64,000 nt of DNA from Parvibaculaceae bacterium (GTDB taxonomy: Bacteria > Pseudomonadota > Alphaproteobacteria > Parvibaculales > Parvibaculaceae), in the NCBI GenBank assembly GCA_019636015.1, contig JAHBYJ010000002.1, positions 62,001 to 126,000 on the forward strand. Direction: 5' to 3'. Position 1 is the stretch's first letter; each line of letters starts with the position of its first letter. The notes beneath the pieces are model-generated. The model did no database searches and was not told the DNA's origin. It saw only the letters and a list, made by a program, of their open reading frames with translations. The position numbers were made by a program, and so were the translations under genes. Shown in pieces: positions 1 to 64,000 of the stretch.

Positions 1-117
1 CTCCATGCCGCCATCGACGAAGCGATAGGACGCAAGCCCAAGGGCCATGATTTCGTCATCGACCGCGCCAGCAATCGCCCCGCCGTTCCCCGCCACATGT
101 CGCTCACTGGCGGCTGA
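1..117 (+). CDS. C-terminal end of a truncated gene, unrecognised
   Basis: An open frame runs from the first base to a TGA at 115-117 and encodes 38 residues ending in RHMSLTGG. The start lies outside the window. The fragment is basic with no membrane segment or recognisable motif, so I do not assign a family. It converges on cutA with a 3-base gap, which fits a true gene end. Confidence 0.55.
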
Positions 118-120
118 ACC

Positions 121-462
121 TCACCTCTTCGTCTGCCCCCTTGCCCAATCAAGATAATCCTCGTTCCCGCCAAGGATCGGCAGCACCAGCATGGCTGGCA
201 CTTCATAGGGGTGGAGCGCCCGAAGCCGCGCCATCGCCTTCTCCTTCAGCGCCTCTTTCGTCTTGATGAAGACGGCTACTTCCTCGGTCTTTTCCACCGC
301 CTCCTTCCATTCGTAGACGGAGCGCATGCCGGGATGGATGTTGACGCAGGCCGCCAGCCTCTCGCGGACCAATGCCTCGGCCGCCTTCTCGGCCTCCGCC
401 ACCGAGCCGAAGGTCGAATAGAGGAAGATGAACTCACCCTCCGCTTGCTTATCGCCGCTCAT
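121..462 (-). CDS. cutA: CutA-type divalent ion tolerance protein
   Basis: 113 residues, the usual length of CutA1, a small trimeric cytoplasmic protein linked to tolerance of divalent metals; its biochemical role is unsettled even in model species. The family's ACVNI strand (about residues 38-42) and the LHPYEVP signature near residue 85 are present. An AGAGG ribosome site lies 7 bases before the ATG. It is divergent from nadK across 62 bases. Nothing links it to a metal regulator here. Confidence 0.9.
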   Translation of the reverse strand: MSGDKQAEGEFIFLYSTFGSVAEAEKAAEALVRERLAACVNIHPGMRSVYEWKEAVEKTEEVAVFIKTKEALKEKAMARLRALHPYEVPAMLVLPILGGNEDYLDWARGQTKR

Positions 463-524
463 ATGCTTACCTCTGCTGACACTGCGGGGCCCCGCCCCTA
501 ATATGCCAGCGCAAGCAGCGAAAG

Positions 525-1301
525 ATGAAGCCGATGAGTTTCGACAAGATCGCCTTCGTGGCGACCGAAATGCCCGAGGCCCAGGCCGCGCTGGCCCGCC
601 TGACCGCGCAATATGGCGCCGCCTCTCCGGACGAGGCGGATGTCATCGTCGCGCTGGGCGGCGACGGCCTCATGCTGCAGACGCTTCATGAACACATGAA
701 CCGCCGCATCCCGATCTACGGCATGAACCGGGGTTCCGTCGGCTTCCTGATGAACGAATATCGCGACGACACGCTGAAGGAACGGCTTGCGGCCGCCGAG
801 CGCGCGACCATCCATCCGCTGAGGATGCGCGCCACGCTTGCCGATGGCAGCCGCCAGGAGGCGCTGGCGATCAATGAAGTATCGCTGCTCAGGGAAACCT
901 ATCAGGCCGCCAAGATCCGCATCTCCATCGACGGCAAGACGCGCATGGAAGAATTGATCTGCGACGGCGTGCTGGTCGCGACGCCCGCGGGCTCGACCGC
1001 CTACAATCTCTCCGCCCAGGGCCCCATCGTGCCCATCGACGCCGCGCTTCTCGCGCTTACGCCGATCAGCGCCTTCCGCCCCCGCCGCTGGCGCGGCGCG
1101 CTGCTCTCCCACAGGGCGAAAGTACGGTTCGACATTCTCGAAGCGGAAAAGCGTCCCGTCAGCGCGGTTGCCGACCACACTGAGTTCCGCCGCGTCCGCG
1201 ATGTAGAAGTCGAGGAGGACAGCTCCATCGACCTCTACATGCTCTTCGATCCCGACCATGGGATCGAGGAACGCATCATCACCGAACAGTTCCTCTACTG
1301 A
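525..1301 (+). CDS. nadK: NAD kinase
   Basis: 258 residues. ATP-NAD kinase phosphorylates NAD to NADP in the cytoplasm. Visible hallmarks are the GGDG motif (residues 45-48) that binds the phosphate donor, an INEVSLLRE segment carrying the conserved NE pair near residue 117, and the glycine-rich [15 protein letters not shown] motif near 157-171. The length matches short alphaproteobacterial NAD kinases. A second ATG at 534 is an equally plausible start because neither has a strong ribosome site. Confidence 0.95.
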
Positions 1302-1313
1302 GCGGCTTCGTCT

Positions 1314-2147
1314 TCAGCCGGCCTTCGGCTTCGCCACATTCGCGGCGGAGGAAAGCGGCTCGTCCGTCACGCTGTAGCCTGCTTCCGCCGGAATGCGCAG
1401 CACGGGCTCGCCCTTCTCGTTCTTCGTCACCTGCGGCTCCACCGTCACGACGGGCGTCTTGCGCGCAGTTTCGATGGCATGGGCCACATTCGGGCTGCGG
1501 CCGACCTTTTCGACGTTCATCCGTGTCGGGAAGATGATGGTGCGCGTGCCTGCATCCGCTTCCTGAAGCGCAAGTTGCGGCCGGATCCAGACGCTGTCGA
1601 CCGACTCCGACCCGTCATGCACGGCGAGATGATCTTCCGGCGCGCTTGCGAGATAGAAGCGCGTGTCGAAGCGCTTCGGCATCATGTTCGGCGTGATCCA
1701 GTGCGCAAACGGCGTCAGTGCATCGCCGCAGAGCCGCAAGCCTTCCCTCGCCAGAAAATCGGCGATGCCGATTTCGCCCCGGTTGAGCGGGTCGCGATAG
1801 TGTTCCAGTTTCTTCAGCCGTCCGGCATCGATCAGCGAACCCGTCTGCTCGCTGCGGGCCAGCAGGACGCCCGATTCCTCGAACGCCTCGCGGATCGCCG
1901 CCACGCGCATCGAAAATTCCCAGTCGTCGAGGCCTTCCATGCCGTCCGCGCGCTCGCGCACGCCCGGCGCCATGTCGAGCTTGTCCACCTTGCCGCCCGG
2001 AAAAACCAGCGCGCCGCTCGCGAAGTCGATCTGGTGGTGACGCACCACCATGAAGACCTCGAGCCCCTCTGTGCCATCTCGCAACAAAAGGATCGTCGCC
2101 GCCGGAATCAGCGCACTTCCCTCGGGTTTCCCCTGCCCATCCGCCAT
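1314..2147 (-). CDS. Nudix hydrolase, NUDT7/NUDT19-like
   Basis: 277 residues. Nudix enzymes hydrolyse nucleoside diphosphates linked to another moiety; the NUDT7/19 branch acts on CoA and acyl-CoA. The Nudix box is split: FPGG near residue 50 is separated from REAFEESG (near 87-94) by about 35 residues instead of the usual dozen, an insertion typical of this branch. A GGGAGG ribosome site precedes the ATG. A CoA-processing role would suit the acyl-CoA-rich neighbourhood, but substrate is inferred. It is divergent from the EAL gene over a perfect palindrome. Confidence 0.8.
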   Translation of the reverse strand: MADGQGKPEGSALIPAATILLLRDGTEGLEVFMVVRHHQIDFASGALVFPGGKVDKLDMAPGVRERADGMEGLDDWEFSMRVAAIREAFEESGVLLARSEQTGSLIDAGRLKKLEHYRDPLNRGEIGIADFLAREGLRLCGDALTPFAHWITPNMMPKRFDTRFYLASAPEDHLAVHDGSESVDSVWIRPQLALQEADAGTRTIIFPTRMNVEKVGRSPNVAHAIETARKTPVVTVEPQVTKNEKGEPVLRIPAEAGYSVTDEPLSSAANVAKPKAG

Positions 2148-2160
2148 TCAAACCTCCCAT

Positions 2161-2178
2161 TGCATCGAATTCGATGCA
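2161..2178. promoter_or_regulatory. Perfect 18-bp palindrome between divergent genes
   Basis: TGCATCGAATTCGATGCA reads identically on both strands. It sits 13 bases upstream of the Nudix start and about 115 bases before the EAL-protein start, where an operator for either or both divergent promoters would be expected. No adjacent regulator gene is visible. Confidence 0.5.
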
Positions 2179-2293
2179 TCTCGTTCACTCGTTGGCGACG
2201 TTGTCCGCCGCTCGTCTGGCGCGGTTAAGCACTCGGAAAGAGACTCAGGCCAGTCTGAACCTGGTTCAATCGTGCGTACCGCCCGGAAAAGAA

Positions 2294-3523
2294 ATGTACA
2301 GCAGTTCCTTTCGTCTGACCAACCGGGACATTGACCTCGCCTTCGAGGCGGGACACCTGTTCCTTGTCTGCCAGCCGAAACTTTGCCTTGCCACCGGCGA
2401 GGCGCTTGGCGCGGAGGCCTATATCCGCTGGGAACATCCCGATTATGGTTTGCTTCCACCCGGCCTCTTCCTCTCCTTCTTCGAGCGGCGCGAACGTAGC
2501 GGCGACCTGACCCGTTTCGTCGCCCGCTCCGCGGCCGACGCGATTTCCTCCTGGCAAAAGGTCGGTCAGAACTGGCCTCTCTCGATCAATCTCGGCGCTG
2601 CCGATCTGGCCGATATGGGCCTGCCCGGCGCTCTCGACGAAATCATGGGCGAGCGCAGCCTCGACCCTGCCCTGCTCACCCTCGAAGTACCCGAAGGGGC
2701 CTTCGCGCGTCACGGCGAGACCGCACAGCAGACGCTCGCCGCCTTCCGCCGTCTCGGCTTCCGCACCGCGCTCGATGGCGGCGGCGCTGTCATCGTGCCG
2801 GACGATCTCATCACGCTCGAGCACTTCGACGAAGTGAAGATCGGCGGCACGGCGATCATCCAGTTTGCGCGGCGGCTGAAGAACACCGGTCTCGGCTTTG
2901 TCGGCCGCCGCGTCGCGCTCGCCGCATCGCGCGGCCTCGGTGCCACCGCCGTCGGTGTCGAGGATGAGACGACGCTTGCCGCCCTGCCGGGACTCGGCTT
3001 CACAGCGGCGCAAGGCGCACACATCGCGCGTCCCGCCTCCCCTGCCGAACTCTATGGCTGGTCCGCTCCGCATCTCGTTCCCGCGCCCGAGCCGGAAGCC
3101 GACTCCGGCGAGCTGATGCTGCTCGAAAATCCCTTGCCGGAGACGAGCGCGGATGAGGAAGCGCAGGAAACCCCGCTCGAACTGACCGATCCAATCGTCG
3201 AACTCGCATGGGAAGAAGCGGAAGCCTTCATTCCCCGCGAGGAAGTGCGCGGCGTCGCCTGGCGCATCGACCGCGTCTGCCTTTTCCCGGATCGCCACCT
3301 CGTCGCTCTGATCCGGCGCAAACGCGTCCTGCCTCACATGAAAAAGGAAGCCGCGCAGAAGCGCACCCGGCAGAAGTCCATCGCAAAGGCTGCCGCTGTC
3401 GTGAAGGAAGCGGTGCCGGAGGCAAAGCCGGTCCGGCATACGCCGCCGCGGCGCATGCCGAAACGCACCCCCGCCGGCCTCGTCACCCGGCCAAGCCTCG
3501 TGCAATTCGCGCTGGGCTTCTGA
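2294..3523 (+). CDS. Degenerate EAL-domain protein
   Basis: 409 residues from the ATG at 2294, chosen because GGAAAAGA sits just upstream; an in-frame ATG at 2174 would add 40 residues. Residues 10-270 follow the EAL phosphodiesterase fold that degrades cyclic di-GMP: QPKL near 27, a SINLGAADL segment with Asn99, and LEVPEG near 130. The signature EAL is EAY (41-43), DDFG is reduced to LDGGG (second Asp lost), and the KID motif reads KIG. Lost metal ligands point to a binding or protein-interaction role rather than catalysis. The C-terminal 140 residues are acidic, then strongly basic, with no known domain. Confidence 0.75.
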   Translation: MYSSSFRLTNRDIDLAFEAGHLFLVCQPKLCLATGEALGAEAYIRWEHPDYGLLPPGLFLSFFERRERSGDLTRFVARSAADAISSWQKVGQNWPLSINLGAADLADMGLPGALDEIMGERSLDPALLTLEVPEGAFARHGETAQQTLAAFRRLGFRTALDGGGAVIVPDDLITLEHFDEVKIGGTAIIQFARRLKNTGLGFVGRRVALAASRGLGATAVGVEDETTLAALPGLGFTAAQGAHIARPASPAELYGWSAPHLVPAPEPEADSGELMLLENPLPETSADEEAQETPLELTDPIVELAWEEAEAFIPREEVRGVAWRIDRVCLFPDRHLVALIRRKRVLPHMKKEAAQKRTRQKSIAKAAAVVKEAVPEAKPVRHTPPRRMPKRTPAGLVTRPSLVQFALGF

Positions 3524-3538
3524 GAACGCGCTCGCGCG

Positions 3539-4750
3539 TCACACCCGCTCGATCACCATGGCAATGCCCTGCCCGACGCCGATGCACATGGTGCAGAGCG
3601 CATAGCGGCCCTGCCGCTTTTCAAGCTCATACATCGCCGTCGTCACGAGCCGTGCACCGCTCATGCCGAGCGGGTGACCAAGCGCAATGGCGCCGCCATT
3701 CGGATTCACATGCTCCGCGTCGTCGGAAAGTCCGAGATCGCGCATCACGGCAAGGCCCTGCGAGGCAAAGGCCTCGTTGAGCTCGATCACGTCGATATCG
3801 CCGATATTGAGACCCGTCTTTTCCAGCACCTTTCGCGTTGCAGGCGCCGGGCCGATGCCCATGATGCGCGGCGGCACGCCCGCGGTCGCCATCGCCACGA
3901 TGCGTGCGCGAGGGCGAAGCCCGTTCGCTTCCGCCGCTTCCGCCGAAGCAAGAACCAGCGCACAGGCGCCATCGTTCACGCCCGACGCATTGCCGGCCGT
4001 CACCGTGCCGCCTTCGCGGAACGGCGCCTTGAGCTTCGCAAGCGCCTCGAGCGTCGTATCGGGCCGCGGGTGCTCATCCTCGCTCACCACCGTCTCGCCC
4101 TTCCGGCTCGCAATCGTTACCGGCACGATCTCGCTTGCAAAGCGTCCGGAGGCCATCGCCGCGCCTGCGCGCTGCTGGCTCCGCCATGCAAAGGCGTCCT
4201 GGTCCTCGCGGGAAATCTGGAAATCCTCGGCCACGTTCTCCGCCGTCTCGGGCATGGAGTCGACGCCATATTGCCGCTTCATCAGCGGATTGACGAAGCG
4301 CCAGCCGATCGTCGTATCGAAAATCTCTGCCTCGCGCGAAAAGGCGGAGGTCGCCTTGCCCATCACAAAGGGCGCCCGCGACATGCTCTCCACGCCGCCC
4401 GCGATCATGAGCCCGGCCTCGCCCGACTTGATCGCGCGAGCTGCCGTGCCGATCGCATCCATGCCCGAGCCGCAGAGCCGGTTCACCGTGGAGCCGGGCA
4501 CGCCGTCCGGAAGCCCCGCCAACAGCGACGACATGCGCGCGACGTTACGGTTGTCCTCGCCCGCCTGATTGGCGCAGCCGAATATGACGTCGTCCACCCG
4601 CGCCCAATTTACATCCGGATTGCGAGCCATCAGGGCCATCAGCGGCACTGCGCCGAGATCGTCCGCGCGCACGCTCGAAAGCGATCCGCCATATCGCCCG
4701 ATAGGCGTGCGGACCGCGTCGCAGATATAGGCTTCCTGATGCTGGCTCAT
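3539..4750 (-). CDS. pcaF: Acetyl-CoA acyltransferase, 3-oxoadipyl-CoA thiolase type
   Basis: 403 residues, a full-length thiolase. It cleaves 3-oxoacyl-CoA with CoA; close relatives are 3-oxoadipyl-CoA thiolases (PcaF/PaaJ) that finish the beta-ketoadipate and phenylacetate pathways, giving succinyl-CoA and acetyl-CoA. Seen: [17 protein letters not shown], the acylated cysteine in [22 protein letters not shown], the catalytic histidine in [14 protein letters not shown] and the second cysteine in TMCIGVGQG. The QAGEDNRN segment and [27 protein letters not shown]-like region are PcaF-like. No other pca genes are nearby, so a broader beta-oxidation role is possible. Confidence 0.85.
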
Positions 4751-4819
4751 GGCTTCGTCCTCTCCTGTATTCCGGAGGGCGAAACCTAGATCATTTCATG
4801 ACGCAGGGGAATTGGGAGA

Positions 4820-5956
4820 TCAGGCGACGTTCTGTTTGCGCGCCGCGCCCGGCGTCGCCGCCACTCGGGCCAGCTTGTCGATCATGCTGTCGAGATCGGC
4901 CGCCTCGACCTGCTCATAGATCTCGCGCAGGCCCTCCAGCACATGATGCCGGAAGAGTTCGATGTCGAGCGAGCCGTCCGAGCTGCGCACGGCATGGTAG
5001 GTATCGAGCACGCGGCGGAAAGCGGGATAGAGCGCTTCGGGCATGCCGGCGCGGGCATAGACCGCGCGGAAGCCCAGCGCACCCACATCGTGAATGAGCC
5101 GCCAGATGCGCTCGTCGGGCACCGAAGTGAGCTCCGCGAATGCCGCCTCGACGAAGCGGATTTCGCCCGAACAGGCCGCACGCAGGATGAGTGTTGCCGT
5201 GAGCCGGTTGTTCGCGACGAGCTGCTGCGCAAGCGCGCGGAGGTCGCCCTGCCCCGTCCGCTTGATCGTGTCGGCGGTCGTCCGCTCGCGCGTCTGCTCT
5301 TCGAGCGTTGCTGCGACGCGGTGATCGACTTCATGCTGCTCGACGAGATAATCGCGGATCTGTTCCGAGACCATCGCGATAAGACGCTCGACCAGCAACG
5401 CCGGCAGTTCGCCCCGCTTCACGAGCGGCGCGGCGACATCGGCATCCTCGCCATAGCGCTGCGCCAGCATCGTCGCCGCCGCCTCATTGATGACGGCGCC
5501 TGAATTGTGAACCAGCGTCAGCACGGCCTTGCGGTCGCCGCGATGCGCAATCGCCTCCGAAACCGGGGCGCCCACTTCGGAGCGCCCCGCAATGGCGCAT
5601 TGCTTTGCGGGCGATCCGTAATAGACGAGGCCGACGAGATCCTCATCGGTCAGGACGGGCGAACGCTCGAGAACCGGAATCGCCACCTGGTCGATGTCGC
5701 GCGCGAGTTGCAGCACGATGTTGCGCGGCGCGGCCGGATTGTCCGTCAGGCAGCGCGCCAGCGACTCGCGCACAGAAACGGCAACGTCATGTACGAGATA
5801 GCCGAGAATTTCGTGCGCAAGTTCGCGCTCGCGGGGGAGAAGCTCCACCTCCGCGAACTGGCGAGCGACCTTCGCCGCCACCTGTGCCCTTGCGTTTTCC
5901 GACGGGTCCGACAGGAGACGCTCCACATCGGCAATCGTCAGCTTTTCCGAACTCAT
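4820..5956 (-). CDS. DUF2336 domain protein
   Basis: 378 residues from the ATG at 5956, chosen because GAGGA lies 5 bases upstream; an upstream in-frame start would add 11 residues. The protein is mostly alpha-helical with HEAT-like repeats (LPRERELAHEILGYLVHD and similar), the pattern of DUF2336, a family largely confined to Alphaproteobacteria with unknown function. No signal peptide or membrane segment. It stands alone between the thiolase and DoxX genes. Confidence 0.8.
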   Translation of the reverse strand: MSSEKLTIADVERLLSDPSENARAQVAAKVARQFAEVELLPRERELAHEILGYLVHDVAVSVRESLARCLTDNPAAPRNIVLQLARDIDQVAIPVLERSPVLTDEDLVGLVYYGSPAKQCAIAGRSEVGAPVSEAIAHRGDRKAVLTLVHNSGAVINEAAATMLAQRYGEDADVAAPLVKRGELPALLVERLIAMVSEQIRDYLVEQHEVDHRVAATLEEQTRERTTADTIKRTGQGDLRALAQQLVANNRLTATLILRAACSGEIRFVEAAFAELTSVPDERIWRLIHDVGALGFRAVYARAGMPEALYPAFRRVLDTYHAVRSSDGSLDIELFRHHVLEGLREIYEQVEAADLDSMIDKLARVAATPGAARKQNVA

Positions 5957-6073
5957 TTCGGTCCTCGGCCCACACGAGTTGCAGCACACACCGAATTGGA
6001 GCGCACTTCACCCGAGACTAGGCGAGAACCCTTGCCGAACGGTTTATTCAGCGCCCGGAAAATATTAAGAAAA

Positions 6074-6487
6074 CTAACGATTTACCTTCGAATGCATGAA
6101 GATCGAAACGAGGATCAGCGCCCCGATCACGCTCACATGCTCCGTAGCCGTATGAAAACTGTTAACCTTCTGCGGCCCGTCCGGCATCGCCCAGAAATTG
6201 TGGACGAGGAGAATGGTGAGGAAGGTGAACACGCCAAGCGCGCCTGCCCCGAGCCAGACATAGCGCCCCGAAATCACCAGCGCCGAGCCGATGAGCTGCG
6301 TCGCCGCCGTGGCGATCACGACGAGCGCGGGCTGCGCGAAACCGAGCGAAGCGAATATCTCCACACTCTCGCCGAAATTGGCGAGGAGCCCGAGCCCGCT
6401 TCCCCAGAACATGAAAGTCAGCAGCACCCGCGTCGCGATGGCAGTCGCCCGCGCTTCGAGAATGGCCGCAACGAATCCCGGTGTCAT
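6074..6487 (-). CDS. DoxX-family membrane protein
   Basis: 137 residues from the ATG at 6487, selected because AGGGGGG lies 5 bases upstream. Four hydrophobic segments and an early Arg-Ala-Thr/Phe-Trp-Gly-Ser-Gly-Leu pattern resemble the DoxX fold. Members are small inner-membrane proteins, some linked to quinone or thiosulfate oxidation and redox stress, but most are uncharacterised. The protein ends in a short basic tail. Confidence 0.65.
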   Translation of the reverse strand: MTPGFVAAILEARATAIATRVLLTFMFWGSGLGLLANFGESVEIFASLGFAQPALVVIATAATQLIGSALVISGRYVWLGAGALGVFTFLTILLVHNFWAMPDGPQKVNSFHTATEHVSVIGALILVSIFMHSKVNR

Positions 6488-6650
6488 TTCAATCCCCCCT
6501 CTGGTCCGGGGCCCCCGCCCCTCTGGCATCCCCATCCTTCTTTAGCGCAGGGCCCGCCGTCCAGCGCAATCCTGCAGGAACTTTGACTCCCCCGCCTTTT
6601 CATGGATGATCCGCCCCAACAAGAAATTCAGCAAACGGGGACCGGAATCC

Positions 6651-7847
6651 ATGCTTGAAGGCATAAAGGTCATTGAAATGGCCACCTATATCGCCGCGCC
6701 CGGCGCGGGCGGCATCCTGGCGGACTGGGGCGCGGAGGTGATCAAGGTGGAGCCGCTGTCGGGCTGCCCGATGCGCTACACCATGTCGAATGTCGGCGCC
6801 GACCATCTCAAGGGCTCTCCCATTTTCGATCTCGACAATCGCGGCAAGAAGGGCCTCGCCATCGACACATCGAAGCCGGAAGGCGTCGAGGCCGTGAAGC
6901 GGCTGGTGAAGGACGCAGACGTCTTCATCACCAATGTCCGCCCCGGCGGGCTGGAACGCGCGGGACTCGACTATGAGTCGCTCAGACAAGTGAATCCCCG
7001 CCTCGTCTATGCGAGCGTGACGGGCTACGGCCTCGAAGGGCCGGACCGCGACCGCCCCGGCTTCGACATCGCCGCCTTCTATGCCCGCTCCGGCGTCGGC
7101 TGGCTGCAGACCGTGAAGGGCAAGGAGCCGGTAACGCTCCGCACCGGCATCGGCGACCACACCACCAGCATGGCAACCGTCGGAGGCATCCTCGCCGCCC
7201 TGGTCGAGCGCCAGAAGACCGGCACCGGCCGCCTTGTCGAGGCCTCGCTGCTCCGCGCCGGCATCTATGCCGCAGGCTCCGACACCGCCGTACAGCTCCG
7301 CTACGGCAAGCTCGGCTCCACCAAGTCGCGGCACGAGGCGCTGATGCCGATCAGCAATTTCTTCCAGACAAAGAATACATGGATCGTCATCGTGCCGCGC
7401 CAGGGCTCGGTCGACTGGACGGCCGTCTGCCGCGCCGTCGGCAAACCGGAGCTCGAAACCGATCCGCGCTTCGACAATCCGAAAAAGCGCCGTCAGAACG
7501 CCGCCGAACTCGTGGACATACTTGACGCAGCTTTCGCCGAACACGATGTCGACTACTGGCGCGCAAAGCTCGACGCCGAAGACATCATCTGGGCGCCGCT
7601 GATGCGCCCGGCCGATGTCTATGCCGATCCGCAGGCTCATGCAGCGGGCGCCTATGTGAAGGTCCCGGAGGAAGATGGCAGCGGCACCTATCTCTCGCCC
7701 GCCTCGCCGATCCGCTTTCCGGGCTATGACGATACGCCGCGCGCCGCCTCGCCCGCCCTCGGCCAGCACACGATCGAAGCGCTGAAACAGGCAGGCTACA
7801 GCGACGCGGAAATCGACGGTCTCCGCGCCGCAGGCGCCATCAAATAG
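6651..7847 (+). CDS. CaiB/BaiF family CoA-transferase
   Basis: 398 residues. Class III CoA-transferases move CoA between carboxylic acids through aspartyl anhydride intermediates. Residues 1-40 carry the family opening (LEGIKVIEMATYIAAPGAGG, then LADWGAEVIKVEP); VTGYGLEGPDRDRPGFD near 120-137 holds the expected catalytic aspartate region, and GIGDHTTSM near 170 is also typical. The ATG at 6651 matches the conserved N terminus better than one at 6606. Substrate cannot be told; the downstream GST-like gene follows after 46 bases and may be co-transcribed. Confidence 0.88.
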   Translation: MLEGIKVIEMATYIAAPGAGGILADWGAEVIKVEPLSGCPMRYTMSNVGADHLKGSPIFDLDNRGKKGLAIDTSKPEGVEAVKRLVKDADVFITNVRPGGLERAGLDYESLRQVNPRLVYASVTGYGLEGPDRDRPGFDIAAFYARSGVGWLQTVKGKEPVTLRTGIGDHTTSMATVGGILAALVERQKTGTGRLVEASLLRAGIYAAGSDTAVQLRYGKLGSTKSRHEALMPISNFFQTKNTWIVIVPRQGSVDWTAVCRAVGKPELETDPRFDNPKKRRQNAAELVDILDAAFAEHDVDYWRAKLDAEDIIWAPLMRPADVYADPQAHAAGAYVKVPEEDGSGTYLSPASPIRFPGYDDTPRAASPALGQHTIEALKQAGYSDAEIDGLRAAGAIK

Positions 7848-7893
7848 ATCGTCCGACAACAGATAAGGCCGAAACCTCAAGGGAGTGCGCATC

Positions 7894-8763
7894 GTGACCG
7901 ACAACGCCCCAAGCAACACCTATGTGCCGCCGAAAGTCTGGACCTGGAACCAGGACAGGAACGCCAACCGCTTCTCGAACATCAATCGGCCTATCGCCGG
8001 GCCGACACAGGAAAAGGACCTTCCCGTCGGCAAGCATCCGCTCCAGCTTTATTCGCTCGGCACACCGAACGGCATCAAGGTCACGGTGATGCTGGAAGAA
8101 TTGCTCGAAGCGGGCCACAAGGGAGCCGAATACGACGCATGGCTCATCAATATCGGTACCGGCGACCAGTTCGGCTCGGGCTTCGTCTCGGTCAATCCGA
8201 ACTCGAAAATTCCTGCCCTGCTCGACCGCTCGACGAACCCGCATACCCGCGTCTTCGAAAGCGGTGCGATCCTTCTCTACCTCGCAGAGAAATTCGGCGG
8301 CGCCTTCGTGCCAAAGGATATCTCGAAGCGCGCCGAATGCTATTCATGGCTGATGTGGCAGATGGGCTCCGCGCCCTATCTCGGCGGCGGCTTCGGCCAT
8401 TTCTATGCCTATGCCCCCGTGAAGATCGAATATGCGATCGACCGCTTCGCCATGGAAGTGAAGCGCCAGCTCGACGTGCTGGACCGCCGTCTCGCCGATA
8501 GCCGCTATATTGCGGGCGACGAATACACCATCGCCGACATGGCGATCTGGCCATGGTATGGCGCGCTGGCGAAAGGTCTGCTCTATGAAGCGGCGGAATT
8601 CCTCAGCGTCCATGAATACAAGCATGTGAACCGCTGGACAGAGGAAGTCGGCCAGCGCCCGGCAGTTAAGCGCGGCCGCATGGTCAACCGCACCTGGGGC
8701 GACCCGGCAAGCCAGCTTCCCGAGCGCCACGACGCGAGCGACTTCGACAAGGTCGGAAAGTAA
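7894..8763 (+). CDS. yghU: Glutathione S-transferase, YghU-type
   Basis: 289 residues. E. coli YghU is a nu-class glutathione transferase with disulfide-bond reductase activity. The match is extended: KVWTWNQD at the N terminus, GKHPLQLYSLGTPNG in the thioredoxin-like domain, NPNSKIPAL, then FESGAILLYLAEKFGG, and the C-terminal GGGFGHFYAYAPVKIEYAIDRF and ERHDASDF. The start is the GTG at 7894, which encodes a TDN opening as in YghU and lies 8 bases after AAGGGAG. Cytoplasmic. It follows the CoA-transferase on the same strand. Confidence 0.9.
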   Translation: MTDNAPSNTYVPPKVWTWNQDRNANRFSNINRPIAGPTQEKDLPVGKHPLQLYSLGTPNGIKVTVMLEELLEAGHKGAEYDAWLINIGTGDQFGSGFVSVNPNSKIPALLDRSTNPHTRVFESGAILLYLAEKFGGAFVPKDISKRAECYSWLMWQMGSAPYLGGGFGHFYAYAPVKIEYAIDRFAMEVKRQLDVLDRRLADSRYIAGDEYTIADMAIWPWYGALAKGLLYEAAEFLSVHEYKHVNRWTEEVGQRPAVKRGRMVNRTWGDPASQLPERHDASDFDKVGK

Positions 8764-8796
8764 CGAGCGGCGGGAGCAGCGAGGCGAGACAAAATC

Positions 8797-11493
8797 TCAC
8801 CTCGCAAATCCCAGCCGCATCGCAATTCGCTTCTCGATCTCCACTACGATCAGCAGCGCAACGCCGATGCCGACGATCACCAGACCATCGGCAAAGGCGA
8901 TCGGCGCACTGTGAAAGATCTTCTGCAGGAACTGGAGATAGGTAAAGGCGAATTGCGCCGCCGTGATGCCGGCAACGCCGATCAGTACCGCACGCGTACC
9001 GAGCACCCCGCGCCATGTCAGCGATGTGCCATGCACATAACGGACGCTGAAGAGATAGAAAATCTCCATCACGACGATGGCATTGACGACCATCGTCCGC
9101 GCGGTTTCGACCGTGAGGCCGCGCTCCATCGCCCAGGCGAATATCCCGAATGTCCCGCTCACCATGAGCAGCGACACGAAGAATATCCGCCACAGCACCC
9201 GGCCGGAGAGGATCGCCTGCCCCGGCGGGCGCGGCGCGCGCTTCATGGCACCGGGCTCCGTCGGTTCGAAGGCGAATGTGAGACCGAGCGCGACGCCCGT
9301 CACCATGTTGATCCAGAGTATCTGTAACGGCAGCACGGGCAGCGTCAACCCGATCAGCACGGCAAGCAATATGGTCAGCGCTTCGCCGCCATTCGTCGGC
9401 AGCACCCATGAGATGATCTTCGTGAGATTGTCATAGACCGTGCGCCCCTCACGCACCGCCGCGACGATCGAGGCAAAATTATCATCCGCGAGCACGACCT
9501 CGCTTGCTTCCTTTGCCGCCTCCGTGCCCTTGCCGCCCATGGCGACGCCTATGTCGGCGCGCTTCAATGCCGGTGCATCGTTCACCCCATCTCCCGTCAT
9601 CGCGATCACGGAGCCGTCGGCCTGCAGGGCCTCGACGAGCTGCAGCTTGTGTTCGGGGCTCGTCCGGGCGAAGACGCAAGCCTCCCGCGCGGCCTGTGCA
9701 AACTCGGCATCGCCCATCGCATCGAGTTCGAGACCGGTAACGGTCCGCACATCGCTCCCCATGCCAAGCTGGCGCGCAATCGCGCTCGCCGTCGCGGCGT
9801 GGTCGCCGGTTATCATTTTCACGGCAATCCCGGCCTCGCGGCATTCCGCAATGGCGGCAATGGCTTCCGGCCTCGGCGGATCGATCAGCGCCACAAGCCC
9901 GAGCAGCGTCAACCCCACTTCTGCATCCTCCGTTGCGATCTCTGCCGCTTCTTCCGGCATGAGGCGCTTTGCGAGGGCGATGACACGCTGCCCCTCCGCC
10001 GCCAGCCTGTCGATTTGCTGGAGCCAGAAGACACGATCGATCGCCGCCGTGCCTTCCGGCATGGCCGCTGTCTCGCACATATCGATCACGCGTTCGGGCG
10101 CACCCTTGAGATAGAGGACGGGGGCGCCGCTATCCCGCCGGTTCATCACGGCCATATAGCGGTGCCGCGCATCGAAGGGTATTTCGCCAAGCCGGACGAA
10201 GCGCGCTCTCGCGGCGGTCACGTCATGCCCCGCTTTCATCGCCAGCGACAGCAGCGCTCCTTCCATCGGATCGCCGTCCGTTACCCATCTTCCTTCCCGT
10301 TCGGCGAGGGCCGCATCGTTGCAGAGGAGCCCCGCCAAAGCCAATTCCTCCATGACGGGATAGGACGCCACATCGATCGCAGCGTCGTCTTCGAGAAAAC
10401 GTCCCACCGGCTCGTATCCCACCCCTTCTACACGAGCATGCGCCGAAGCCGTCACCACCGCGCTGACCGTCATTTCGTTCTTCGTCAGCGTGCCGGTCTT
10501 GTCGGAACAGATGATGGAAACGGAGCCCAGCGTCTCGACGGCCGGCAATCGCCGGATCACGGCATTGCGGCCCGCCATGCGCTGCACGCCGACGGCGAGC
10601 GTGATTGTCATGACGGCCGGCAGGCCTTCGGGAATCGAGGCGACGAGAATACCTACCAGGATCATGAAGGACTGACTGAGATCGTATGTCGGGCCGAGCG
10701 CTGCATAGATGAACATGGAGCCGGCCAGCGCCAGCGCGACCATGGCGATGGTCCGGGCGAACTGATCCATCTTCCGCGTGAGCGGCGTGGCAAGCGCCTC
10801 GACTTCGCCCAGCATGCTGCTGATGCGCCCGAGTTCGGTGCCCGCGCCCGTCGCCACCGCAATCCCCGTGCCTTGCCCGGCAGCAACGAAAGTGCCTGAA
10901 TAGGCCATGCACAGCCGGTCGCCGAGCGCCGCCGATACGTTGACTGCCGCAACCGCCTTATCCACCGGAACGGATTCCCCCGTCAGCGCCGCTTCATCGA
11001 TCCTGAGATTGCTCGCCTTCACGAGCCGCAGATCGGCAGGCACCCGGTCGCCCGCCTCGAGCAGAACCATATCGCCGGGTACGACATCTTCCGCCGCGAT
11101 ACTGATCCGCCGTCCGTCCCGAAGCACGGAGGCATGCGGATCGATCATGCTCCGTATCGCTTCAAGCGCCTTCTCGGCGCGGCCTTCCTGGATGAAACCG
11201 ATCGCAGAATTGACGAGCACCACCAGCGCGATCACGACGGCATCCGTCGCATGGCCGATGGACAGCGAAAGCACCGCTGCCGCAATCAGCACATAGATGA
11301 GAAGATTGTTGAGCTGCCGGAAGAACCGCGCAACCGGGCCGCGGCGCTTGCCCTGGGGCAGCCGGTTCGGCCCATGCTCCGCGAGCCGCCGCCGCGCCTC
11401 GTCTCCATTGAGCCCCGCTTCGTCCGCTCCGAGGAGGGGAAACGCTTCACGCGCGTCAACCGAGTGCCAGAGAAGTTCCTTCGGCGCTTCCAC
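8797..11493 (-). CDS. P-type cation-transporting ATPase (P2-like)
   Basis: 898 residues with N-terminal cation-ATPase domain (LLGADEAGLNGDEARRRLAEHGPNRL region), TGES actuator loop, PEGLPA in M4, the phosphorylated Asp in SDKTGTLT, and GDGVNDAPALKRADIGVAMG hinge. Ten membrane segments are expected. M6 reads NMVTGVALG where calcium pumps have NLVTDG: the calcium-liganding Asp is Gly. So it belongs to a proteobacterial P2-like group whose ion is uncertain rather than to clear calcium pumps. It converges on the GST gene and has no metal regulator next to it. Confidence 0.88.
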   Translation of the reverse strand: MEAPKELLWHSVDAREAFPLLGADEAGLNGDEARRRLAEHGPNRLPQGKRRGPVARFFRQLNNLLIYVLIAAAVLSLSIGHATDAVVIALVVLVNSAIGFIQEGRAEKALEAIRSMIDPHASVLRDGRRISIAAEDVVPGDMVLLEAGDRVPADLRLVKASNLRIDEAALTGESVPVDKAVAAVNVSAALGDRLCMAYSGTFVAAGQGTGIAVATGAGTELGRISSMLGEVEALATPLTRKMDQFARTIAMVALALAGSMFIYAALGPTYDLSQSFMILVGILVASIPEGLPAVMTITLAVGVQRMAGRNAVIRRLPAVETLGSVSIICSDKTGTLTKNEMTVSAVVTASAHARVEGVGYEPVGRFLEDDAAIDVASYPVMEELALAGLLCNDAALAEREGRWVTDGDPMEGALLSLAMKAGHDVTAARARFVRLGEIPFDARHRYMAVMNRRDSGAPVLYLKGAPERVIDMCETAAMPEGTAAIDRVFWLQQIDRLAAEGQRVIALAKRLMPEEAAEIATEDAEVGLTLLGLVALIDPPRPEAIAAIAECREAGIAVKMITGDHAATASAIARQLGMGSDVRTVTGLELDAMGDAEFAQAAREACVFARTSPEHKLQLVEALQADGSVIAMTGDGVNDAPALKRADIGVAMGGKGTEAAKEASEVVLADDNFASIVAAVREGRTVYDNLTKIISWVLPTNGGEALTILLAVLIGLTLPVLPLQILWINMVTGVALGLTFAFEPTEPGAMKRAPRPPGQAILSGRVLWRIFFVSLLMVSGTFGIFAWAMERGLTVETARTMVVNAIVVMEIFYLFSVRYVHGTSLTWRGVLGTRAVLIGVAGITAAQFAFTYLQFLQKIFHSAPIAFADGLVIVGIGVALLIVVEIEKRIAMRLGFAR

Positions 11494-11573
11494 AACTCCC
11501 CCAATCGCTGCATCCGATCATTCCACTATGCAGCAGACAAGGGGGAGCTGCCAGTCGGTGCCTTGCCGCAGCT

Positions 11574-12032
11574 TCAGCAGCAGCCCGCGCGTCGCTCGGG
11601 ATCGTGCATCGCCGGCCTGAAGAACATGCCGAGCTGCAGGCTCTCCGCGATCCGCGCCGCCTTTTCCACAAATCGCTCCGCCGTCTCCGGTGCGCACACG
11701 TCCTCTGCCGTCTGCCGGAACAGCATCAGCCAGCGGTCGAAATGCTTCGGCGTCACCTGCTTCAGCTTCAGATGCGCGCGCATGGGCTGGCCCTTGTAGC
11801 GGCCTGTGGTCAGCATCACGCTCGACCAGAAATCGCACATCTTCGCAAGATGCGTATCCCAATCCCCGATCTCGCCACTGAAGATCGGGCCGAGCTCTGC
11901 GTCCTCACGAATGCGGGCATAGAAGGCATGCACCAGCGCACGGATTTCCGCTTCACTGGTCATCCCCGGACCTGCATCGGCCTCGCGGCACCATTGGCCT
12001 TGCGGCCGGTCTTCCTGGTTGTCCGCCATCAT
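11574..12032 (-). CDS. Group III truncated haemoglobin
   Basis: 152 residues. The globin starts after a 23-residue leader: IRALVHAFYARIREDAELGPIF, DWDTHLAKMCDFWSSVML (HLAKM and FW pattern of group III), then the proximal histidine in LKLKQVTPKHFDRWLMLF. Such proteins bind O2 or NO and are tied to nitrosative stress or microaerobic growth. AGGAG lies 3 bases before the first ATG and 6 before the second (12029), so the second may be used. It is divergent from nsrR over an NsrR-like operator, which supports NO-responsive expression. Confidence 0.88.
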   Translation of the reverse strand: MMADNQEDRPQGQWCREADAGPGMTSEAEIRALVHAFYARIREDAELGPIFSGEIGDWDTHLAKMCDFWSSVMLTTGRYKGQPMRAHLKLKQVTPKHFDRWLMLFRQTAEDVCAPETAERFVEKAARIAESLQLGMFFRPAMHDPERRAGCC

Positions 12033-12044
12033 GGGCTCCTATAA

Positions 12045-12063
12045 GATGTATATTAAATACATC
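12045..12063. promoter_or_regulatory. NsrR-like operator
   Basis: GATGTAT-ATTAA-ATACATC is a perfect 7-bp inverted repeat, embedded in AAGATGTATATTAAATACAT. Known NsrR sites are AT-rich inverted repeats built from AAGATGYATTT-like halves, so the match is close. It lies 13 bases before the haemoglobin start and 59 before nsrR, placed to repress both. Confidence 0.75.
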
Positions 12064-12121
12064 ATATAATGCATTCGCTTTCAAGCAATGCGGCATTTCG
12101 TCGGTACGGAGGAATCGAGGC

Positions 12122-12559
12122 ATGCGCCTCACCATGCACACGGACTATGCGCTCCGGCTCCTGATGCACCTGGCGCTCGCGCCGGACCGGCTCGTCACCA
12201 TCTCGGAAGTGGCTGAGGCCTATGCGATCTCGCGAAATCACCTCGTGAAGGTCGCACATGAACTGGGCAAGGAAGGCTTCGTGGAAACCGTACGCGGGCG
12301 CGGCGGCGGCCTGAGGCTTGCCCGCCTGCCCGAGCAAATCGGTATCGGCGAAGTCGTCCGCGCGATGGAGGAAGATTTCCGTATCGTCGAGTGCTTCGAC
12401 CGCAAGATCAACGCCTGCTGCATAGCGCCGGCATGCCGCCTGAAACATCTTCTCGCCGACGCATTGAATGCATGGCTCGCCGTGCTGGACGGGGCGACGC
12501 TCGCCGATCTCGTGGCGCGGCCCGCACCGCTCCGCCGGCTGCTTGCAATCGGCGCCTGA
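12122..12559 (+). CDS. nsrR: Rrf2-family NO-sensing repressor NsrR
   Basis: 145 residues. NsrR is a DNA-binding repressor with an NO-sensitive iron-sulfur cluster. The N-terminal winged helix opens MRLTMHTDYALRLLMHLAL as in NsrR/Rrf2 proteins; recognition-helix region is ISRNHLVKVAHELGKEGFVET. Cysteines at 91, 99, 100 and 105 match the cluster region of NsrR, followed by the characteristic PACRLKHLL. AGGAATCGAGGC precedes the ATG. The divergent haemoglobin and intervening operator make the NsrR assignment more likely than IscR. Confidence 0.88.
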   Translation: MRLTMHTDYALRLLMHLALAPDRLVTISEVAEAYAISRNHLVKVAHELGKEGFVETVRGRGGGLRLARLPEQIGIGEVVRAMEEDFRIVECFDRKINACCIAPACRLKHLLADALNAWLAVLDGATLADLVARPAPLRRLLAIGA

Positions 12560-12568
12560 AGGCTCCGC

Positions 12569-12754
12569 TCAGTGGCGGCCCTTCTCCGTCTTGCCGTAGT
12601 TTTCCCGCGTCACGATCTCGCGTTCGATCTTGTCGCGCGGCGTCTCCTCCTGCCGCGCGGCGCGCCATTGGAAAACGGCATAGGCAATCACTGCGCCGAG
12701 CAGAAATGCACCGACAGCCGCCGCAATCGGCAGTTGAAATATGACGATGTCCAA
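12569..12754 (-). CDS. Small single-span membrane protein
   Basis: 61 residues: a hydrophobic helix at about residues 7-29 followed by a charged tail (ARQEETPRDKIEREIVTREN). The start is a TTG preceded by GGAGG at 5 bases; no ATG is available in frame. I do not recognise a family. It converges on nsrR with a 9-base gap. Confidence 0.55.
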   Translation of the reverse strand: MDIVIFQLPIAAAVGAFLLGAVIAYAVFQWRAARQEETPRDKIEREIVTRENYGKTEKGRH

Positions 12755-12848
12755 ACCGGCCTCCTTCCTTCCGCAGGCAGCCCCGGTCAGGACCGCCTTG
12801 TCTTAGTTAACGGCGGGAAGGAAGCGAAGTTCCTGAAAATGCGGAAGA

Positions 12849-13826
12849 TCAGCCGTAGGTGAAGCCGGAACGCGGCAGGAGGCGGGCGCGCTCGCGATGG
12901 GCCTCGCGGCGCTCATCGGCGATTTCCTGCTCATTCTTGCGCTCGGTGCGGAGCGACTCCCTGCCCTGCGGGATGGGATCGAGCGAGGCAAGAATTTCGA
13001 TCACCGTCGAGTTCATGATGAGCGGCGCACGACCGTAACCGGCTGCAGGCGCCGCAGCACCCGCAGCGCCGCTCTCGGTGCCGGACGCGGCAAGCGTCAT
13101 GCCCCGTGTTGCATAGCCCCGGCGGCTTTCCCCCGGGGCCGCATCGGCCGTGAATGTTGACTGCTTCCGGGTCGCAGGCCGCTTGGCCGCCTCTTCGGCG
13201 ATCCGCGTCGCATCCGTGCCTTCATGCTTGGACACAAGGTTCCGGTAGACTTCCTGCGCGCTGCGCGGTTCCCCGTCCCTGTTGTAGAAGATCGAGCGAT
13301 TGGCCTCGGCCGCCGCCGGGAACAGGAGATCGGCGCGCGCATTCGGCGTCTCTTCCGCCGCCGAGATCAGCTTTGCGGCGCCGCCTGCCCCCAGAAAGTG
13401 GGCCACATAAAGCTCGCCCTCGCCGACGCTCCGGCCGAGCCGGCTTTCGAGCGAGGAGGCGCTTTCCTGGGTGTAGGCGCCGGCCATCAGCGCCGCCACA
13501 TGCGGATCGTTCCGCAGGGCAAGAATTTCCGCCCTGTGGGCAGCATTTTCCACGCGGTAGCGGCCGCCATTCTGCTCGATCGCAGCCGCCTCCTTTTCAA
13601 GGCCAAGCTCGGCACCGTACTTCTTCATCGTCCCGAGCCAGCTCTGCTCGGTGAACTGGAATAGCCCGCAGGCGCTCGAAGTTCTTGATTTTGCTTGGCA
13701 ATCAAGGCTCGACTCGCGCATTGCCGTCTTCAGCAGATAGTCGAATTCGACGCCCGTCCGCTGGCTCGCAAACTGGAGCGCGGAAGCGATGGTCGGCTGA
13801 ACGGCGATATTTTCGACGAGGCTCAC
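12849..13826 (-). CDS. Lytic transglycosylase, SLT-type
   Basis: 325 residues from the GTG at 13826, chosen because AAGGAA lies 7 bases upstream. Residues 10-75 form an SLT goose-lysozyme-like core: AMRESSLD supplies the catalytic Glu-Ser, then CGLFQFTEQSWL. Such enzymes cleave murein glycan strands with 1,6-anhydro products. No signal peptide is evident, so export route is unclear; related alphaproteobacterial proteins are often annotated as hypothetical transglycosylases. The C-terminal 130 residues are low in recognisable structure and rich in Arg, Glu and Ala. Confidence 0.75.
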   Translation of the reverse strand: MSLVENIAVQPTIASALQFASQRTGVEFDYLLKTAMRESSLDCQAKSRTSSACGLFQFTEQSWLGTMKKYGAELGLEKEAAAIEQNGGRYRVENAAHRAEILALRNDPHVAALMAGAYTQESASSLESRLGRSVGEGELYVAHFLGAGGAAKLISAAEETPNARADLLFPAAAEANRSIFYNRDGEPRSAQEVYRNLVSKHEGTDATRIAEEAAKRPATRKQSTFTADAAPGESRRGYATRGMTLAASGTESGAAGAAAPAAGYGRAPLIMNSTVIEILASLDPIPQGRESLRTERKNEQEIADERREAHRERARLLPRSGFTYG

Positions 13827-13985
13827 GAGGCGGTTCCTTTCCTTCTGGTGGGAAGGTCGCAAACCCCGTGCCAGCCGGAGATGCTTCCATAAGGCGGAAA
13901 CCCTGCGTTTTTCGCGCGATTTTTCGTCACCTCGCGTTAAGCTTCAAAAAAGCGCGGAGGGGGACTGCGCAAAACGGGAGGGAAC

Positions 13986-15404
13986 ATGTCGGAAGTCGAG
14001 GTCGCCGCGGAAGTCGAAGAGGAACTCCATCACCCGCATAAGGACAAGGCGGACAAGCCATATCCCAAGGCCATTTACGCCTGGTACGTAGTCGGGGTGC
14101 TTGTCGTTGCCTACACATTTTCCTTCATCGACAGGCAAATCCTGAGCCTGCTGGTCGGCCCCATCAAACGCGATCTCGGCATCTCCGACACGGAGATGAG
14201 CCTGCTTCAGGGCTTCGCCTTCGCCGTCTTCTACTGCATAGCGGGTCTGCCCATCGGCCGCCTTGTCGACCGCCACCACCGCGTCAACATCATCGCGCTC
14301 GGCGTCTTCGTCTGGAGCGTGATGACGGCGCTCTGCGGCACCGCCCGCTCCTTCTGGCAACTCTTCATCTTCCGCGCCGGCGTCGGCGTCGGCGAAGCGG
14401 CGCTCTCACCCGCCGCCTATTCGATCATCGCGGACTATTTCCCGCCGAAGCGCCTTGGCTTCGCCCTCGGGGTCTACGGCATGGGCGTCTATATCGGCGC
14501 CGGCCTCGCCCTCATTATCGGCGCAGCCGTCATCGCCCTCGTGTCGGAGGGCGGCAGCCTGGATCTCCCGCTTGTCGGCACGGTCTATGCCTGGCAGATC
14601 ACCTTCTTCATTGTCGGCTTGCCGGGCATTCTGGTCGCGCTGTGGGTCTGGACCCTGCGCGAGCCCGACCGCCGCGGCCATGTGCGCACCGCGGTCGGCG
14701 ACGACGGCGTGGCCCGCCGCGTCGAAGTGCCGGTCAAGGAAGTCTTCGAATATATGGGCCGGAACTGGCGGACCATGGTGCCGCTCAACCTCTGCTACGC
14801 GCTTTCGGCCATGATGGCCTATGGCGTCGCCGCCTGGATACCGACCCTCTTCGTCCGCACCCATGGCTGGAGCTACCCGGAAGCGGGCTTCTGGTACGGT
14901 CTGGTCATCGTCGTCTTCGGCACCACCGGCGTCATCGCCGGGGGCTGGGCAGGCGACTTCCTCACCGGCAAGGGCATCCGCAATGGCCGCATGAGGGTCT
15001 GCGCCCTTACCGGCCTCGCGACCTTCCCCTTCACCATCGCCTATCCGCTGGTGGATGATCCCTGGATCGCGCTGCTGCTGCTTTGCCCGTCCACCTTCTT
15101 CGCCACTTTCACGACCGGCGCCGGCCCCTCCGCTCTTCAGGAGCTGATGCCGAACCAGATGCGGGGCTTCGCCTCCGCGGTCCTCATATTCGTGGTGACG
15201 ATCATCGGCCTTGGCCTCGGCCCGACCTCCATCGCGCTTGCGACGGACTTCATCTACGCAGACGAGGCCATGCTTCGCTATTCGCTGGTGTTGGTACCGG
15301 GCATCGTCCTGACCTTGGCCGTCGCGATCGGCATGCTCGGGCTGCGGTCCTACAACCACAGCCTGGACTATCTGGAAAACTGGAGCGCCGAAAACGAAAA
15401 ATAA
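13986..15404 (+). CDS. MFS transporter, spinster-like
   Basis: 472 residues, with twelve predicted membrane segments. After a charged 28-residue N terminus come AYTFSFIDRQILSLLVGPIKRDLGISD and the loop motif GRLVDRHHRVN. This opening is typical of the large alphaproteobacterial spinster-type MFS group, often encoded near lipid, bile-acid or aromatic catabolism genes. GGGAGG precedes the ATG. Substrate unknown, and no catabolic cluster adjoins it. Confidence 0.85.
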   Translation: MSEVEVAAEVEEELHHPHKDKADKPYPKAIYAWYVVGVLVVAYTFSFIDRQILSLLVGPIKRDLGISDTEMSLLQGFAFAVFYCIAGLPIGRLVDRHHRVNIIALGVFVWSVMTALCGTARSFWQLFIFRAGVGVGEAALSPAAYSIIADYFPPKRLGFALGVYGMGVYIGAGLALIIGAAVIALVSEGGSLDLPLVGTVYAWQITFFIVGLPGILVALWVWTLREPDRRGHVRTAVGDDGVARRVEVPVKEVFEYMGRNWRTMVPLNLCYALSAMMAYGVAAWIPTLFVRTHGWSYPEAGFWYGLVIVVFGTTGVIAGGWAGDFLTGKGIRNGRMRVCALTGLATFPFTIAYPLVDDPWIALLLLCPSTFFATFTTGAGPSALQELMPNQMRGFASAVLIFVVTIIGLGLGPTSIALATDFIYADEAMLRYSLVLVPGIVLTLAVAIGMLGLRSYNHSLDYLENWSAENEK

Positions 15405-15578
15405 ACAAATACAATAGGTTATCGTGTTAACCGAATTCTTGGTCGCAACGGGTGCGGACAATTGAACCGGAATCCGAGGCACTTCAATCGGCGCTTCAGC
15501 TTCCGGATTCAATTTCTGAAGAAAGCGGCGTAGCGGGCTGAATCGCGAGCGGGACGAGACTTCTCCACAAGGCCGTGA

Positions 15579-16043
15579 TCAGGCTATCCGGCCATAGACC
15601 CGGAAACGCCATGAGGTCTCACCGGTGCTGGAATTGTCCTGCACCAGGCGGAGCGCCGGCCGCCCTGCTTCAAGCTTCCCGCGCGTTCTCGCCTGCATCA
15701 GCTTGAAGCGCAGCAACGCTTCGTCATAGGGCTTCACGAGATAATCGTCCGCCCCGGCCTCGAGGGCCCGGCGGACCGAAGCCGCCGAATCGTCGGCGGT
15801 CACATGGAACAGGCAGAGATCGCGGCCACCGCCCTGCTTGCGAACCGCTTCCGTCAGAAGCCGCCCGTCGCGCGTCTCGAGCCGTCCCTCGGCCAGCACG
15901 AGCTCCGGCCGGGTCCCGGCGATGAGCGCCAGCGCCTCTTCCGCCGTCGCCGCGCAGGCGACCCGAAAGCCAAGCCGCTCCAGCAGATGGGCGGCAGCCC
16001 GTCCGGCAGCGGTAGAAGGATCGGCGATAAGAGCTTTTGCCAA
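15579..16043 (-). CDS. Receiver-domain protein lacking the phospho-aspartate
   Basis: 154 residues; about 1-120 form a CheY-like receiver. Asp8 of the acidic pocket, Thr82 and Lys104 (LVKP) are kept, but the site of phosphorylation is Ala51 (ELVLAEG). It therefore looks like a pseudo-receiver, which would act through protein contacts or constitutive conformation rather than by phosphotransfer. A short C-terminal extension contains no DNA-binding motif. It is the last gene of a possible minus-strand run after HIT. Confidence 0.72.
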   Translation of the reverse strand: MAKALIADPSTAAGRAAAHLLERLGFRVACAATAEEALALIAGTRPELVLAEGRLETRDGRLLTEAVRKQGGGRDLCLFHVTADDSAASVRRALEAGADDYLVKPYDEALLRFKLMQARTRGKLEAGRPALRLVQDNSSTGETSWRFRVYGRIA

Positions 16044-16129
16044 GGGCCCATATCCGGCATGCGGGCACCGCGCCCGTCTGCCGAAGACACTAGGCTCTGA
16101 GTCTTAAACCAATCGTTAACCGCGTTTTC

Positions 16130-16537
16130 TCAGCCACGAAACCCGTCCGCCAGCCGCTCGACAAGGCTCCGTGCCTCGTCCGCCCCATAGGGCTCCGCCT
16201 GCCCCATGCCCCAGACGGGAGAGGGCCAGGCCGCATCCCCGGAAAAGCGGGCAATCACATGGACATGAAGCTGCGGCACCATATTCCCCAGCGCCGCCAC
16301 GTTCATTTTTTCGGCCCCGGCCACATCCCGGAGAACTTCCGAGGCAAGGTCGATCTCGGCGTGAAAATCCGCCTTCTCTGCTCCCGCCACATCGTCGAAA
16401 TCCCGCAGACCCGGCCGCCGCGGCACCAGAATGAGCCAGGGAAACCGCCGGTCGTTCATCAGCAGCACCCGGCAAAGGGCGAGATCGGTCACGAGGAGCG
16501 TGTCGGCGGCAAGCCGCTCATGGAGTTCGAAGGACAT
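16130..16537 (-). CDS. HIT-family nucleotide-binding protein
   Basis: 135 residues. The histidine triad QLHVHVIARF near residue 90 is the phosphate-binding, catalytic signature of the HIT superfamily (nucleotidyl hydrolases and transferases); LILVPRRPGLRDFDD near 35-50 is also typical. The full family length is present. It starts 6 bases after the stop of the small membrane protein, without a clear ribosome site, which suggests translational coupling. Confidence 0.87.
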   Translation of the reverse strand: MSFELHERLAADTLLVTDLALCRVLLMNDRRFPWLILVPRRPGLRDFDDVAGAEKADFHAEIDLASEVLRDVAGAEKMNVAALGNMVPQLHVHVIARFSGDAAWPSPVWGMGQAEPYGADEARSLVERLADGFRG

Positions 16538-16543
16538 GGATGA

Positions 16544-16792
16544 TCAAACAGGTTTCCGTCTGCGCGCCTCGCGCCGGATGCCCAAAAGCATACCCGCAGC
16601 AAATGACGAAGCCATTGCATAGAAGAACGACTGAAACACCATGCTGAACATATGGTGCTCCCGCAACAGCTGGAAAACGCCCTGTTCAAAGGCAAAATAG
16701 ATCGTCAATCCGGCAATGAACGCAAATGTAAATGACATGATTTTCAGGTTCAGCGGGACGCTTTGAACCATCAGAATTTCTTTCAATCGCAT
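16544..16792 (-). CDS. Small two-span membrane protein
   Basis: 82 residues with two hydrophobic segments (about 18-40 and 48-72) and a basic end RREARRRKPV. The ATG at 16792 follows a GGGAGGGGG ribosome site. It begins 11 bases after the acyl-CoA dehydrogenase stop and ends 6 bases before HIT, so these three genes are probably one transcript. No known family recognised. Confidence 0.6.
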   Translation of the reverse strand: MRLKEILMVQSVPLNLKIMSFTFAFIAGLTIYFAFEQGVFQLLREHHMFSMVFQSFFYAMASSFAAGMLLGIRREARRRKPV

Positions 16793-16803
16793 CGCCCCCT
16801 CCC

Positions 16804-17973
16804 TCAATACGATTTCGGCAGCCCGAGCACCCGCTCGGCGATGAAACTCAGGATCAGCTCGCGGCTCACCGGCGCAATCCGCGCGATCATGATTTCGCGC
16901 ATATAGCGTTCCACGTGAAACTCTTTCGCGTAGCCCATGCCGCCATGCGTCATGATTGCCGTCTCGCAGGCCCGGAAACCCGCTTCTGCCGCCAGATATT
17001 TCCCGGCATTGGCCTCCGCCCCGCAATTCTCGCCCGCGTCGTAAAGCGCCGCTGCCTTGAAAACCATCAGGTTCGCCGCCTCGAGCTCCGCCCAGGCCCG
17101 CGCGAGCGGATGCTGGATCGCCTGGTTCTGCCCGATCGGCCGCCCGAACACCTCGCGGTCCCGCGCATATTCGGTTGCCTTTTTGAGCGCGATGCGGCCC
17201 ACGCCCACGGCTTCGGCACCGATCAGCACACGTTCCGGATTGAGCCCATGCAGCAGATAGTGAAAGCCCTTGCCCTCCTCGCCGATCAGATCGTCCTTCG
17301 GCACACGGAGCCCATCGAAAAACACGGCATTCGAGTCGACGGCCTTGCGGCCCATCTTCTCGATTTCGCGTACCTCCGTCGCGCCGCCCCGGTCGAGATC
17401 GGTATAGAAAAGCGACAGGCCCTCGGTCGGCTTTGCGCATTTTTCCTTCGGCGTGGTACGGGCGAGCAGCAGGATCTTGTTCGCGCTCTGCGCCGTCGAC
17501 GTCCACATCTTGCGGCCATGAACGACATACTTATCCCCGTCCCTCTCCGCCCGTGTTGATATGGATGTCGTGTTGAGCCCCGCATCGGGCTCTGTCACGC
17601 CGAAGCAGCAGCGATCCTCGCCGCGAATGAGCGGCGGCAGGTTTCGCTCCTTCTGCTCCGCCGTGCCGAATACGACCACAGGCATGGGCCCGAAGAGGTT
17701 GATATGAATGGCAGACGCACCCGAGAGACAGGCGCCCGATTCCGCAATTGTCTGCGCGACGATGGCGGCTTCCGTCACGCCGAGGCCCGAGCCTCCATAT
17801 TCTTCCGGCATGGCAACGCCGAGCCAGCCGCCACCCGCAATATCGGCCACGAAATCGTCCGGGAAGCCGCCCTTGCGGTCGCGCTCCAGCCAATAGGCAT
17901 CGTCATATTTCGCGCAGATGCGGGCCACCGCGTCCCGGATGGCCTGCTGCTCTTCGCTGAACCGGAAATCCAT
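16804..17973 (-). CDS. Acyl-CoA dehydrogenase
   Basis: 389 residues, the normal length. FAD-dependent alpha,beta-dehydrogenation of acyl-CoA in the cytoplasm. Seen: CCFGVTEPDAGLNTTSI (flavin-contact motif), the middle beta domain, GLNPERVLIGAEAVG, then THGGMGYAKEFHVERYMRE, the second signature. The usual C-terminal catalytic Glu in YEGT is absent at the expected place (region reads RIAPVSREL), so the base may be placed as in other branches of the family. Divergent from the MaoC-CitE-dehydrogenase operon by about 100 bases, suggesting a shared pathway. Confidence 0.9.
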   Translation of the reverse strand: MDFRFSEEQQAIRDAVARICAKYDDAYWLERDRKGGFPDDFVADIAGGGWLGVAMPEEYGGSGLGVTEAAIVAQTIAESGACLSGASAIHINLFGPMPVVVFGTAEQKERNLPPLIRGEDRCCFGVTEPDAGLNTTSISTRAERDGDKYVVHGRKMWTSTAQSANKILLLARTTPKEKCAKPTEGLSLFYTDLDRGGATEVREIEKMGRKAVDSNAVFFDGLRVPKDDLIGEEGKGFHYLLHGLNPERVLIGAEAVGVGRIALKKATEYARDREVFGRPIGQNQAIQHPLARAWAELEAANLMVFKAAALYDAGENCGAEANAGKYLAAEAGFRACETAIMTHGGMGYAKEFHVERYMREIMIARIAPVSRELILSFIAERVLGLPKSY

Positions 17974-18077
17974 TTATCCTCCCCGCGCCGTTTCGTGTTG
18001 TGATCTGCGCCGCTATAACCTAGCCGGGAGGCACGCTGCGAGCGAGGCCGCCGAGGGAAGAAAAGACAGGGGTCAGA

Positions 18078-18539
18078 ATGCCGGGACTTTATTTCGAGGA
18101 ATTCACGGAAGGTCACGTCTTCCAGCACCCGATCAGGCGCACGGTGACGGAAACGGACAATGTCCTCTTCTCCACCATGACCATGAACCCGGCCGCCCTC
18201 CATCTCGACCATCACTATGCCGAGACGGAAACGGAATTCGGCAAGCCGCTGGTGAACAGCCTCTTCACGCTCGGCCTGATGATCGGCATTTCCGTGCATG
18301 ACACGACGCTCGGCACCACCATCGCCAATCTCGGGATGACGGATGTGACCTTCCCGAAGCCCGTCTTCCACGGCGACACGCTTCGCATCGAAACCCGCGT
18401 CATGTCGAAACGCCGCTCGAAGTCGCGTCCCAAGGCCGGCATCGTCACTTTCGAGCACAAGGCCTTCAACCAGCGGAACGAGGAAGTTGCCTCCTGCACG
18501 CGCCAGGCTTTCATGATCGCGAAAAGCGAGGAAGGCTGA
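18078..18539 (+). CDS. MaoC-family acyl-CoA hydratase
   Basis: 153 residues, one hot-dog domain. The hydratase motif appears as [13 protein letters not shown] (about 37-49), with Asp and His typical of (R)-specific enoyl-CoA and mesaconyl/itaconyl-CoA hydratases. It precedes a CitE-like lyase by 3 bases; this pairing is seen in itaconate and methylaspartate/mesaconate pathways, in which hydration yields citramalyl- or methylmalyl-CoA for cleavage. Substrate is inference. Confidence 0.82.
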
Positions 18540-18542
18540 GAG

Positions 18543-19391
18543 ATGCGCTCCTTCCTCTTCATTCCGGCCGACAGCGAAAAGAAGCTGTCGAAGGCTGCAA
18601 ACTGCGGCGCGGACGCGATCATTCTCGATCTCGAGGACTCCGTCGCCCTCTCCGCCAAGGAAGCGGCGCGCATCTCCGCCGCCGCCTACCTGAAAACGGC
18701 GGATCGCACCGGCCCCAAAATCATCGTCCGCATGAATGCGCTCGACACGCCTTTCTGGGAAAAGGATCTCGAAGCCGTCATCCCGGCAAAGCCCGATCTC
18801 ATCGTCGTGCCCAAAACGCTTTCCGGCGAGTGCGTGAAGAAAGTCGGTACCCGCATCGACCGCATGGGCGGCGAGAAAAATATCGGCATCGGCTGCGTGG
18901 CGACCGAAACCGCCGCCTCGCTCTTCACGCTCGGCACCTATGCCGGTTCCCACGAGCGCCTCGCCTTCCTCACCTGGGGCGCCGAAGACCTCGCCGCCGC
19001 GCTCGGTGCGCGCGACAACAAGGATGAGAACGGCCTCTATACCGGCCCCTACCAGCTCGCCCGCACGCTCACGCTGCTCGGCGCCATCGCGGCAGGCGTC
19101 CAGCCCGTCGATGGCATCTGGAAGGATTTCCGCGACGAGAAAGGTCTTGAAGCTGAAGCACGCATCGCCATGCGCGACGGCTTCACCGGCAAGATGGCAA
19201 TTCACCCGGCCCAAGTCGCGATCATCAACGAGGTCTTCACGCCGAGCGAAGCCGATCTCGCTCATGCCCGTGCCGTCGTCGCCGCCTTCGATAAGGCAGG
19301 CGATGTCGGGGTCGTCGCGCTCGACGGCGTCATGCTCGACATTCCGCATCTGAAACAGGCGCGCGCCCTTCTCGCCCGCGCAGGAGAATAG
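18543..19391 (+). CDS. CitE-like (3S)-malyl/citramalyl-CoA lyase
   Basis: 282 residues of the HpcH/HpaI TIM-barrel superfamily, CitE-like branch. MRSFLFIPADSEKKLSKA at the N terminus binds the CoA end; LDLEDSVA supplies metal-binding acids, VRMNALDT the conserved Arg, and FTGKMAIHPAQV the C-terminal signature. These enzymes reversibly cleave malyl-CoA, beta-methylmalyl-CoA or citramalyl-CoA using Mg2+. It is 3 bases after the MaoC gene and 9 before the dehydrogenase, so one operon is very likely. Confidence 0.85.
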   Translation: MRSFLFIPADSEKKLSKAANCGADAIILDLEDSVALSAKEAARISAAAYLKTADRTGPKIIVRMNALDTPFWEKDLEAVIPAKPDLIVVPKTLSGECVKKVGTRIDRMGGEKNIGIGCVATETAASLFTLGTYAGSHERLAFLTWGAEDLAAALGARDNKDENGLYTGPYQLARTLTLLGAIAAGVQPVDGIWKDFRDEKGLEAEARIAMRDGFTGKMAIHPAQVAIINEVFTPSEADLAHARAVVAAFDKAGDVGVVALDGVMLDIPHLKQARALLARAGE

Positions 19392-19400
19392 TAGCCGCTT

Positions 19401-20324
19401 ATGAAACCTTCCGTCTTTCTCGCCCTGCCGCTCGGCAAGCCGTTCGAGCGCAAGCTTTCCGACCGCTTCACAATCATTACCGATCCTGCGGAGCGTGGAG
19501 CGGCCGAAGCGCTTGTCACCATCGGCGCAAACATCACGGATGCCGCCGCGATGGACGCCATGCCGAAACTGAAGCTCATCTGCTGCTTCGGCTCCGGCCA
19601 TGAAGGCGTCGACGTGGCGGAAGCGGAACGCCGCGGCATCAAGGTGGCAAACACGGTCGGCGCCAACGCCGCCACCGTCGCCGATCTTGCCGTTGCCCTC
19701 CTCCTCGCCTCGATCCGCAAGGTCGTGGAGGCGGACCGTCTGACGCGCGCCGGAAAATGGCGCGGCGACAATCCCGCCTCGCTTCTCTTCCTGCGCGGCC
19801 TCACCGGCCGCAAGATCGGCATTGTCGGCCTCGGCGCCATCGGCATGAAGATCGCCAGGCGCCTCGAAGGCTTCGAAACCGAAATCGCCTATACCGGCCG
19901 CAGCGAAAAGCCGGGCGTGCCCTATCGCTATTTCCGCTCGGCGCTCGACCTTGCCACCTGGGCCGATACGCTGATCCTCGCCCATCGCGCCGACGAGACG
20001 AACCGCCATCTCGTGAATGCCGAACTCCTGAAGGCGCTCGGCCCCGAGGGCCATGTCGTCAACATCTCGCGCGGCTCCGCCATCGACGAGGACGCGCTGA
20101 TCGAGGCCCTGAAGTCCGGCACCATCGCTGGCGCCGGGCTCGACGTTTTCGAGAACGAACCCGCGCCCCGCACCGATCTCGTCAGCCTGCCCAACATCGT
20201 CGTCATGCCCCATCTCGGGGGCGGGACGTCGGAGGCGATCGTCGCCATGGGTGATACGGTGATCGCCAATCTCGACGCCTTTTTCGGCGGAAAGCCTCTA
20301 CTGAACCCAGTCCTGCCGGCCTGA
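19401..20324 (+). CDS. D-2-hydroxyacid dehydrogenase, NAD(P)-dependent
   Basis: 307 residues. The Rossmann motif GLGAIGMKIARRL (about 140-152) binds the cofactor; HRADETNRHLVNAELLKALGPEG with NISRGSAIDEDAL holds the catalytic-Arg-proximal region, ENEPAP contains the catalytic Glu, and MPHLGGGT the His. The family reduces 2-oxoacids such as glyoxylate or hydroxypyruvate to D-hydroxyacids. If the upstream lyase forms glyoxylate or pyruvate, this enzyme could act on it; that is inference. Last gene of the operon, followed by a terminator. Confidence 0.87.
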   Translation: MKPSVFLALPLGKPFERKLSDRFTIITDPAERGAAEALVTIGANITDAAAMDAMPKLKLICCFGSGHEGVDVAEAERRGIKVANTVGANAATVADLAVALLLASIRKVVEADRLTRAGKWRGDNPASLLFLRGLTGRKIGIVGLGAIGMKIARRLEGFETEIAYTGRSEKPGVPYRYFRSALDLATWADTLILAHRADETNRHLVNAELLKALGPEGHVVNISRGSAIDEDALIEALKSGTIAGAGLDVFENEPAPRTDLVSLPNIVVMPHLGGGTSEAIVAMGDTVIANLDAFFGGKPLLNPVLPA

Positions 20325-20328
20325 ATTG

Positions 20329-20351
20329 AAAATGGACTTCGGTCCATTTTT
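20329..20351 (+). terminator. Intrinsic terminator with UUCG loop
   Basis: AAAATGGAC-TTCG-GTCCATTTTT: a 9-bp perfect stem closed by a stable UUCG tetraloop and followed by T residues, 5 bases after the 2-hydroxyacid dehydrogenase stop. Confidence 0.85.
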
Positions 20352-20413
20352 GACTGGCATCCCGTCCACCACGGGCGTAACCTTCCTCAAAAGCATTGGG
20401 AGGAGGAACCGAT

Positions 20414-22153
20414 ATGCATGATCTCGTCATCCGCGGCGGTCTGGTCGTCGACGGCACCGGCGCCAAAGGCCGCGTCGCCGACATTGCCATCGACAATGGC
20501 CTTGTCACCGAAGTCGGAACCGTGGCCGGAAAAGGCAAGCGCGAGATCGACGCGGCGGGCCTCGTCGTCACGCCGGGCTGGGTCGACATCCACACCCATT
20601 ATGACGGCCAGGTCACCTGGGACCCGCTCCTTTCGCCTTCCTGCTGGCACGGCGTCACAACCGTCATCATGGGCAATTGCGGCGTCGGCTTCGCGCCCGC
20701 AAAGCCCGACAAGCATGACTGGCTGATCGAGCTCATGGAAGGCGTCGAGGATATTCCGGGCGCAGCGCTTGCCGAAGGCATCCAGTGGAACTGGGAAACC
20801 TTCCCCGAATATATGGACAGTCTCGACCGGCAGCAGCGCGTGCTCGACGTCGCCACGCAGGTGCCGCACGGTTCCGTCCGCGCCTACGTGATGGGCGAAC
20901 GCGGCGCACGCAACGAAGCGGCGACCGATGAAGACATCGCCGCGATGGCGAAGATCGTCGAGGAAGGCATCGCTGCGGGCGCGCTCGGCTTCTCCACTTC
21001 GCGCACCATGCTGCATCTCTCGAAGGACGGCGAGCCCGTGCCCGGCACCTTCGCCAACAAGGCGGAACTCATGGGCATTGGCCGCGCGCTGGGCGCGGCA
21101 GGCCACGGCGTCTTCGAAATGGCGTCCGACATGACGCCGGCGGAAGAAGAGTTCAACTGGATGAAGGATCTTTCCGCCGAAACCGGCTTGCCCGTCACCT
21201 ATGCGCTGCTGCAATCGCCCGTCGACGCCGACAAGTGGCGTCACATGCTCGCGCTCACCGACGAGGCACGCAAGCAGGGCGCGAATGTCACCGCGCAGAT
21301 CGCCTGCCGCCCGACCGGCATGGTGCTCGGCTGGCAGAGCACGGTGCATCCCTTCATCACCTATCCCGCCTATCGCGAGATCGCGAACCTGCCCTTCGCG
21401 GAACGGCTGGAGAAACTGAAAGACCCGGCGGTCAAGGCGCGCATCCTCGCCGACAAGCCGCGCGAGATGGGAACGCTCGGCGCCATTCTCACCCAGGGCT
21501 ATGACCGCATGTTCCGCCTGGAACAGGGCGAGACGCTGGACTACGAACCGGCGGCGGAAGACAGCGTCGCCGCGCAGGCAAAGCGCGAAGGCCGCAACCC
21601 GGCCGAGATCGTCTATGACATGCTCATGGAGAAGAATGGCCGCGGCTACATCTATCTGCCGCTTCTGAACTATGCGCGCTTCAACTTCGACCATATCCAC
21701 GAAATGATGCAGCACCCGGCAACGGTGCTGAGCCTGTCCGATGGCGGCGCGCATTGCGGCGTCATCTGCGATGCGAGCTTCCCGACCTACATGCTGACGC
21801 ATTGGGTGCGCGACCGAACGCGGGGCGCCCGCTTGCCACTAGAACAGGTGGTGCGCATGCAGACGCATGACACCGCCCGGCTCTACGGCCTCAACGATCG
21901 CGGCGTGATCGCGCCCGGCATGAAGGCCGACATCAATGTGATCGACCTCGACAAGCTGCGCATCCTGCCGCCGGAAATGGTCTTCGACCTGCCTGCCGAT
22001 GGACGCCGCATGATCCAGCGCGCCGAAGGCTACCGCGCCACCATCGTCAGCGGCGCCGTCACCTTCGAGAATGGCGATGCGACGGGCGAAATGCCGGGCC
22101 GCCTCATCCGCGGTCCGCAGCGCGAACGCACCGCGGTGCAGGCCGCCGAATAA
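20414..22153 (+). CDS. Amidohydrolase family 3, D-aminoacylase-like
   Basis: 579 residues. N-acyl-D-amino-acid deacylase-like enzymes hydrolyse amide bonds with a Zn centre. The N-terminal beta-sandwich (LVIRGGLVVDGTGAKGRVADIAI) leads to the metal motif GWVDIHTHYDGQVTWDP (HxH), then the NCGVGFAP segment; SDGGAHCGVICDASFPTYMLTHW and the C-terminal GVIAPGMKADINVID are family features. The ATG at 20414 follows GGAGG. Substrate of this long branch is unknown; relatives occur widely in soil proteobacteria. Confidence 0.85.
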   Translation: MHDLVIRGGLVVDGTGAKGRVADIAIDNGLVTEVGTVAGKGKREIDAAGLVVTPGWVDIHTHYDGQVTWDPLLSPSCWHGVTTVIMGNCGVGFAPAKPDKHDWLIELMEGVEDIPGAALAEGIQWNWETFPEYMDSLDRQQRVLDVATQVPHGSVRAYVMGERGARNEAATDEDIAAMAKIVEEGIAAGALGFSTSRTMLHLSKDGEPVPGTFANKAELMGIGRALGAAGHGVFEMASDMTPAEEEFNWMKDLSAETGLPVTYALLQSPVDADKWRHMLALTDEARKQGANVTAQIACRPTGMVLGWQSTVHPFITYPAYREIANLPFAERLEKLKDPAVKARILADKPREMGTLGAILTQGYDRMFRLEQGETLDYEPAAEDSVAAQAKREGRNPAEIVYDMLMEKNGRGYIYLPLLNYARFNFDHIHEMMQHPATVLSLSDGGAHCGVICDASFPTYMLTHWVRDRTRGARLPLEQVVRMQTHDTARLYGLNDRGVIAPGMKADINVIDLDKLRILPPEMVFDLPADGRRMIQRAEGYRATIVSGAVTFENGDATGEMPGRLIRGPQRERTAVQAAE

Positions 22154-22156
22154 GGC

Positions 22157-23494
22157 TCAGACGAGCCGGATCGCGAGACCGAGCGCGGCGAAGAGACCGA
22201 GCACGCTCACCATGCCCATCTTGAACCTCAGCACGGCGACAAGCGCGCCGATGCTGAGGGCAAGGGCCCACGGGTCGAGCGTCGATAAATCCGGCACCCA
22301 GAGCCGCAGCACCGAAACATGCCGTTCCGCCACCTCGCCGAACAGGACGTGAAGGCCGAACCAGATCGCCAGATTGAGAATGACGCCCACCACCGCCGCC
22401 GTGATGGCGGCGAATATGGCGTTCAGGCTTTCAACCTTCCTGAGCCGCTCGACATAAGGCGCGCCGAGAAATATCCAGAGGAAGCACGGTGTAAAAGTCA
22501 CCCACACCGTTACGATGGCACCTGCAATTCCGGCCATAACCGGTTCGAGCCCCGTCTCCGCCCGGAAGGCGCCGAGATAGCCGACGAATTGCAGCACGAG
22601 AATGAGCGGTCCCGGCGTCGTCTCGGCAAGGCCGAGCCCATCGAGCATCTCCCCCGCCGATAGCCAGGCGTAATTCTGAACAGCTTCCTGCGCCACATAG
22701 GCAAGCACGGCATAGGCGCCGCCGAATGTGACGACCGCCATCTGCGAGAAGAAGACCGCCTGCTGCGACAGCACATGGCCGCCGCCGAGGAAGAAGATCA
22801 ACGCCGCAACCGGTCCGAGCCAGAGCAGGAGCCCGATTGCCAGCGTCTTCGCCGAGCGAAGCGCCATACCGGTCCGCGTCGCCGGTTCGCCGACCACGCC
22901 GTTCAACGTATCGCCCTCATGCGGCGGCGCCGCGCTGATGAGCCCGCCCCGCGCGGCGAAAAACCCGAAAAGCGCCGCGCCGGCGATCACCAGCGGAAAC
23001 GGAATGTCGAAGAAGAAGATGGCAACGAAGGCCGCGGCTGCGACCGCGTATAGCGCGCCCTGCTTCATCGCGCGCTTCGCAATCCGGATCAGCGCCTCGA
23101 TCACGATGGCGAAAACGGCCGTCTTGATGCCGAAGAAGATCGCTTCGACCACCCCGAGATCGGCATAGGCGGCATAGAAGATGCTGAGCGCCAGCATCAC
23201 CGCGACACCCGGCAGGATGAACATGAGCCCCGCCGCAAGCCCGCCTTTCACACCATGCAGCAGCCAGCCCGAATAGGTGGCAAGCTGCTGCGCCTCTGGC
23301 CCCGGCAGCAACATGCAGAAATTGAGCGCATGGAGGAATTGCGGCTCGGAAAGCCACTTCTTCTCATCCACCAATATACGGTGCATGAGCGCGATCTGCC
23401 CGGCCGGCCCGCCGAAACTCAGAAACCCGATCTTCGCCCAGATACGGAATGCCTCGCCGAAGCTTGCCGGCGCTGAAACGCCTCCATCGCTCAT
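22157..23494 (-). CDS. chrA: Chromate transporter family protein ChrA
   Basis: 445 residues, long-chain CHR protein with two homologous halves. The first CHR domain has KIGFLSFGGPAGQIALMHR and LPGPEAQQLATYSGW; the second has QMAVVTFGGAYAVLAYVAQEA and TPGPLILVLQFVGYL. About ten membrane segments. ChrA exports chromate from the cytoplasm in the studied proteins. No chrB regulator is adjacent. It converges on the amidohydrolase with a 3-base gap. Confidence 0.9.
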   Translation of the reverse strand: MSDGGVSAPASFGEAFRIWAKIGFLSFGGPAGQIALMHRILVDEKKWLSEPQFLHALNFCMLLPGPEAQQLATYSGWLLHGVKGGLAAGLMFILPGVAVMLALSIFYAAYADLGVVEAIFFGIKTAVFAIVIEALIRIAKRAMKQGALYAVAAAAFVAIFFFDIPFPLVIAGAALFGFFAARGGLISAAPPHEGDTLNGVVGEPATRTGMALRSAKTLAIGLLLWLGPVAALIFFLGGGHVLSQQAVFFSQMAVVTFGGAYAVLAYVAQEAVQNYAWLSAGEMLDGLGLAETTPGPLILVLQFVGYLGAFRAETGLEPVMAGIAGAIVTVWVTFTPCFLWIFLGAPYVERLRKVESLNAIFAAITAAVVGVILNLAIWFGLHVLFGEVAERHVSVLRLWVPDLSTLDPWALALSIGALVAVLRFKMGMVSVLGLFAALGLAIRLV

Positions 23495-23792
23495 GCGTGA
23501 ACCTCTTTCCGCCCGGGTGACACGGAGCCGGAGGCCGCGCCCCGGATGGGCCGGCCATGCTGAAAACTGATATGGAGGTGATCCAAGATAAGCGCTCCTT
23601 CTCCCCGTTTTTGGGGACGAGAAGCGGATTCTTGGACGGTGAACCGTCTGGGGATCGGGCGATCCGCGCTGGGCCCGATGAGAAAATCTAACGATTCGGA
23701 TGGCGTCCTTCCACCGAAAATCGATGGCGGATTGACGTCACCCGTCCGCCTGTGCAGGTTGAGCGCCGCCCGAACCCGGAAGGGACAAGATT
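23495..23792. other. Divergent intergenic region, chrA / TPR-oxygenase
   Basis: 298 bases upstream of both chrA and the TPR-oxygenase gene. No coding frame is convincing. It holds a loose hairpin around 23611-23638 (TTCTCCCCG with a T loop against GGGGACGAGAAG), but no regulator site or known RNA motif that I recognise. Confidence 0.4.
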
Positions 23793-25220
23793 TTGACCAC
23801 AGAATCCGCCACTCCTGAAATTCCCGAACGCTACCGGGACATCCTCGCCCTGATGAAGGAAGGCCGCAAAGGCATAGCCGAAACGCGCTGCCGCGAGCTC
23901 CTCGCCGCCGCGCCCACGGATGCCGACGGCATGGCGCTGCTCGCCTCCATCATCGTCGAGCGCGGTGCAATGGCCGAAGCCGAACAGCTGCTCCGCCAGG
24001 CGCTCAAGCTCGCGCCCGATCAGTCGACGACCTGGGTCAATCTCGGCCGCCTTCTGCAGCAGGCAGGCCGATGGGGCGAGGCCCTCACCCACTACGAACA
24101 TGCCGCCAACCTGTTCCCGAACCACCCGCAGATCGCGGCAACGCTCGGCCAGATCTATCAGCGCGCAAACCGTTTCGCAGACGCCGAAGCGCAATATCGG
24201 CGCGCCATCGAGCACGCGCAGCGCGCGCCGTTCCACGTGCAGCTCGGCATGGTGCTGCTTCGGCAGGAAAGGACGGATGAAGCCGTCGCGGCCTTCGAAC
24301 AGGCGATTGCGATCAATCCGAACCTCGCGGCGGCATATGGCAATCTCGGCAATGCCGAGCAGAAGCGCGGCAACATGGAAGCGGCCGCCGCCGCCTATGA
24401 ACGCGCCTGCGCGCTCAATCCGAAGGATACGCTCTCCTATGTGAGCTTCGGCATGGCGCGGCTGAAGCTCGGCCATGCGCGGGAGGCCGCGGAAATTTTC
24501 GAGCGCACGCTTGCAACGCATGGTCCGGAGCGCCGCGCTGCCGCCTGGCTTCCCTTCGCCCGCGCGCAGGAATTCGGCGAAATGCCGTCCGGCTACCGCG
24601 CCGAGCTGGGCAAGCTTCTGACGCGCGTCTCGCTGGAAACGCCTGAAGGCTATGCCAGCATGGCGGATTTCAACGCCGCACTCGCCAAGGCTCTCGATGA
24701 AGACCCGACCGTGACATGGGAACCGGCCGGCAAGGCAACGCGCAAGGGCGGCCAGACCGGCCTCCTGCTCGACAATCCTCGCGAGCCTTTCATCGCCTTC
24801 GAAAAAGTCCTGCGCCGCGCCATCGATGCGCATTTCGACAGCATCAAGGTTCAGCCGAAACATCCCTATCTCGGTCAGGTGCCGAAAACCTATCACCTCG
24901 ATCTTTGGGGCACGCTGCTCTCCGAAGGCGGTCACCAGCACTCGCATATTCATGTCGGCGGCTGGATGAGCGGCGTTTATTATGTCGCGCTGCCGCCGAC
25001 GCTCGGCAAGGGCGAAGCGGGACAGGGCGGCTGGATCGAATTCGGCCACCCGCCGCCCGAATTCGATGCCGCTTTCGAGCCGCATACGATCACGCTGGAG
25101 CCGCGCGAAGGGAACGCCATCCTCTTCCCCTCCTATCTCTTCCACCGCACGCTGCCTTTCTCAGGCGATACGCGCCGTATCAGCCTCGCCTTCGACGTGA
25201 AGCCGACAAGCTGGCGCTGA
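23793..25220 (+). CDS. TPR-repeat protein fused to a putative 2OG-Fe(II) oxygenase
   Basis: 475 residues, starting at TTG after AGGGACAAG. Residues 10-260 contain about seven tetratricopeptide repeats (AEAEQLLRQALKLAPDQSTTW and repeats of the A-x-Y-x-x-A type). Residues 325-475 match the putative 2OG-Fe(II) oxygenase group: HQHSHIHVGGWMSGVYY supplies His ligands, then FHRTLPFSGDTRRISLAFD gives the distal His and 2-oxoglutarate Arg. Probable protein or small-molecule hydroxylase using TPRs to recruit its target. The PhyH gene follows after 65 bases. Confidence 0.8.
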   Translation: MTTESATPEIPERYRDILALMKEGRKGIAETRCRELLAAAPTDADGMALLASIIVERGAMAEAEQLLRQALKLAPDQSTTWVNLGRLLQQAGRWGEALTHYEHAANLFPNHPQIAATLGQIYQRANRFADAEAQYRRAIEHAQRAPFHVQLGMVLLRQERTDEAVAAFEQAIAINPNLAAAYGNLGNAEQKRGNMEAAAAAYERACALNPKDTLSYVSFGMARLKLGHAREAAEIFERTLATHGPERRAAAWLPFARAQEFGEMPSGYRAELGKLLTRVSLETPEGYASMADFNAALAKALDEDPTVTWEPAGKATRKGGQTGLLLDNPREPFIAFEKVLRRAIDAHFDSIKVQPKHPYLGQVPKTYHLDLWGTLLSEGGHQHSHIHVGGWMSGVYYVALPPTLGKGEAGQGGWIEFGHPPPEFDAAFEPHTITLEPREGNAILFPSYLFHRTLPFSGDTRRISLAFDVKPTSWR

Positions 25221-25285
25221 CCCCTCAAGCACCGCTGGACGAAATCGCCGGAAGCCTTAACATCTCCCGGAAAAGGGAGGGACGG

Positions 25286-26092
25286 ATGACGCCGCAGGAA
25301 GCAGCCGCGCATGTCGCGGCGGTGGAGGAACAGGGCTATACGATCGTCGAAAACGCGATCGAGCCCGATCTGATCGAAAAGCTGAACAACACACTGCTTC
25401 GTCTCGAGCGGGAGATGAACGTCGTGCCCGCGAAAAACAGTTTCGAGGGACACCACACAGTCCGCATCTACAATCTGCTCGCACTCGATCCTATCTTCCG
25501 CCGTATTCCCGTTCACGCTTCCGTGCTGCCCGTCATCGAAGGCGTGCTGGACGATGGCTGCCTCGTTTCCTCCCTCTCTTCCATCTCCATCGATCCCGGT
25601 GAAACCGCGCAGCCGATCCATGCCGACGATCAGGTGATGCCGGCGGCGAAACCGCATATCCCCTTCGTCTGCAATTCCATGTGGGCGCTGACCGATTTCA
25701 CTGAAGAGAATGGCGCCACCCGCATCATTCCCGGCACGCACAAGCGCAACAGCTCACCCGAGTACGGAACGCATTACGACAGCATCCCCGCCGAAATGAA
25801 GAAAGGCTCCGTGCTGATCTGGCATGGCAGCCTCTGGCATGGCGGCGGCGCGAACAGGTCGAAGGCGCGCCGCGTCGGCATCGCCATGAATTATTGTGCA
25901 GGCTTCATCCGCCAGCAGGAGAACCAGCAGCTCGGTATTCCGCTCAACATCGTCAAGGAATTCGAGCCGCGCCTGCGCGAACTTTGCGGCTTCGGCACCT
26001 ATCGCAATCTGATCGGCCATATCGACAAGAAGACGCCAGCCCAGCGCCTGCTGGACGACACACGCGGTTTCCGTTCGATCTGGGACAGTTAG
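25286..26092 (+). CDS. Phytanoyl-CoA dioxygenase family (PhyH)
   Basis: 268 residues from the ATG at 25286 preceded by GGGAGGGACG. PhyH-type enzymes are Fe(II)/2-oxoglutarate dioxygenases. The iron facial triad is visible as HADDQ (about 112-116) and His in LWHGGGANRSKARR (about 190), the latter also giving the 2-oxoglutarate Arg; IPGTHKR is another family motif. Substrate unknown; a role on branched acyl chains or secondary metabolites is possible. The 3' end overlaps the convergent HAD gene by 4 bases. Confidence 0.85.
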   Translation: MTPQEAAAHVAAVEEQGYTIVENAIEPDLIEKLNNTLLRLEREMNVVPAKNSFEGHHTVRIYNLLALDPIFRRIPVHASVLPVIEGVLDDGCLVSSLSSISIDPGETAQPIHADDQVMPAAKPHIPFVCNSMWALTDFTEENGATRIIPGTHKRNSSPEYGTHYDSIPAEMKKGSVLIWHGSLWHGGGANRSKARRVGIAMNYCAGFIRQQENQQLGIPLNIVKEFEPRLRELCGFGTYRNLIGHIDKKTPAQRLLDDTRGFRSIWDS

Positions 26093-26853
26093 CGGAAGCT
26101 GTCGAGCAGCCCGGGAAGCATTTCGATCGTCTCGATCACATGATCGGCAAGCGGCGCGAGGTCGTCGCGGCTGCTCGTCCCCGTCAGCACGCCGATGCCG
26201 AGTCCTGCGCCCGCGCGCCGGCCCATCTCGAAATCATGCCCGTTGTCGCCGATCACCGCGATCTCGGCGGGATCGAGTTCCACCGCCTCGCAGAAGGCAA
26301 GCGCCATGCCGGGCCCCGGCTTCTGCCCGTGGCCGCTGTCATATCCCGCGACGAAATCGACATGGGCTGCAAGTCCGAAACGCGCGACCGTTCCAATCGC
26401 CGAGGCTTCCACATCGTTCGTCGCAATGCCGATGATGTGTCCGCGCGCCTTGAGCAGCGTGAAGAGAGCGGCAAGGTCGGTCACCGGCACCGAGCACGCC
26501 GGACCCGCCTGCGCGAAATGCGCGTCGAGCAGGGCGATAAGCGCAGCCCGGTCGAAACCCTTGAGATGCAGAAGCCAGGCATCGGCCAACGCGAATGTGT
26601 CGCCTGCCGCTGCAATACTGCCGGAACGGAAACGTCCGCTCGCAGGGTCATGCCCGATCGACACGAGCATCGCCTTCGCCTTTGCGCTGTCGCCCTCTGC
26701 GAGCCGCAAGGCCACATCGGAAAGCACCGGAGTCCATGTCAGGTGATAGTCGAACAGGGTCCCGTCCTTGTCGAAGAGCAGCCCCTTGGGCCTCTTCACC
26801 CCGCGGATTTCCGCCATTTCAGCTCTTGCCTGTTCCGTTTCGACACAATTCAC
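26089..26853 (-). CDS. HAD-superfamily phosphatase, phosphoglycolate phosphatase-like
   Basis: 254 residues. All HAD motifs are present: LLFDKDGTLFD (nucleophile Asp), IATNDVEAS, Lys in GHGQKPGPGM and the acidic IGDNGHDFEM. The cap domain is of the small helical C1 type, as in phosphoglycolate phosphatase. Substrate is unproven. The listed start is GTG; an ATG at 26817 is also possible and gives a shorter leader. Confidence 0.83.
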   Translation of the reverse strand: MNCVETEQARAEMAEIRGVKRPKGLLFDKDGTLFDYHLTWTPVLSDVALRLAEGDSAKAKAMLVSIGHDPASGRFRSGSIAAAGDTFALADAWLLHLKGFDRAALIALLDAHFAQAGPACSVPVTDLAALFTLLKARGHIIGIATNDVEASAIGTVARFGLAAHVDFVAGYDSGHGQKPGPGMALAFCEAVELDPAEIAVIGDNGHDFEMGRRAGAGLGIGVLTGTSSRDDLAPLADHVIETIEMLPGLLDSFR

Positions 26854-26901
26854 GCCTATACTGCCCTTCCCGACGCAATGCCGGTAGACGGAGGAAGCGC
26901 C

Positions 26902-27189
26902 ATGCGACTCTTCAGGATCATCATAGCGGTGACGCTCGCCCTTGGTGGCATTGGCGTTACGGCCGCCGTCTATATGCAGAACGAAACCGGCGCCATCGCA
27001 GTGGGCTCGCTCCTCTTCCTCGTGCTCGTCTCCTTCCTGGTGGACAATCGCCGGTCGCTCTTTCCGGGCGAGGCCGAGCGGCTGAAGCTTCAGGACAAGA
27101 AGGTGGCGACGGCCATTGCGCAGGGCACCGCCCTCACCCGCTTCGCCGAAGGCGAAGTGCGCGGTTCACCGACCTACAGCGGCAATTGA
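26902..27189 (+). CDS. Small membrane protein, two spans
   Basis: 95 residues after a strong GGAGGAAGCGCC ribosome site. Two hydrophobic helices (about 4-22 and 31-47) are followed by a charged cytoplasmic tail (NRRSLFPGEAERLKLQDKKVATAIAQG). No family recognised. It runs convergently into the nitroreductase gene with a 3-base gap. Confidence 0.6.
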   Translation: MRLFRIIIAVTLALGGIGVTAAVYMQNETGAIAVGSLLFLVLVSFLVDNRRSLFPGEAERLKLQDKKVATAIAQGTALTRFAEGEVRGSPTYSGN

Positions 27190-27192
27190 CGG

Positions 27193-27819
27193 TCAGCGCG
27201 CCGGCGCCCAGTCCGATGTGATCTCGGAAAGCTCAGGACGCGGACGTTCGTCCTTCGCCACGCTCTCGCTGCCGAAATAGAGATATCCGGCGATCTTCTC
27301 GTTCTCGCCGAGCCCGAGAACGCGGTTCACTTCCCCGTCGAAGGCATACCATTCGGTCAGCCACTGCGCGCCGAAACCGAGCGCCGTCGCCGCCACCAGC
27401 ATGTTCTGGCAAACGGCGCCGGCGGAAAGCAGCTGCTCCCACTCCGGAATCTTGATGCCCGGGGTGACGCGCGACACCACCGCGACCACGACCGGCGCAC
27501 GCGTGAGCCGGTTCGCCTCGAAGGCGATCTGGTCTTGCGTGGCGCCGGGCTGCGCCGCTGCATGGATGCGCGCAAGCTCGGCGCCGAACTGCGCTCGCGC
27601 CTCGCCCCGGAACAGGATGAAGCGCCAGGGCGCCAGCTTGCCGTGATCGGGAACCCGCGCGCCCGCGCGCAGGATCGTCTGCAACTCGCCCTCGTCCGGC
27701 CCCGGCTCCACCATGGTCAGTGCCTTGGCAGAACGTCGAGTAAGGAGCAATTCGATGGTTTCGGGAGATCGAGGCAAAGGTCTAGTCCTTTCGGCGGGCT
27801 TGGGCTTTTCGCCCTGCAC
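27193..27819 (-). CDS. Nitroreductase family protein, YdjA-like
   Basis: 208 residues. FMN-dependent NAD(P)H oxidoreductase fold: ELLLTRRSAKALT for the phosphate contact, APWRFILFRG, CQNMLVAATALGFGAQWLTEW and an isoalloxazine-side EKIAGYLYFGS. The short length and DHGKLAPWRF pattern are those of the YdjA/TdsD-type small nitroreductases, whose natural substrates are unclear. The upstream gene is divergent and unrelated. Confidence 0.85.
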   Translation of the reverse strand: MQGEKPKPAERTRPLPRSPETIELLLTRRSAKALTMVEPGPDEGELQTILRAGARVPDHGKLAPWRFILFRGEARAQFGAELARIHAAAQPGATQDQIAFEANRLTRAPVVVAVVSRVTPGIKIPEWEQLLSAGAVCQNMLVAATALGFGAQWLTEWYAFDGEVNRVLGLGENEKIAGYLYFGSESVAKDERPRPELSEITSDWAPAR

Positions 27820-27891
27820 TACTTAAGCCGGGCGCTTTACAGGAACAAGCCCGCCCGCCACCATGACCCCGGGGAACAAGGGGCATTCGGG

Positions 27892-28710
27892 GTGCGGCTC
27901 TCGCATATTCAGCGATGCATCGCCACGGCCGGCATGGCGATGCTATGCGCGGCGCCCGCTGCGCGGGCAGGCGGCTGGCCCCTGCCGCGCGGCGAGGGCG
28001 AGGTCATCTTCACCTATTCCTCGCATCGCGCCGATGAGCGTTATGAAAACAGCGGCAATAAGCGCTGGACGAGCAGCTACACCAAGCATGAAATCTCGCC
28101 CTATGCCGAATATGGACTTTTCGACCGGGTGACGCTGGTGGGCGAAGCTGCCTGGCGGGAGGAGAGCACCAACTATTTCGGATACCGTTTCGAGGATCGC
28201 GGGTTTTCGCGTGCCAAGGCCGGCGCGCGTGTTTCCCTCGGGACATGGGAGGAGACGCTCTTCTCCCTGCAATCCATCGCGACCTTGCATCTGGCCGATG
28301 CGGGCGACGACCCCGCCGCAACCCGAAGCGGCGACTGGGACGCCGAAATCGGCCTCGTGCTGGCGCGCAACGAAAAGCTGTTCGGCCTCGATGCCTTTTC
28401 CGTCCAGGAGTTCGCCTGGCGCTGGCGTGACAGCGGCCGCCCGGACCAGATACGTAGCGACATCACCATCGGCACGAAATTCACGCCGGGCACCATGCTT
28501 CTCCTGAAAAGCCTGAACACCGCCTCGATCGGCGCGACCGAGACCGGCGAATATTATCTCTCCGGCAAGATCGCCGTCTCGCTGGTGCAGGAACTGCCGC
28601 CATCGATCGCACCGGGCGCTTCCATCGAAGCCGGGATTGAGCAAACCGCGTTCGGCCGAAGCGCCATCGACGAGACAGTGTTCCGCCTCGCGCTCTGGCG
28701 CCGCTTCTGA
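27892..28710 (+). CDS. Exported hypothetical protein, probably outer-membrane
   Basis: 272 residues from GTG 27892 (another start is ATG 27934). The N terminus IATAGMAMLCAAPAARAGGW is a signal peptide with AxA cleavage. The mature part alternates short hydrophobic strands and glycine or charged turns (YAEYGLFDRVTLVGEAAW, GARVSLGTWEETLFSLQSIATLHLAD) and ends FRLALWRRF, with an aromatic end of the sort found in beta-barrel proteins. No family assigned. Confidence 0.6.
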   Translation: MRLSHIQRCIATAGMAMLCAAPAARAGGWPLPRGEGEVIFTYSSHRADERYENSGNKRWTSSYTKHEISPYAEYGLFDRVTLVGEAAWREESTNYFGYRFEDRGFSRAKAGARVSLGTWEETLFSLQSIATLHLADAGDDPAATRSGDWDAEIGLVLARNEKLFGLDAFSVQEFAWRWRDSGRPDQIRSDITIGTKFTPGTMLLLKSLNTASIGATETGEYYLSGKIAVSLVQELPPSIAPGASIEAGIEQTAFGRSAIDETVFRLALWRRF

Positions 28711-28711
28711 T

Positions 28712-30442
28712 CTATTCGCCCGCCGTGGCGATCACATTTCCGCTGTCCGCCCCGCCAAGCGCCGCCATGACATCCGTGCCGGGCGGCGCATCGACGCCAG
28801 AACCCGGCTTGCCCGCGCGCAACTCCGCAAGCGAGAAGCCCATCCGCACATCATAGGTTCGCTCGATCTGGTTCCGGAGCCTTTGCTGCGCGTGATACCA
28901 GTCGGCCTTGTCGCGCCCGTCCGGACAGGTCGCGAGTTCCGCTGCGTCCCGCGCGCCCCAGCGCCGCTCCGGGCAGTGATAGGGATCGAACGAAAAATCG
29001 AACACGCGCGAACGCGCTTCCTCGAAACTCAAGGCGCGCGCTTCGCCATTGCTCGCCGTATAGGAAATCGTGCAGGCGCCCGCCTCTTCCTCATAGGCCG
29101 CGCGCAGATCGCGCCGCACATCGTCGCCTTCATAGGAAAGCTTCGGATCGCCCGCCTCCGCCATATCGATGAAACGCGCCACAGTCTCGCGCAATTCCAC
29201 GAAAGAGGTTTTCAGACGCGCATCGCGCGATGGCGTCGAATAGGTTTCCCAGTCGCCATGTGTGCCGTAGATGTTGTCCGGCAGGCGCGATGGCTGCGGC
29301 TGGCGGTGAAGCCCGGCCACCACGGCAACATCCACCGCCTGCATCCGGTAGTGCAGATCGTCGCAAAGCTCGCGTACCATCAGCCGCGTTTCCGCCACCG
29401 GATCGTAGTCTACATCCCCGACGGCCAGCGCCTGACGCACATAGTCGTAATAATCGAGCGCAACACCTTCATGCACGAAGCGGCCGGCGCGCCACTGCGC
29501 CGGGCGCGGGCTCTCGGTGCCGAAGAACTGCTCATCCGACCAGTCGGCAAGCTCACTGTCCTTGGCCAGCACCACGCGCCCGCCGATCCATGTGCCGTCC
29601 TTGCCCTGCTTCGCGCCCACGAGCTTCATGGGCCGCCAGTTCTTGAAGCCTGCTCCCATCGGCGCCGAGGCGCGCACGAAGCGCTTGCCATAGGAGCCGC
29701 GCGTCAGCGTATTGTCGGGATGCGTGTCTATGAAGCGGATGCGGCCTTCGTCATCCACCTTGTAGACGACGGCGACATGCCCGTTCGGATCGTAGATCAC
29801 CGTGCCGGGACGGATCGAGCCGCGCTGAATTTTCACCGGATAGAAATCGAAAACTTCGCCGCGCGATACATCCGGCGCAAAGCGGTACATCGCACTCGAC
29901 ACAAAATTGTTGACCGTGTTGAGCACCGTCCGCGCATTGGGGAACGCGCCATCTGACTGCGGCACCACATCCGCGCGCCGCACCGCGTAATTCCCATAGC
30001 GCGAATAACGCAGATCGTTCGACGCGCCGATGGGCGCCACCGCACTCACGTAGGAAAAGGGCAGCCCGTTCTTCCACGCAAAATAGGCGCGCAGCGCATA
30101 AGGCAGATCCGCGCAGTCGGCGTAGAAGAACATGCCCTTCGGATCGGAGGCACGGTAGATGTTCCAGGGGCCTTTCAGGCACTCATCGAAGGTACGGCAG
30201 TTGCTCTCGCCGATCGCTGTCACGAAGTCGCCAAAGGCGCGCTCGTCGCTCTCGGTCCATCGCGTGCGAACGATGCGCCAGCGAAGCCCGGCGGGTGTCT
30301 GCATCAGCGCGGAGTCGACCGTTTCCGTGCCACTCGCCACCGGCGCCATCGAGGCCGTCTCGGCATAGGCAGGCATTGCCGCAGCGGCGAGCAGCAGCGC
30401 ACCCGCGGCCGCGCACAAGAACGTTCCACGCTTCATTCGCAT
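28712..30442 (-). CDS. Exported protein with a candidate Cys/His/Asp catalytic triad
   Basis: 576 residues. A signal peptide (residues 1-28, ending PAYA) directs it to the periplasm. Cys110 at the start of a helix (YADCADLPYALRAYFAWKNG), His222 in GHVAVVYKV and Asp239 in FIDTHPD have the order and spacing of NlpC/P60 or transglutaminase-like cysteine peptidases; the length (about 576) and the C-terminal 300 residues are unlike the usual small enzymes. I do not know a named family. It is convergent with the barrel-like gene and upstream of an AT-rich leader. Confidence 0.62.
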   Translation of the reverse strand: MRMKRGTFLCAAAGALLLAAAAMPAYAETASMAPVASGTETVDSALMQTPAGLRWRIVRTRWTESDERAFGDFVTAIGESNCRTFDECLKGPWNIYRASDPKGMFFYADCADLPYALRAYFAWKNGLPFSYVSAVAPIGASNDLRYSRYGNYAVRRADVVPQSDGAFPNARTVLNTVNNFVSSAMYRFAPDVSRGEVFDFYPVKIQRGSIRPGTVIYDPNGHVAVVYKVDDEGRIRFIDTHPDNTLTRGSYGKRFVRASAPMGAGFKNWRPMKLVGAKQGKDGTWIGGRVVLAKDSELADWSDEQFFGTESPRPAQWRAGRFVHEGVALDYYDYVRQALAVGDVDYDPVAETRLMVRELCDDLHYRMQAVDVAVVAGLHRQPQPSRLPDNIYGTHGDWETYSTPSRDARLKTSFVELRETVARFIDMAEAGDPKLSYEGDDVRRDLRAAYEEEAGACTISYTASNGEARALSFEEARSRVFDFSFDPYHCPERRWGARDAAELATCPDGRDKADWYHAQQRLRNQIERTYDVRMGFSLAELRAGKPGSGVDAPPGTDVMAALGGADSGNVIATAGE

Positions 30443-30544
30443 AGCCCCCACCGGCTGTCTGTCACCGCACCCCTTAATCTTAGTTAACCACGTTCCTGCG
30501 CGGCCTGTCCGCCACGCCCCGGCTTTCTTGTTATTTTTATATTG

Positions 30545-30556
30545 ACTTAATTAAGT
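30545..30556. promoter_or_regulatory. Palindrome at the ArsR operon promoter
   Basis: ACTTAATTAAGT is a perfect 12-bp palindrome 20 bases upstream of the ArsR-type gene start, overlapping a TTGACT -35-like hexamer at 30542-30547. AT-rich palindromes of this kind are used by ArsR repressors for autoregulation. Confidence 0.5.
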
Positions 30557-30576
30557 AATTACGGAATCAATAAGCC

Positions 30577-30906
30577 ATGGAAACATTCACAGCCCTCGCC
30601 GACCCCACACGGCGCCAGATCGTTGAAATGCTGGCGGGCGGCGAGCTCGCCGCGGGAGACATCGCGCGGCGCTTCGACATGAGCGCTCCCGCCGTCTCGC
30701 AGCATCTGAAGGCGCTGAAAGCGGCACGCCTCGTCCGCGTCCGCGTGGATGCCCAGCGCCGCATCTATTCGCTCGACCCGGAAGGAATCGAAACCGTGGA
30801 AAACTGGCTCGCCCAAATCCGCCGCTTCTGGGGAGCGAAACTCGACGCGCTCGAAAGCGCATTGAACGCAGCAGCCGAAAGGGACAGGGAAAATGACCGT
30901 AATTGA
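30577..30906 (+). CDS. ArsR-family winged-helix regulator
   Basis: 109 residues. METFTALADPTRRQIVEMLAGGEL is the ArsR opening; DMSAPAVSQHLKALKAARLVRVRV is the recognition helix region and wing. Cysteines for metal sensing are absent, so it is not a metal sensor. It overlaps the SRPBCC gene by 14 bases, forming with it and the VOC gene a widely seen unit in which the regulator controls small detoxification or antibiotic-resistance-like proteins. Confidence 0.88.
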   Translation: METFTALADPTRRQIVEMLAGGELAAGDIARRFDMSAPAVSQHLKALKAARLVRVRVDAQRRIYSLDPEGIETVENWLAQIRRFWGAKLDALESALNAAAERDRENDRN

Positions 30907-31462
30907 CAAGGCCTGGGGCGAACTGATCGACAACAACACCGTCCGCTTCGAGCGCCTGCTGCCCGGCCCCATCACCCGCGTCTGGGACTATCTCACCGAT
31001 GCGAAACTGCGGGGCACATGGTTTGCCGGCGGGCCGATGGAGCCGCGCGCCGGCGGCAGGATGGATGTCGTCTTCGACAATTCAAATCTCGGCGCCCATC
31101 CCGAGCCCGCGCCGGAGCGCTTCAAGAAATATGAAGGTCCCTTCGACAGCAGGCATGTCGTGACGATCTGGGAGCCGCCGCACCGCCTCGGCTTCACCTG
31201 GGACGACGATATGAACCCGGAAGGCTGCACCGTCGAATTCGAACTGACGGAAGCGGAAGGCGGCAAGGTTCGCCTCGTCCTCACCCATCGCCGCATCTCC
31301 GGTATCGACGATGCGATCAACTTCTCCGGCGGCTGGCATATCCACCTCCTCATGCTGGAAGAGCAACTGGCAGACGACGTGAAAACGCCCTTCTGGTCCG
31401 CCTTCGATGGCACCGAGGAGGAATATCGCAAGCGCTACAAGGGAAAAGAGAAACGGGAGTGA
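30893..31462 (+). CDS. SRPBCC / AHSA1-type ligand-binding protein
   Basis: 189 residues of the START-like fold: ERLLPGPITRVWDYLTDAKLRGTWFAGG opens the domain, and GGWHIHLLMLEEQLAD closes the C-terminal helix. AHSA1-like family members bind hydrophobic ligands or act on small substrates; function unproven. Its ATG lies within the ArsR gene, and its last 4 bases overlap the following VOC gene, indicating tight translational coupling. Confidence 0.85.
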   Translation: MTVIDKAWGELIDNNTVRFERLLPGPITRVWDYLTDAKLRGTWFAGGPMEPRAGGRMDVVFDNSNLGAHPEPAPERFKKYEGPFDSRHVVTIWEPPHRLGFTWDDDMNPEGCTVEFELTEAEGGKVRLVLTHRRISGIDDAINFSGGWHIHLLMLEEQLADDVKTPFWSAFDGTEEEYRKRYKGKEKRE

Positions 31463-31866
31463 ATGACATGTCCGGGACGACAATACGCCCCTTCCTGATG
31501 TTCGAAGGCAAGGCGGAGGAAGCGATGAACCTTTATGTCTCGCTCTTCCCGGAAAGCCGCATCGACAGCATCAATCGCTACGCTGCGGGCGAACCCGGCC
31601 CCGAAGGAACGGTTCAATTGGCAAGCTTCACGCTCGCCGGCCAGACCGTCATGTGCATCGACAGCCCGGCGAAACACGCCTTCACCTTCACGCCGTCCTT
31701 CTCCTTCTACGTCGATCTCGGCACCGAAGAAGAACTGGGGCGTATCGCCGCGATCCTCGGCGAAGGCGGCGCGGTCCTGATGCCGCTCGACAATTACGGC
31801 TTCAGCCGCAAATTCACCTGGCTCAACGACCGCTACGGCGTTTCGTGGCAACTGAACCTGCCGTGA
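31459..31866 (+). CDS. VOC-superfamily protein, PhnB-like
   Basis: 135 residues; starts at GTG overlapping the previous stop, or ATG 31468. The glyoxalase-like fold is shown by IRPFLMFEGKAEEAMNLYVSLFPESRI, PSFSFYVDLGTEEELGRIAAIL and NDRYGVSWQLNLP. PhnB-type VOC proteins are related to bleomycin-resistance and dioxygenase folds, but metal ligands are not clearly placed. It ends the ArsR operon. Confidence 0.82.
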   Translation: MNDMSGTTIRPFLMFEGKAEEAMNLYVSLFPESRIDSINRYAAGEPGPEGTVQLASFTLAGQTVMCIDSPAKHAFTFTPSFSFYVDLGTEEELGRIAAILGEGGAVLMPLDNYGFSRKFTWLNDRYGVSWQLNLP

Positions 31867-31896
31867 CGCTACTCAGCCTTTCCCCAGCAACATGCC

Positions 31897-31976
31897 ATTG
31901 CCGGGCTTGACCCGGCAATCCAGGGTAACATTCTCGGAGCGAGTAGCTCCTGGATGCCCGGATCAAGTCCGGGCAT
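31897..31976. repeat. Dispersed-repeat-like element with three nested hairpins
   Basis: Hairpin 1: ATTGCCGGG-cttga-CCCGGCAAT (31897-31919). Hairpin 2: ATCCAGG (31918-31924) pairs with CCTGGAT (31949-31955). Hairpin 3: ATGCCCGG-atcaagt-CCGGGCAT (31954-31976). Similar GGGCTTGACCCGG / CCGGATCAAGTCCGGG pairs are common interspersed elements in Alphaproteobacteria. It fills the gap between the VOC gene and thrS. Confidence 0.7.
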
Positions 31977-32000
31977 GACATTGTCGTTGAGGTTATCGCC

Positions 32001-33959
32001 TCACCTGAGATCGGGCGGCGTCGCCTCCTGCGCAAGCGCAGCCACCACATCACCAAGCGCCATCGTCTTCTGGTCCTGCGACCCGAGGCGGCGAACGGAG
32101 AGCGTGCCCTCCTCCGCCTCGCGCTTGCCCGCGACAAGGATCGCCGGCACCTTGCCGACGGAATGTTCGCGCACCTTGTAGTTGATCTTCTCGTTGCGAA
32201 GATCGAGCTCCACGCGCAGGCCCGCGGCGCGCAACTCGGCCGCCACCTTCTCTGCATACTCGTCGGCATCCGACGTGATCGTCGCCACCACCGCCTGCAC
32301 CGGCGCAAGCCAGAGCGGGAAGCGGCCTTCGTAATGCTCGATCAGAATGCCGATGAAGCGTTCCAGCGAACCGAGGATTGCGCGATGCAGCATGACCGGG
32401 CGATGCTTCGCCCCGTCCTCGCCGATATAGCTCGCATCGAGCCGCTCCGGCAGGTTGAAATCGAGCTGCAGCGTACCGAGCTGCCATGACCGGCCGATCG
32501 CGTCCTTCAGATGGAATTCGAGCTTCGGCCCGTAGAACGCGCCCTCGCCCGGCGCCAGCGTGAACTCGCGGCCGATCTCCGTCAGCGCCTCTTCCAGCGC
32601 CTTCTCCGCCTTCTCCCACGTCTCGTCGGAGCCGACGCGCTGTTCGGGCCGCAGCGCGAGGCGCACCTTCAGATCCGTGAAGCCCATATCGTCATAGACG
32701 CTTTCGAGCAGCGACACGAAAGCGGACGTCTCCGCCTTGATCTGGTCTTCCGTGCAGAAGATATGCGCATCGTCCTGCGTCATCTGCCGCACGCGCATCA
32801 GCCCGTGCAGCGCGCCATGCGCCTCGTTGCGGTGGCAGCAGCCGAACTCCGCCATGCGCAGCGGCAGGTCGCGGTAGGATTTCACGCCCTGCTTGAAAAT
32901 CTGCACATGCGCCGGGCAGTTCATCGGCTTGATCGCCATGAGCTTCGCCTTGCCGGAAAGCACGGGCGCTTCCTCGTCCGTGCCCGGCACTTCATCCGGC
33001 ACCACGAACATGTTTTCGCGATATTTGCCCCAGTGGCCCGACTGTTCCCAGAACTTCGAGTCGAGAAGCTGCGGCGTGCGCACTTCCACATAGCCCGTCG
33101 CGTCGATCCGCCGACGGACATATTGCTCGAGCGCCTGCCAGATGCGCCAGCCCTTCGGATGCCAGAAGACGGAGCCCTGCGCTTCTTCCTGCAGATGGAA
33201 CAGGTCCATCTCGCGGCCGATCTTGCGGTGGTCGCGGCGCTCCGCCTCTTCCACCATCGTGAGGTACGCCTTGAGGTCCGCCTCCGTTGCCCAGCACGTC
33301 CCATAGATGCGCTGGAGCATCTCGTTGCGGCTGTCGCCGCGCCAATAGGCGCCGGCAAGCTTCGTCAGCTTGAAGGCCTTGCCGAGCTTGCCTGTCGACG
33401 GCAGATGGGGCCCCCGGCAAAGGTCGAGCCAGTCGCCCTGGCGATAGACGGATACTTCCTCGCCCGCCGGAATGCTCTCGATGATCTCGGCCTTGTAGTG
33501 CTCGCCGATCTTCTTGAAATAGGCGACGGCATCGTCGCGCTTCCAGACTTCGCGCGTGATCGTCTCGTTGCGATCCACGATCTCGCGCATCTTCGCCTCG
33601 ATCTTTTCGAGGTCTTCTGCCTTGAAGGGCTCGGCGCGGGCAAAGTCGTAATAGAAGCCGTTCTCGATCACCGGCCCGATCGTCACCTGCGTGCCGGGGA
33701 AAAGTTCCTGCACCGCTTCGGCCATCACATGCGCGCAGTCGTGACGCAGGATTTCAAGCCCGTCATCCGTCTGCGGCGTCACCACTTCCACGATCGCGTC
33801 CCGGTCGATCACCGTGGACAGATCTTTCATCTTGCCGTCGATCTTGATGGCGAGCGCCTTCTTCGCGAGCGATTTCGCAATGCTCTCGGCAAAGGCGAGC
33901 CCATCAAGCGGGGCTTCCACTTCGCGAACGGAACCGTCAGGCAGTTTCAACTGGATCAT
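32001..33959 (-). CDS. thrS: Threonyl-tRNA synthetase
   Basis: 652 residues. Charges tRNA-Thr with threonine in the cytoplasm. TGS domain at residues 1-60 ([17 protein letters not shown]), editing domain with [23 protein letters not shown] (the HxxxH) at about 75-100, class II core with motif 2 ([21 protein letters not shown]) and motif 3 ([24 protein letters not shown]), and an anticodon-binding end ([15 protein letters not shown]). The yidD gene is upstream on the same strand after 9 bases, a pairing seen in other Alphaproteobacteria. Confidence 0.97.
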
Positions 33960-33968
33960 TTTTCTCTC

Positions 33969-34283
33969 TCAATGCGTTCCGTGCGTGTGAGCATCCGGGT
34001 CCGGCATCCGCCACCTTCCATAGCGCCACGGCGCCCAGAGGGGCTGCTTCTCCAGCACCTCGGGCACCGGGTCGAAGCCGTGGCTGCCCCAAGGGTGGCA
34101 GCGGAGGATCCGCGACAGGCCGAGCCATCCCCCGCGCCACGGCCCATGCCGCTCGATCGCCTGCACCGTATAGTCGGAACAGGTCGGCAGATGCCGGCAT
34201 TTCGGCCCGATCAGCGGCGATATGAACCACTGATAGAACCGGATCAGGCCGTGCATCGCGAGCGATAAGGGGTCGCGCCGCAT
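33969..34283 (-). CDS. yidD: Membrane protein insertion efficiency factor YidD
   Basis: 104 residues from the ATG at 34283. The [20 protein letters not shown] and [16 protein letters not shown] segments, with conserved Cys in [10 protein letters not shown] and [14 protein letters not shown], define YidD, a peripheral inner-membrane factor that assists YidC-mediated insertion. In many bacteria it sits between rnpA and yidC; here it is upstream of thrS. GTG 34295 is an alternative start. Confidence 0.92.
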
Positions 34284-34301
34284 GGGAAAACCCACCAGGA
34301 A

Positions 34302-34346
34302 GCGTTTTCAGCAAAAGTGGACTCCACTTTTGCGGTTCGAAAACGC
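34302..34346. repeat. Nested palindromic repeat element
   Basis: Outer arms GCGTTTTC (34302-34309) and GAAAACGC (34339-34346) enclose a perfect inner hairpin GCAAAAGTGGA-C-TCCACTTTTGC (34311-34333). The layout resembles the GCGTTTTC...AGTGGA...GAAAACGC elements scattered in Hyphomicrobiales genomes. It lies just upstream of yidD. Confidence 0.75.
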
Positions 34347-34492
34347 GACAAACTCAAAATTACACGCACTTGTTAGCTTTTAATCGGATGAGGCACAACA
34401 CGCAGGCGCACCCGGCGCCTTCCGGCCTATCCGTCTGTTTTGCTTGGAAAAAGCCGCCCGGGCGAATGCGCGGGAGCGGCCGGGCCCGGGCT

Positions 34493-34996
34493 CTAGGCAG
34501 CCGGGCCGGTGCTAGTGGCGGTCCCGGTCTGCATGGGCGCAGTACCACTCCCCTTTTTGGCAAGCGCGGCTTCCACCGCTTCTTCCACCGCATCGAAGAC
34601 GAGCAGCGTCGAGGCGTGGCGGGCTTTGTATTCGCGCACCGGCTCCAGCACCTCGAGGTCCTTCCACTTGCCGCCATAGATCTCGCGCGGCGGGGAGGCC
34701 CCCTCCTTGAGCATGGCCCGCATGGCGGCGCCGACCTCATGAAGCTCCGCGGCGCTCGCGCCGATCACATGCCGAGCCATGATGGAGGATGAAGCCTGGC
34801 CCAGCGCACAAGCCTTCACATCGGCGCCGTAATCGGCCACCCGGCCGTCGGCGTCGAGCTTCACATCGACCGTCACCTTCGAGCCGCAAAGCTTCGAGAC
34901 CGCCGTCGCCGAGGCGTCGGGCGCGGCAAGCCGTTCGCCATGCGGAATATCCGCGGCGAGAGCGAGAATGCGCTTGTTGTAGATCTCGTTGAGCAT
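34493..34996 (-). CDS. Iron-sulfur cluster scaffold, IscU/NifU-like
   Basis: 167 residues. The family core is visible: IYNKRILALAADIPHG at the N terminus, LCGSKVTVDVKLDADGRVADYGADVKACALGQASSS giving the paired cysteine region, with a third Cys expected elsewhere not evident. It probably assembles or carries Fe-S clusters, but the C-terminal 50 residues are variable. The start is directly next to the cysS stop (TAG then ATG), so both are translated from one message. A T-rich loop near 34370 separates it from the repeat. Confidence 0.8.
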   Translation of the reverse strand: MLNEIYNKRILALAADIPHGERLAAPDASATAVSKLCGSKVTVDVKLDADGRVADYGADVKACALGQASSSIMARHVIGASAAELHEVGAAMRAMLKEGASPPREIYGGKWKDLEVLEPVREYKARHASTLLVFDAVEEAVEAALAKKGSGTAPMQTGTATSTGPAA

Positions 34997-36415
34997 CTAG
35001 CTCGCCACTCTCCAGCTTGTGCCTTGCGGCCCATCCTCGATCTGAATGCCCTGCGCCGCAAGTTCGTCGCGAATGCGGTCGGCCTCGGCGAAATCCCTGG
35101 CCTTGCGCGCCGCATTGCGCGCCGCAATCAGCCTCTCGATCTCGTCCCCGTCTATATGGGAAGCCGCCCCGCCGCCTGCAAACCAGGCTTCAGGGTCCAT
35201 TTCGAGAATACCGATCATCCGCCCCGCCCCGATCAGCGCCGCCTTGAGCTGCGCCCTCGTGCCGGGATCGGTCGCCGTGTTGGCCTGCTTCGCCAGATCG
35301 AACAGCACGGCCAGCGCCTTCGGCGTGTTGAGATCGTCGAGCAGCGCATCGACAAAGGCGTCGGGCGCGGCGTCGCTTGCGGGCTCCGCTCTCACATCGG
35401 CAAGGTTCCGGAGCGCGCCGTAGAGCCGGTCGAGCATGCGTCGCGCCTGCGTCAGCCCTTCCGCCGTCCAGTCGAGCGGCTGGCGGTAATGCCCGTTCAG
35501 AAGCGCAAGGCGGATCGCCTCGCCCGGCGCCTGCTTGATGAGGTCATTCACCAGCAGCACATTGCCGAGCGATTTCGACATCTTTTCGGATTCGATATTC
35601 ACGAAACCATTGTGAAGCCAGAAGCGCGCGAGCGGCCTACCTCCATGCGAGCAGGCGGATTGCGCCACCTCGTTCTCGTGATGCGGGAATTGCAGGTCGA
35701 TGCCGCCGCCATGAATGTCGATGGTCTCGCCGAGATGCTTCTCGATCATTGCCGAGCATTCGATATGCCAGCCCGGCCGCCCCCGGCCCCAGGGGCTGTC
35801 CCAGCCCGGCTGGTCGGCGTCGGACGGCTTCCACAGCACGAAGTCCGACGGGTCCTTCTTGTAGGGCGCCACCTCGACCCGCGCGCCCGCCACCATCTCG
35901 TCGCGGTCGCGGCCCGACAGCCGGCCATAGTCGGCAAAGCTCGGCACGTTGAAGAGCACATGGCCTTCCGCCGCATAGGCATGGCCCGCCTCGATCAGCC
36001 GTTCCATCATCGCGATCATCTCGGCGATCGTTTCCGTCGCCTTCGGCTCGAGATCGGGCGCGAGAACGCCAAGCGTGCCCATATCCTTGCGGTAGATATC
36101 GGCATATTTCTCGGTGATGACGGAGATATCGACGCCCTGCGCCTTCGCCGCGGCGATGATCTTGTCCTCGATATCGGTAATGTTCCGCGCATAGACGACG
36201 TGCGGGAAAAGGCGGCGCAGGAGCCGCGCCAGCACGTCGAACACGACCGCCGGCCGCGCATTGCCGATATGGGCAAAGTTGTAGACCGTCGGCCCGCAGA
36301 CATACATCGTCACGCGCTCGGGATCGGCAGGAACGAATTCTTCCTTTTTCCGTGTGAGCGAGTTGTAAAGCGAGAGCTTGTGATTCTTGATCTGGGTGTT
36401 CATCGGTCGGGCCAT
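34997..36415 (-). CDS. cysS: Cysteinyl-tRNA synthetase
   Basis: 472 residues. Class I synthetase that charges tRNA-Cys. [19 protein letters not shown] contains the HIGH-like motif and first zinc Cys; [11 protein letters not shown] and HHENEVAQS supply further zinc ligands; EKMSKSLGN is the KMSKS loop; the C-terminal anticodon domain is complete. Start codon is uncertain: an ATG at 36403 lies closer to the conserved core, and neither has a clear ribosome site. Confidence 0.95.
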
Positions 36416-36976
36416 TCGGTCATCGGCAGGGGCTTCATCCTCATGCCCGCCTCGCGACGGGCCTCAGACGGTGGAAGGACAGCAGGCGCACGTGGCCGCG
36501 CAGCCGCCCGGAAGGCAGCACGAAGTTCGGCAACACGTAGTCGGACGCATCGTCATCCCTGAAACCCTCCGCCGGGCCCGTAGGGCCGGCCGGCAAATCT
36601 GCCGGTAATCTGTAAGCGAAGCCCATGCTCCGTGGCAAGTTTTAAGAATTAACCAATGATCCCGGGATTCTGCCGGCCCCGGAGAACCGGATGCCCGTTT
36701 CCCGCGTCTAAATCAGGAGGCGCGGGCGCCGCCGGAAGGCGGCGGCCGGGTTCCATTTTGCGGGATATCGGAAACCTCACACCCTTGATAGGCCGTTTGT
36801 GCAAGGCTATATGCAAGGTTGAGCCGATGTCACATCAACTACAGCATGGCATAAGACCCCGTGCTTGATGGGCAAAATGGGCAGTTCCCGCAGCGGAAAG
36901 GCCTGTGACTTGAACCGGTCGCCCACTCTCCGGAAACGGAGACACGGCCGGGAAACCCCTAAACGAGATTGGTCGA
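36416..36976. other. Intergenic region upstream of cysS and folE
   Basis: 561 bases between the divergent starts. No convincing gene is present; a 65-residue frame on the minus strand (36441-36638) is described under rejected items. It contains a GC-rich hairpin CGCCGCC-GGAA-GGCGGCG (36727-36744) without a T run and the structured folE leader near 36915-36951. Confidence 0.5.
36915..36951 (+). promoter_or_regulatory. Structured folE leader, candidate riboswitch
   Basis: CCGG (36915-36918) pairs with CCGG (36948-36951) around asymmetric loops TCGCCCAC and CACGG, enclosing a 6-bp stem TCTCCG-GAAA-CGGAGA (36927-36942). It ends 25 bases before the folE start. Tetrahydrofolate-II (folE motif) riboswitches occur at this place in Alphaproteobacteria; I cannot confirm their conserved core bases here. 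Confidence 0.4.
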
Positions 36977-37612
36977 ATGGACATGAATGCTGCTGTTGAT
37001 GGGCTCCGGGCCCAGTCTGAAAACGAGCGCCTTTTGAGCGTGAAGAAGCCCTCCCGCGAGGAAGCCGAAGCCGCCGTGCGCACACTCATCGCCTGGGCAG
37101 GCGACAATCCGGACCGCGAAGGCCTGATCGACACGCCCGGCCGCGTCGTGCGCGCCTATGAGGAGTTCTTCGAGGGCTACAATGAGGACCCCTTCAAGGA
37201 ACTGACCCGCACCTTCGAAGAGGTGGAGGGGTATCAGGACATGGTGATGCTCCGCGACATCAATATCGAGTCGCATTGCGAGCATCACATGGTCGCGATT
37301 CTCGGCCGTGCCCACGTCGCCTATGTGCCGACCAAGAAGGTCGTCGGCATTTCGAAGCTCGCCCGCGTCATCGAAATCTACGCCAAGCGCCTGCAGACGC
37401 AGGAGACCATGACGGCGCAGATCGCGGATACGATCAACGAGGCGCTCGCGCCCCAGGGCGTCGCCATCCTGATCGAGGCGAAGCATCAATGCATGACGAC
37501 GCGCGGCATCAAGAAGCCCGATGTCGCCACCATCACCACGCAGTTCACCGGCGTCTTCCGCGACGATCCCCGCATGGAAGCCCGGTTCATGCAGATGATC
37601 CGCGGATACTGA
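36977..37612 (+). CDS. folE: GTP cyclohydrolase I
   Basis: 211 residues. Catalyses GTP to 7,8-dihydroneopterin triphosphate, the first step of folate synthesis. Zinc ligands are visible in HCEHHMV (about 98-104) and [11 protein letters not shown] (about 170); [22 protein letters not shown] and the family's [12 protein letters not shown] are also intact. A terminator follows the gene. Start codon at 36977 is the first ATG; ATG 36983 is also possible. Confidence 0.96.
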
Positions 37613-37640
37613 CCGTCTGAAGCCTCAGGCTTTGACAAAG

Positions 37641-37673
37641 GGCCCCGCCTTCATCTGAATGGCGGGGCCTTTT
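37641..37673 (+). terminator. Intrinsic terminator after folE
   Basis: GGCCCCGCC (37641-37649) pairs with GGCGGGGCC (37661-37669), followed by TTTTCTTT. Located between folE and hisI, so hisI may have its own promoter or be reached by read-through. Confidence 0.8.
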
Positions 37674-37703
37674 CTTTGCGCCTTGCCCGGAGAGAACGAA
37701 AAC

Positions 37704-38144
37704 ATGTGCAACGAACAGCCCTTTGGCACTTGCGGCAGCAAGGACGAAATCGAGGAAGGATCGGTCTTCTCGCCGAAATTCGACGAAAAGGGCCTCATCA
37801 CGGCAGTCACCACGGACGCGAAGACGGGCGAACTCCTGATGGTCGCCTGGATGAACGCCGAGGCCCTCGCCCGCACCATTGAAACGGGCGAGGCCTGGTA
37901 CTGGAGCCGCTCGCGCAACGAACTCTGGCACAAGGGCGACACGAGCGGACAGATCCAGACCGTCGTCGAGCTGCGCACCGATTGCGACCAGGACACCGTC
38001 TGGCTGAAGGTCCAAGTCGCGGGCGATGGTGGCTGCTGCCATGTCGGCTACCGCTCCTGCTTCTATCGCCGCGTGCCGCAAGGCCAGCCTGCGGCACTTG
38101 AACCCACCGGGGAACGGAAGCTTTCAGCATCCGTTCAGGAATAA
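37704..38144 (+). CDS. hisI: Phosphoribosyl-AMP cyclohydrolase
   Basis: 146 residues, monofunctional HisI (no HisE part). Opens the purine ring of PR-AMP in histidine synthesis, zinc-dependent. Seen: [39 protein letters not shown] is the family core, and Cys in RTDCDQD and [14 protein letters not shown] bind metal. The ATG at 37704 follows GGAGAG. Located after the folE terminator. Confidence 0.95.
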
Positions 38145-38244
38145 GGGCTCAGCCTCGAATGTGATCGCATCTCTTCCCACATGGGGAGAACCGGCGGCGT
38201 CCTTCGCCGGAAATGTGTAACATTCATCTGTTCTTCTCACGGCC

Positions 38245-39318
38245 ATGAAGCATTTTCGCATGTCACGTCCAAAGATCGGCATTGCACTCGGCGCCGGCGT
38301 GGCGCGCGGCTGGACTCATATCGGCGTGCTGCGCGCCCTGTCCCGCGCGGGCATCGAGCCCGACATCGTCTCCGGCACGTCGATCGGCGCGCTGGTCGGC
38401 GGCTGTCTCGTCGCGGGAAAGCTCGACCCGCTGGAGGAATTCGCGCGCTCCCTGACCCGCCGCCGCATGTTGAGCCTGCTCGATCTGCGCTTCCGCTCCT
38501 CCGGCCTGATCGGCGACAACAAGCTTGCCGACCTGATGCGCGATCATCTGGGCGATCTGCGCATCGAGGACCTGCCGCGTACCTTTGTCGGCGTCGCGAC
38601 CGAACTCACCACCGGCCATGAGCTCTGGCTGCATCAGGGCAGTCTCATCAAGGCGATCCGCGCCTCCTATGCCCTGCCCGGCGTCTTCGCACCCGTCGCG
38701 CTGGAAGGCCGCTGGCTGATCGACGGCGCATTGGTGAACCCGGTCCCCGTCTCCGTCGCCCGGGCGCTGGGCGCACGCGTCCTCATTGCCGTCAACCTGA
38801 ACAACGATCCCTTCGATCCCGCGACCCGCCGCCGCGCAAAGAGCAGCTTCCCCGGCTACATCCATTCGGCCGCGCCCGTCATGCCGGAAGACGATCTCTT
38901 TCGCGAGATCGAGCGCCAGATTGCCGATGAGGAAGAGGTCGAGGAGGTTCAGGAGGAAATCGCGGACGCCGTCGCTCCGGCCACCGGCAACACGCCCATG
39001 GCCGAGCGCATCCGCTCCACCTTCCGCAATCTCGGCTGGAAGTCGAAGCCGGAAAAGGAACTGATGCGCCGCGTCATCGGCGGCGACCAGCGCGAGCCGG
39101 GCATCGCGAGCGTCATGCTCGCCTCGCTCAACATCGTGCAGGACCGCCTTGCCCGCATGCGCATGGCGGGCGATCCGCCCGACATCATGATCGCGCCGAA
39201 GGTCGGCCATCTGAGCCTGCTCGACTTCGACCGCGCGGACGAACTGATCCGGCTCGGCGAGGAGGCCGCCGAGGAAGCAATCCCTCAGATCAGGGAAATC
39301 ATCGAACTCGTCGGCTGA
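38245..39318 (+). CDS. Patatin-like phospholipase, RssA-like
   Basis: 357 residues. Serine-Asp dyad lipid hydrolase: the oxyanion loop GAGVARG (about 13-19), nucleophile GTSIGAL (Ser near 48), and the aspartate in LIDGALVNPVP (near 157). The C-terminal 130 residues are helical and charged, with no membrane anchor seen. Enzymes of this branch act on membrane phospholipids; target unknown. Located after hisI in the usual alphaproteobacterial order folE-hisI-patatin-CBS. Confidence 0.87.
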   Translation: MKHFRMSRPKIGIALGAGVARGWTHIGVLRALSRAGIEPDIVSGTSIGALVGGCLVAGKLDPLEEFARSLTRRRMLSLLDLRFRSSGLIGDNKLADLMRDHLGDLRIEDLPRTFVGVATELTTGHELWLHQGSLIKAIRASYALPGVFAPVALEGRWLIDGALVNPVPVSVARALGARVLIAVNLNNDPFDPATRRRAKSSFPGYIHSAAPVMPEDDLFREIERQIADEEEVEEVQEEIADAVAPATGNTPMAERIRSTFRNLGWKSKPEKELMRRVIGGDQREPGIASVMLASLNIVQDRLARMRMAGDPPDIMIAPKVGHLSLLDFDRADELIRLGEEAAEEAIPQIREIIELVG

Positions 39319-39328
39319 CGCAGGCGGT

Positions 39329-39757
39329 TCAGCCGTTCGCGATGTAGAGGCGCAATGCCTCCGTCTCCATCACCGTTTCGGCGATGCGATGCTTCACAAC
39401 GTCGCCGATGGAGACGATGCCGGCAAGTTCGCCATTCTCGATCACCGGCAGGTGGCGAAAGCGGCCCTCCGTCATGGAATCCATGAGTTCGTCCACGGAG
39501 TCGTTCAGGCTGCAGGTAATGACCCGCGTGGTCATCACCTCGTGAACCGGCGCCTTCAGCGCGTCGCCGCCGCGGCGCGCCACGGCTTTCACGATATCGC
39601 GCTCTGAAACGATGCCGAGCACCTTGCGGGACTGCATGACGACGACGGCGCCGATGCCGCGCTCGGAAAGAAGCGTCGCGGTCTCGGCCAGCGTCACATC
39701 CGGCGACACCGTGGCGACATCCGTGCCCTTGGCCTTCAAGATCGTGGCAACATTCAT
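39329..39757 (-). CDS. Tandem CBS-domain protein
   Basis: 142 residues with two CBS motifs forming a Bateman module: residues 9-60 (VATVSPDVTLAETATLLSERGIGAVVVM) and 75-135 (ITCSLNDSVDELMDSMTEGRFRHLPVIENGELAGIVSIGDVV). Stand-alone CBS pairs bind adenine nucleotides and usually modulate a partner. GGGAGG precedes the ATG at 39757. Convergent with the patatin gene by 10 bases. Confidence 0.9.
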   Translation of the reverse strand: MNVATILKAKGTDVATVSPDVTLAETATLLSERGIGAVVVMQSRKVLGIVSERDIVKAVARRGGDALKAPVHEVMTTRVITCSLNDSVDELMDSMTEGRFRHLPVIENGELAGIVSIGDVVKHRIAETVMETEALRLYIANG

Positions 39758-40023
39758 CGTCTGTACCTCCCGTACCGGAGCTTCGAACCGCCCCCGGCGA
39801 CTCCCCCCGAAATCGCAGAGCCTTGCCCTTGGGGAAATGATGCGACATTCCGCCGCATCCAGCAAGAAGATACATGTAAAGTGAGGGAATCCGCCCTTTC
39901 CAAAGGGTCCGGCAGCCCTGCCTTTGACATGGACCCGCCACCGCCGATAATCGCCGCTGCCTTGGTTGAGTCCCAATTCCCGCGTCTTAATTCGCCTCCC
40001 GACAAGAACGAGCGACTCGATCC

Positions 40024-41322
40024 ATGTGGCAACGCGCCTATCTCCGGAAACTGAAAAGCGACATCGACCTCTGGATCGAGCGGGGATGGGTGACGCCGGC
40101 CAATGCCGAACTCATCCTGCAATCGGCGGACAGCGCGCCCGCGCAGCGCCGCATGCCGGTCATCCTCGCCATTCTGGGCGCGGTGCTGATCGGCTTCGCC
40201 GCCATGAGCTTCGTCGCGGCGAACTGGAACGAGATTCCGAAACTCGTGAAACTCGTCGCGATCTTCGGCGCCATGTGGGCGGCATGGATCGCGGCCATCA
40301 TGCTCGAGAAGCGGAACCACCCGGCCTTCGCGCAGGCGGCGGTGCTGGCAGGCCTCGCACTCTTCGGCGCAGGCATCATGCTCATCGCGCAGATCTATCA
40401 CATCGTGACGGACGATCCGGGCGGCGTGCTCGCCTGGGCGATCGCGTCGCTGGCGGCGGCGCTGCTGCTGCCGTCGCGCCCGGCGCTCGCGCTCGGCATA
40501 TTGCTCACGATCGTCTGGTCCGTCTTTGCCTGGCAGCTCGACGACAGCACGCCGCATTGGCCCTTCTGGATTCTCTGGGCGGTATCAGCCTTCGTCGCGC
40601 TGCGTCTTGCATGGGCCCCCGGCTTCCATCTCGTGCTGATCGCAGGCTTCGTCTGGCAGGCGGTGAATGCGGAAGCCATTTCCGACGGTCTCGGCATCGA
40701 GCCGGCCTGGCTTCTCGCCTTCGTTACGCTTGAAGTCCTGATCCTCTGGCTCGCCGCGATGCTGGGCGAAAGGCGCGCGCCGCGCTTCGCCTCGGCTGCA
40801 GAAGCCTATGCCATGGTGATCGCCTTCGTTCTCTTCTGGGTGCTCCAGCTCGCGCCGGATGCAAACGTGTTTCAGGATGGCGTGGCGACCGGCGGATTGG
40901 CGCTCTGCGCCCTCGCCGCCGCCGCTCTCGCCGCATTGATGATGCTCGCCATCTCCCGTGGCCTGCTGGAAGGCCGCCATGCGGCGGGTATCGCGGCGAT
41001 CGCCATCGGCGCTCTCGCTTATCCCTTCATTGCCGCCTCCAATGCGGCCCTGGTGCCCTGGCTCTATGCGGCTCTCTTCCTTGTGCTCGCGGCCTGGCTC
41101 GTTTCATACGGTACGGCGCGGGAATCGCGCTTTGCCGTCAATCTCGGCTTCGTCGCCTTCGGCGCAGAACTCCTCTGGCTCTATTTCGAAACGCTCGGCA
41201 ACCTGCTCGATACCGCGCTCTTCTTCGCGGTCGGCGGCATCTTCCTCATTGCCGGTGCCTTCATCATGGAGCGCATGCGCCGCCGCCTCATTGCCCGGAC
41301 GGATGCGGGAGGTGCCGCATGA
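40024..41322 (+). CDS. DUF2157 membrane protein
   Basis: 432 residues. The cytoplasmic N-terminal helix pair (LRKLKSDIDLWIERGWVTPANAELILQ) is followed by about twelve hydrophobic segments, the standard DUF2157 arrangement. Function is unknown. Its stop overlaps the next start by 4 bases (ATGA), and this DUF2157-GDYXXLXY pair is a recurrent two-gene unit in proteobacteria, suggesting a membrane complex. Confidence 0.85.
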   Translation: MWQRAYLRKLKSDIDLWIERGWVTPANAELILQSADSAPAQRRMPVILAILGAVLIGFAAMSFVAANWNEIPKLVKLVAIFGAMWAAWIAAIMLEKRNHPAFAQAAVLAGLALFGAGIMLIAQIYHIVTDDPGGVLAWAIASLAAALLLPSRPALALGILLTIVWSVFAWQLDDSTPHWPFWILWAVSAFVALRLAWAPGFHLVLIAGFVWQAVNAEAISDGLGIEPAWLLAFVTLEVLILWLAAMLGERRAPRFASAAEAYAMVIAFVLFWVLQLAPDANVFQDGVATGGLALCALAAAALAALMMLAISRGLLEGRHAAGIAAIAIGALAYPFIAASNAALVPWLYAALFLVLAAWLVSYGTARESRFAVNLGFVAFGAELLWLYFETLGNLLDTALFFAVGGIFLIAGAFIMERMRRRLIARTDAGGAA

Positions 41323-41924
41323 GCCGCTTTGCCCTTGCCGTTCTCGCTCTCGCCATCGGCCAGTCGCTGTTTCTGGGCGCCATGGTCTGGGACCGCGTGT
41401 CCCTGCTGCGCTCGCCCACCGTCGTCACGCTCGAAACGGCGCCCATCGACCCGCGCGATCTTTTCCGCGGCCACTACGTCATTCTGAGTTACGCGATTTC
41501 ATCCCTGCCGCTCGGTGAGCTCGATGGCGACGATGATTTCGAATCCGGCAGCCCGATCTATGTCGAGCTGAAGCCGGAAGGCGACGTCTCGCGCGCCGTC
41601 GCCGCCTGGCGCGAGCATCGCGAACCCGCTCCCGGCAATGCGATCATCCGCGGCCGGGTGAACTATGTCGTGCAGGACATGACCGTCACGGACATGCCGG
41701 GCGATGAAGAAGGCCGGCGCATCCCCTGCCCCGATTGCGGCAACGCCTTCGTCTCCTACGGCATCGAAAGCTACTTCGTGCCGGAAGGCGAAGGCCGTGA
41801 ACTGGAAGACAGCCGCAATGCGGGTCGCCTCACCATCGATGTGGCGGTAGGCGGGGGCGGAACGCCCGCCATCAAGCAATTGCGCCTCGATGGCGAGCCC
41901 GTCTACGAGGAACCGCTCTTCTAG
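41319..41924 (+). CDS. GDYXXLXY-domain protein
   Basis: 201 residues with an N-terminal anchor (residues 5-25, exported) and an extracytoplasmic domain. The defining motif appears as RGHYVILSY near residues 49-57, a variant of GDYXXLXY (Gly-Asp replaced by Gly-His). DFESGSPIYVELKPEGD fits the family. The partner DUF2157 gene overlaps it by 4 bases. Its end overlaps the convergent YCII gene by 4 bases. Confidence 0.85.
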   Translation: MSRFALAVLALAIGQSLFLGAMVWDRVSLLRSPTVVTLETAPIDPRDLFRGHYVILSYAISSLPLGELDGDDDFESGSPIYVELKPEGDVSRAVAAWREHREPAPGNAIIRGRVNYVVQDMTVTDMPGDEEGRRIPCPDCGNAFVSYGIESYFVPEGEGRELEDSRNAGRLTIDVAVGGGGTPAIKQLRLDGEPVYEEPLF

Positions 41925-42337
41925 TTTGCAGCGCCGACAGGCGTGCCCGCGCCGAATGCGAGATGCCAGGTATGCGCGTCGGCAAGGAAGATGCCCGACG
42001 TAACCGCCGGGTCGCTCGCCAGAAGACCGTCCGCCTCCTGCTTGTCCGCCGCGCGAATCACCGCGATGCCGCCATTGGTTTCGAGGAGCGGCCCTGCCAC
42101 CAGCAGCCTTCCCTCGTCTTTCAGCCGCTGCATGAACCCGACATGAGGCCCGAGCGCCTGCTCCTGCATCGGCTTTCCTTCGATCCAGGCCGGACCCGGC
42201 CGGTAGATGAACGCAAAAAGAGTCATCTCAGCTACATTCCCTTGTGGTGCAGGAGCATCGGCCGCATGGGCGCTCCCGGCCGCAAGCACGATCAGCAGCA
42301 CAGCAAAGGCGCCGCCCAGACCTGAACGCAATGCCAT
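41921..42337 (-). CDS. Exported YCII-domain protein
   Basis: 138 residues from the ATG at 42337, chosen for its GGGAGGGAAGGG ribosome site; upstream starts would add 30 residues and destroy the signal peptide. Residues 1-25 form a signal peptide (AAGSAHAAD). The rest is a YCII fold (MTLFAFIYRPGPAWIEGKPMQEQALGPHVGFMQRL, with GPHV). YCII domains are ferredoxin-like and often of unknown activity; a signal peptide on one is unusual. Divergent from a TetR regulator over a palindrome. Confidence 0.75.
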   Translation of the reverse strand: MALRSGLGGAFAVLLIVLAAGSAHAADAPAPQGNVAEMTLFAFIYRPGPAWIEGKPMQEQALGPHVGFMQRLKDEGRLLVAGPLLETNGGIAVIRAADKQEADGLLASDPAVTSGIFLADAHTWHLAFGAGTPVGAAN

Positions 42338-42377
42338 CCCTTCCCTCCCGCATGTTTGACGCCAACCCGATTTATAC

Positions 42378-42396
42378 ATACCATACTGTATGGTAT
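42378..42396. promoter_or_regulatory. TetR-type operator
   Basis: ATACCATA-CTG-TATGGTAT is a perfect 8-bp inverted repeat between the YCII gene (start 42337) and the TetR gene (start 42413). It covers an upstream ATG at 42395, which supports the later TetR start. Likely bound by the divergent regulator for both promoters. Confidence 0.7.
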
Positions 42397-42412
42397 GGTA
42401 ATTGGGAAGCTC

Positions 42413-43015
42413 ATGGCATCCGTTCAAGATGTTAAATCTCCTTCATCCCGCCGCTGGAAACGTGAGCAATGGGCCGAGTTCGGCGTCCGCCAGCTTGCCC
42501 GGCACGGTCCAGGCGCGTTGACGGTCGACCGGCTTTGCGAGAGCGCGAAGCTGACCAAGGGATCCTTCTACCACCACTTCCCTTCCGTCGACGCGTTCCT
42601 CCTCGCCATCGGTACACGCTGGCGGGAAACGGAAACGGATGCGATAGCGAAGGACGCCCTCGCCTGCACCACGGCAGCCGAAAGCCTGAAGAAACTCTCG
42701 AGCCTGTCGGACAGCGTCGATCATCGCCTCGAACTCGGCGTGCGCACGCTTGCGGCGAGCAACCGCAAGCTGCGCGATCTCGTCAACAAGGCGGACGCGG
42801 CACGCGAGGCGATTATCGCCACGCTGCTTGAGCGCGCCTATGAACTGGAGAGCGATGAGGCGGCCAGCGCCGCCCGCCTTTTCCATTCGCTGCATCTCGC
42901 GGCACTCTTGCGCGCGCCGTCCGATGTGGGAGATTTTTCGCGCGGCGCCGCACGTTTCCTGACGGAACGGCTTCATGCCGCCCCGTCCCGCAGGCGCAAC
43001 CGGCGTAGTGCCTGA
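42413..43015 (+). CDS. TetR-family regulator
   Basis: 200 residues from ATG 42413. N-terminal HTH: EQWAEFGVRQLARHGPGALTVDRLCESAKLTKGSFYHHFPSVDAFL, the canonical TetR recognition region; the remaining helices form the ligand-binding part. It probably represses the divergent YCII gene and itself through the 19-base palindrome. Ligand unknown. Confidence 0.87.
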   Translation: MASVQDVKSPSSRRWKREQWAEFGVRQLARHGPGALTVDRLCESAKLTKGSFYHHFPSVDAFLLAIGTRWRETETDAIAKDALACTTAAESLKKLSSLSDSVDHRLELGVRTLAASNRKLRDLVNKADAAREAIIATLLERAYELESDEAASAARLFHSLHLAALLRAPSDVGDFSRGAARFLTERLHAAPSRRRNRRSA

Positions 43016-43030
43016 CGTCAGGCTTTTGCC

Positions 43031-44464
43031 TTAGCCCGCGTTCCGCCAGTTGCCGTGGAACCCGAACGGTACTCGCTGCGGCATCTCCACCCGCGCGATC
43101 GGCCCCTTCGACAGGTCGTCCGTATCGAGCACGACGAAATCGCTGACATTGCGCGCAGCATCGTACTCGAGCGAGACGATGTAGCCGTCGCCTTCCGTCG
43201 CACCTTCCTTGCGCGCCACGAAGATCGGCTCATGCACATAGCGTCCCTTGCCCGGCTGCCATTCGCGCCGCTTGCCGGTCTCGAGATCGATATGAACCAG
43301 TGTGTCGTAGGACGAACCCTTCTGTTCCTTCGGCCGGTGCATCGCCGCATAGTAGCCGTGGCGATAGCCATGCCCTGCGAAGCGCTCGTCGAACCGCGGG
43401 AATTCGCCACCGAGATCGGTCAGCAGTTCTTCCGTATAGCTGTCGGAATTGCTGTCGAGATCGAAGGTCCAGCGCACAAGCAGGCTCTGCTCATCCTCAA
43501 GATTGCTCGGCGGCCGCGTCCCGTCTGCGCTCGGGAACAGCGGTACACGGCTGTACTTCATCATGTCGGCATGCACCCGCGTCCGTCCGCCTTCATGGCT
43601 CGTGAAGGCATTCATCGGGTGATAGACATAGCAAGGGTCGCCCTTGAACCAGCGGATCGTATCGACGCTCGCATCCCGCGCCATGATGCCGATATGCGTG
43701 CCCGCATCCGGATCCCAGGCGATCACCGGCCCACCCTTCATGATGCGGTCGACATCGATCGTCGCCGGGAAGATCGGGAAGATGACGTGTTCATCCGTCA
43801 CGATGAAGTCATGCACCATGCTTGCATAGGGCGCCTTGAACATGTCGCTGCGGATAAGTTCGCCCTTCGCATTCACCACCTGATAGGAGATGTCGGGGCT
43901 CGCCGGCCCCGCCGCCATATAGCCGAAGAAATGCATCTCGCCCGTGCGCGGATCGAATTTCGGATGCGCTGTCATCGGGCCCGAATATTTGCCCTCGAAA
44001 GTCCACGAGCCCTGCGTCGTGAGCGTGTCGCCATCCATCGCAACCGGCGAGTTGCCCTCATCGAGCGCGAAGAGCTTTCCCGCATGCCAGACGACATTCG
44101 TGTTCGCCACATTGCGTTTCACATTCTCCGCGCCCGGCAGCGCCGCGCCGCCGAAGGATGTCGGCACCAGCCGCTCGCCCGCCTGGCGCTGCACCTCATA
44201 TTGCTCCGTGCGCACCCAGCGGTTGCGGTAGCTCGCCTTGCCATCCTCGACATGAATCGCATGAATCATCCCCTCGCCCAGAAACCAGTGATGCTGGTTT
44301 TCGAGCGGCGGAAACATCGGGTTCGGTCCGTTGCGGTAGAGCGTGCCCGCGAGATCGCGCGGCAACTCGCCTTCCTTGACGACGAGGTCCGGCGCATCGC
44401 ATTCCGCCATCACGGGCGCGAAATTGCCTGCAAAGAAGGGATTGTCGGGAAAGGGCTTCGACAT
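43031..44464 (-). CDS. Carotenoid-cleavage / lignostilbene-type dioxygenase
   Basis: 477 residues. Fe(II)-dependent oxygenases that cleave conjugated C=C bonds in carotenoids or stilbenes. The four His iron ligands appear in the right order: MTAHPKFD, MVHDFIV, YHPMNAF and the C-terminal GFHGNW. LYRNGPNPMF and the N-terminal HWFLGEGMIHAI are family features. Start ATG 44464, following AGAGGACG. Whether the substrate is a carotenoid or a lignin-derived stilbene cannot be read. Divergent from a TetR regulator. Confidence 0.88.
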   Translation of the reverse strand: MSKPFPDNPFFAGNFAPVMAECDAPDLVVKEGELPRDLAGTLYRNGPNPMFPPLENQHHWFLGEGMIHAIHVEDGKASYRNRWVRTEQYEVQRQAGERLVPTSFGGAALPGAENVKRNVANTNVVWHAGKLFALDEGNSPVAMDGDTLTTQGSWTFEGKYSGPMTAHPKFDPRTGEMHFFGYMAAGPASPDISYQVVNAKGELIRSDMFKAPYASMVHDFIVTDEHVIFPIFPATIDVDRIMKGGPVIAWDPDAGTHIGIMARDASVDTIRWFKGDPCYVYHPMNAFTSHEGGRTRVHADMMKYSRVPLFPSADGTRPPSNLEDEQSLLVRWTFDLDSNSDSYTEELLTDLGGEFPRFDERFAGHGYRHGYYAAMHRPKEQKGSSYDTLVHIDLETGKRREWQPGKGRYVHEPIFVARKEGATEGDGYIVSLEYDAARNVSDFVVLDTDDLSKGPIARVEMPQRVPFGFHGNWRNAG

Positions 44465-44494
44465 GGGCGTGCGTCCTCTGGGCTGGCTCACTGA

Positions 44495-44511
44495 CTATAA
44501 CAGTGTTATAG
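44495..44511. promoter_or_regulatory. TetR-type operator
   Basis: CTATAAC-AGT-GTTATAG is a perfect 7-bp inverted repeat, 30 bases upstream of the oxygenase and 52 before the TetR gene. Likely target of the adjacent regulator. Confidence 0.7.
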
Positions 44512-44563
44512 AACAACTTAGATATCGCTGGACACATCGTCAAGCCTGTTCGATAGAGGGCGA

Positions 44564-45253
44564 ATGAGCACCGCAGCCCCCGACACCGCCATGGAAACGG
44601 CCGCCGGAAAAAGGCGCAACGCGCAGCGCGAGGCGCTGCTCGATGCTGCGAGCGAGATGCTCGTGCATGGCGGTCCGGATGCGATCTCCCTCAGGAAGCT
44701 CGCTGCCCGCATAGGCACATCCACCATGGCGGTCTATACGGCCTTCGGCGGCAAGGACGGCCTCATCGCCGCCCTGTTCGAGGAGGCTTTCGACCGGCTC
44801 GCCGCCGCCGAGGCCGCAGCGCCGAAGCATGAAGAGCCGCTCCTCTGGCTTGGCGAGCTTGCCCGCGCCTATCGCAGTTTCGCGCTTGCGAACCCTTCCT
44901 ATTACGCCCTGATGATCAGCGCCACGCTGCCCATTCCGGACGCACTGCGTCATGGAGGAGGATCGGACGAGCCCGCCGCCCGCGGCGTCTCGCAACACGC
45001 TTCATATCAGATCATGAGAAGCGCCGTGGAAGCCTGCATCGCAGATGGCAGCTTCCCGGCGGACGCCGAACCGGATGAACTCGCCGGCGCCATGTGGGCC
45101 GCGGTTCACGGCCATTGCAGCCTGGAGCTTGCGGGTTTTCACGAAAACGCGGCAGCCGCGGAAAAGCGCTTTCACATGACGACAAGCGCCATTCTCCGCG
45201 GCCTGCTCACGCCGAAGGGTCTCGAGAAACTCGAGAAGTTCACTCGGGGCTAG
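44564..45253 (+). CDS. TetR-family regulator, WHG-like C-terminal domain
   Basis: 229 residues. HTH at about residues 20-65: RREALLDAASEMLVHGGPDAISLRKLAARIGTSTMAVYTAFGGKDGLI; the C-terminal ligand domain has the helical pattern of the TetR_C_33/WHG type. It is divergent from the oxygenase, so a substrate or product of that enzyme is a natural effector candidate. The last 14 bases overlap the convergent DUF4389 gene. Confidence 0.86.
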   Translation: MSTAAPDTAMETAAGKRRNAQREALLDAASEMLVHGGPDAISLRKLAARIGTSTMAVYTAFGGKDGLIAALFEEAFDRLAAAEAAAPKHEEPLLWLGELARAYRSFALANPSYYALMISATLPIPDALRHGGGSDEPAARGVSQHASYQIMRSAVEACIADGSFPADAEPDELAGAMWAAVHGHCSLELAGFHENAAAAEKRFHMTTSAILRGLLTPKGLEKLEKFTRG

Positions 45254-45572
45254 TCACCGAAGGAAAACGGCCGAGCGGAAACGGTTTCTCGTCGCGGGCG
45301 AACACCACGAAGGCGAGGCATTCCCAGACATACTGGATGAGATTGCGGCTGAAGCCCCGCAGTTCCTCGTTCTTGTTGCCCGTGATGAGCACCACCACGA
45401 ATTGCAGCGCGCCGAGAAAGATCGCGACGGAGAACGCGATATTGCCGAGGAACCAGTAGCCGATCATGTAGAGCAGCCTGATCCACAATTCCTTCCTGCC
45501 TGCGGACGCGTCGTCGCTAAACCCGCCTTGCTCGCCGGAATGTGCGCCCGAGCCCGCCGAAGTGTCGCTCAT
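45240..45572 (-). CDS. DUF4389 membrane protein
   Basis: 110 residues. After a disordered 28-residue N terminus, two hydrophobic helices (LYMIGYWFLGNIAFSVAIFLGALQFVVVLI) and the conserved NEELRGFSRNLIQYVWECLAFV segment match DUF4389, a family of unknown function in proteobacteria. Converges on the TetR gene with a 14-base overlap. Confidence 0.78.
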   Translation of the reverse strand: MSDTSAGSGAHSGEQGGFSDDASAGRKELWIRLLYMIGYWFLGNIAFSVAIFLGALQFVVVLITGNKNEELRGFSRNLIQYVWECLAFVVFARDEKPFPLGRFPSVTSPE

Positions 45573-45640
45573 GAAGTCCTCCTCCTGAAAAGGGCCTTTA
45601 GCTTATGTGGTTTGCCGCCGCCCCAATTCAATAAGCGGTC

Positions 45641-46459
45641 TCACTCTCGCGGGTCTTCGCCCAGCCACTCCCCATAGCCCACATTGCCCGGCCCGCCGGA
45701 AGGCGACCAGCGCAGCGGATCGAAAAGCCCGAAGGCGAAAAGCCCCATCAGGAAGCCGCCGAGATGCGCCTCCCAGGCGACCTGCGAGGTCACCCCAAGC
45801 GCACCGCTGAGCGCGGTCGCCCCGAACAGGAAATTGAGGCCAATCCAGACGCCCACGAAAATCAGCACCCGCCGGTTGCTGAGCGCGGCAATGATGCCGG
45901 CCCGCCGCCGCGGCGCTCCTGGCAGACTCCCTCCCCGGCCGCCGAGCGCGCCGAGCGGTCCATCCGCCAGAAACACGAACCGCGCCGCGCCGCCCATGAG
46001 CCCCGAAATCGCCGCCGAGGCGCCCACGACCGGAATGTCCGACGAGGGATAGAGGGCGACATGCAGGAAAGCTCCCGCGGCCCCGCACAGGAAATAGAAG
46101 AGAAAGAACCGAACCGCCCCGAAACGCCGCGCCAGCGGCGACCCGAAAGCGAGCAGCCAGATGGAATTGACGAAGAGATGCTCCCACCCGCCATGAAGGA
46201 ATGTGTAGGTGACGGGTGTCCAGAGTTCGGCGCCGAAACCACCCGGCAGCAGATGCGCGATCTGGCTCCCTTCCGGGAAGTAGCGCGACGGGAAGAGCGC
46301 AAACCAGATCAGCGCCTGTTCGCGCATCGGCCAGTCGCTCCATGAAAGAAGGACATGGATCGCGGCAATCGCAAGAAGAAGCAGAAGCACCGGACCCGGT
46401 ACATTGAAGGCCGGCGGCTCGCGGCGCGGCGGCAACTCGCCGCTCAGGGGATCAGCCAT
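45641..46459 (-). CDS. Rhomboid intramembrane serine protease
   Basis: 272 residues, six predicted membrane helices. The catalytic Ser lies in GASAAISG (GASG motif with Ala in place of Gly), the His in EAHLGGFLMG, and an Asn in HLFVNSIWLLAFGSP stabilises the oxyanion. The family cleaves transmembrane helices of partner proteins. The start overlaps the end of the kappa-GST gene by 8 bases. ATG 46459 is chosen; upstream starts would add 12 residues. Confidence 0.85.
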   Translation of the reverse strand: MADPLSGELPPRREPPAFNVPGPVLLLLLAIAAIHVLLSWSDWPMREQALIWFALFPSRYFPEGSQIAHLLPGGFGAELWTPVTYTFLHGGWEHLFVNSIWLLAFGSPLARRFGAVRFFLFYFLCGAAGAFLHVALYPSSDIPVVGASAAISGLMGGAARFVFLADGPLGALGGRGGSLPGAPRRRAGIIAALSNRRVLIFVGVWIGLNFLFGATALSGALGVTSQVAWEAHLGGFLMGLFAFGLFDPLRWSPSGGPGNVGYGEWLGEDPRE

Positions 46460-47069
46460 TCTGGAGCGCGGCCTCCACCAGCGGCAGCCGGTCATTGCCG
46501 AAATACATGTCCTTCTCGTTCACGAACATGGTCGGCGAACCGAACCCGCCGCGCGCGATCAGCTCTTCCGTATTGGCGCGCAGCCGCCCCTTCACATCCT
46601 CCGTCTTTATAAGAGAACTCACTTCTTCCCAGTCGAGCCCGACCGAGGCGCAGATGTCCTCCAGCACCTCCGGCTGACTGATATCCTTGAGCTCTCCCCA
46701 ATAGGCGCGGAATGTCGCCCAGGAGAATTCCGGCAGCTTGCCCTTGTCGAGCGCCACGATGGCGGCCCGCATCGCATCGACCGAGCGGACGGGAAAGACC
46801 GGCGGCTTGCCGATCTCGATGCCGCAATAACGGGCCCAGTCCTTGAGGTCTTTATTGTAGTAGCGGCTCTTCACCGGATGCGGATTGGCGCGCGCCTCGT
46901 AGACGCTTTCGTTAACGGCATTGAACACGCCGCCGACCAGGATCGGCCTCCACACCATCTCCGCCTTGGTGCGTTTCACCAGATCCTCGATCCGGCTGAA
47001 GGCGAGATAGGTCCAGGGGCTGGAGCAGTCGTAGAAAAACTCGAGTTTGGCCAAGGCGAAGTCCCGCAT
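46452..47069 (-). CDS. DsbA-like isomerase (2-hydroxychromene-2-carboxylate isomerase type)
   Basis: 205 residues. Thioredoxin-fold kappa-GST family: LEFFYDCSSPWTYLAF opens with the Ser-Ser-Pro of HCCA isomerases, which use glutathione to isomerise hydroxychromene carboxylates in naphthalene breakdown. GGFGSPTMFVNEKDMYFGNDRLPLVEAAL is the C-terminal signature. No naphthalene gene cluster is near, so the substrate is open. Overlaps the rhomboid start by 8 bases, likely a transcriptional unit with it. Confidence 0.85.
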   Translation of the reverse strand: MRDFALAKLEFFYDCSSPWTYLAFSRIEDLVKRTKAEMVWRPILVGGVFNAVNESVYEARANPHPVKSRYYNKDLKDWARYCGIEIGKPPVFPVRSVDAMRAAIVALDKGKLPEFSWATFRAYWGELKDISQPEVLEDICASVGLDWEEVSSLIKTEDVKGRLRANTEELIARGGFGSPTMFVNEKDMYFGNDRLPLVEAALQNG

Positions 47070-47434
47070 CTCTGTCTGTTAACGATTGGACGCGGAGTGT
47101 CGCCCGCGCTGGTCCGCATCGCAACCGGCTTGTCGGCCGCCTCTCTCCGCCTGTCGCAAGGCGAGACAGGCTTAAGAAAAGTTTGACGCACCAAATCGGG
47201 ACGCGTCATGCCGCAGCCGATCCGGTACGTGCCGCTAACCATACCGCCCTCCCCTCCGCTTTTCCGTCTCCTCGCAAAAATCGCGGATTTCCGCGGTTCT
47301 TAACGAGACCTTACCGCTGGCACACCGGTTGCAATCCACCGGTCAACCGAAGCCCCGGCGGCCAAGGTGGCAGAATCCAAAAAACAGGGATCGCCAGCCG
47401 AAGCGCCGATGAGGTGGACCATCAGGAGGCCAAA
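47070..47434. other. Divergent intergenic region before the CsgG-like gene
   Basis: 365 bases without a credible gene. It carries the sigma-54 promoter below and a 100-base leader to the CsgG-like start. Its minus-strand side is the promoter region of the kappa-GST/rhomboid unit; I see no clear site there. Confidence 0.45.
47318..47333 (+). promoter_or_regulatory. Sigma-54 promoter
   Basis: TGGCAC-ACCGG-TTGCA matches the RpoN consensus TGGCAC-N5-TTGCA exactly, with GG (47319-47320) and GC (47331-47332) separated by 10 bases. It lies about 100 bases upstream of the CsgG-like gene on the same strand. Confidence 0.8.
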
Positions 47435-48475
47435 GTGTTCAACAAGGTTGTGTCGATCGCGGCGAAGAACGGAATGCCCAAGCGGACGCTGGGCGCCCTC
47501 GCCATGGCAGTTGCGCTCACGGGTTGCGTCAGCGCGAATGCGGGCTCAGACGGGCGTTACACCGCGCCCATCGGCAACGCCCCGGTCGTCACCAATGAAA
47601 CCCCCTACTCCAATGCGCTTCGCTGTCTTGCGCGCCATGTCCCCGCCAGCACGACGGCCACGCGCATCGCGGTCGGCAATATCCGCGACTACACCGGCAA
47701 GGCGGAAGCGGACGGCACCGGCATGAAGCTCACCCAGGGCGCCTCGCTCATGGCCATGTCCGCTCTCGGCAAGGCCGGCGTGCCGCTCGTCGAGCGTTAC
47801 GATACCTCCATCACCGAACTCGAGCTGAAATACACCAACAACAAGCTCATCGGCGACGGCGCGGAAGACGACTACCGCAAGATCTATGCGGGCGAAATCC
47901 GCGGCTCCGACTATTACCTCGTCGGCGGCATCACCGAACTCAACTTCAACATCCGCTCGGGCGGCCTCAATGCGGGCTTTGCCGAAGGCGGCGACATGGG
48001 CGCGGCGGCCAATGCATCGGCTTCCACCTATGTCATGAACATCGGCCTCGACCTGCGCCTGGTGAACAGCCGCACGCTCGAAGTGGTGGACTACGTTTCC
48101 TACCAGAAGCAGATCGTCGGCCGCGAAATCCGCGCCGGTGTGTTCGATTTCTTCGGCGGCAACCTCTTCTCCATCGGCGCGGGCACCAGCGCGCAGGAGC
48201 CGATCCAGCTCGCCGTCCGCTCGGTCATCGAACGCGCCGTGCTCAAGATGCTGGTGCCGCTCTATGGCGCAAACCAGGCCGACTGCTCGCGCTTCAAGGA
48301 CCCGATGGGCGAGATCGACTACCGTCAGGCCAATCCCGGCGCCAAGGCGAAGCCCGCCCAGCGCGTCGCAGAAGCGCCGGCCGAGACGCCCGCCCGCAAG
48401 GCCGAGCGCGAGCCCTACGCCTACTACTCCGAACCCGTCTTCGAGACCGGCGGGCTGCGCGGCGGCACCTACTAA
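47435..48475 (+). CDS. CsgG/HfaB-like lipoprotein
   Basis: 346 residues from GTG 47435, which follows AGGAGG. A lipobox VALTGC puts the acylated Cys at residue 31. The mature protein has the CsgG fold: AVGNIRDYTGKAEADGTGMKLTQGASLMAMSALGKAGVPLVERYDTS and later SRTLEVVDYVSYQKQIVGREI and AVRSVIERAVLKML. CsgG forms the outer-membrane pore for curli; HfaB is its holdfast-anchor relative. No csgE/F genes are adjacent. Expected at the outer membrane, under sigma-54 control. Confidence 0.85.
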   Translation: MFNKVVSIAAKNGMPKRTLGALAMAVALTGCVSANAGSDGRYTAPIGNAPVVTNETPYSNALRCLARHVPASTTATRIAVGNIRDYTGKAEADGTGMKLTQGASLMAMSALGKAGVPLVERYDTSITELELKYTNNKLIGDGAEDDYRKIYAGEIRGSDYYLVGGITELNFNIRSGGLNAGFAEGGDMGAAANASASTYVMNIGLDLRLVNSRTLEVVDYVSYQKQIVGREIRAGVFDFFGGNLFSIGAGTSAQEPIQLAVRSVIERAVLKMLVPLYGANQADCSRFKDPMGEIDYRQANPGAKAKPAQRVAEAPAETPARKAEREPYAYYSEPVFETGGLRGGTY

Positions 48476-48615
48476 GCACCATCCTTCCAGAGAATTACCG
48501 GCGATACCGGAGACAGAAATGACAAAACGTATCGCCGGTTCACACCCTCATTGCGTCCAGGCGGGTCGGCCTCCAGCCGGACCATGAGAGCCGAGGCGGA
48601 GCTTGTCCGCCGATC

Positions 48616-48653
48616 CCTGACCGGATTTCACAAGATTCCTTTGTCCGGTCAGG
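48616..48653. other. Long inverted repeat downstream of the CsgG-like gene
   Basis: CCTGACCGGA (48616-48625) pairs perfectly with TCCGGTCAGG (48644-48653) around an 18-base loop. Together with the next terminator it forms a double-hairpin end of transcript. Confidence 0.55.
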
Positions 48654-48663
48654 AATACCAACT

Positions 48664-48692
48664 GGGGAGGGCTTCGCGCCCTCCCCTTTTTT
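48664..48692 (+). terminator. Intrinsic terminator, CsgG-like transcript
   Basis: GGGGAGGGC-TTCGC-GCCCTCCCC followed by six Ts (48687-48692). The T run abuts the convergent gdx stop. Confidence 0.8.
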
Positions 48693-49008
48693 ATCCATCC
48701 ACGAATTTCAGCATGGCAACGCCCGCGACGATGGTCGCAATGGCGGCGAGCCTCGCCGGCGCCATGCTCTCGCCGAGAACCGTAACGCCGATGATCGCAG
48801 CGCCCGCCACGCCTATCCCGGTCCACACGGCGTAAGCGGTGCCGAGCGGCAATTCGCGCATCGCCTGCACAAGAAACCAGACCGCAACCAGCATCGCCGC
48901 GATGTTCACCGCGACGATGAGGGGCTTCGTGAAGCCGTCGCTCGCCTTGAGCGTGAACGCCCAGACGATTTCCGCGCCGCTGGCAATGAGAAGATAGATC
49001 CAGGCCAT
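48691..49008 (-). CDS. gdx: SMR guanidinium exporter, Gdx (SugE) type
   Basis: 105 residues, four membrane helices. MAWIYLLIASGAEIVWAFTLKASDGFTKP places the essential Glu at residue 13 as in Gdx, the branch of small multidrug resistance transporters now known to export guanidinium by proton exchange as antiparallel dimers. GWxLK-like A-F-T-L-K and GTAYAVWTGIGVAGA are family features. An AGGAG ribosome site precedes the ATG at 49008. The guanidine-II riboswitch upstream strongly supports the assignment. Confidence 0.93.
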   Translation of the reverse strand: MAWIYLLIASGAEIVWAFTLKASDGFTKPLIVAVNIAAMLVAVWFLVQAMRELPLGTAYAVWTGIGVAGAAIIGVTVLGESMAPARLAAIATIVAGVAMLKFVDG

Positions 49009-49028
49009 CTGCCTCTCCTGTCGAAGAA

Positions 49029-49085
49029 GCGAGGCCGTCCTCGCGATCGGGATAGTGGCGGAATTTCGCCACAGGGCCGTCCCTG
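49029..49085 (-). promoter_or_regulatory. Guanidine-II (mini-ykkC) riboswitch
   Basis: Read on the minus strand, hairpin P1 is CAGGG-ACGG-CCCTG (49085-49072) and hairpin P2 is GCGAGG-ACGG-CCTCGC (49044-49029). Two GC-rich hairpins with ACGR loops are the hallmark of this riboswitch; guanidine binds the paired loops. The linker forms an extra small hairpin TGGCG-AAATTC-CGCCA. P2 ends 10 bases before the AGGAG of gdx, consistent with control of translation start. Confidence 0.9.
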
Positions 49086-49140
49086 CAGGCGCATGGATAG
49101 CAAATCGGAGACGGACTTGCATCTTTTGCCATAGTCTTCT

Positions 49141-49165
49141 ATATTGGCAGTGAAAATGCCAATAT
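49141..49165. promoter_or_regulatory. Perfect inverted repeat between gdx and the DUF2147 gene
   Basis: ATATTGGCA-gtgaaaa-TGCCAATAT, 9-bp arms with a 7-base spacer. It ends 6 bases before the GGGAGG ribosome site of the DUF2147 gene, so it may be an operator or a leader hairpin. Confidence 0.5.
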
Positions 49166-49181
49166 ATTTCGGGAGGATGGA

Positions 49182-49622
49182 ATGACACTCGACAGACTGA
49201 TGAATTTCATCGGGGCGGCAGTCCTCGCCTCTGCTTTCGCTAGCGCCGCCTTGGCGGACGCTTCCTCGCCCGTCGGCAAGTGGCGCACTTTCGACCCCGA
49301 CACCGGCGTGCCCAAGACGGTCGTCGAAATCACCGAAACCGGTGGCACCCTCACGGGTACCATTGTCGAACTGCTGGATGACGGCGAAACCACCTGCTCG
49401 AAATGCGATGGCGCGCGAAAGAACCAGCCGCTGGTCGGCATGGTCATCCTCTGGGATTTGACGCCGAAAGGCAGCGGCTGGGCCGGTGGCACGATCCTCC
49501 GCCCTGCCAACGGCAAGACCGCCAATGCAAGCATCGAACTCACCGATGGTGGCTCGAAACTCGCCGTCACCGGTTCGCGCGGCATCGGCAGCCGCACGCA
49601 AACCTGGGAACGGGTGGAATAG
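49182..49622 (+). CDS. DUF2147 periplasmic protein
   Basis: 146 residues. Signal peptide 1-25 (SAALADA), mature DUF2147 domain: VGKWRTFDPDTGVPKTVVEITETGGTLTGTIVELL, then two Cys in TCSKCDGARKNQPLVGMVILW and the family's closing RTQTWERV. Lipocalin-like barrel of unknown function. The TCSKC pair could bind metal or form a disulfide. GGGAGG precedes the ATG. Confidence 0.85.
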   Translation: MTLDRLMNFIGAAVLASAFASAALADASSPVGKWRTFDPDTGVPKTVVEITETGGTLTGTIVELLDDGETTCSKCDGARKNQPLVGMVILWDLTPKGSGWAGGTILRPANGKTANASIELTDGGSKLAVTGSRGIGSRTQTWERVE

Positions 49623-49629
49623 CGCGCCG

Positions 49630-50094
49630 CTAGGCCCTGTCGCGCCGGAACAGATGCGCGCCGGGGCCTTGCTTCGCGAGAATGTCGTCGGGATTGCGCA
49701 GCGGGCATGCGGCAACCGAAAGACAGCCGCAGCCGATACAGCCGTCGAGATGATCGCGCAGGGCGATGAGTCCCGCAATTCTCTCGTCGAGCTCAGCCTT
49801 CCAGCGTGCCGAGAGCCGTTTCCAGTCCGCCGCATTCGGCGTCCGTCCATCGGGTAACGAACTCAGCGCCTCGGCAATCGCCGCAAGCGGAATGCCGAGG
49901 CGCTGCGCCGCCTTGATCACCGCAACATGCCGCAGCACACCGCGCGCATAGCGCCGCTGGTTGCCCTCGGAGCGCATGCTCTCGATCAGCCCCTTGCTCT
50001 CGTAGAAATGCAGCGTGGAAACGGCAACGCCCGCGCGTGCCGCAACTTCGCCAACGCTCAGCAATTGCACCGGATTCTTCTTCATTCGCATCAT
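49630..50094 (-). CDS. soxR: Redox-responsive activator SoxR
   Basis: 154 residues, the standard SoxR length. MerR-type HTH at the N terminus: [39 protein letters not shown]. The [2Fe-2S] cysteines are clear in [12 protein letters not shown] (about residues 118-129). Oxidation of the cluster by redox-cycling compounds switches on the target promoter. It is divergent from an MBL-fold hydrolase through a canonical MerR-type promoter, so that gene is the probable target; there is no soxS. Confidence 0.95.
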
Positions 50095-50106
50095 GCCGAT
50101 TTGTCC

Positions 50107-50137
50107 TTGACCTAAACCTTACTTGAGGTTTTATAAC
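50107..50137 (+). promoter_or_regulatory. SoxR-type promoter with 19-bp spacer
   Basis: -35 TTGACC (50107-50112) and -10 TATAAC (50132-50137) are 19 bases apart, the overlong spacing that needs a MerR-family activator. Between them ACCTAAACCT-TACTTGAGGT (50110-50129) forms an imperfect dyad whose right half ACTTGAGG matches the known SoxR box. Reads toward the MBL gene. Confidence 0.85.
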
Positions 50138-50174
50138 ACGGGCTCCTCGTTCGATGCGTAAAAAGGAGCACGTC

Positions 50175-50834
50175 ATGAAACAGATCTATCCCGACCTCTG
50201 GCAGACCGCGCCGGAACAGCCGATCCCTTCGGTACCGACGCTTGTCACCCATGCCTTTCTGCTGACGCGGGATGACGGCAACGTGCTGTTCTACAGTTCG
50301 GGCCTGCCTGCCGAGCACCGCCGCATCGGGGAACTGGGCGGCCTCCGGCGCCAGTATCTCAGCCACCAGGACGAAGTCGGCCCGGCATTGCGTGCGATCA
50401 AGGCGGAGTTCCGCTCGGAGCTTTTCAGCCACGCCGCCGAGAAGGACGAGGTGAGCGAAATCCTCGCGCCAGACCGCACCTTCGACAGCCCGGAAACCCA
50501 TCTCGGCAATATCGATGTGATCCCCACCCCGGGCCACACGCCGGGCAGCACCTGTTTCCTCGTCCGCTCGCCGCATGGACCGAAATATCTCTTCACCGGC
50601 GACACGATCTTCATGAACGGCGAGGGCCGGTGGCGCGCCGGCTATATCGAAGGCATGAGCGACAGGAAGAAGCTGAAGCAGAGCCTGGAGCTGTTGCGCG
50701 AACTCGCGCCCGACGTCGTGATATCGAGCGCCGCGCCGGACGGAAAACATCCTGTCAACGAAGTGACGCCCAAGAGCTGGCGCGCCTCTGTGGCCGAAGC
50801 CCTGGCAAGGCTCGAGGAAAGCGTGCCCGTCTGA
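50175..50834 (+). CDS. Metallo-beta-lactamase-fold hydrolase
   Basis: 219 residues from ATG 50175, with AAAGGAG 8 bases upstream. MBL fold: the usual HxHxDH motif is replaced by SHQDEVG (about 62-68), but GHTPGSTCFLV and FTGDTIF (metal-binding His and Asp) are kept. So one metal site may be altered. Location behind a SoxR promoter suggests a role in handling redox-cycling compounds or their products. Substrate unknown. Confidence 0.85.
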   Translation: MKQIYPDLWQTAPEQPIPSVPTLVTHAFLLTRDDGNVLFYSSGLPAEHRRIGELGGLRRQYLSHQDEVGPALRAIKAEFRSELFSHAAEKDEVSEILAPDRTFDSPETHLGNIDVIPTPGHTPGSTCFLVRSPHGPKYLFTGDTIFMNGEGRWRAGYIEGMSDRKKLKQSLELLRELAPDVVISSAAPDGKHPVNEVTPKSWRASVAEALARLEESVPV

Positions 50835-50848
50835 GATTTCAAAAGAAA

Positions 50849-50874
50849 ACGGGGAGGACTTTCGTCCTCCCCGT
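50849..50874 (-). terminator. Intrinsic terminator shared by convergent genes
   Basis: ACGGGGAGGAC-TTTC-GTCCTCCCCGT, an 11-bp perfect stem. On the minus strand it is followed by TTTTCTTTT, so it ends the gene at 50928; it may also slow read-through from the MBL gene. Confidence 0.75.
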
Positions 50875-50927
50875 CTCGCCCGGTTTTGCGAAAGGCGGGA
50901 TGAAGCCGCAGCCTTCCGCGCCCTTCG

Positions 50928-51875
50928 TCAGTAACCCACGCCGCCGGAGAAGAAGGCCCCGCCCGTCGCGGCGACTTCCTCGCCGCGCTCATTCTTGCGG
51001 ATGAAAACTTCCGCATAGGCCGCACGCGATGCCGGCGGCACGGTGCTCTGCCCGAATTTCTGCTGCGGCACACAGGCGAGCATGCCGTTCGAACCGTGGC
51101 GCAGCGCCTCGCCCGGACGGCACTCGATCACATAGCCGCCCATATAGTCCGGCGCCGCGGCGTCGCCCTCGCCCGCCATGCGGCCGATCGTGGCGACGAG
51201 CATGTCGCCCGCCGTGCAGTGGAAGAGTTCCACGTCGTCGGTCGGATCGACCTCTGTCACATTCGTGCTCATGCGCGCGGCTTCCTCAAGCCCCTTCGCG
51301 CTGACGCAGATGCCTTTCACCGGCTTCACCACCCGCGCCGTGCGCACGATGACGTTCAGCGCACCCATCGGAGCTGCCTGCGGCGCCGAGACGTAATAGC
51401 TCGAACCGCCGCCGCCATAGCCGCCGCCGCTGCCATTGCCGATGCCGACCGCGCTGTCGCGCCCCATCGACTGCGAGGCGCTGTCCGCCGCCGCATTGGC
51501 ATTGGCGATCGCCGTCGCCGAGGCCGAAGCCGAGGCATTGGCGTTCACATTCACATGAACGTTGATGTTGTTCTCGTTGTGATTGTTGTTGATGTTCGTA
51601 TTGGTGTTCTTGTTGATGTTGGTGTTTTCGTTGTGGTTGTAGTTGTAGTTCTTGTTGTAGTTCGAACCACCGCCCTTGCCGCCGCCATGGCCGCCCCCGC
51701 CGCACCCGCCGCAATTTGTCGGCGGAGGCGTGCAGCCCGTGTTGCAGCCGCCGCCACCGCCATATGAACCGGCGCCCGCGGGGGTTGCGAAGGCAAAGAG
51801 GAACAGCGCGGCGCCGAACGCCAGCGCACCGAGAACCGGAACCCGGTTCGAATTGATAAGAGACATCTGCTTCAT
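50928..51875 (-). CDS. Exported protein with an alternating-Asn repeat tract
   Basis: 315 residues. Signal peptide 1-35 (LFAFATPAGA). Mature part: a Gly/Cys-rich stretch (GGGGGCNTGCTPPPTNCGGCGGGG), then residues 71-130 in which Asn alternates with mostly other polar or aromatic residues (NYNKNYNYNHNENTNINKN), passing into alternating Val and Ala. After a second Gly-rich segment is a compact Cys-containing C-terminal domain (ICVSAKGLEEAARM, FHCTAGDM, YVIECRPGEA, GMLACVPQQ). I know no named family. ATG 51875 is chosen for GGGAG at 7 bases. Confidence 0.7.
   Translation of the reverse strand: MKQMSLINSNRVPVLGALAFGAALFLFAFATPAGAGSYGGGGGCNTGCTPPPTNCGGCGGGGHGGGKGGGSNYNKNYNYNHNENTNINKNTNTNINNNHNENNINVHVNVNANASASASATAIANANAAADSASQSMGRDSAVGIGNGSGGGYGGGGSSYYVSAPQAAPMGALNVIVRTARVVKPVKGICVSAKGLEEAARMSTNVTEVDPTDDVELFHCTAGDMLVATIGRMAGEGDAAAPDYMGGYVIECRPGEALRHGSNGMLACVPQQKFGQSTVPPASRAAYAEVFIRKNERGEEVAATGGAFFSGGVGY
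51486..51665 (-). repeat. Coding simple-sequence tract, alternating Asn
   Basis: DNA of the alternating-Asn tract: runs of AAC codons alternating with others, so the plus strand is dominated by GTT/GTTG units. It is in frame and without frameshift, which argues for protein-level selection rather than a slipped microsatellite. Confidence 0.7.
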
Positions 51876-52366
51876 CCTGACACTCCCGGCCCATAAGGGC
51901 GCGTTGGCCTGCGTCGTTTGGAAACCCGTTCGGGCTCTTGGGCGGGTCAATGCAGAAGCCGTGCCGCAACCGGAGCTGGCATGAATCGCAACGCCTGATG
52001 GTTAATGGCGCAGCGGTCCGCCCCGCAATGAAGCAGCCCGCTCTGCCCGTTAACGAACGGACCGGCGCGCCACCCCACCCTGCGAATATCAGGCCATTGA
52101 TTTAATTGACAAATTTTCGACCTTGCTCGGTCTTCCATCGCCATCGCGCCCATGCCGTTAACATCTGGCACGCTTTCTGCTCCTGCCCTCTCATCCGGGC
52201 CGGTTGTCGCCGACAGCCGTTCCGGATCGGCACCGGACAAGACCTCCGGGGCCGGAATTGGGAAAGGCGAACCGAAACGGGACGTCTTCCCGGGAATGGG
52301 TTAGGATTTTCGCCGGGCAATTGGGGGCTTCCCCGCCGGGCGAACAGCGCGACGGGGTCGAGGGCT
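51876..52366. other. Divergent intergenic region
   Basis: 491 bases between the alternating-Asn gene and the PAS gene. Short frames exist on both strands but none has a good ribosome site or family match. A TTGACA at 52106-52111 lacks a matching -10 at normal spacing. I see no other structure. Confidence 0.4.
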
Positions 52367-53041
52367 ATGAAGCACAGGAACAACCAGATTCTGTTCGATT
52401 ACTGGAACGCGTTGCGCGCAGGCCGGCCTGCGCCGCGCCGTGCCGAGATCGAACCCGGCGATATCCGCCGCGTCCTGCCCTACGTCTTCATTCTGGAACG
52501 GAAGGACCGCGACACCTGGCGCTTCCGCCTCGCAGGCACCGGCCTCTGCAGCACCTACGGCATGGAATTCCGCGGCCACAACATGATCTCCATGTGGGCC
52601 GATGACTGCGCCGGTACGCTCAAGGACGCGCTCGAGGATGTGACGGTGAATGCCACCATCTCGGTCGTCGAATATACCGCCGCCACCAATGACGGCCGCG
52701 AAGCCACCTTCGAGATGATTCTTCTTCCGCTCGCGCATGAGGACGGCTCGATGAGTCGCGTGCTCGGTGCCGCCGTCCCGGTCGACCGCTTTCCCTGGAT
52801 CGGCGACCGCATGTTCGCGCGCCAGTGGATCGACCGCCTCCGCCGCCTCGACCCGGAGCGCATGCGCTCTCCGCAGCACGATGCGGAAGCGGTCGCCCGC
52901 CGCATCCTCTCGGAAAAACCGCCCGTTGCCGTGGCCAGCATTGCGAGCCATGCCAGCCGCAGCCGTGCGCCGCTCCGCAGCGAGCGCTCCTATCTCCGCT
53001 TGGTGAAAGCGCCCGCCCAGGGCAAGGAAGAACTGGGTTAG
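52367..53041 (+). CDS. PAS-domain protein (PAS_5 / PF07310-type)
   Basis: 224 residues. FDYWNALRAGRPAPRRAEIEPGDIRRVLPYVFILERKDRDTWRFRLAGTGLCSTYGMEFRGHNM is the core of the PAS_5 family, common in Alphaproteobacteria and typically without an attached output domain. The C-terminal 70 residues are low in order. A cytoplasmic sensor or adaptor is likely; signal and partner unknown. ATG 52367 has no strong ribosome site. Confidence 0.8.
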   Translation: MKHRNNQILFDYWNALRAGRPAPRRAEIEPGDIRRVLPYVFILERKDRDTWRFRLAGTGLCSTYGMEFRGHNMISMWADDCAGTLKDALEDVTVNATISVVEYTAATNDGREATFEMILLPLAHEDGSMSRVLGAAVPVDRFPWIGDRMFARQWIDRLRRLDPERMRSPQHDAEAVARRILSEKPPVAVASIASHASRSRAPLRSERSYLRLVKAPAQGKEELG

Positions 53042-53063
53042 GCAGAAGCGGTTCAGCCAACAA

Positions 53064-53093
53064 AAAAGCCGGTGTCTCGCGACACCGGCTTTT
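53064..53093. terminator. Bidirectional terminator between convergent genes
   Basis: AAAAGCCGGTGTC-TCGC-GACACCGGCTTTT, 13-bp perfect stem with A and T tails on either side, between the PAS gene and the GMC gene. Confidence 0.9.
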
Positions 53094-53112
53094 GTTTTGT
53101 CCAAATCGGCGA

Positions 53113-54759
53113 TCAGGCCGCGTGGCCCACGCGGTCTTCCGCGATTGTCACATGTTCGGCCGGCAGCGGCGCCTTGCCCAGCATGTCGTCGGAAATCTTT
53201 TCCGCGATCATGATTGTCGGCGCATTCGTGTTGCCGCCAACAAGCGTCGGCATCACCGAGGCATCGACCACGCGCAGGCCCTGCAGCCCATGCACGCGGC
53301 ACTTCGCATCGACGACCGCCATCGGATCGTTGCCCATCTTCGCCGTGCCGACGGGATGATAGATCGTCTCCGCCGTCTCGCGGATCCAGGCATCGATCTC
53401 GGCATCGGACTGCTTGCCCGCGCCCGGCCAGAACTCCGGCCCGCGATAGGGGTCCATCGCGCGCTGCGAAATGATGTTCCGCACCATGCGCACGCCGTCG
53501 CGCATCACCTTCCGGTCATATTCGGATTCGAGGTAATTCGGCTGGATAAGCGCGTGGTCGGCCGGATTGGTCGACTTGAGCGCGATATAGCCGCGGCTTT
53601 CCGGGCGCAGCTGGCAGATATGCACCGTAAAGCCATGACGGTCAGACTTGATCCGCGCATGGTCGCGCATCATCGCCGCCACGAAATGCAGCTGGATGTC
53701 CGGAATTTCGAGCTCCGGCCGCGTTTTCAGGAAGGCGCCGCTCTCGAGACCGTTCGAGGTCGCAAGCCCTGTCTTGAAGAAAGTGTACTGCATGCCCGTC
53801 ATGATCTGCTTCAGCGGGTTGCTCACCGTGCTGTGCAGCGTGATCGGCTGCGTGCATTCATTGATGACCACGCAATCGAGATGGTCCTGCAGGTTCTGGC
53901 CGACGCCCGGCAGGTCCGCCACCACGTCGATGCCGAACTTGCGCAGATATTCGCTCTTGCCGATGCCCGACAGAAGCAGGATCTGCGGCGTATTCACCGC
54001 GCCGCCCGATACCACGATCTCCTTGCCGGCCTTCGCGACCTTCGTCTCGCCCTTCTGCGTATATTCGACGCCCACGGCCTTTTTGCCGTCGAAGAGAATG
54101 CGCGAGGTCAGCGCCTCCACCTCGATCGTCAGGTTCGGGCGGTTGAGCGCCGGAACGAGATAGCCCTTGGCCGCGCTGCAGCGCTGGCCGTTCTTGATGG
54201 TGAGCTGGTAAGGGCCGACGCCTTCCTGCTGCGGGCCGTTGAAGTCTTCCGTATAGGGATGGCCGGCCTGCTTGCCCGCCTCAACGAAAGATTCGAACAG
54301 CACATTCGTCTTGCGTGGATTGCTGACGCCGAGCGGGCCTTCGCCGCCATGGAAGGCGCTGTTGCCGTTCTCATTGCCTTCCGACCGCCGGAAATAGGGC
54401 AGCACATCGGCAAAGCCCCAGCCTTCAAGGCCGAGCTGGCGCCACATGTCGTAGTCGCGCGCATGGCCGCGAATATAGATCATGCCGTTGATCGACGACG
54501 AACCGCCGAGAACCTTGCCGCGCGGCCAGTAGAGTTTGCGGTTGTTGAGGAAGGGCTGCCCCTCCGTGTCGTAGCACCAGTTCGCGAGGTCGGTGCCGAT
54601 CAGCTTGCCGACGCCGGCCGGCATATGGATCATGAAGTTCGAGTCCTTCGCGCCCGCCTCGAGCAGCAGGACCTTGTTGGAAGGATTTTCGGAGAGGCGG
54701 TTGGCCAGCACGCAGCCCGCGCTTCCGGCGCCGATGATGATGTAGTCGAATTCGCTCAT
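53113..54759 (-). CDS. GMC-family oxidoreductase, choline-dehydrogenase-like
   Basis: 548 residues. FAD-dependent alcohol oxidation. [21 protein letters not shown] binds [23 protein letters not shown] and [15 protein letters not shown] are the two GMC signatures; catalytic His is in [13 protein letters not shown] and the second conserved residue in [11 protein letters not shown]. The group covers choline, long-chain and alkane-derived alcohol dehydrogenases (AlkJ-like); substrate uncertain. ATG 54759 matches the family's short N terminus; further upstream starts add an unrelated leader. Confidence 0.9.
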
Positions 54760-55079
54760 TACGCTGTTCCCGGTCCCTGTTGCCGGCCTGTCCCGAATGC
54801 GGGAGCGGCCGTCCGCCTGCGATAATGCAATGGCGTTCGGCCCATGTCTCTGGCCGTTGCTTGCCCGATTCCACTGTTGGTCGGATTTTGACCGATTGTC
54901 GGGAATCGCCGAAGCTGACGCAAGCGTCATTTTGGAGTGAAGATCGGGATTCCGCGCCATCTGGAGCAAATATTCGCCCGTAAACATGGCGTGAGTAGAA
55001 TTTCATTAACTCTGTTGGCCTTATCCTGAGGCCACCAGATTTGGGCGCTTCCGCGCGCCGTCTCTTTGCAGGCAAACTG
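54760..55079. other. Divergent intergenic region with inverted repeat
   Basis: 320 bases between the GMC and PilZ genes. It contains TGACGC-AA-GCGTCA (54916-54929), a perfect 6-bp inverted repeat, and GGTC...GACC near 54880-54895. These may be operator sites for either promoter; no regulator adjoins. Confidence 0.45.
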
Positions 55080-55679
55080 ATGCAGTCCGACCAAGACGAA
55101 CGCCGCAAATATCCTCGTGTCGCCTTTCAGGCCAAGGGCCGCTTTCTGGCGCCTGACGGGTCGGAGCACACTTGCGCCATTCGCGACATGTCGCTCGGCG
55201 GCATCGCGCTCACGACGGACGTCGCGCTCGAGCTCGGGGAACAGGTCATCGTCTATCTCGACGATTACGGCCGCTTCGAGGGCAAGGTCGTGCGCGCCTA
55301 TGAAGGCGGCTTTGCGATCGAAACCTCAATCGCCGGCCCCCGCCGCGAACGGCTGCGCCAGCGGCTCGAGGCGCTTGCCCGTGGCGAAAAGCTCGAAATC
55401 TCGGCCCGTCGTGCCTTTGCCCGCTATGCGCCGGGCGAAGCGGGGCTTGAGGAAAGCTCGGTGCTGACCCTGTCCGGCGGCGAGTCCATCCCCTGCCGCA
55501 TCATCGATATGTCGCTTGGCGGCGCGCAGGTTGCCGTCGAGAACCGGCCTCCCATTGGCACGGAAGTGTCGATCGGCCGCATGTCCGGCCGCGTCGTCCG
55601 CCATACGGAAGAAGGCGTGGGCATCCAGTTCACCAATATTCCGGAACGCGCCACGGCCCTTTCCCGCCCCTTCGGCTGA
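55080..55679 (+). CDS. Tandem PilZ-domain protein
   Basis: 199 residues, two PilZ domains. The first has RKYPR (RxxxR) and DMSLGG; the second RAFAR and DMSLGG. Both carry the residues that bind cyclic di-GMP, so it is probably a sensor of that messenger with two sites. The catalytic partner is not encoded nearby, although the degenerate EAL gene is 52 kb away. Start ATG 55080; the ribosome site is weak. Confidence 0.85.
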   Translation: MQSDQDERRKYPRVAFQAKGRFLAPDGSEHTCAIRDMSLGGIALTTDVALELGEQVIVYLDDYGRFEGKVVRAYEGGFAIETSIAGPRRERLRQRLEALARGEKLEISARRAFARYAPGEAGLEESSVLTLSGGESIPCRIIDMSLGGAQVAVENRPPIGTEVSIGRMSGRVVRHTEEGVGIQFTNIPERATALSRPFG

Positions 55680-55728
55680 CGAAAGCCCCGTGCCGCACTA
55701 GACTGCCCCGAAACATCAGGGGGAAGTC

Positions 55729-56433
55729 ATGTCCGGACCGCTCAACATCGCCATCGAAAACGAAGTCGCCATTCTCACCATGGATGACGGCCGCGCCAAT
55801 GCGCTCGGCCATGCCATGATCGACGCGCTCAATGCGGCGCTCGATGAGGCGGAAGGCAAGGCGAAGGCGGTGCTGATCGCAGGCCGCGAAAAGCGCTTCT
55901 GCGCGGGATTCGACCTCGATGTAATGGGCTCGGGCCCCGAAAACGTCCGCAAGCTCGTGACCGCGGGCGCCGATCTCCTCATGCGTCTCTACGAATACCG
56001 CCTGCCCGTCATCATGGCCTGCACCGGCCATGCCCTCGCCGCAGGCGGCCTGCTCCTGCTTGCCGGCGATACCCGCATCGGCACGGAAGGCGATTTCCGC
56101 ATCGGCCTGCCGGAGGTTGCGATCGGGATGACCATGCCCGTCTTCGGCATCGAACTCGCCCGCGACCGCCTGGCCCGCAACCGCTTTACGGAAGCCGTGA
56201 CCCAGGCGCGCATCTATGGCCCCGCCGATGCCGTCGCCGTCGGCTATCTGGACGAGGCGGTATCCGCCGCCGCCCTCATGGAAACCGCAAAGGCACGCGC
56301 GGCGGCACTTGCAGCGCTGCAGCAACCGGCCTTTGCAAACACCAAGCGCAAGGAGCGCAAGGCGACGATCGAGCTTATCCGGAGCACGCTGAAGGCCGAT
56401 TCCGGCACCTTCGACGGCGCAAATTCACGCTAA
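55729..56433 (+). CDS. Crotonase-fold protein, active-site Glu incomplete
   Basis: 234 residues. Enoyl-CoA hydratase/isomerase fold: KRFCAGFDLDVM gives the oxyanion Gly, then HALAAGGLLLLAGDTRIG where the first catalytic Glu is Leu, and RIGLPEVAIGM with the second Glu retained. One acid suggests isomerase, hydrolase or decarboxylase rather than hydratase activity. Short for the family. Starts 49 bases after the PilZ gene; co-transcription possible. Confidence 0.82.
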   Translation: MSGPLNIAIENEVAILTMDDGRANALGHAMIDALNAALDEAEGKAKAVLIAGREKRFCAGFDLDVMGSGPENVRKLVTAGADLLMRLYEYRLPVIMACTGHALAAGGLLLLAGDTRIGTEGDFRIGLPEVAIGMTMPVFGIELARDRLARNRFTEAVTQARIYGPADAVAVGYLDEAVSAAALMETAKARAAALAALQQPAFANTKRKERKATIELIRSTLKADSGTFDGANSR

Positions 56434-56738
56434 AGAAACCTTGATACACGTTAGCCATTTTGGGGCGGTGCGCTGCAATTGACAGAAAATGCGACGGACG
56501 CACACCGCCGCCTCGTCGCCGTGGCGCACTGTTCTCTCACCAATAATCGTTGAAAACAAAAGGCTTTTCGTGTGTTCCTGGTGCGGACATTTTTAAGCAA
56601 ATGCAATTCCTTCAAATTTTAGGAAAACCCGCCTCAAACTTGATCTTCATTTGCGTCAAATTGCTCCCGTCCATTTAAACCGGCGCAAATTCGAGCCTGT
56701 CATGGTCTGCCCACGCGTTCGAAAGTTGGGTGAGTATC
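56434..56738. other. AT-rich intergenic region
   Basis: 305 bases noticeably more AT-rich than surroundings, upstream of the BTLCP gene. ATTTGCG (56649-56655) and CGCAAAT (56684-56690) form a spaced inverted repeat. No gene or named RNA is visible. Confidence 0.4.
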
Positions 56739-57542
56739 ATGGTTTGGCGCATCAGATTGGCCGTAATGGCCGCAACAATGGCGATACTGACGGGGTGTCA
56801 GTCGCCGGACTACGTCGGCAGCATCAGCAGCTCGGCATTCGTGCCGCAGGACAGCGGCGTGAAGCTCATCGCCGCCAATATGCAGACCTATCAGCAGGTG
56901 GCACCGCCCTTCGGCTATATCGGCTTCTGCGTCCGAAATCCCGATGAATGTGCGGGAGGCACCGACACGCCCCGTCCAGCCGCCATGTCGCCGGAGAAGT
57001 GGCTCGAGCTGACCCAGGTCAACGATTATGTGAACCGCAACGTGCGTCAGGTCGAGGACTACGATCTCTACGGCCGCGCCGAATGGTGGGCCTTCCCGGA
57101 TGAGCGCGGCGGCGACTGCGAGGACCTCGCACTCGAAAAGCGCCGCCTCCTCATCAAGCGCGGCTGGGCGCCGGAAAACCTGCTCGTCTCCGTCGTTCGC
57201 GAATGGAATGGCGACGGACATGCCGTGCTGTTGGTGAAGACCGATCGCGGCGAGTTCGTGCTCGACAACAAGAACTGGGAAGTCGCCATCTGGTCGGACA
57301 CGCCCTACCAGTGGATCAAACGTCAGTCCGAAGAGCGCCCCTATATCTGGGTCAATCTCGACGCGAAGGCAGCGCGCATCGCCTCGGCGAGCCAGCCGCT
57401 CCCTCCCGTCGGCGAAAAGGCCCCCTTCCTCGCGGCGCTCGAGAAGAAATCGCCCGAAACCGCCTTGCGGCCGGGCATTGAAGAAGGTCGGACCGCGGCA
57501 ACCATGGCATCCAAGGAGGAACCCACCGCCGCGATCCATTGA
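56739..57542 (+). CDS. Transglutaminase-like cysteine peptidase lipoprotein (BTLCP, LapG-like)
   Basis: 267 residues. Lipobox LTGC puts the acylated Cys at residue 20. The catalytic triad is Cys127 in GGDCED, His161 in DGHAVLLV and Asp176 in FVLDNKN. This is the BTLCP family (PF06035), which includes LapG, the periplasmic protease that frees adhesins when cyclic di-GMP falls. LapG itself is not a lipoprotein, and lapD or a large adhesin is absent here, so the target is open. GTG 56730 is an alternative start. Confidence 0.85.
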   Translation: MVWRIRLAVMAATMAILTGCQSPDYVGSISSSAFVPQDSGVKLIAANMQTYQQVAPPFGYIGFCVRNPDECAGGTDTPRPAAMSPEKWLELTQVNDYVNRNVRQVEDYDLYGRAEWWAFPDERGGDCEDLALEKRRLLIKRGWAPENLLVSVVREWNGDGHAVLLVKTDRGEFVLDNKNWEVAIWSDTPYQWIKRQSEERPYIWVNLDAKAARIASASQPLPPVGEKAPFLAALEKKSPETALRPGIEEGRTAATMASKEEPTAAIH

Positions 57543-57641
57543 CCTGCCGGCTGGACTCCGCCGCCCCCCAACTCGGAGTTCAGCCCTGTCGAGGCCGGCT
57601 CTGCCGCTCCCCCCGCGGCAGGGCCGGTACTTTTTCGGGTC

Positions 57642-58415
57642 TTACTTGCCCTTCCAGACTGGCTTGCGCTTTTCCGCGAAAGCACGAGGCCCTTCGATCA
57701 GATCCTCGCTCTTGAAGAGCGCGGCGACGGCGGGATACTTGCCCTCGACCGCCGATTTCAGATTGGCCTCGTCGAGCCCCTTGTAGACCGACTCCTTCGA
57801 TGCGCGGATCGACATGGGCGAGCATTCCTCGATCATCTTCGCCCAGCGCTTCGCCGCCGCGATGAGCTCGCTCGCCGGCACCACCTCATTCACGAAACCG
57901 AGCTCCTTGCCCTCCTTCGCCGGAACCTGGCGTCCGGTCAGGATCATGCCCATCGCCTGCTTCACACCGATCTGGCGCGGCAGCCGGTGCAGGCCGCCCG
58001 CGAGCGCCGCAAGGCCGACTTTGGGCTCCGGCAGCGCGAAGACGGCATTTTCCGACGCGATGATGAGGTCGCAGGCCAGCGCGATTTCGAAGCCGCCGCC
58101 CATGGCGACGCCGTTCACCGCCGCGATCACCGGCTTGTTGAGGTCGTAGCGCGCGGTAAGGCCCGCAAAGCCCGTCTTCGGCACTTCGATCTTGTTGCCT
58201 TCCGCCTGCCAGCGCAGGTCGTTGCCCGCGCTGAAAGCCCGGTCGCCCGCGCCCGTCACGATCGCAACCCAGAGATCGTCGTCCTTCGCAAAGTCGTCGA
58301 ACACCTTTTCAAGTTCGAAATTCGACGGCGGGTGCAGCGCGTTCATGCGCTCGGGGCGGTTGATGGTGACGACGAGGATATGGCCGTCGCGTTCGGTGGT
58401 GCAGAATTCGGTCAT
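57642..58415 (-). CDS. Enoyl-CoA hydratase
   Basis: 257 residues. Crotonase fold with both catalytic acids: Glu in GGGFEIALACDL and Glu in ALPEPKVGL. Oxyanion region is RAFSAGNDLRW. Catalyses hydration of trans-2-enoyl-CoA in beta-oxidation. Chain-length range unknown. On its own strand with no operon partner. Confidence 0.9.
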   Translation of the reverse strand: MTEFCTTERDGHILVVTINRPERMNALHPPSNFELEKVFDDFAKDDDLWVAIVTGAGDRAFSAGNDLRWQAEGNKIEVPKTGFAGLTARYDLNKPVIAAVNGVAMGGGFEIALACDLIIASENAVFALPEPKVGLAALAGGLHRLPRQIGVKQAMGMILTGRQVPAKEGKELGFVNEVVPASELIAAAKRWAKMIEECSPMSIRASKESVYKGLDEANLKSAVEGKYPAVAALFKSEDLIEGPRAFAEKRKPVWKGK

Positions 58416-58601
58416 TGGCGCTTCCCGTTCATTTCAGATTAACCGATTATTTCGCGGTTTCCCGCGCTTGGAGGCGACTTTGCCCGCTCCCCCGGGCCGC
58501 ATCAAGCGCTCTCGCGTTGACCTTGCGGTAACCAAAAGCCGGTAAAAATCTCTGGAATTGCGTTCATCCCGAATGTCGGCAGGGCCGCGGCGAAGCACAA
58601 C

Positions 58602-59393
58602 ATGGCGTATCCACTCGAAGCATCCACCGGCGCAGACGCGCAAAACGGCGCCTCGGCAGCGGCGCAGCACCGCTGGGTGCTGAAATATGGCGACAAGGTC
58701 TATGGCCCTTACTCCTTCGACGCCATGAAGGCCTATGTCGCCGAAGGCCGCGTCGCCGAACACAGTCTGCTTGCGCCGGAAGGCACGCCCGCCGGCGCCA
58801 CCATGTGGCAATACGCGGCCGACATTCCCCTCTTTGCAGAACTTTTCGCCGGCCTCGCAAACGAGACGCTTGAGACACCGGCAGAGCCGAACAAGTCGGA
58901 ACCCGCAACGGTCGACCTCCATGACACCGCCAGCGAGCAGGACATGGATGGCGAGGCCGGGGATGCCGGAGCGGCGGATGTACCCGCCCGGCAACCCGCA
59001 GCTCGGCAACCCGATATCGCACCGGAGTCCTCGGCGGCGCAGCCTGCCGCGGAAGGTCAGCGCCCGGCCTATGGCCCCGGCAAGGGCCAGATCGACCGCC
59101 GCCGCCAGCCGGACACCGCGAACTTCCTCATCGTCATGGATATCAAGGCGCGCTTCACCGGTCCGCTCGAACAGGCGATCATGTCGCTCGGGCCGGCCTA
59201 CAAGCTCGCGCCGAATGTCTGGTGCGTGAACACGGATGCAACCGCTGCGGGTCTCCTCAACGATCTCAGCCAGCATATCGGCCGCACCGACAGCATGTTC
59301 ATCGCCGACACGACGCGCGATCGCACGGCCTGGAGTTCCATGGGTCCGGAAGTCGACGCGAAGATTCGCCGCGTCTGGCGCCGCACCTACTGA
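58602..59393 (+). CDS. GYF_2 / DUF4339 domain protein
   Basis: 263 residues. Residues 24-75 form a GYF_2 domain (RWVLKYGDKVYGPYSFDAMKAYVAEGRVAEHSLLAPEG...MWQYAADIP), known for short-peptide binding, followed by a 90-residue disordered linker and a C-terminal globular part (TANFLIVMDIKARFTGPLEQAIMSLG) of unknown type. Cytoplasmic. A terminator-like hairpin follows. Confidence 0.78.
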   Translation: MAYPLEASTGADAQNGASAAAQHRWVLKYGDKVYGPYSFDAMKAYVAEGRVAEHSLLAPEGTPAGATMWQYAADIPLFAELFAGLANETLETPAEPNKSEPATVDLHDTASEQDMDGEAGDAGAADVPARQPAARQPDIAPESSAAQPAAEGQRPAYGPGKGQIDRRRQPDTANFLIVMDIKARFTGPLEQAIMSLGPAYKLAPNVWCVNTDATAAGLLNDLSQHIGRTDSMFIADTTRDRTAWSSMGPEVDAKIRRVWRRTY

Positions 59394-59462
59394 AGCCGAT
59401 TAATTGCCGTCAGGCGGTGGCCATCCCCATTTCGGGATGCTAACGTGATTGCCGGATGAATG

Positions 59463-59497
59463 AGGGGTCTTCGGCTGCAACGCCTGAAGGCCCTTTT
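59463..59497 (+). terminator. Terminator-like hairpin
   Basis: GGGGTCTTCGGC pairs imperfectly with GCCTGAAGGCCC, followed by TTTTTCGTTTTT. About 70 bases after the GYF_2 gene stop. Confidence 0.6.
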
Positions 59498-59538
59498 TCG
59501 TTTTTGAACAAAAGCGAATAGCTCGGAAAGGCAAGACA

Positions 59539-59967
59539 ATGGCTGCGAAGAATGGCGACAAGGTGCGCGTGCATTATACCGGCACGTTGAATGACGGCAC
59601 CGTTTTCGACACGAGCCGCGAACGCGAGCCCATCGAATTCGCGATCGGCACGCATATGGTGATCGCAGGCTTCGAGAATGCCGTTCTCGGCATGGAGCCG
59701 GGCGAAACCAAGAGCTTCACCGTCGCTTCCGCCGAGGCCTATGGCGAGCACGACCCGCGCCTCGTGCAGGATGTGCCGCGCAGCGAACTTCCCCAGGAGC
59801 TCGATCCGCAACCCGGCATGCGCCTCACCGCAACCGGCAGCGACGGCCGCGAGATCGGCCTCGTCATTACGGAAGTGAGCGAGGCGGCGATCCGCCTCGA
59901 TGCAAACCACCCGCTCGCGGGCGAGGACCTCACCTTCGAGATCGAACTCGTCGAAATCGCCGCCTGA
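59539..59967 (+). CDS. FKBP-type peptidyl-prolyl isomerase, SlyD-like
   Basis: 142 residues. VRVHYTGTLNDGTVFDTSRE and FAIGTHMVIAGFENAVLGMEPGE are the FKBP core; the inserted flap AYGEHDPRLVQDVPRSELPQ matches the IF domain of SlyD. The His-rich metal tail of E. coli SlyD is missing. A cytoplasmic folding helper is likely. Convergent with the following gene by 3 bases. Confidence 0.92.
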   Translation: MAAKNGDKVRVHYTGTLNDGTVFDTSREREPIEFAIGTHMVIAGFENAVLGMEPGETKSFTVASAEAYGEHDPRLVQDVPRSELPQELDPQPGMRLTATGSDGREIGLVITEVSEAAIRLDANHPLAGEDLTFEIELVEIAA

Positions 59968-59970
59968 TCG

Positions 59971-61149
59971 TCAGGGCCGCGGCAGCGGCAACCTGTGCGC
60001 CCGGATCGTCTCGACGGAGAGCGTCGAGACATCGGGCCCGAAGTCGGACACGCTCTCCTCGCCTGCACCCGGCCGTCTGAGCGGGAGGGGAGCGCCCTTC
60101 ACGGCAGCCGGCGCGGACGCCATCTCTTCCACCGGCGCGTCCACAGGCTCGGGAACTTCCGGCTCGGCTTCATCCACAACCGGCGCCATGGTCTCCGTAA
60201 CCGGAACCTCCGCGCCGCCTGCCCGCGCGAGATCGATCATGATCGCATCCGCCCGGCGCCATCTGAGCACCAGCGGCGATGCAAGCGCGCTCACATCCGC
60301 GCAACGCGCCGCCGGCGTCTCGCCCCGGTCGCAAAGCGTGGTCGCGCGCGCCAGTTCGAGCTGGAACAGCGAGCGGCGCAGGAATTCGGCGAAAAGGCCG
60401 CCCCGTTGTGCCGCTTCGACCATCGGCAGATAGGCCGCGCAGCCGATCTGCTGCCGGTCCTGCATTTCGGCAAGGCGCGACGCCTCGACCGTCCCTTCCA
60501 TCGGCCCCGCCTCGCAGAGCCGCCACATGAGTTCGGCGGTCGCATGATCGTAGAGCAGCAGGAGCCCGCGCTCCTTGCCCGACAGACCGGCGTAATGCCG
60601 GGCGATGTCTTGAGGACTCCAGCCCCGGAATCCGTCGATGAACGCGACGAGATCCACCGGCTCCTCGGGCGACGTCTTGTACTTGCGTTCCATCTCCTGC
60701 GGCACGGTCGGCCGCACGCCGCGCTTGAGGAAGGAATATTCGCGCCCCGCCGCAAGATCGGGCGTGCCATCGCCCCGCGCCGGAATGAAAAGGAACTGCA
60801 GGCCGAGCGGCCGTTCCTCCATATGGAAGAAGGCACCGTCTTCGCCGCCCGCCACGCGGAGCGCGCCTTGCGCATCGCCCTCGCCCGGCTTCGCTCGCTC
60901 GCCGTTCAGCGCATAGGAGGTGCCGGAGGGGAGCGTGAGCCGGCCGACGACGCGCCGCTCCGCCTCGGTCAGCGTGAGCGCGATGCCCGCCGCCTCGCCG
61001 ATACCGTCATAGCTGCCTGAGAAATCCGCCGCCTGAAGCCCCGGGGCGCCCGGCAGAACCAGGGCAGCAAACAGGAAAAGCGCGAACCGGGTTCGCGCCA
61101 TTCCCTTCATCGCCGCTGCCGCGCTTCGCACGGCATGCCCCCAATCCAT
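59971..61149 (-). CDS. Exported hypothetical protein
   Basis: 392 residues. A hydrophobic segment (FALFLFAALVLPGAPGLQA) acts as signal peptide; ATG 61110 or 61101 would give a more normal leader than ATG 61149. The mature protein has a short beta-rich N-terminal part (SGSYDGIGEAAGIALTLTEAERRVVGRL), a helical middle and a Pro/Glu-rich end. No domain recognised. Convergent with FKBP. Confidence 0.6.
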   Translation of the reverse strand: MDWGHAVRSAAAAMKGMARTRFALFLFAALVLPGAPGLQAADFSGSYDGIGEAAGIALTLTEAERRVVGRLTLPSGTSYALNGERAKPGEGDAQGALRVAGGEDGAFFHMEERPLGLQFLFIPARGDGTPDLAAGREYSFLKRGVRPTVPQEMERKYKTSPEEPVDLVAFIDGFRGWSPQDIARHYAGLSGKERGLLLLYDHATAELMWRLCEAGPMEGTVEASRLAEMQDRQQIGCAAYLPMVEAAQRGGLFAEFLRRSLFQLELARATTLCDRGETPAARCADVSALASPLVLRWRRADAIMIDLARAGGAEVPVTETMAPVVDEAEPEVPEPVDAPVEEMASAPAAVKGAPLPLRRPGAGEESVSDFGPDVSTLSVETIRAHRLPLPRP

Positions 61150-61181
61150 TTGCCCCGTCGCTCCGCATCAGGCGAAGCAGC

Positions 61182-62006
61182 TCACCGGCCCTTGAAGGTC
61201 GGCGTCCGCTTCTCCACGAAGGCCATCATGCCTTCCTTCACGTCTTCCGTCCGCATCAGCGGCAGAAGCTGCAGATATACATGATGCACGTGCTCCGGAA
61301 ACGGCTCGTTAAGGCCCATCCGCATCATCCGCTTGGCGGCCTTCACAGCGAGCGGCGCATTGCCTGCGATTTCCGCAGCCACGGCCCGCGCCCGCGCCAT
61401 CAACTCCTCGTTCTCCACCACTTCCGAGGCGAGCCCCCAGGCAACGCTCTCTTCGGCGGTGAGTGTGCGGCCCGTGAAGATGAGTTCCGCCGCCTTCGAC
61501 CAGCCGATAAGGCGCGGCAGATACCAGGTGCCGCCCGATTCCGGCACGAGGCCGCGCTTGCAGAACGCGGCTGCAAGCTTCGCTGAACGGGCCGTGATGC
61601 GGATGTCGCAACCAAGCGCCGTATCCATGCCGTAACCGGCCGCGCCGCCATTCAGCGCGCAGATGGTCGGCGTTTCCATTTCCTGCAACACCGTGGGCGG
61701 CGTGTTCTTCAGGTCGAGCGTGGTCGAGGTGACGCCGCCGCTCGAGCCGATCGAAAGTCCGTTGCCCTGCGTCTGTGCACGCAGGTCGAGCCCGGCGCAA
61801 AAGGCCCGGCCCGCGCCGGTGAGGATCACGCAGCGCACCTCCGGATCGGCATCCGCCTGCTGCAGGCGCTTCGTCAGCTGGTCGAGCATCGGCCCCGAGA
61901 TCGTGTTCATGCGATCCGGTGCATTGAGCGTGATCGTCGCGATGTGCTCGGAGACTTCATAGAGAACTTCATCCGCCGTCTGCGGCGCTGCCTTTGCCTG
62001 GCTCAT
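61182..62006 (-). CDS. Crotonase-fold protein, PaaG-like
   Basis: 274 residues from ATG 62006 preceded by GAGGAAACC. Oxyanion motif AFCAGLDLRAQ is intact. The first catalytic Glu position is Asp (GYGMDTALGCD) and the second is not Glu; instead VPESGGTWYLPRLIG aligns with the VPDSGG motif of PaaG-type isomerases (Asp to Glu). An enoyl-CoA isomerase or ring-processing role is therefore more likely than simple hydration. Upstream of DUF192 on the same strand. Confidence 0.87.
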   Translation of the reverse strand: MSQAKAAPQTADEVLYEVSEHIATITLNAPDRMNTISGPMLDQLTKRLQQADADPEVRCVILTGAGRAFCAGLDLRAQTQGNGLSIGSSGGVTSTTLDLKNTPPTVLQEMETPTICALNGGAAGYGMDTALGCDIRITARSAKLAAAFCKRGLVPESGGTWYLPRLIGWSKAAELIFTGRTLTAEESVAWGLASEVVENEELMARARAVAAEIAGNAPLAVKAAKRMMRMGLNEPFPEHVHHVYLQLLPLMRTEDVKEGMMAFVEKRTPTFKGR

Positions 62007-62065
62007 GGTTTCCTCGTGCCTTCCTGTTTTCCGGAATATGTTTGCCCGCATCCTAACCGATAAAC

Positions 62066-62533
62066 TCAGTCGCAAGTAGCCCGCCCGTTCTCGCCGAACC
62101 AGGGGTGCCGGAAGAAATCCCCCTCCTCGATCCCGAGACGCTGCGTCAGCCCGCCATTCACCTCGAAGACACCGTTCACCTTCTCGCCGCTCTCATGGAT
62201 GTCGAGCGTCTGCGGCTCGGTCATTCGGGCGATACGGACGATACGCCCATCCGCCGCGATGAAGATCATGTCGAGGGGCAGATAGGTATTTCGCATCCAG
62301 AAGCTCGCCCGCGCGCAGGCCGGATAGAAGAACAGCATGCCCGCATCCTCGGCGAGTTCCTGCCGGTACATGAGGCCTCTTTGCTGCTCCTCGGGCGTGA
62401 GCGCGAGTTCGACCGAAAAGTCATGCGCCGTTCCCGCCCGCGTCTCGATCCGCGCCTGGCGCGCTTCTTCCATCTCCTCGCAACCGGAGAGGAGCGGAAG
62501 CACAAGAAGCGCGAGAAGAAAAAGGCGGCGCAT
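62066..62533 (-). CDS. DUF192 lipoprotein
   Basis: 155 residues. Lipobox LLSGC ends the signal peptide at residue 17-18. DUF192 domain: FSVELALTPEEQQRGLMYRQELAEDAGMLFFYP and SFWMRNTYLPLDMIFIAADGRIVRIA are the conserved blocks. Function unknown in bacteria. The ATG overlaps the gamma-carbonic anhydrase stop (TGATG), so translation is coupled. Confidence 0.87.
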   Translation of the reverse strand: MRRLFLLALLVLPLLSGCEEMEEARQARIETRAGTAHDFSVELALTPEEQQRGLMYRQELAEDAGMLFFYPACARASFWMRNTYLPLDMIFIAADGRIVRIARMTEPQTLDIHESGEKVNGVFEVNGGLTQRLGIEEGDFFRHPWFGENGRATCD

Positions 62534-63063
62534 CAATCGATCCGCTTCAGCCCGGCCGCATATTTCTTCCAGTTCTCGACATAGTGATCGGCAGAAAGCT
62601 TCAGCGCCGCCGCCGTTTCATCGTCGAGCGTCCGGATGATCTTGCCGGGCGAGCCGAGCACCATCGAGTGGTCGGGAATCTCCTTGCCCTCGGCAATCAG
62701 CGTATTCGCGCCGATGAGGCAGCCCTTCCCGATCTTCGCACCGTTGAGAATGATGCTGCCGATACCGACAAGGCTTCCTTCGCCGATGCTGCAGCCATGC
62801 AGCATCACCATATGGCCGATGGTCACGTCCCGCCCGATGGTGAGCGGCGAGCCGGGATCGGTATGCAGAACCGATCCGTCCTGCACATTGGAATTCTCGC
62901 CGATGGTGATGAGCTCGTTGTCGCCGCGCAGCACCGCGCCGAACCAGACGCTGGCATTCTTCTCGAGCTTCACATTGCCCATGACTTCCGCATTGGGCGC
63001 GATCCAGTAATTGCCCTCCGCGGGCAGGATCGGCCTGGTTTCACCGATGGCATAGACGGGCAT
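62533..63063 (-). CDS. Gamma-carbonic anhydrase-like protein
   Basis: 176 residues, left-handed beta-helix. Hexapeptide repeats ([28 protein letters not shown] and following) carry the His ligands in SVLHTDPG and [10 protein letters not shown]. This is the YrdA/CaiE-like group, of carbonic anhydrase fold though activity varies. GGAGG lies before the ATG at 63063. First gene of a two-gene unit with DUF192. Confidence 0.9.
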
Positions 63064-63202
63064 GGAAACTCCTCCTTGTCGGGCCGTTGCTTTGGCCGGG
63101 ACTATGGCATGGCCCGGGCCGCGAGACGAGGCTTGCAAAACTATTGTCATGTGCCGGTCAAACCTGTCTCCTAGTGTCGCAAGGCACGATGCGGGGGTGA
63201 AC

Positions 63203-64000
63203 ATGAGCAGGAAAAAATCATTCGGCGAGGAATTCGAGGAGCTGGACGACCGTCCCGCCCCGCGAAGCACCTCCCCATCGCTTGCCGACCTCTGGAACCG
63301 GCGTATCGCCCGCCGGGGCTTCCTCGCCGGCATGGGCAAGGCCGCCCTCCTCGCCTCCGCCTCGCCTGCAATCCTGTCGCTCGCTGCCTGCGACGAGACG
63401 CCGAAAACGGCACCGGACGATATTTTCGGTTTCGAGCCTGTGCCGCATGGCATCGACGGCGATCATCATGTGCCCGCCGACCACCTTTCTGAAATCCTCA
63501 TCCGCTGGGGCGACCCGATCCTGAAGGACGCGCCGGACTTCGACGTCCGGAACCAGAGCGCCGCCGCCCAGCTCGCCCAGTTCGGCTACAACAACGATTT
63601 CATCGGATTCGTGCCGCTGCCTTTCGGCTCCGGTTCGAGCGACAGAGGCCTCCTCTGCGTCCATCATGAATATACCAATGACGATCTGATGCATCCGGGC
63701 TACCCGGCGGAAAATCCGGCGAGCTTCTATACGCAAGAGATCGTCGATATCGCCATGGCCGCGCATGGCGGCTCCATCGTGGAAGTCGCGCGCGACGAAA
63801 ACGGCAAGTGGCAAGTCATGCGCGACAGCGAATACAATCGCCGCCTCACGCCGCTTGCAACGGAGATGACGTTGTCCGGCCCCGCCGCCGGGCATCCGCG
63901 CCTGCAGACGAATGAAGACCCGACCGGCCGCCGCGTCATGGGTACGTTCAACAACTGCGCCGGCGGCATCACGCCCTGGGGCACATGGCTCATGTCGGAA
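63203..64000 (+). CDS. PhoX-type (DUF839) protein, 3' end missing
   Basis: 266 residues are present, cut by the right edge. A twin-arginine motif RRGFLAG near residue 37 and a lipobox-like SLAAC point to a Tat-exported lipoprotein. [18 protein letters not shown] and [20 protein letters not shown] are hallmark DUF839/PhoX motifs; PhoX is a calcium-dependent alkaline phosphatase. Activity of this copy is unproven. A GTG at 63197 is an alternative start. Confidence 0.85.

Follow-up and report, generated by a model that had tools for sequence, protein, structure and literature searches.

A predicted guanidine-II riboswitch with a recurrent linker hairpin upstream of a Gdx-type exporter gene in Parvibaculum

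Two short hairpins with ACGG loops lie upstream of an SMR gene on the minus strand of a 64,000-nucleotide stretch of a Parvibaculum genome (hereafter the window), just as the original prediction had claimed. The locus raises the question of whether these hairpins constitute a guanidine-II (mini-ykkC) riboswitch, what kind of exporter the gene encodes, and how the one would control the other. Riboswitches of this class are translational ON switches built from kissing ACGR hairpins (PMC5486947, PMC12186494, PMC9094411). The explanation favored here, and held with high confidence, is that a guanidine-II riboswitch switches on translation of a Gdx guanidinium/H+ exporter. The locus is an ordinary, well-understood module with modest structural variation; its features are compiled in Table 1.

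Table 1. Features of the exporter gene and its leader, in window coordinates
Feature	Position	Strand	Basis
Weak sigma-70-like promoter candidate GTGTCA-16-TATATT	49161-49188	minus	consensus scan, 9/12; not evidence of function
P1 hairpin, 5-bp core CAGGG-ACGG-CCCTG	49072-49085	minus	sequence; RF01068 alignment; kept in 14 orthologous leaders
Linker hairpin TGGCG-AAATTC-CGCCA, directly after P1	49056-49071	minus	present with changed sequence in 12/15 leaders; shuffle test
Unpaired 11-nt spacer, linker hairpin to P2	49045-49055	minus	sequence
P2 hairpin GCGAGG-ACGG-CCTCGC	49029-49044	minus	sequence; RF01068 alignment; kept in orthologous leaders
Predicted competing helix, GGCCTC/GCTTCTTC (49036-49023) with GGAGAGGC (49018-49011) and start-codon region	49003-49036	minus	minimum-energy fold; shuffle test
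Shine-Dalgarno AGGAGAGG	49012-49019	minus	sequence; conserved in close relatives
gdx (sugE-like), SMR guanidinium exporter (predicted), 105 aa	48691-49008, ATG at 49008	minus	PF00893; SugE model; tree; invariant residues

Both hairpins carry GG/CC closing pairs next to the ACGG loop, and P1 can be extended by G-U pairs to 49088/49069, the extension being weak. Between the 5-bp stems, the P1-P2 linker measures 28 nt. The second hairpin is indeed close to the ribosome site, but its distance to the Shine-Dalgarno AGGAGAGG is 9 nt rather than the 10 bases originally counted; 20 nt separate the end of P2 from the ATG. Two GC-rich ACGG hairpins with such closing pairs, located near the ribosome site and before a guanidinium exporter, are the traits that the leader shares with the guanidine-II family of Rfam (RF01068). 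The covariance search suggested along with the prediction returned a full-length match to this family (49088-49030, minus strand; model positions 1-48 of 48; E 0.0023, from a scan of 221 bases with the full set of Rfam families), but at 25.1 bits it falls under the gathering score of 32 bits, which is a curation threshold and not an anatomical one. The low score probably stems from the long linker with an 11-base insertion. A scan of the whole window at gathering thresholds listed no match, and whole-genome scans with RF01068 miss the site, which reflects an effect of filter and threshold and not absence. Further low-scoring Rfam families in the leader, among them Corona_pk3 and Ms_AS-5, were put down to chance.

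A score under the cut-off would also fit hairpins that resemble the motif by chance or represent a decayed, non-binding relic, and lone GGACGRCC sites are common in GC-rich DNA: the window contains 8, at the chance level of 7.9. Paired copies spaced 10-40 nt apart, however, occur once in the window whereas 0.03 are expected from shuffles. A protein search retrieved orthologous exporters from other Parvibaculum genomes, and all 14 full-length orthologues have both hairpins upstream, in the same distance class as in the window. Among these 15 leaders (the window and 14 others, all from the single genus Parvibaculum), loops and stems are retained while linker and flanks vary. A loss of the ACGR loops in close relatives, named beforehand as a refutation, was not seen; the loops are kept throughout, with one exception reading ACGT in P1 of G002. 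RF01068 matches appear at the aptamer position in most orthologous leaders, with G003 (38.0 bits) and G007 (36.5 bits) exceeding the cut-off, and G002, G021, G011, G004, G009, G015, G024, G013, and G023 scoring 25-32 bits. Chance resemblance or decay is accordingly regarded as extremely unlikely. Because the orthologous leaders share this architecture, the guanidine-II identity can be considered settled, for which the sub-threshold score alone would have been insufficient. The full-length alignment, the two orthologous leaders over the cut-off, the loops kept in 15 leaders, and the position all support the assignment of the window leader as a guanidine-II (mini-ykkC) riboswitch predicted to bind guanidine, as originally proposed. 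A similar arrangement is found at gdx of E. coli (sugE, b4148), where a guanidine-II leader precedes an SMR gene annotated as a guanidinium exporter whose product lies on the same side of the tree as the window protein. An SMR gene follows the riboswitch at 16 of 29 guanidine-II loci in the class sample and at 19 of 29 in the phylum sample.

The exporter itself belongs to the SMR family (PF00893, 86.0 bits; cut-off 23.7). Among NCBIfam models, the SugE model ranks first with 96.9 bits (next best, 65.6), a score below the cut-off of 126 bits of this model, which was made for SugE equivalogs. The closest solved chains are likewise SMR proteins, led by 6wk5, which we take to be Gdx-Clo, with 75.7 bits versus 40.6 for EmrE. 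In a maximum-likelihood tree that includes EmrE, MdtI, and Gdx of E. coli, drawn from the annotated K-12 genome, the exporter falls on the Gdx side together with E. coli Gdx (support 98/93), apart from the EmrE/Qac and MdtI subtypes; besides EmrE and MdtI, the other side contains three sequences that are EmrE-like or otherwise not Gdx. Key residues of the Gdx subtype are the central Glu13, Trp16 and Trp62 in the binding site, and Tyr59 as a switch, and E13, W16, Y59, and W62 are invariant in the 15 Parvibaculum sequences. The tyrosine switch described for SMR proteins, the glutamate equivalent to E13, and the SMR fold are common to the window exporter, EmrE/Qac, and MdtI (PMC9574504). In contrast, EmrE has E-V-I-G-T where the window exporter and Gdx have E-(I/V)-V-W-A, W16 taking the position of EmrE G17. 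Profile ranking, solved structures, and the phylogenetic placement that had been called for thus agree with the Gdx-type, Glu13-bearing SMR exporter of the original prediction, and support its assignment to the Gdx subtype as a predicted guanidinium transporter. No paper describing a switch-controlled guanidinium exporter in Parvibaculum was found in a literature search.

A conserved stretch lies next to the exporter gene, between it and an open reading frame ending at 48475 on the plus strand. This stretch (48500-48690, plus strand) is conserved in 18 of 27 genomes of the genus, including some that yielded no gdx. Its end is formed by a strong plus-strand terminator with a T run. An inverted repeat, ACCGGCGATAC/GTATCGCCGGT, surrounds the possible start site of a 22-codon open reading frame that is not retained in all relatives. 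No Rfam family matched it in the whole-window scan at gathering thresholds, and it may represent either a conserved 3′ end or an RNA that is not translated.

The original prediction also described an exporter-only module, and this description holds for the 64-kb window, in which no gene of the guanidine carboxylase pathway was found, as well as for the genome assembly to which it belongs (2.88 Mb, 84% complete), in which a search revealed no guanidine carboxylase operon. The best TIGR02712 matches in this genome turned out to be biotin-carboxylase domains (1-440 of 1201) and not urea/guanidine carboxylase, amidase matches do not reach the cut-off for allophanate hydrolase, and a single DUF1989-like gene scores far below its own. 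UAAP1-type genes often sit in guanidine/urea carboxylase operons, and some other Parvibaculum have guanidine-II leaders before such a gene (TIGR03425, 270 bits in the two tested). Restriction to the exporter is therefore a trait of this genome as assembled and not of the genus. The Parvibaculum loci with guanidine-II before UAAP1-type (TIGR03425-like) genes are L029, L030, L032, L035, L039, L041, L047, L048, and L049, and another genus of the family contributes L042 and L043; a hairpin is present in the long linkers of L048 and L049 and in the 24-nt linkers of L042 and L043.

Guanidine-II leaders over the Rfam cut-off were also encountered directly before PACE-family efflux genes, namely at L033:1501-1986 (G030), L034:1501-2002 (G061), L156, L158, and L165; they come from two further genera of the Parvibaculum family and from three further families of the class. 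The PACE assignment follows from NF033664 in L033 and L034 and from phmmer similarity in L156, L158, and L165. The association suggests that guanidinium, or a cation related to it, is exported by some members of the PACE family; a literature search found no paper linking PACE transporters with guanidine. At nine guanidine-II loci of the phylum and class samples (L187, L188, L189, L200, L202, L205, L206, L150, and L151), a quick search detected no SMR, UAAP1, or PACE gene directly downstream.

How the aptamer would act on gdx is indicated by a competing helix in the minimum-energy fold, which covers the Shine-Dalgarno region and the start codon and is mutually exclusive with P2. In the main clade, the region between the P2 loop and codon 3 folds more stably than its dinucleotide shuffles (p ~0.03). 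G015 has a helix over its start codon (p 0.006) and G002 one over its ribosome site (p 0.001), both formed by very different sequences; in G003, the stability of this region is not significant against shuffles (p 0.32). Combined over four clusters, the tests yield p 4.7e-5. Such a second helix over ribosome site and start codon suggests translational ON control. In the absence of guanidinium, the Shine-Dalgarno and the start codon would be paired with the 3′ arm of P2 and the adjoining downstream bases, keeping translation low. Binding of guanidinium to both ACGG loops, a step established for the family, would lead to the kissing contact and lock P1 and P2. The 3′ arm of a locked P2 would be unavailable to the blocking helix, the ribosome site would open, and Gdx would be made and would export guanidinium. 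The best candidate for an anti-Shine-Dalgarno in the window is the 3′ arm of P2 with its flank, whereas a published proposal for guanidine-II places it in the linker (PMC9094411). The window also differs from E. coli gdx in the stability of the stretch after P2, which amounts to -16.9 kcal/mol compared with a weak -3.2 kcal/mol.

When P1 and P2 are forced in ViennaRNA, the ribosome site is still mostly paired; folding does not reproduce the release step, which would depend on effects absent from this model. The persistent pairing could be taken to mean that the same aptamer controls transcription or RNA stability and not ribosome access, all the more as guanidine-I and guanidine-IV riboswitches act on termination (PMC12186494, PMC7736828). 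However, the minus strand has no terminator-like hairpin with a T run in the interval from P2 to the start codon, the 20 nt from P2 to the ATG are a short distance, and the ribosome site or the start codon lies under helices in several of the sequences. Control at the level of transcription or stability consequently appears improbable, and translational control of gdx is the preferred reading.

The linker harbors a further small hairpin, whose presence had been reported correctly but which had been set aside as not needed for the motif, whereas it recurs in Parvibaculum gdx leaders. A clear linker hairpin is found in 12 of the 15 leaders, always right after P1, and is a clade-level pattern of one genus. 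Its arms differ by subclade (GGCGG/CCGCC, GAAGG/CCTTC, GAAAGG/CCTTTC, GAGGC/GCCTC, GTGGCGGAGC/GCTCCGTCAT, and CGGCCG/CGGCCG); it is weak at most in G007, and the short linkers of G002 and G003 contain none of note. Guanidine-II linkers range from 7 to 40 nt (PMC7544219). The 28-nt linker of the window lies inside this range and carries a hairpin, yet it exceeds the linkers of all class and phylum matches outside the family except one, while that of E. coli gdx has 14 nt by inspection and is devoid of a hairpin. The unpaired remainder totals 8-15 nt in hairpin-bearing leaders, which is near the 14-nt linker of G. violaceus that, according to Huang et al., must span 49 Å across the kissing stems (PMC5486947). 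We infer that excess linker is absorbed by the hairpin, which would leave a short unpaired stretch to bridge the two stacked stems.

The linker hairpin might be functionless and merely the way in which long GC-rich linkers fold, a view for which the chances are a little short of even. Since the helix is not in the same register in every subclade of the MAFFT alignment, shuffle tests took the place of column-wise covariation; the differing registers, which preclude a covariation count, are compatible with absence of function, as are the lack of the hairpin in G002 and G003, its weakness in G007, and the modest p values of single sequences (0.03 in the window). Combined over seven clusters that are not fully independent, however, the tests reach p 2.6e-5 for dinucleotide shuffles and p 1.2e-4 for mononucleotide shuffles, compared with p 0.65 (mononucleotide) for 39 further guanidine-II linkers, the majority of them belonging to other lineages. 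The seven-cluster test comprises 14 leaders, G003 being left out owing to a P1-core mismatch for the parser, and counts cluster G despite its weak hairpin. The constant position after P1 and the joint exchange of both arms among subclades (GGCG/CGCC, GAAGG/CCTTC, GAAAGG/CCTTTC, GGCCG/CGGCC) likewise argue against a mere folding tendency. A more far-reaching proposal, which can be put forward only tentatively, is that a functional third helix, stacked on P1, determines how long the linker effectively is for kissing and, together with the anti-start helix 3′ of P2, defines a structural guanidine-II subtype that is under-scored by the Rfam model.

The spacing between P1 and P2 that permits the kissing contact is still discussed in structural papers (PMC7544219, PMC5486947), and the linker hairpin, if functional, would provide a natural test of the hairpin spacing that this contact tolerates. 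Several true guanidine-II switches with long linkers escape the standard Rfam threshold, and the locus described here adds to Parvibaculum an annotated exporter predicted to transport guanidinium under switch control.
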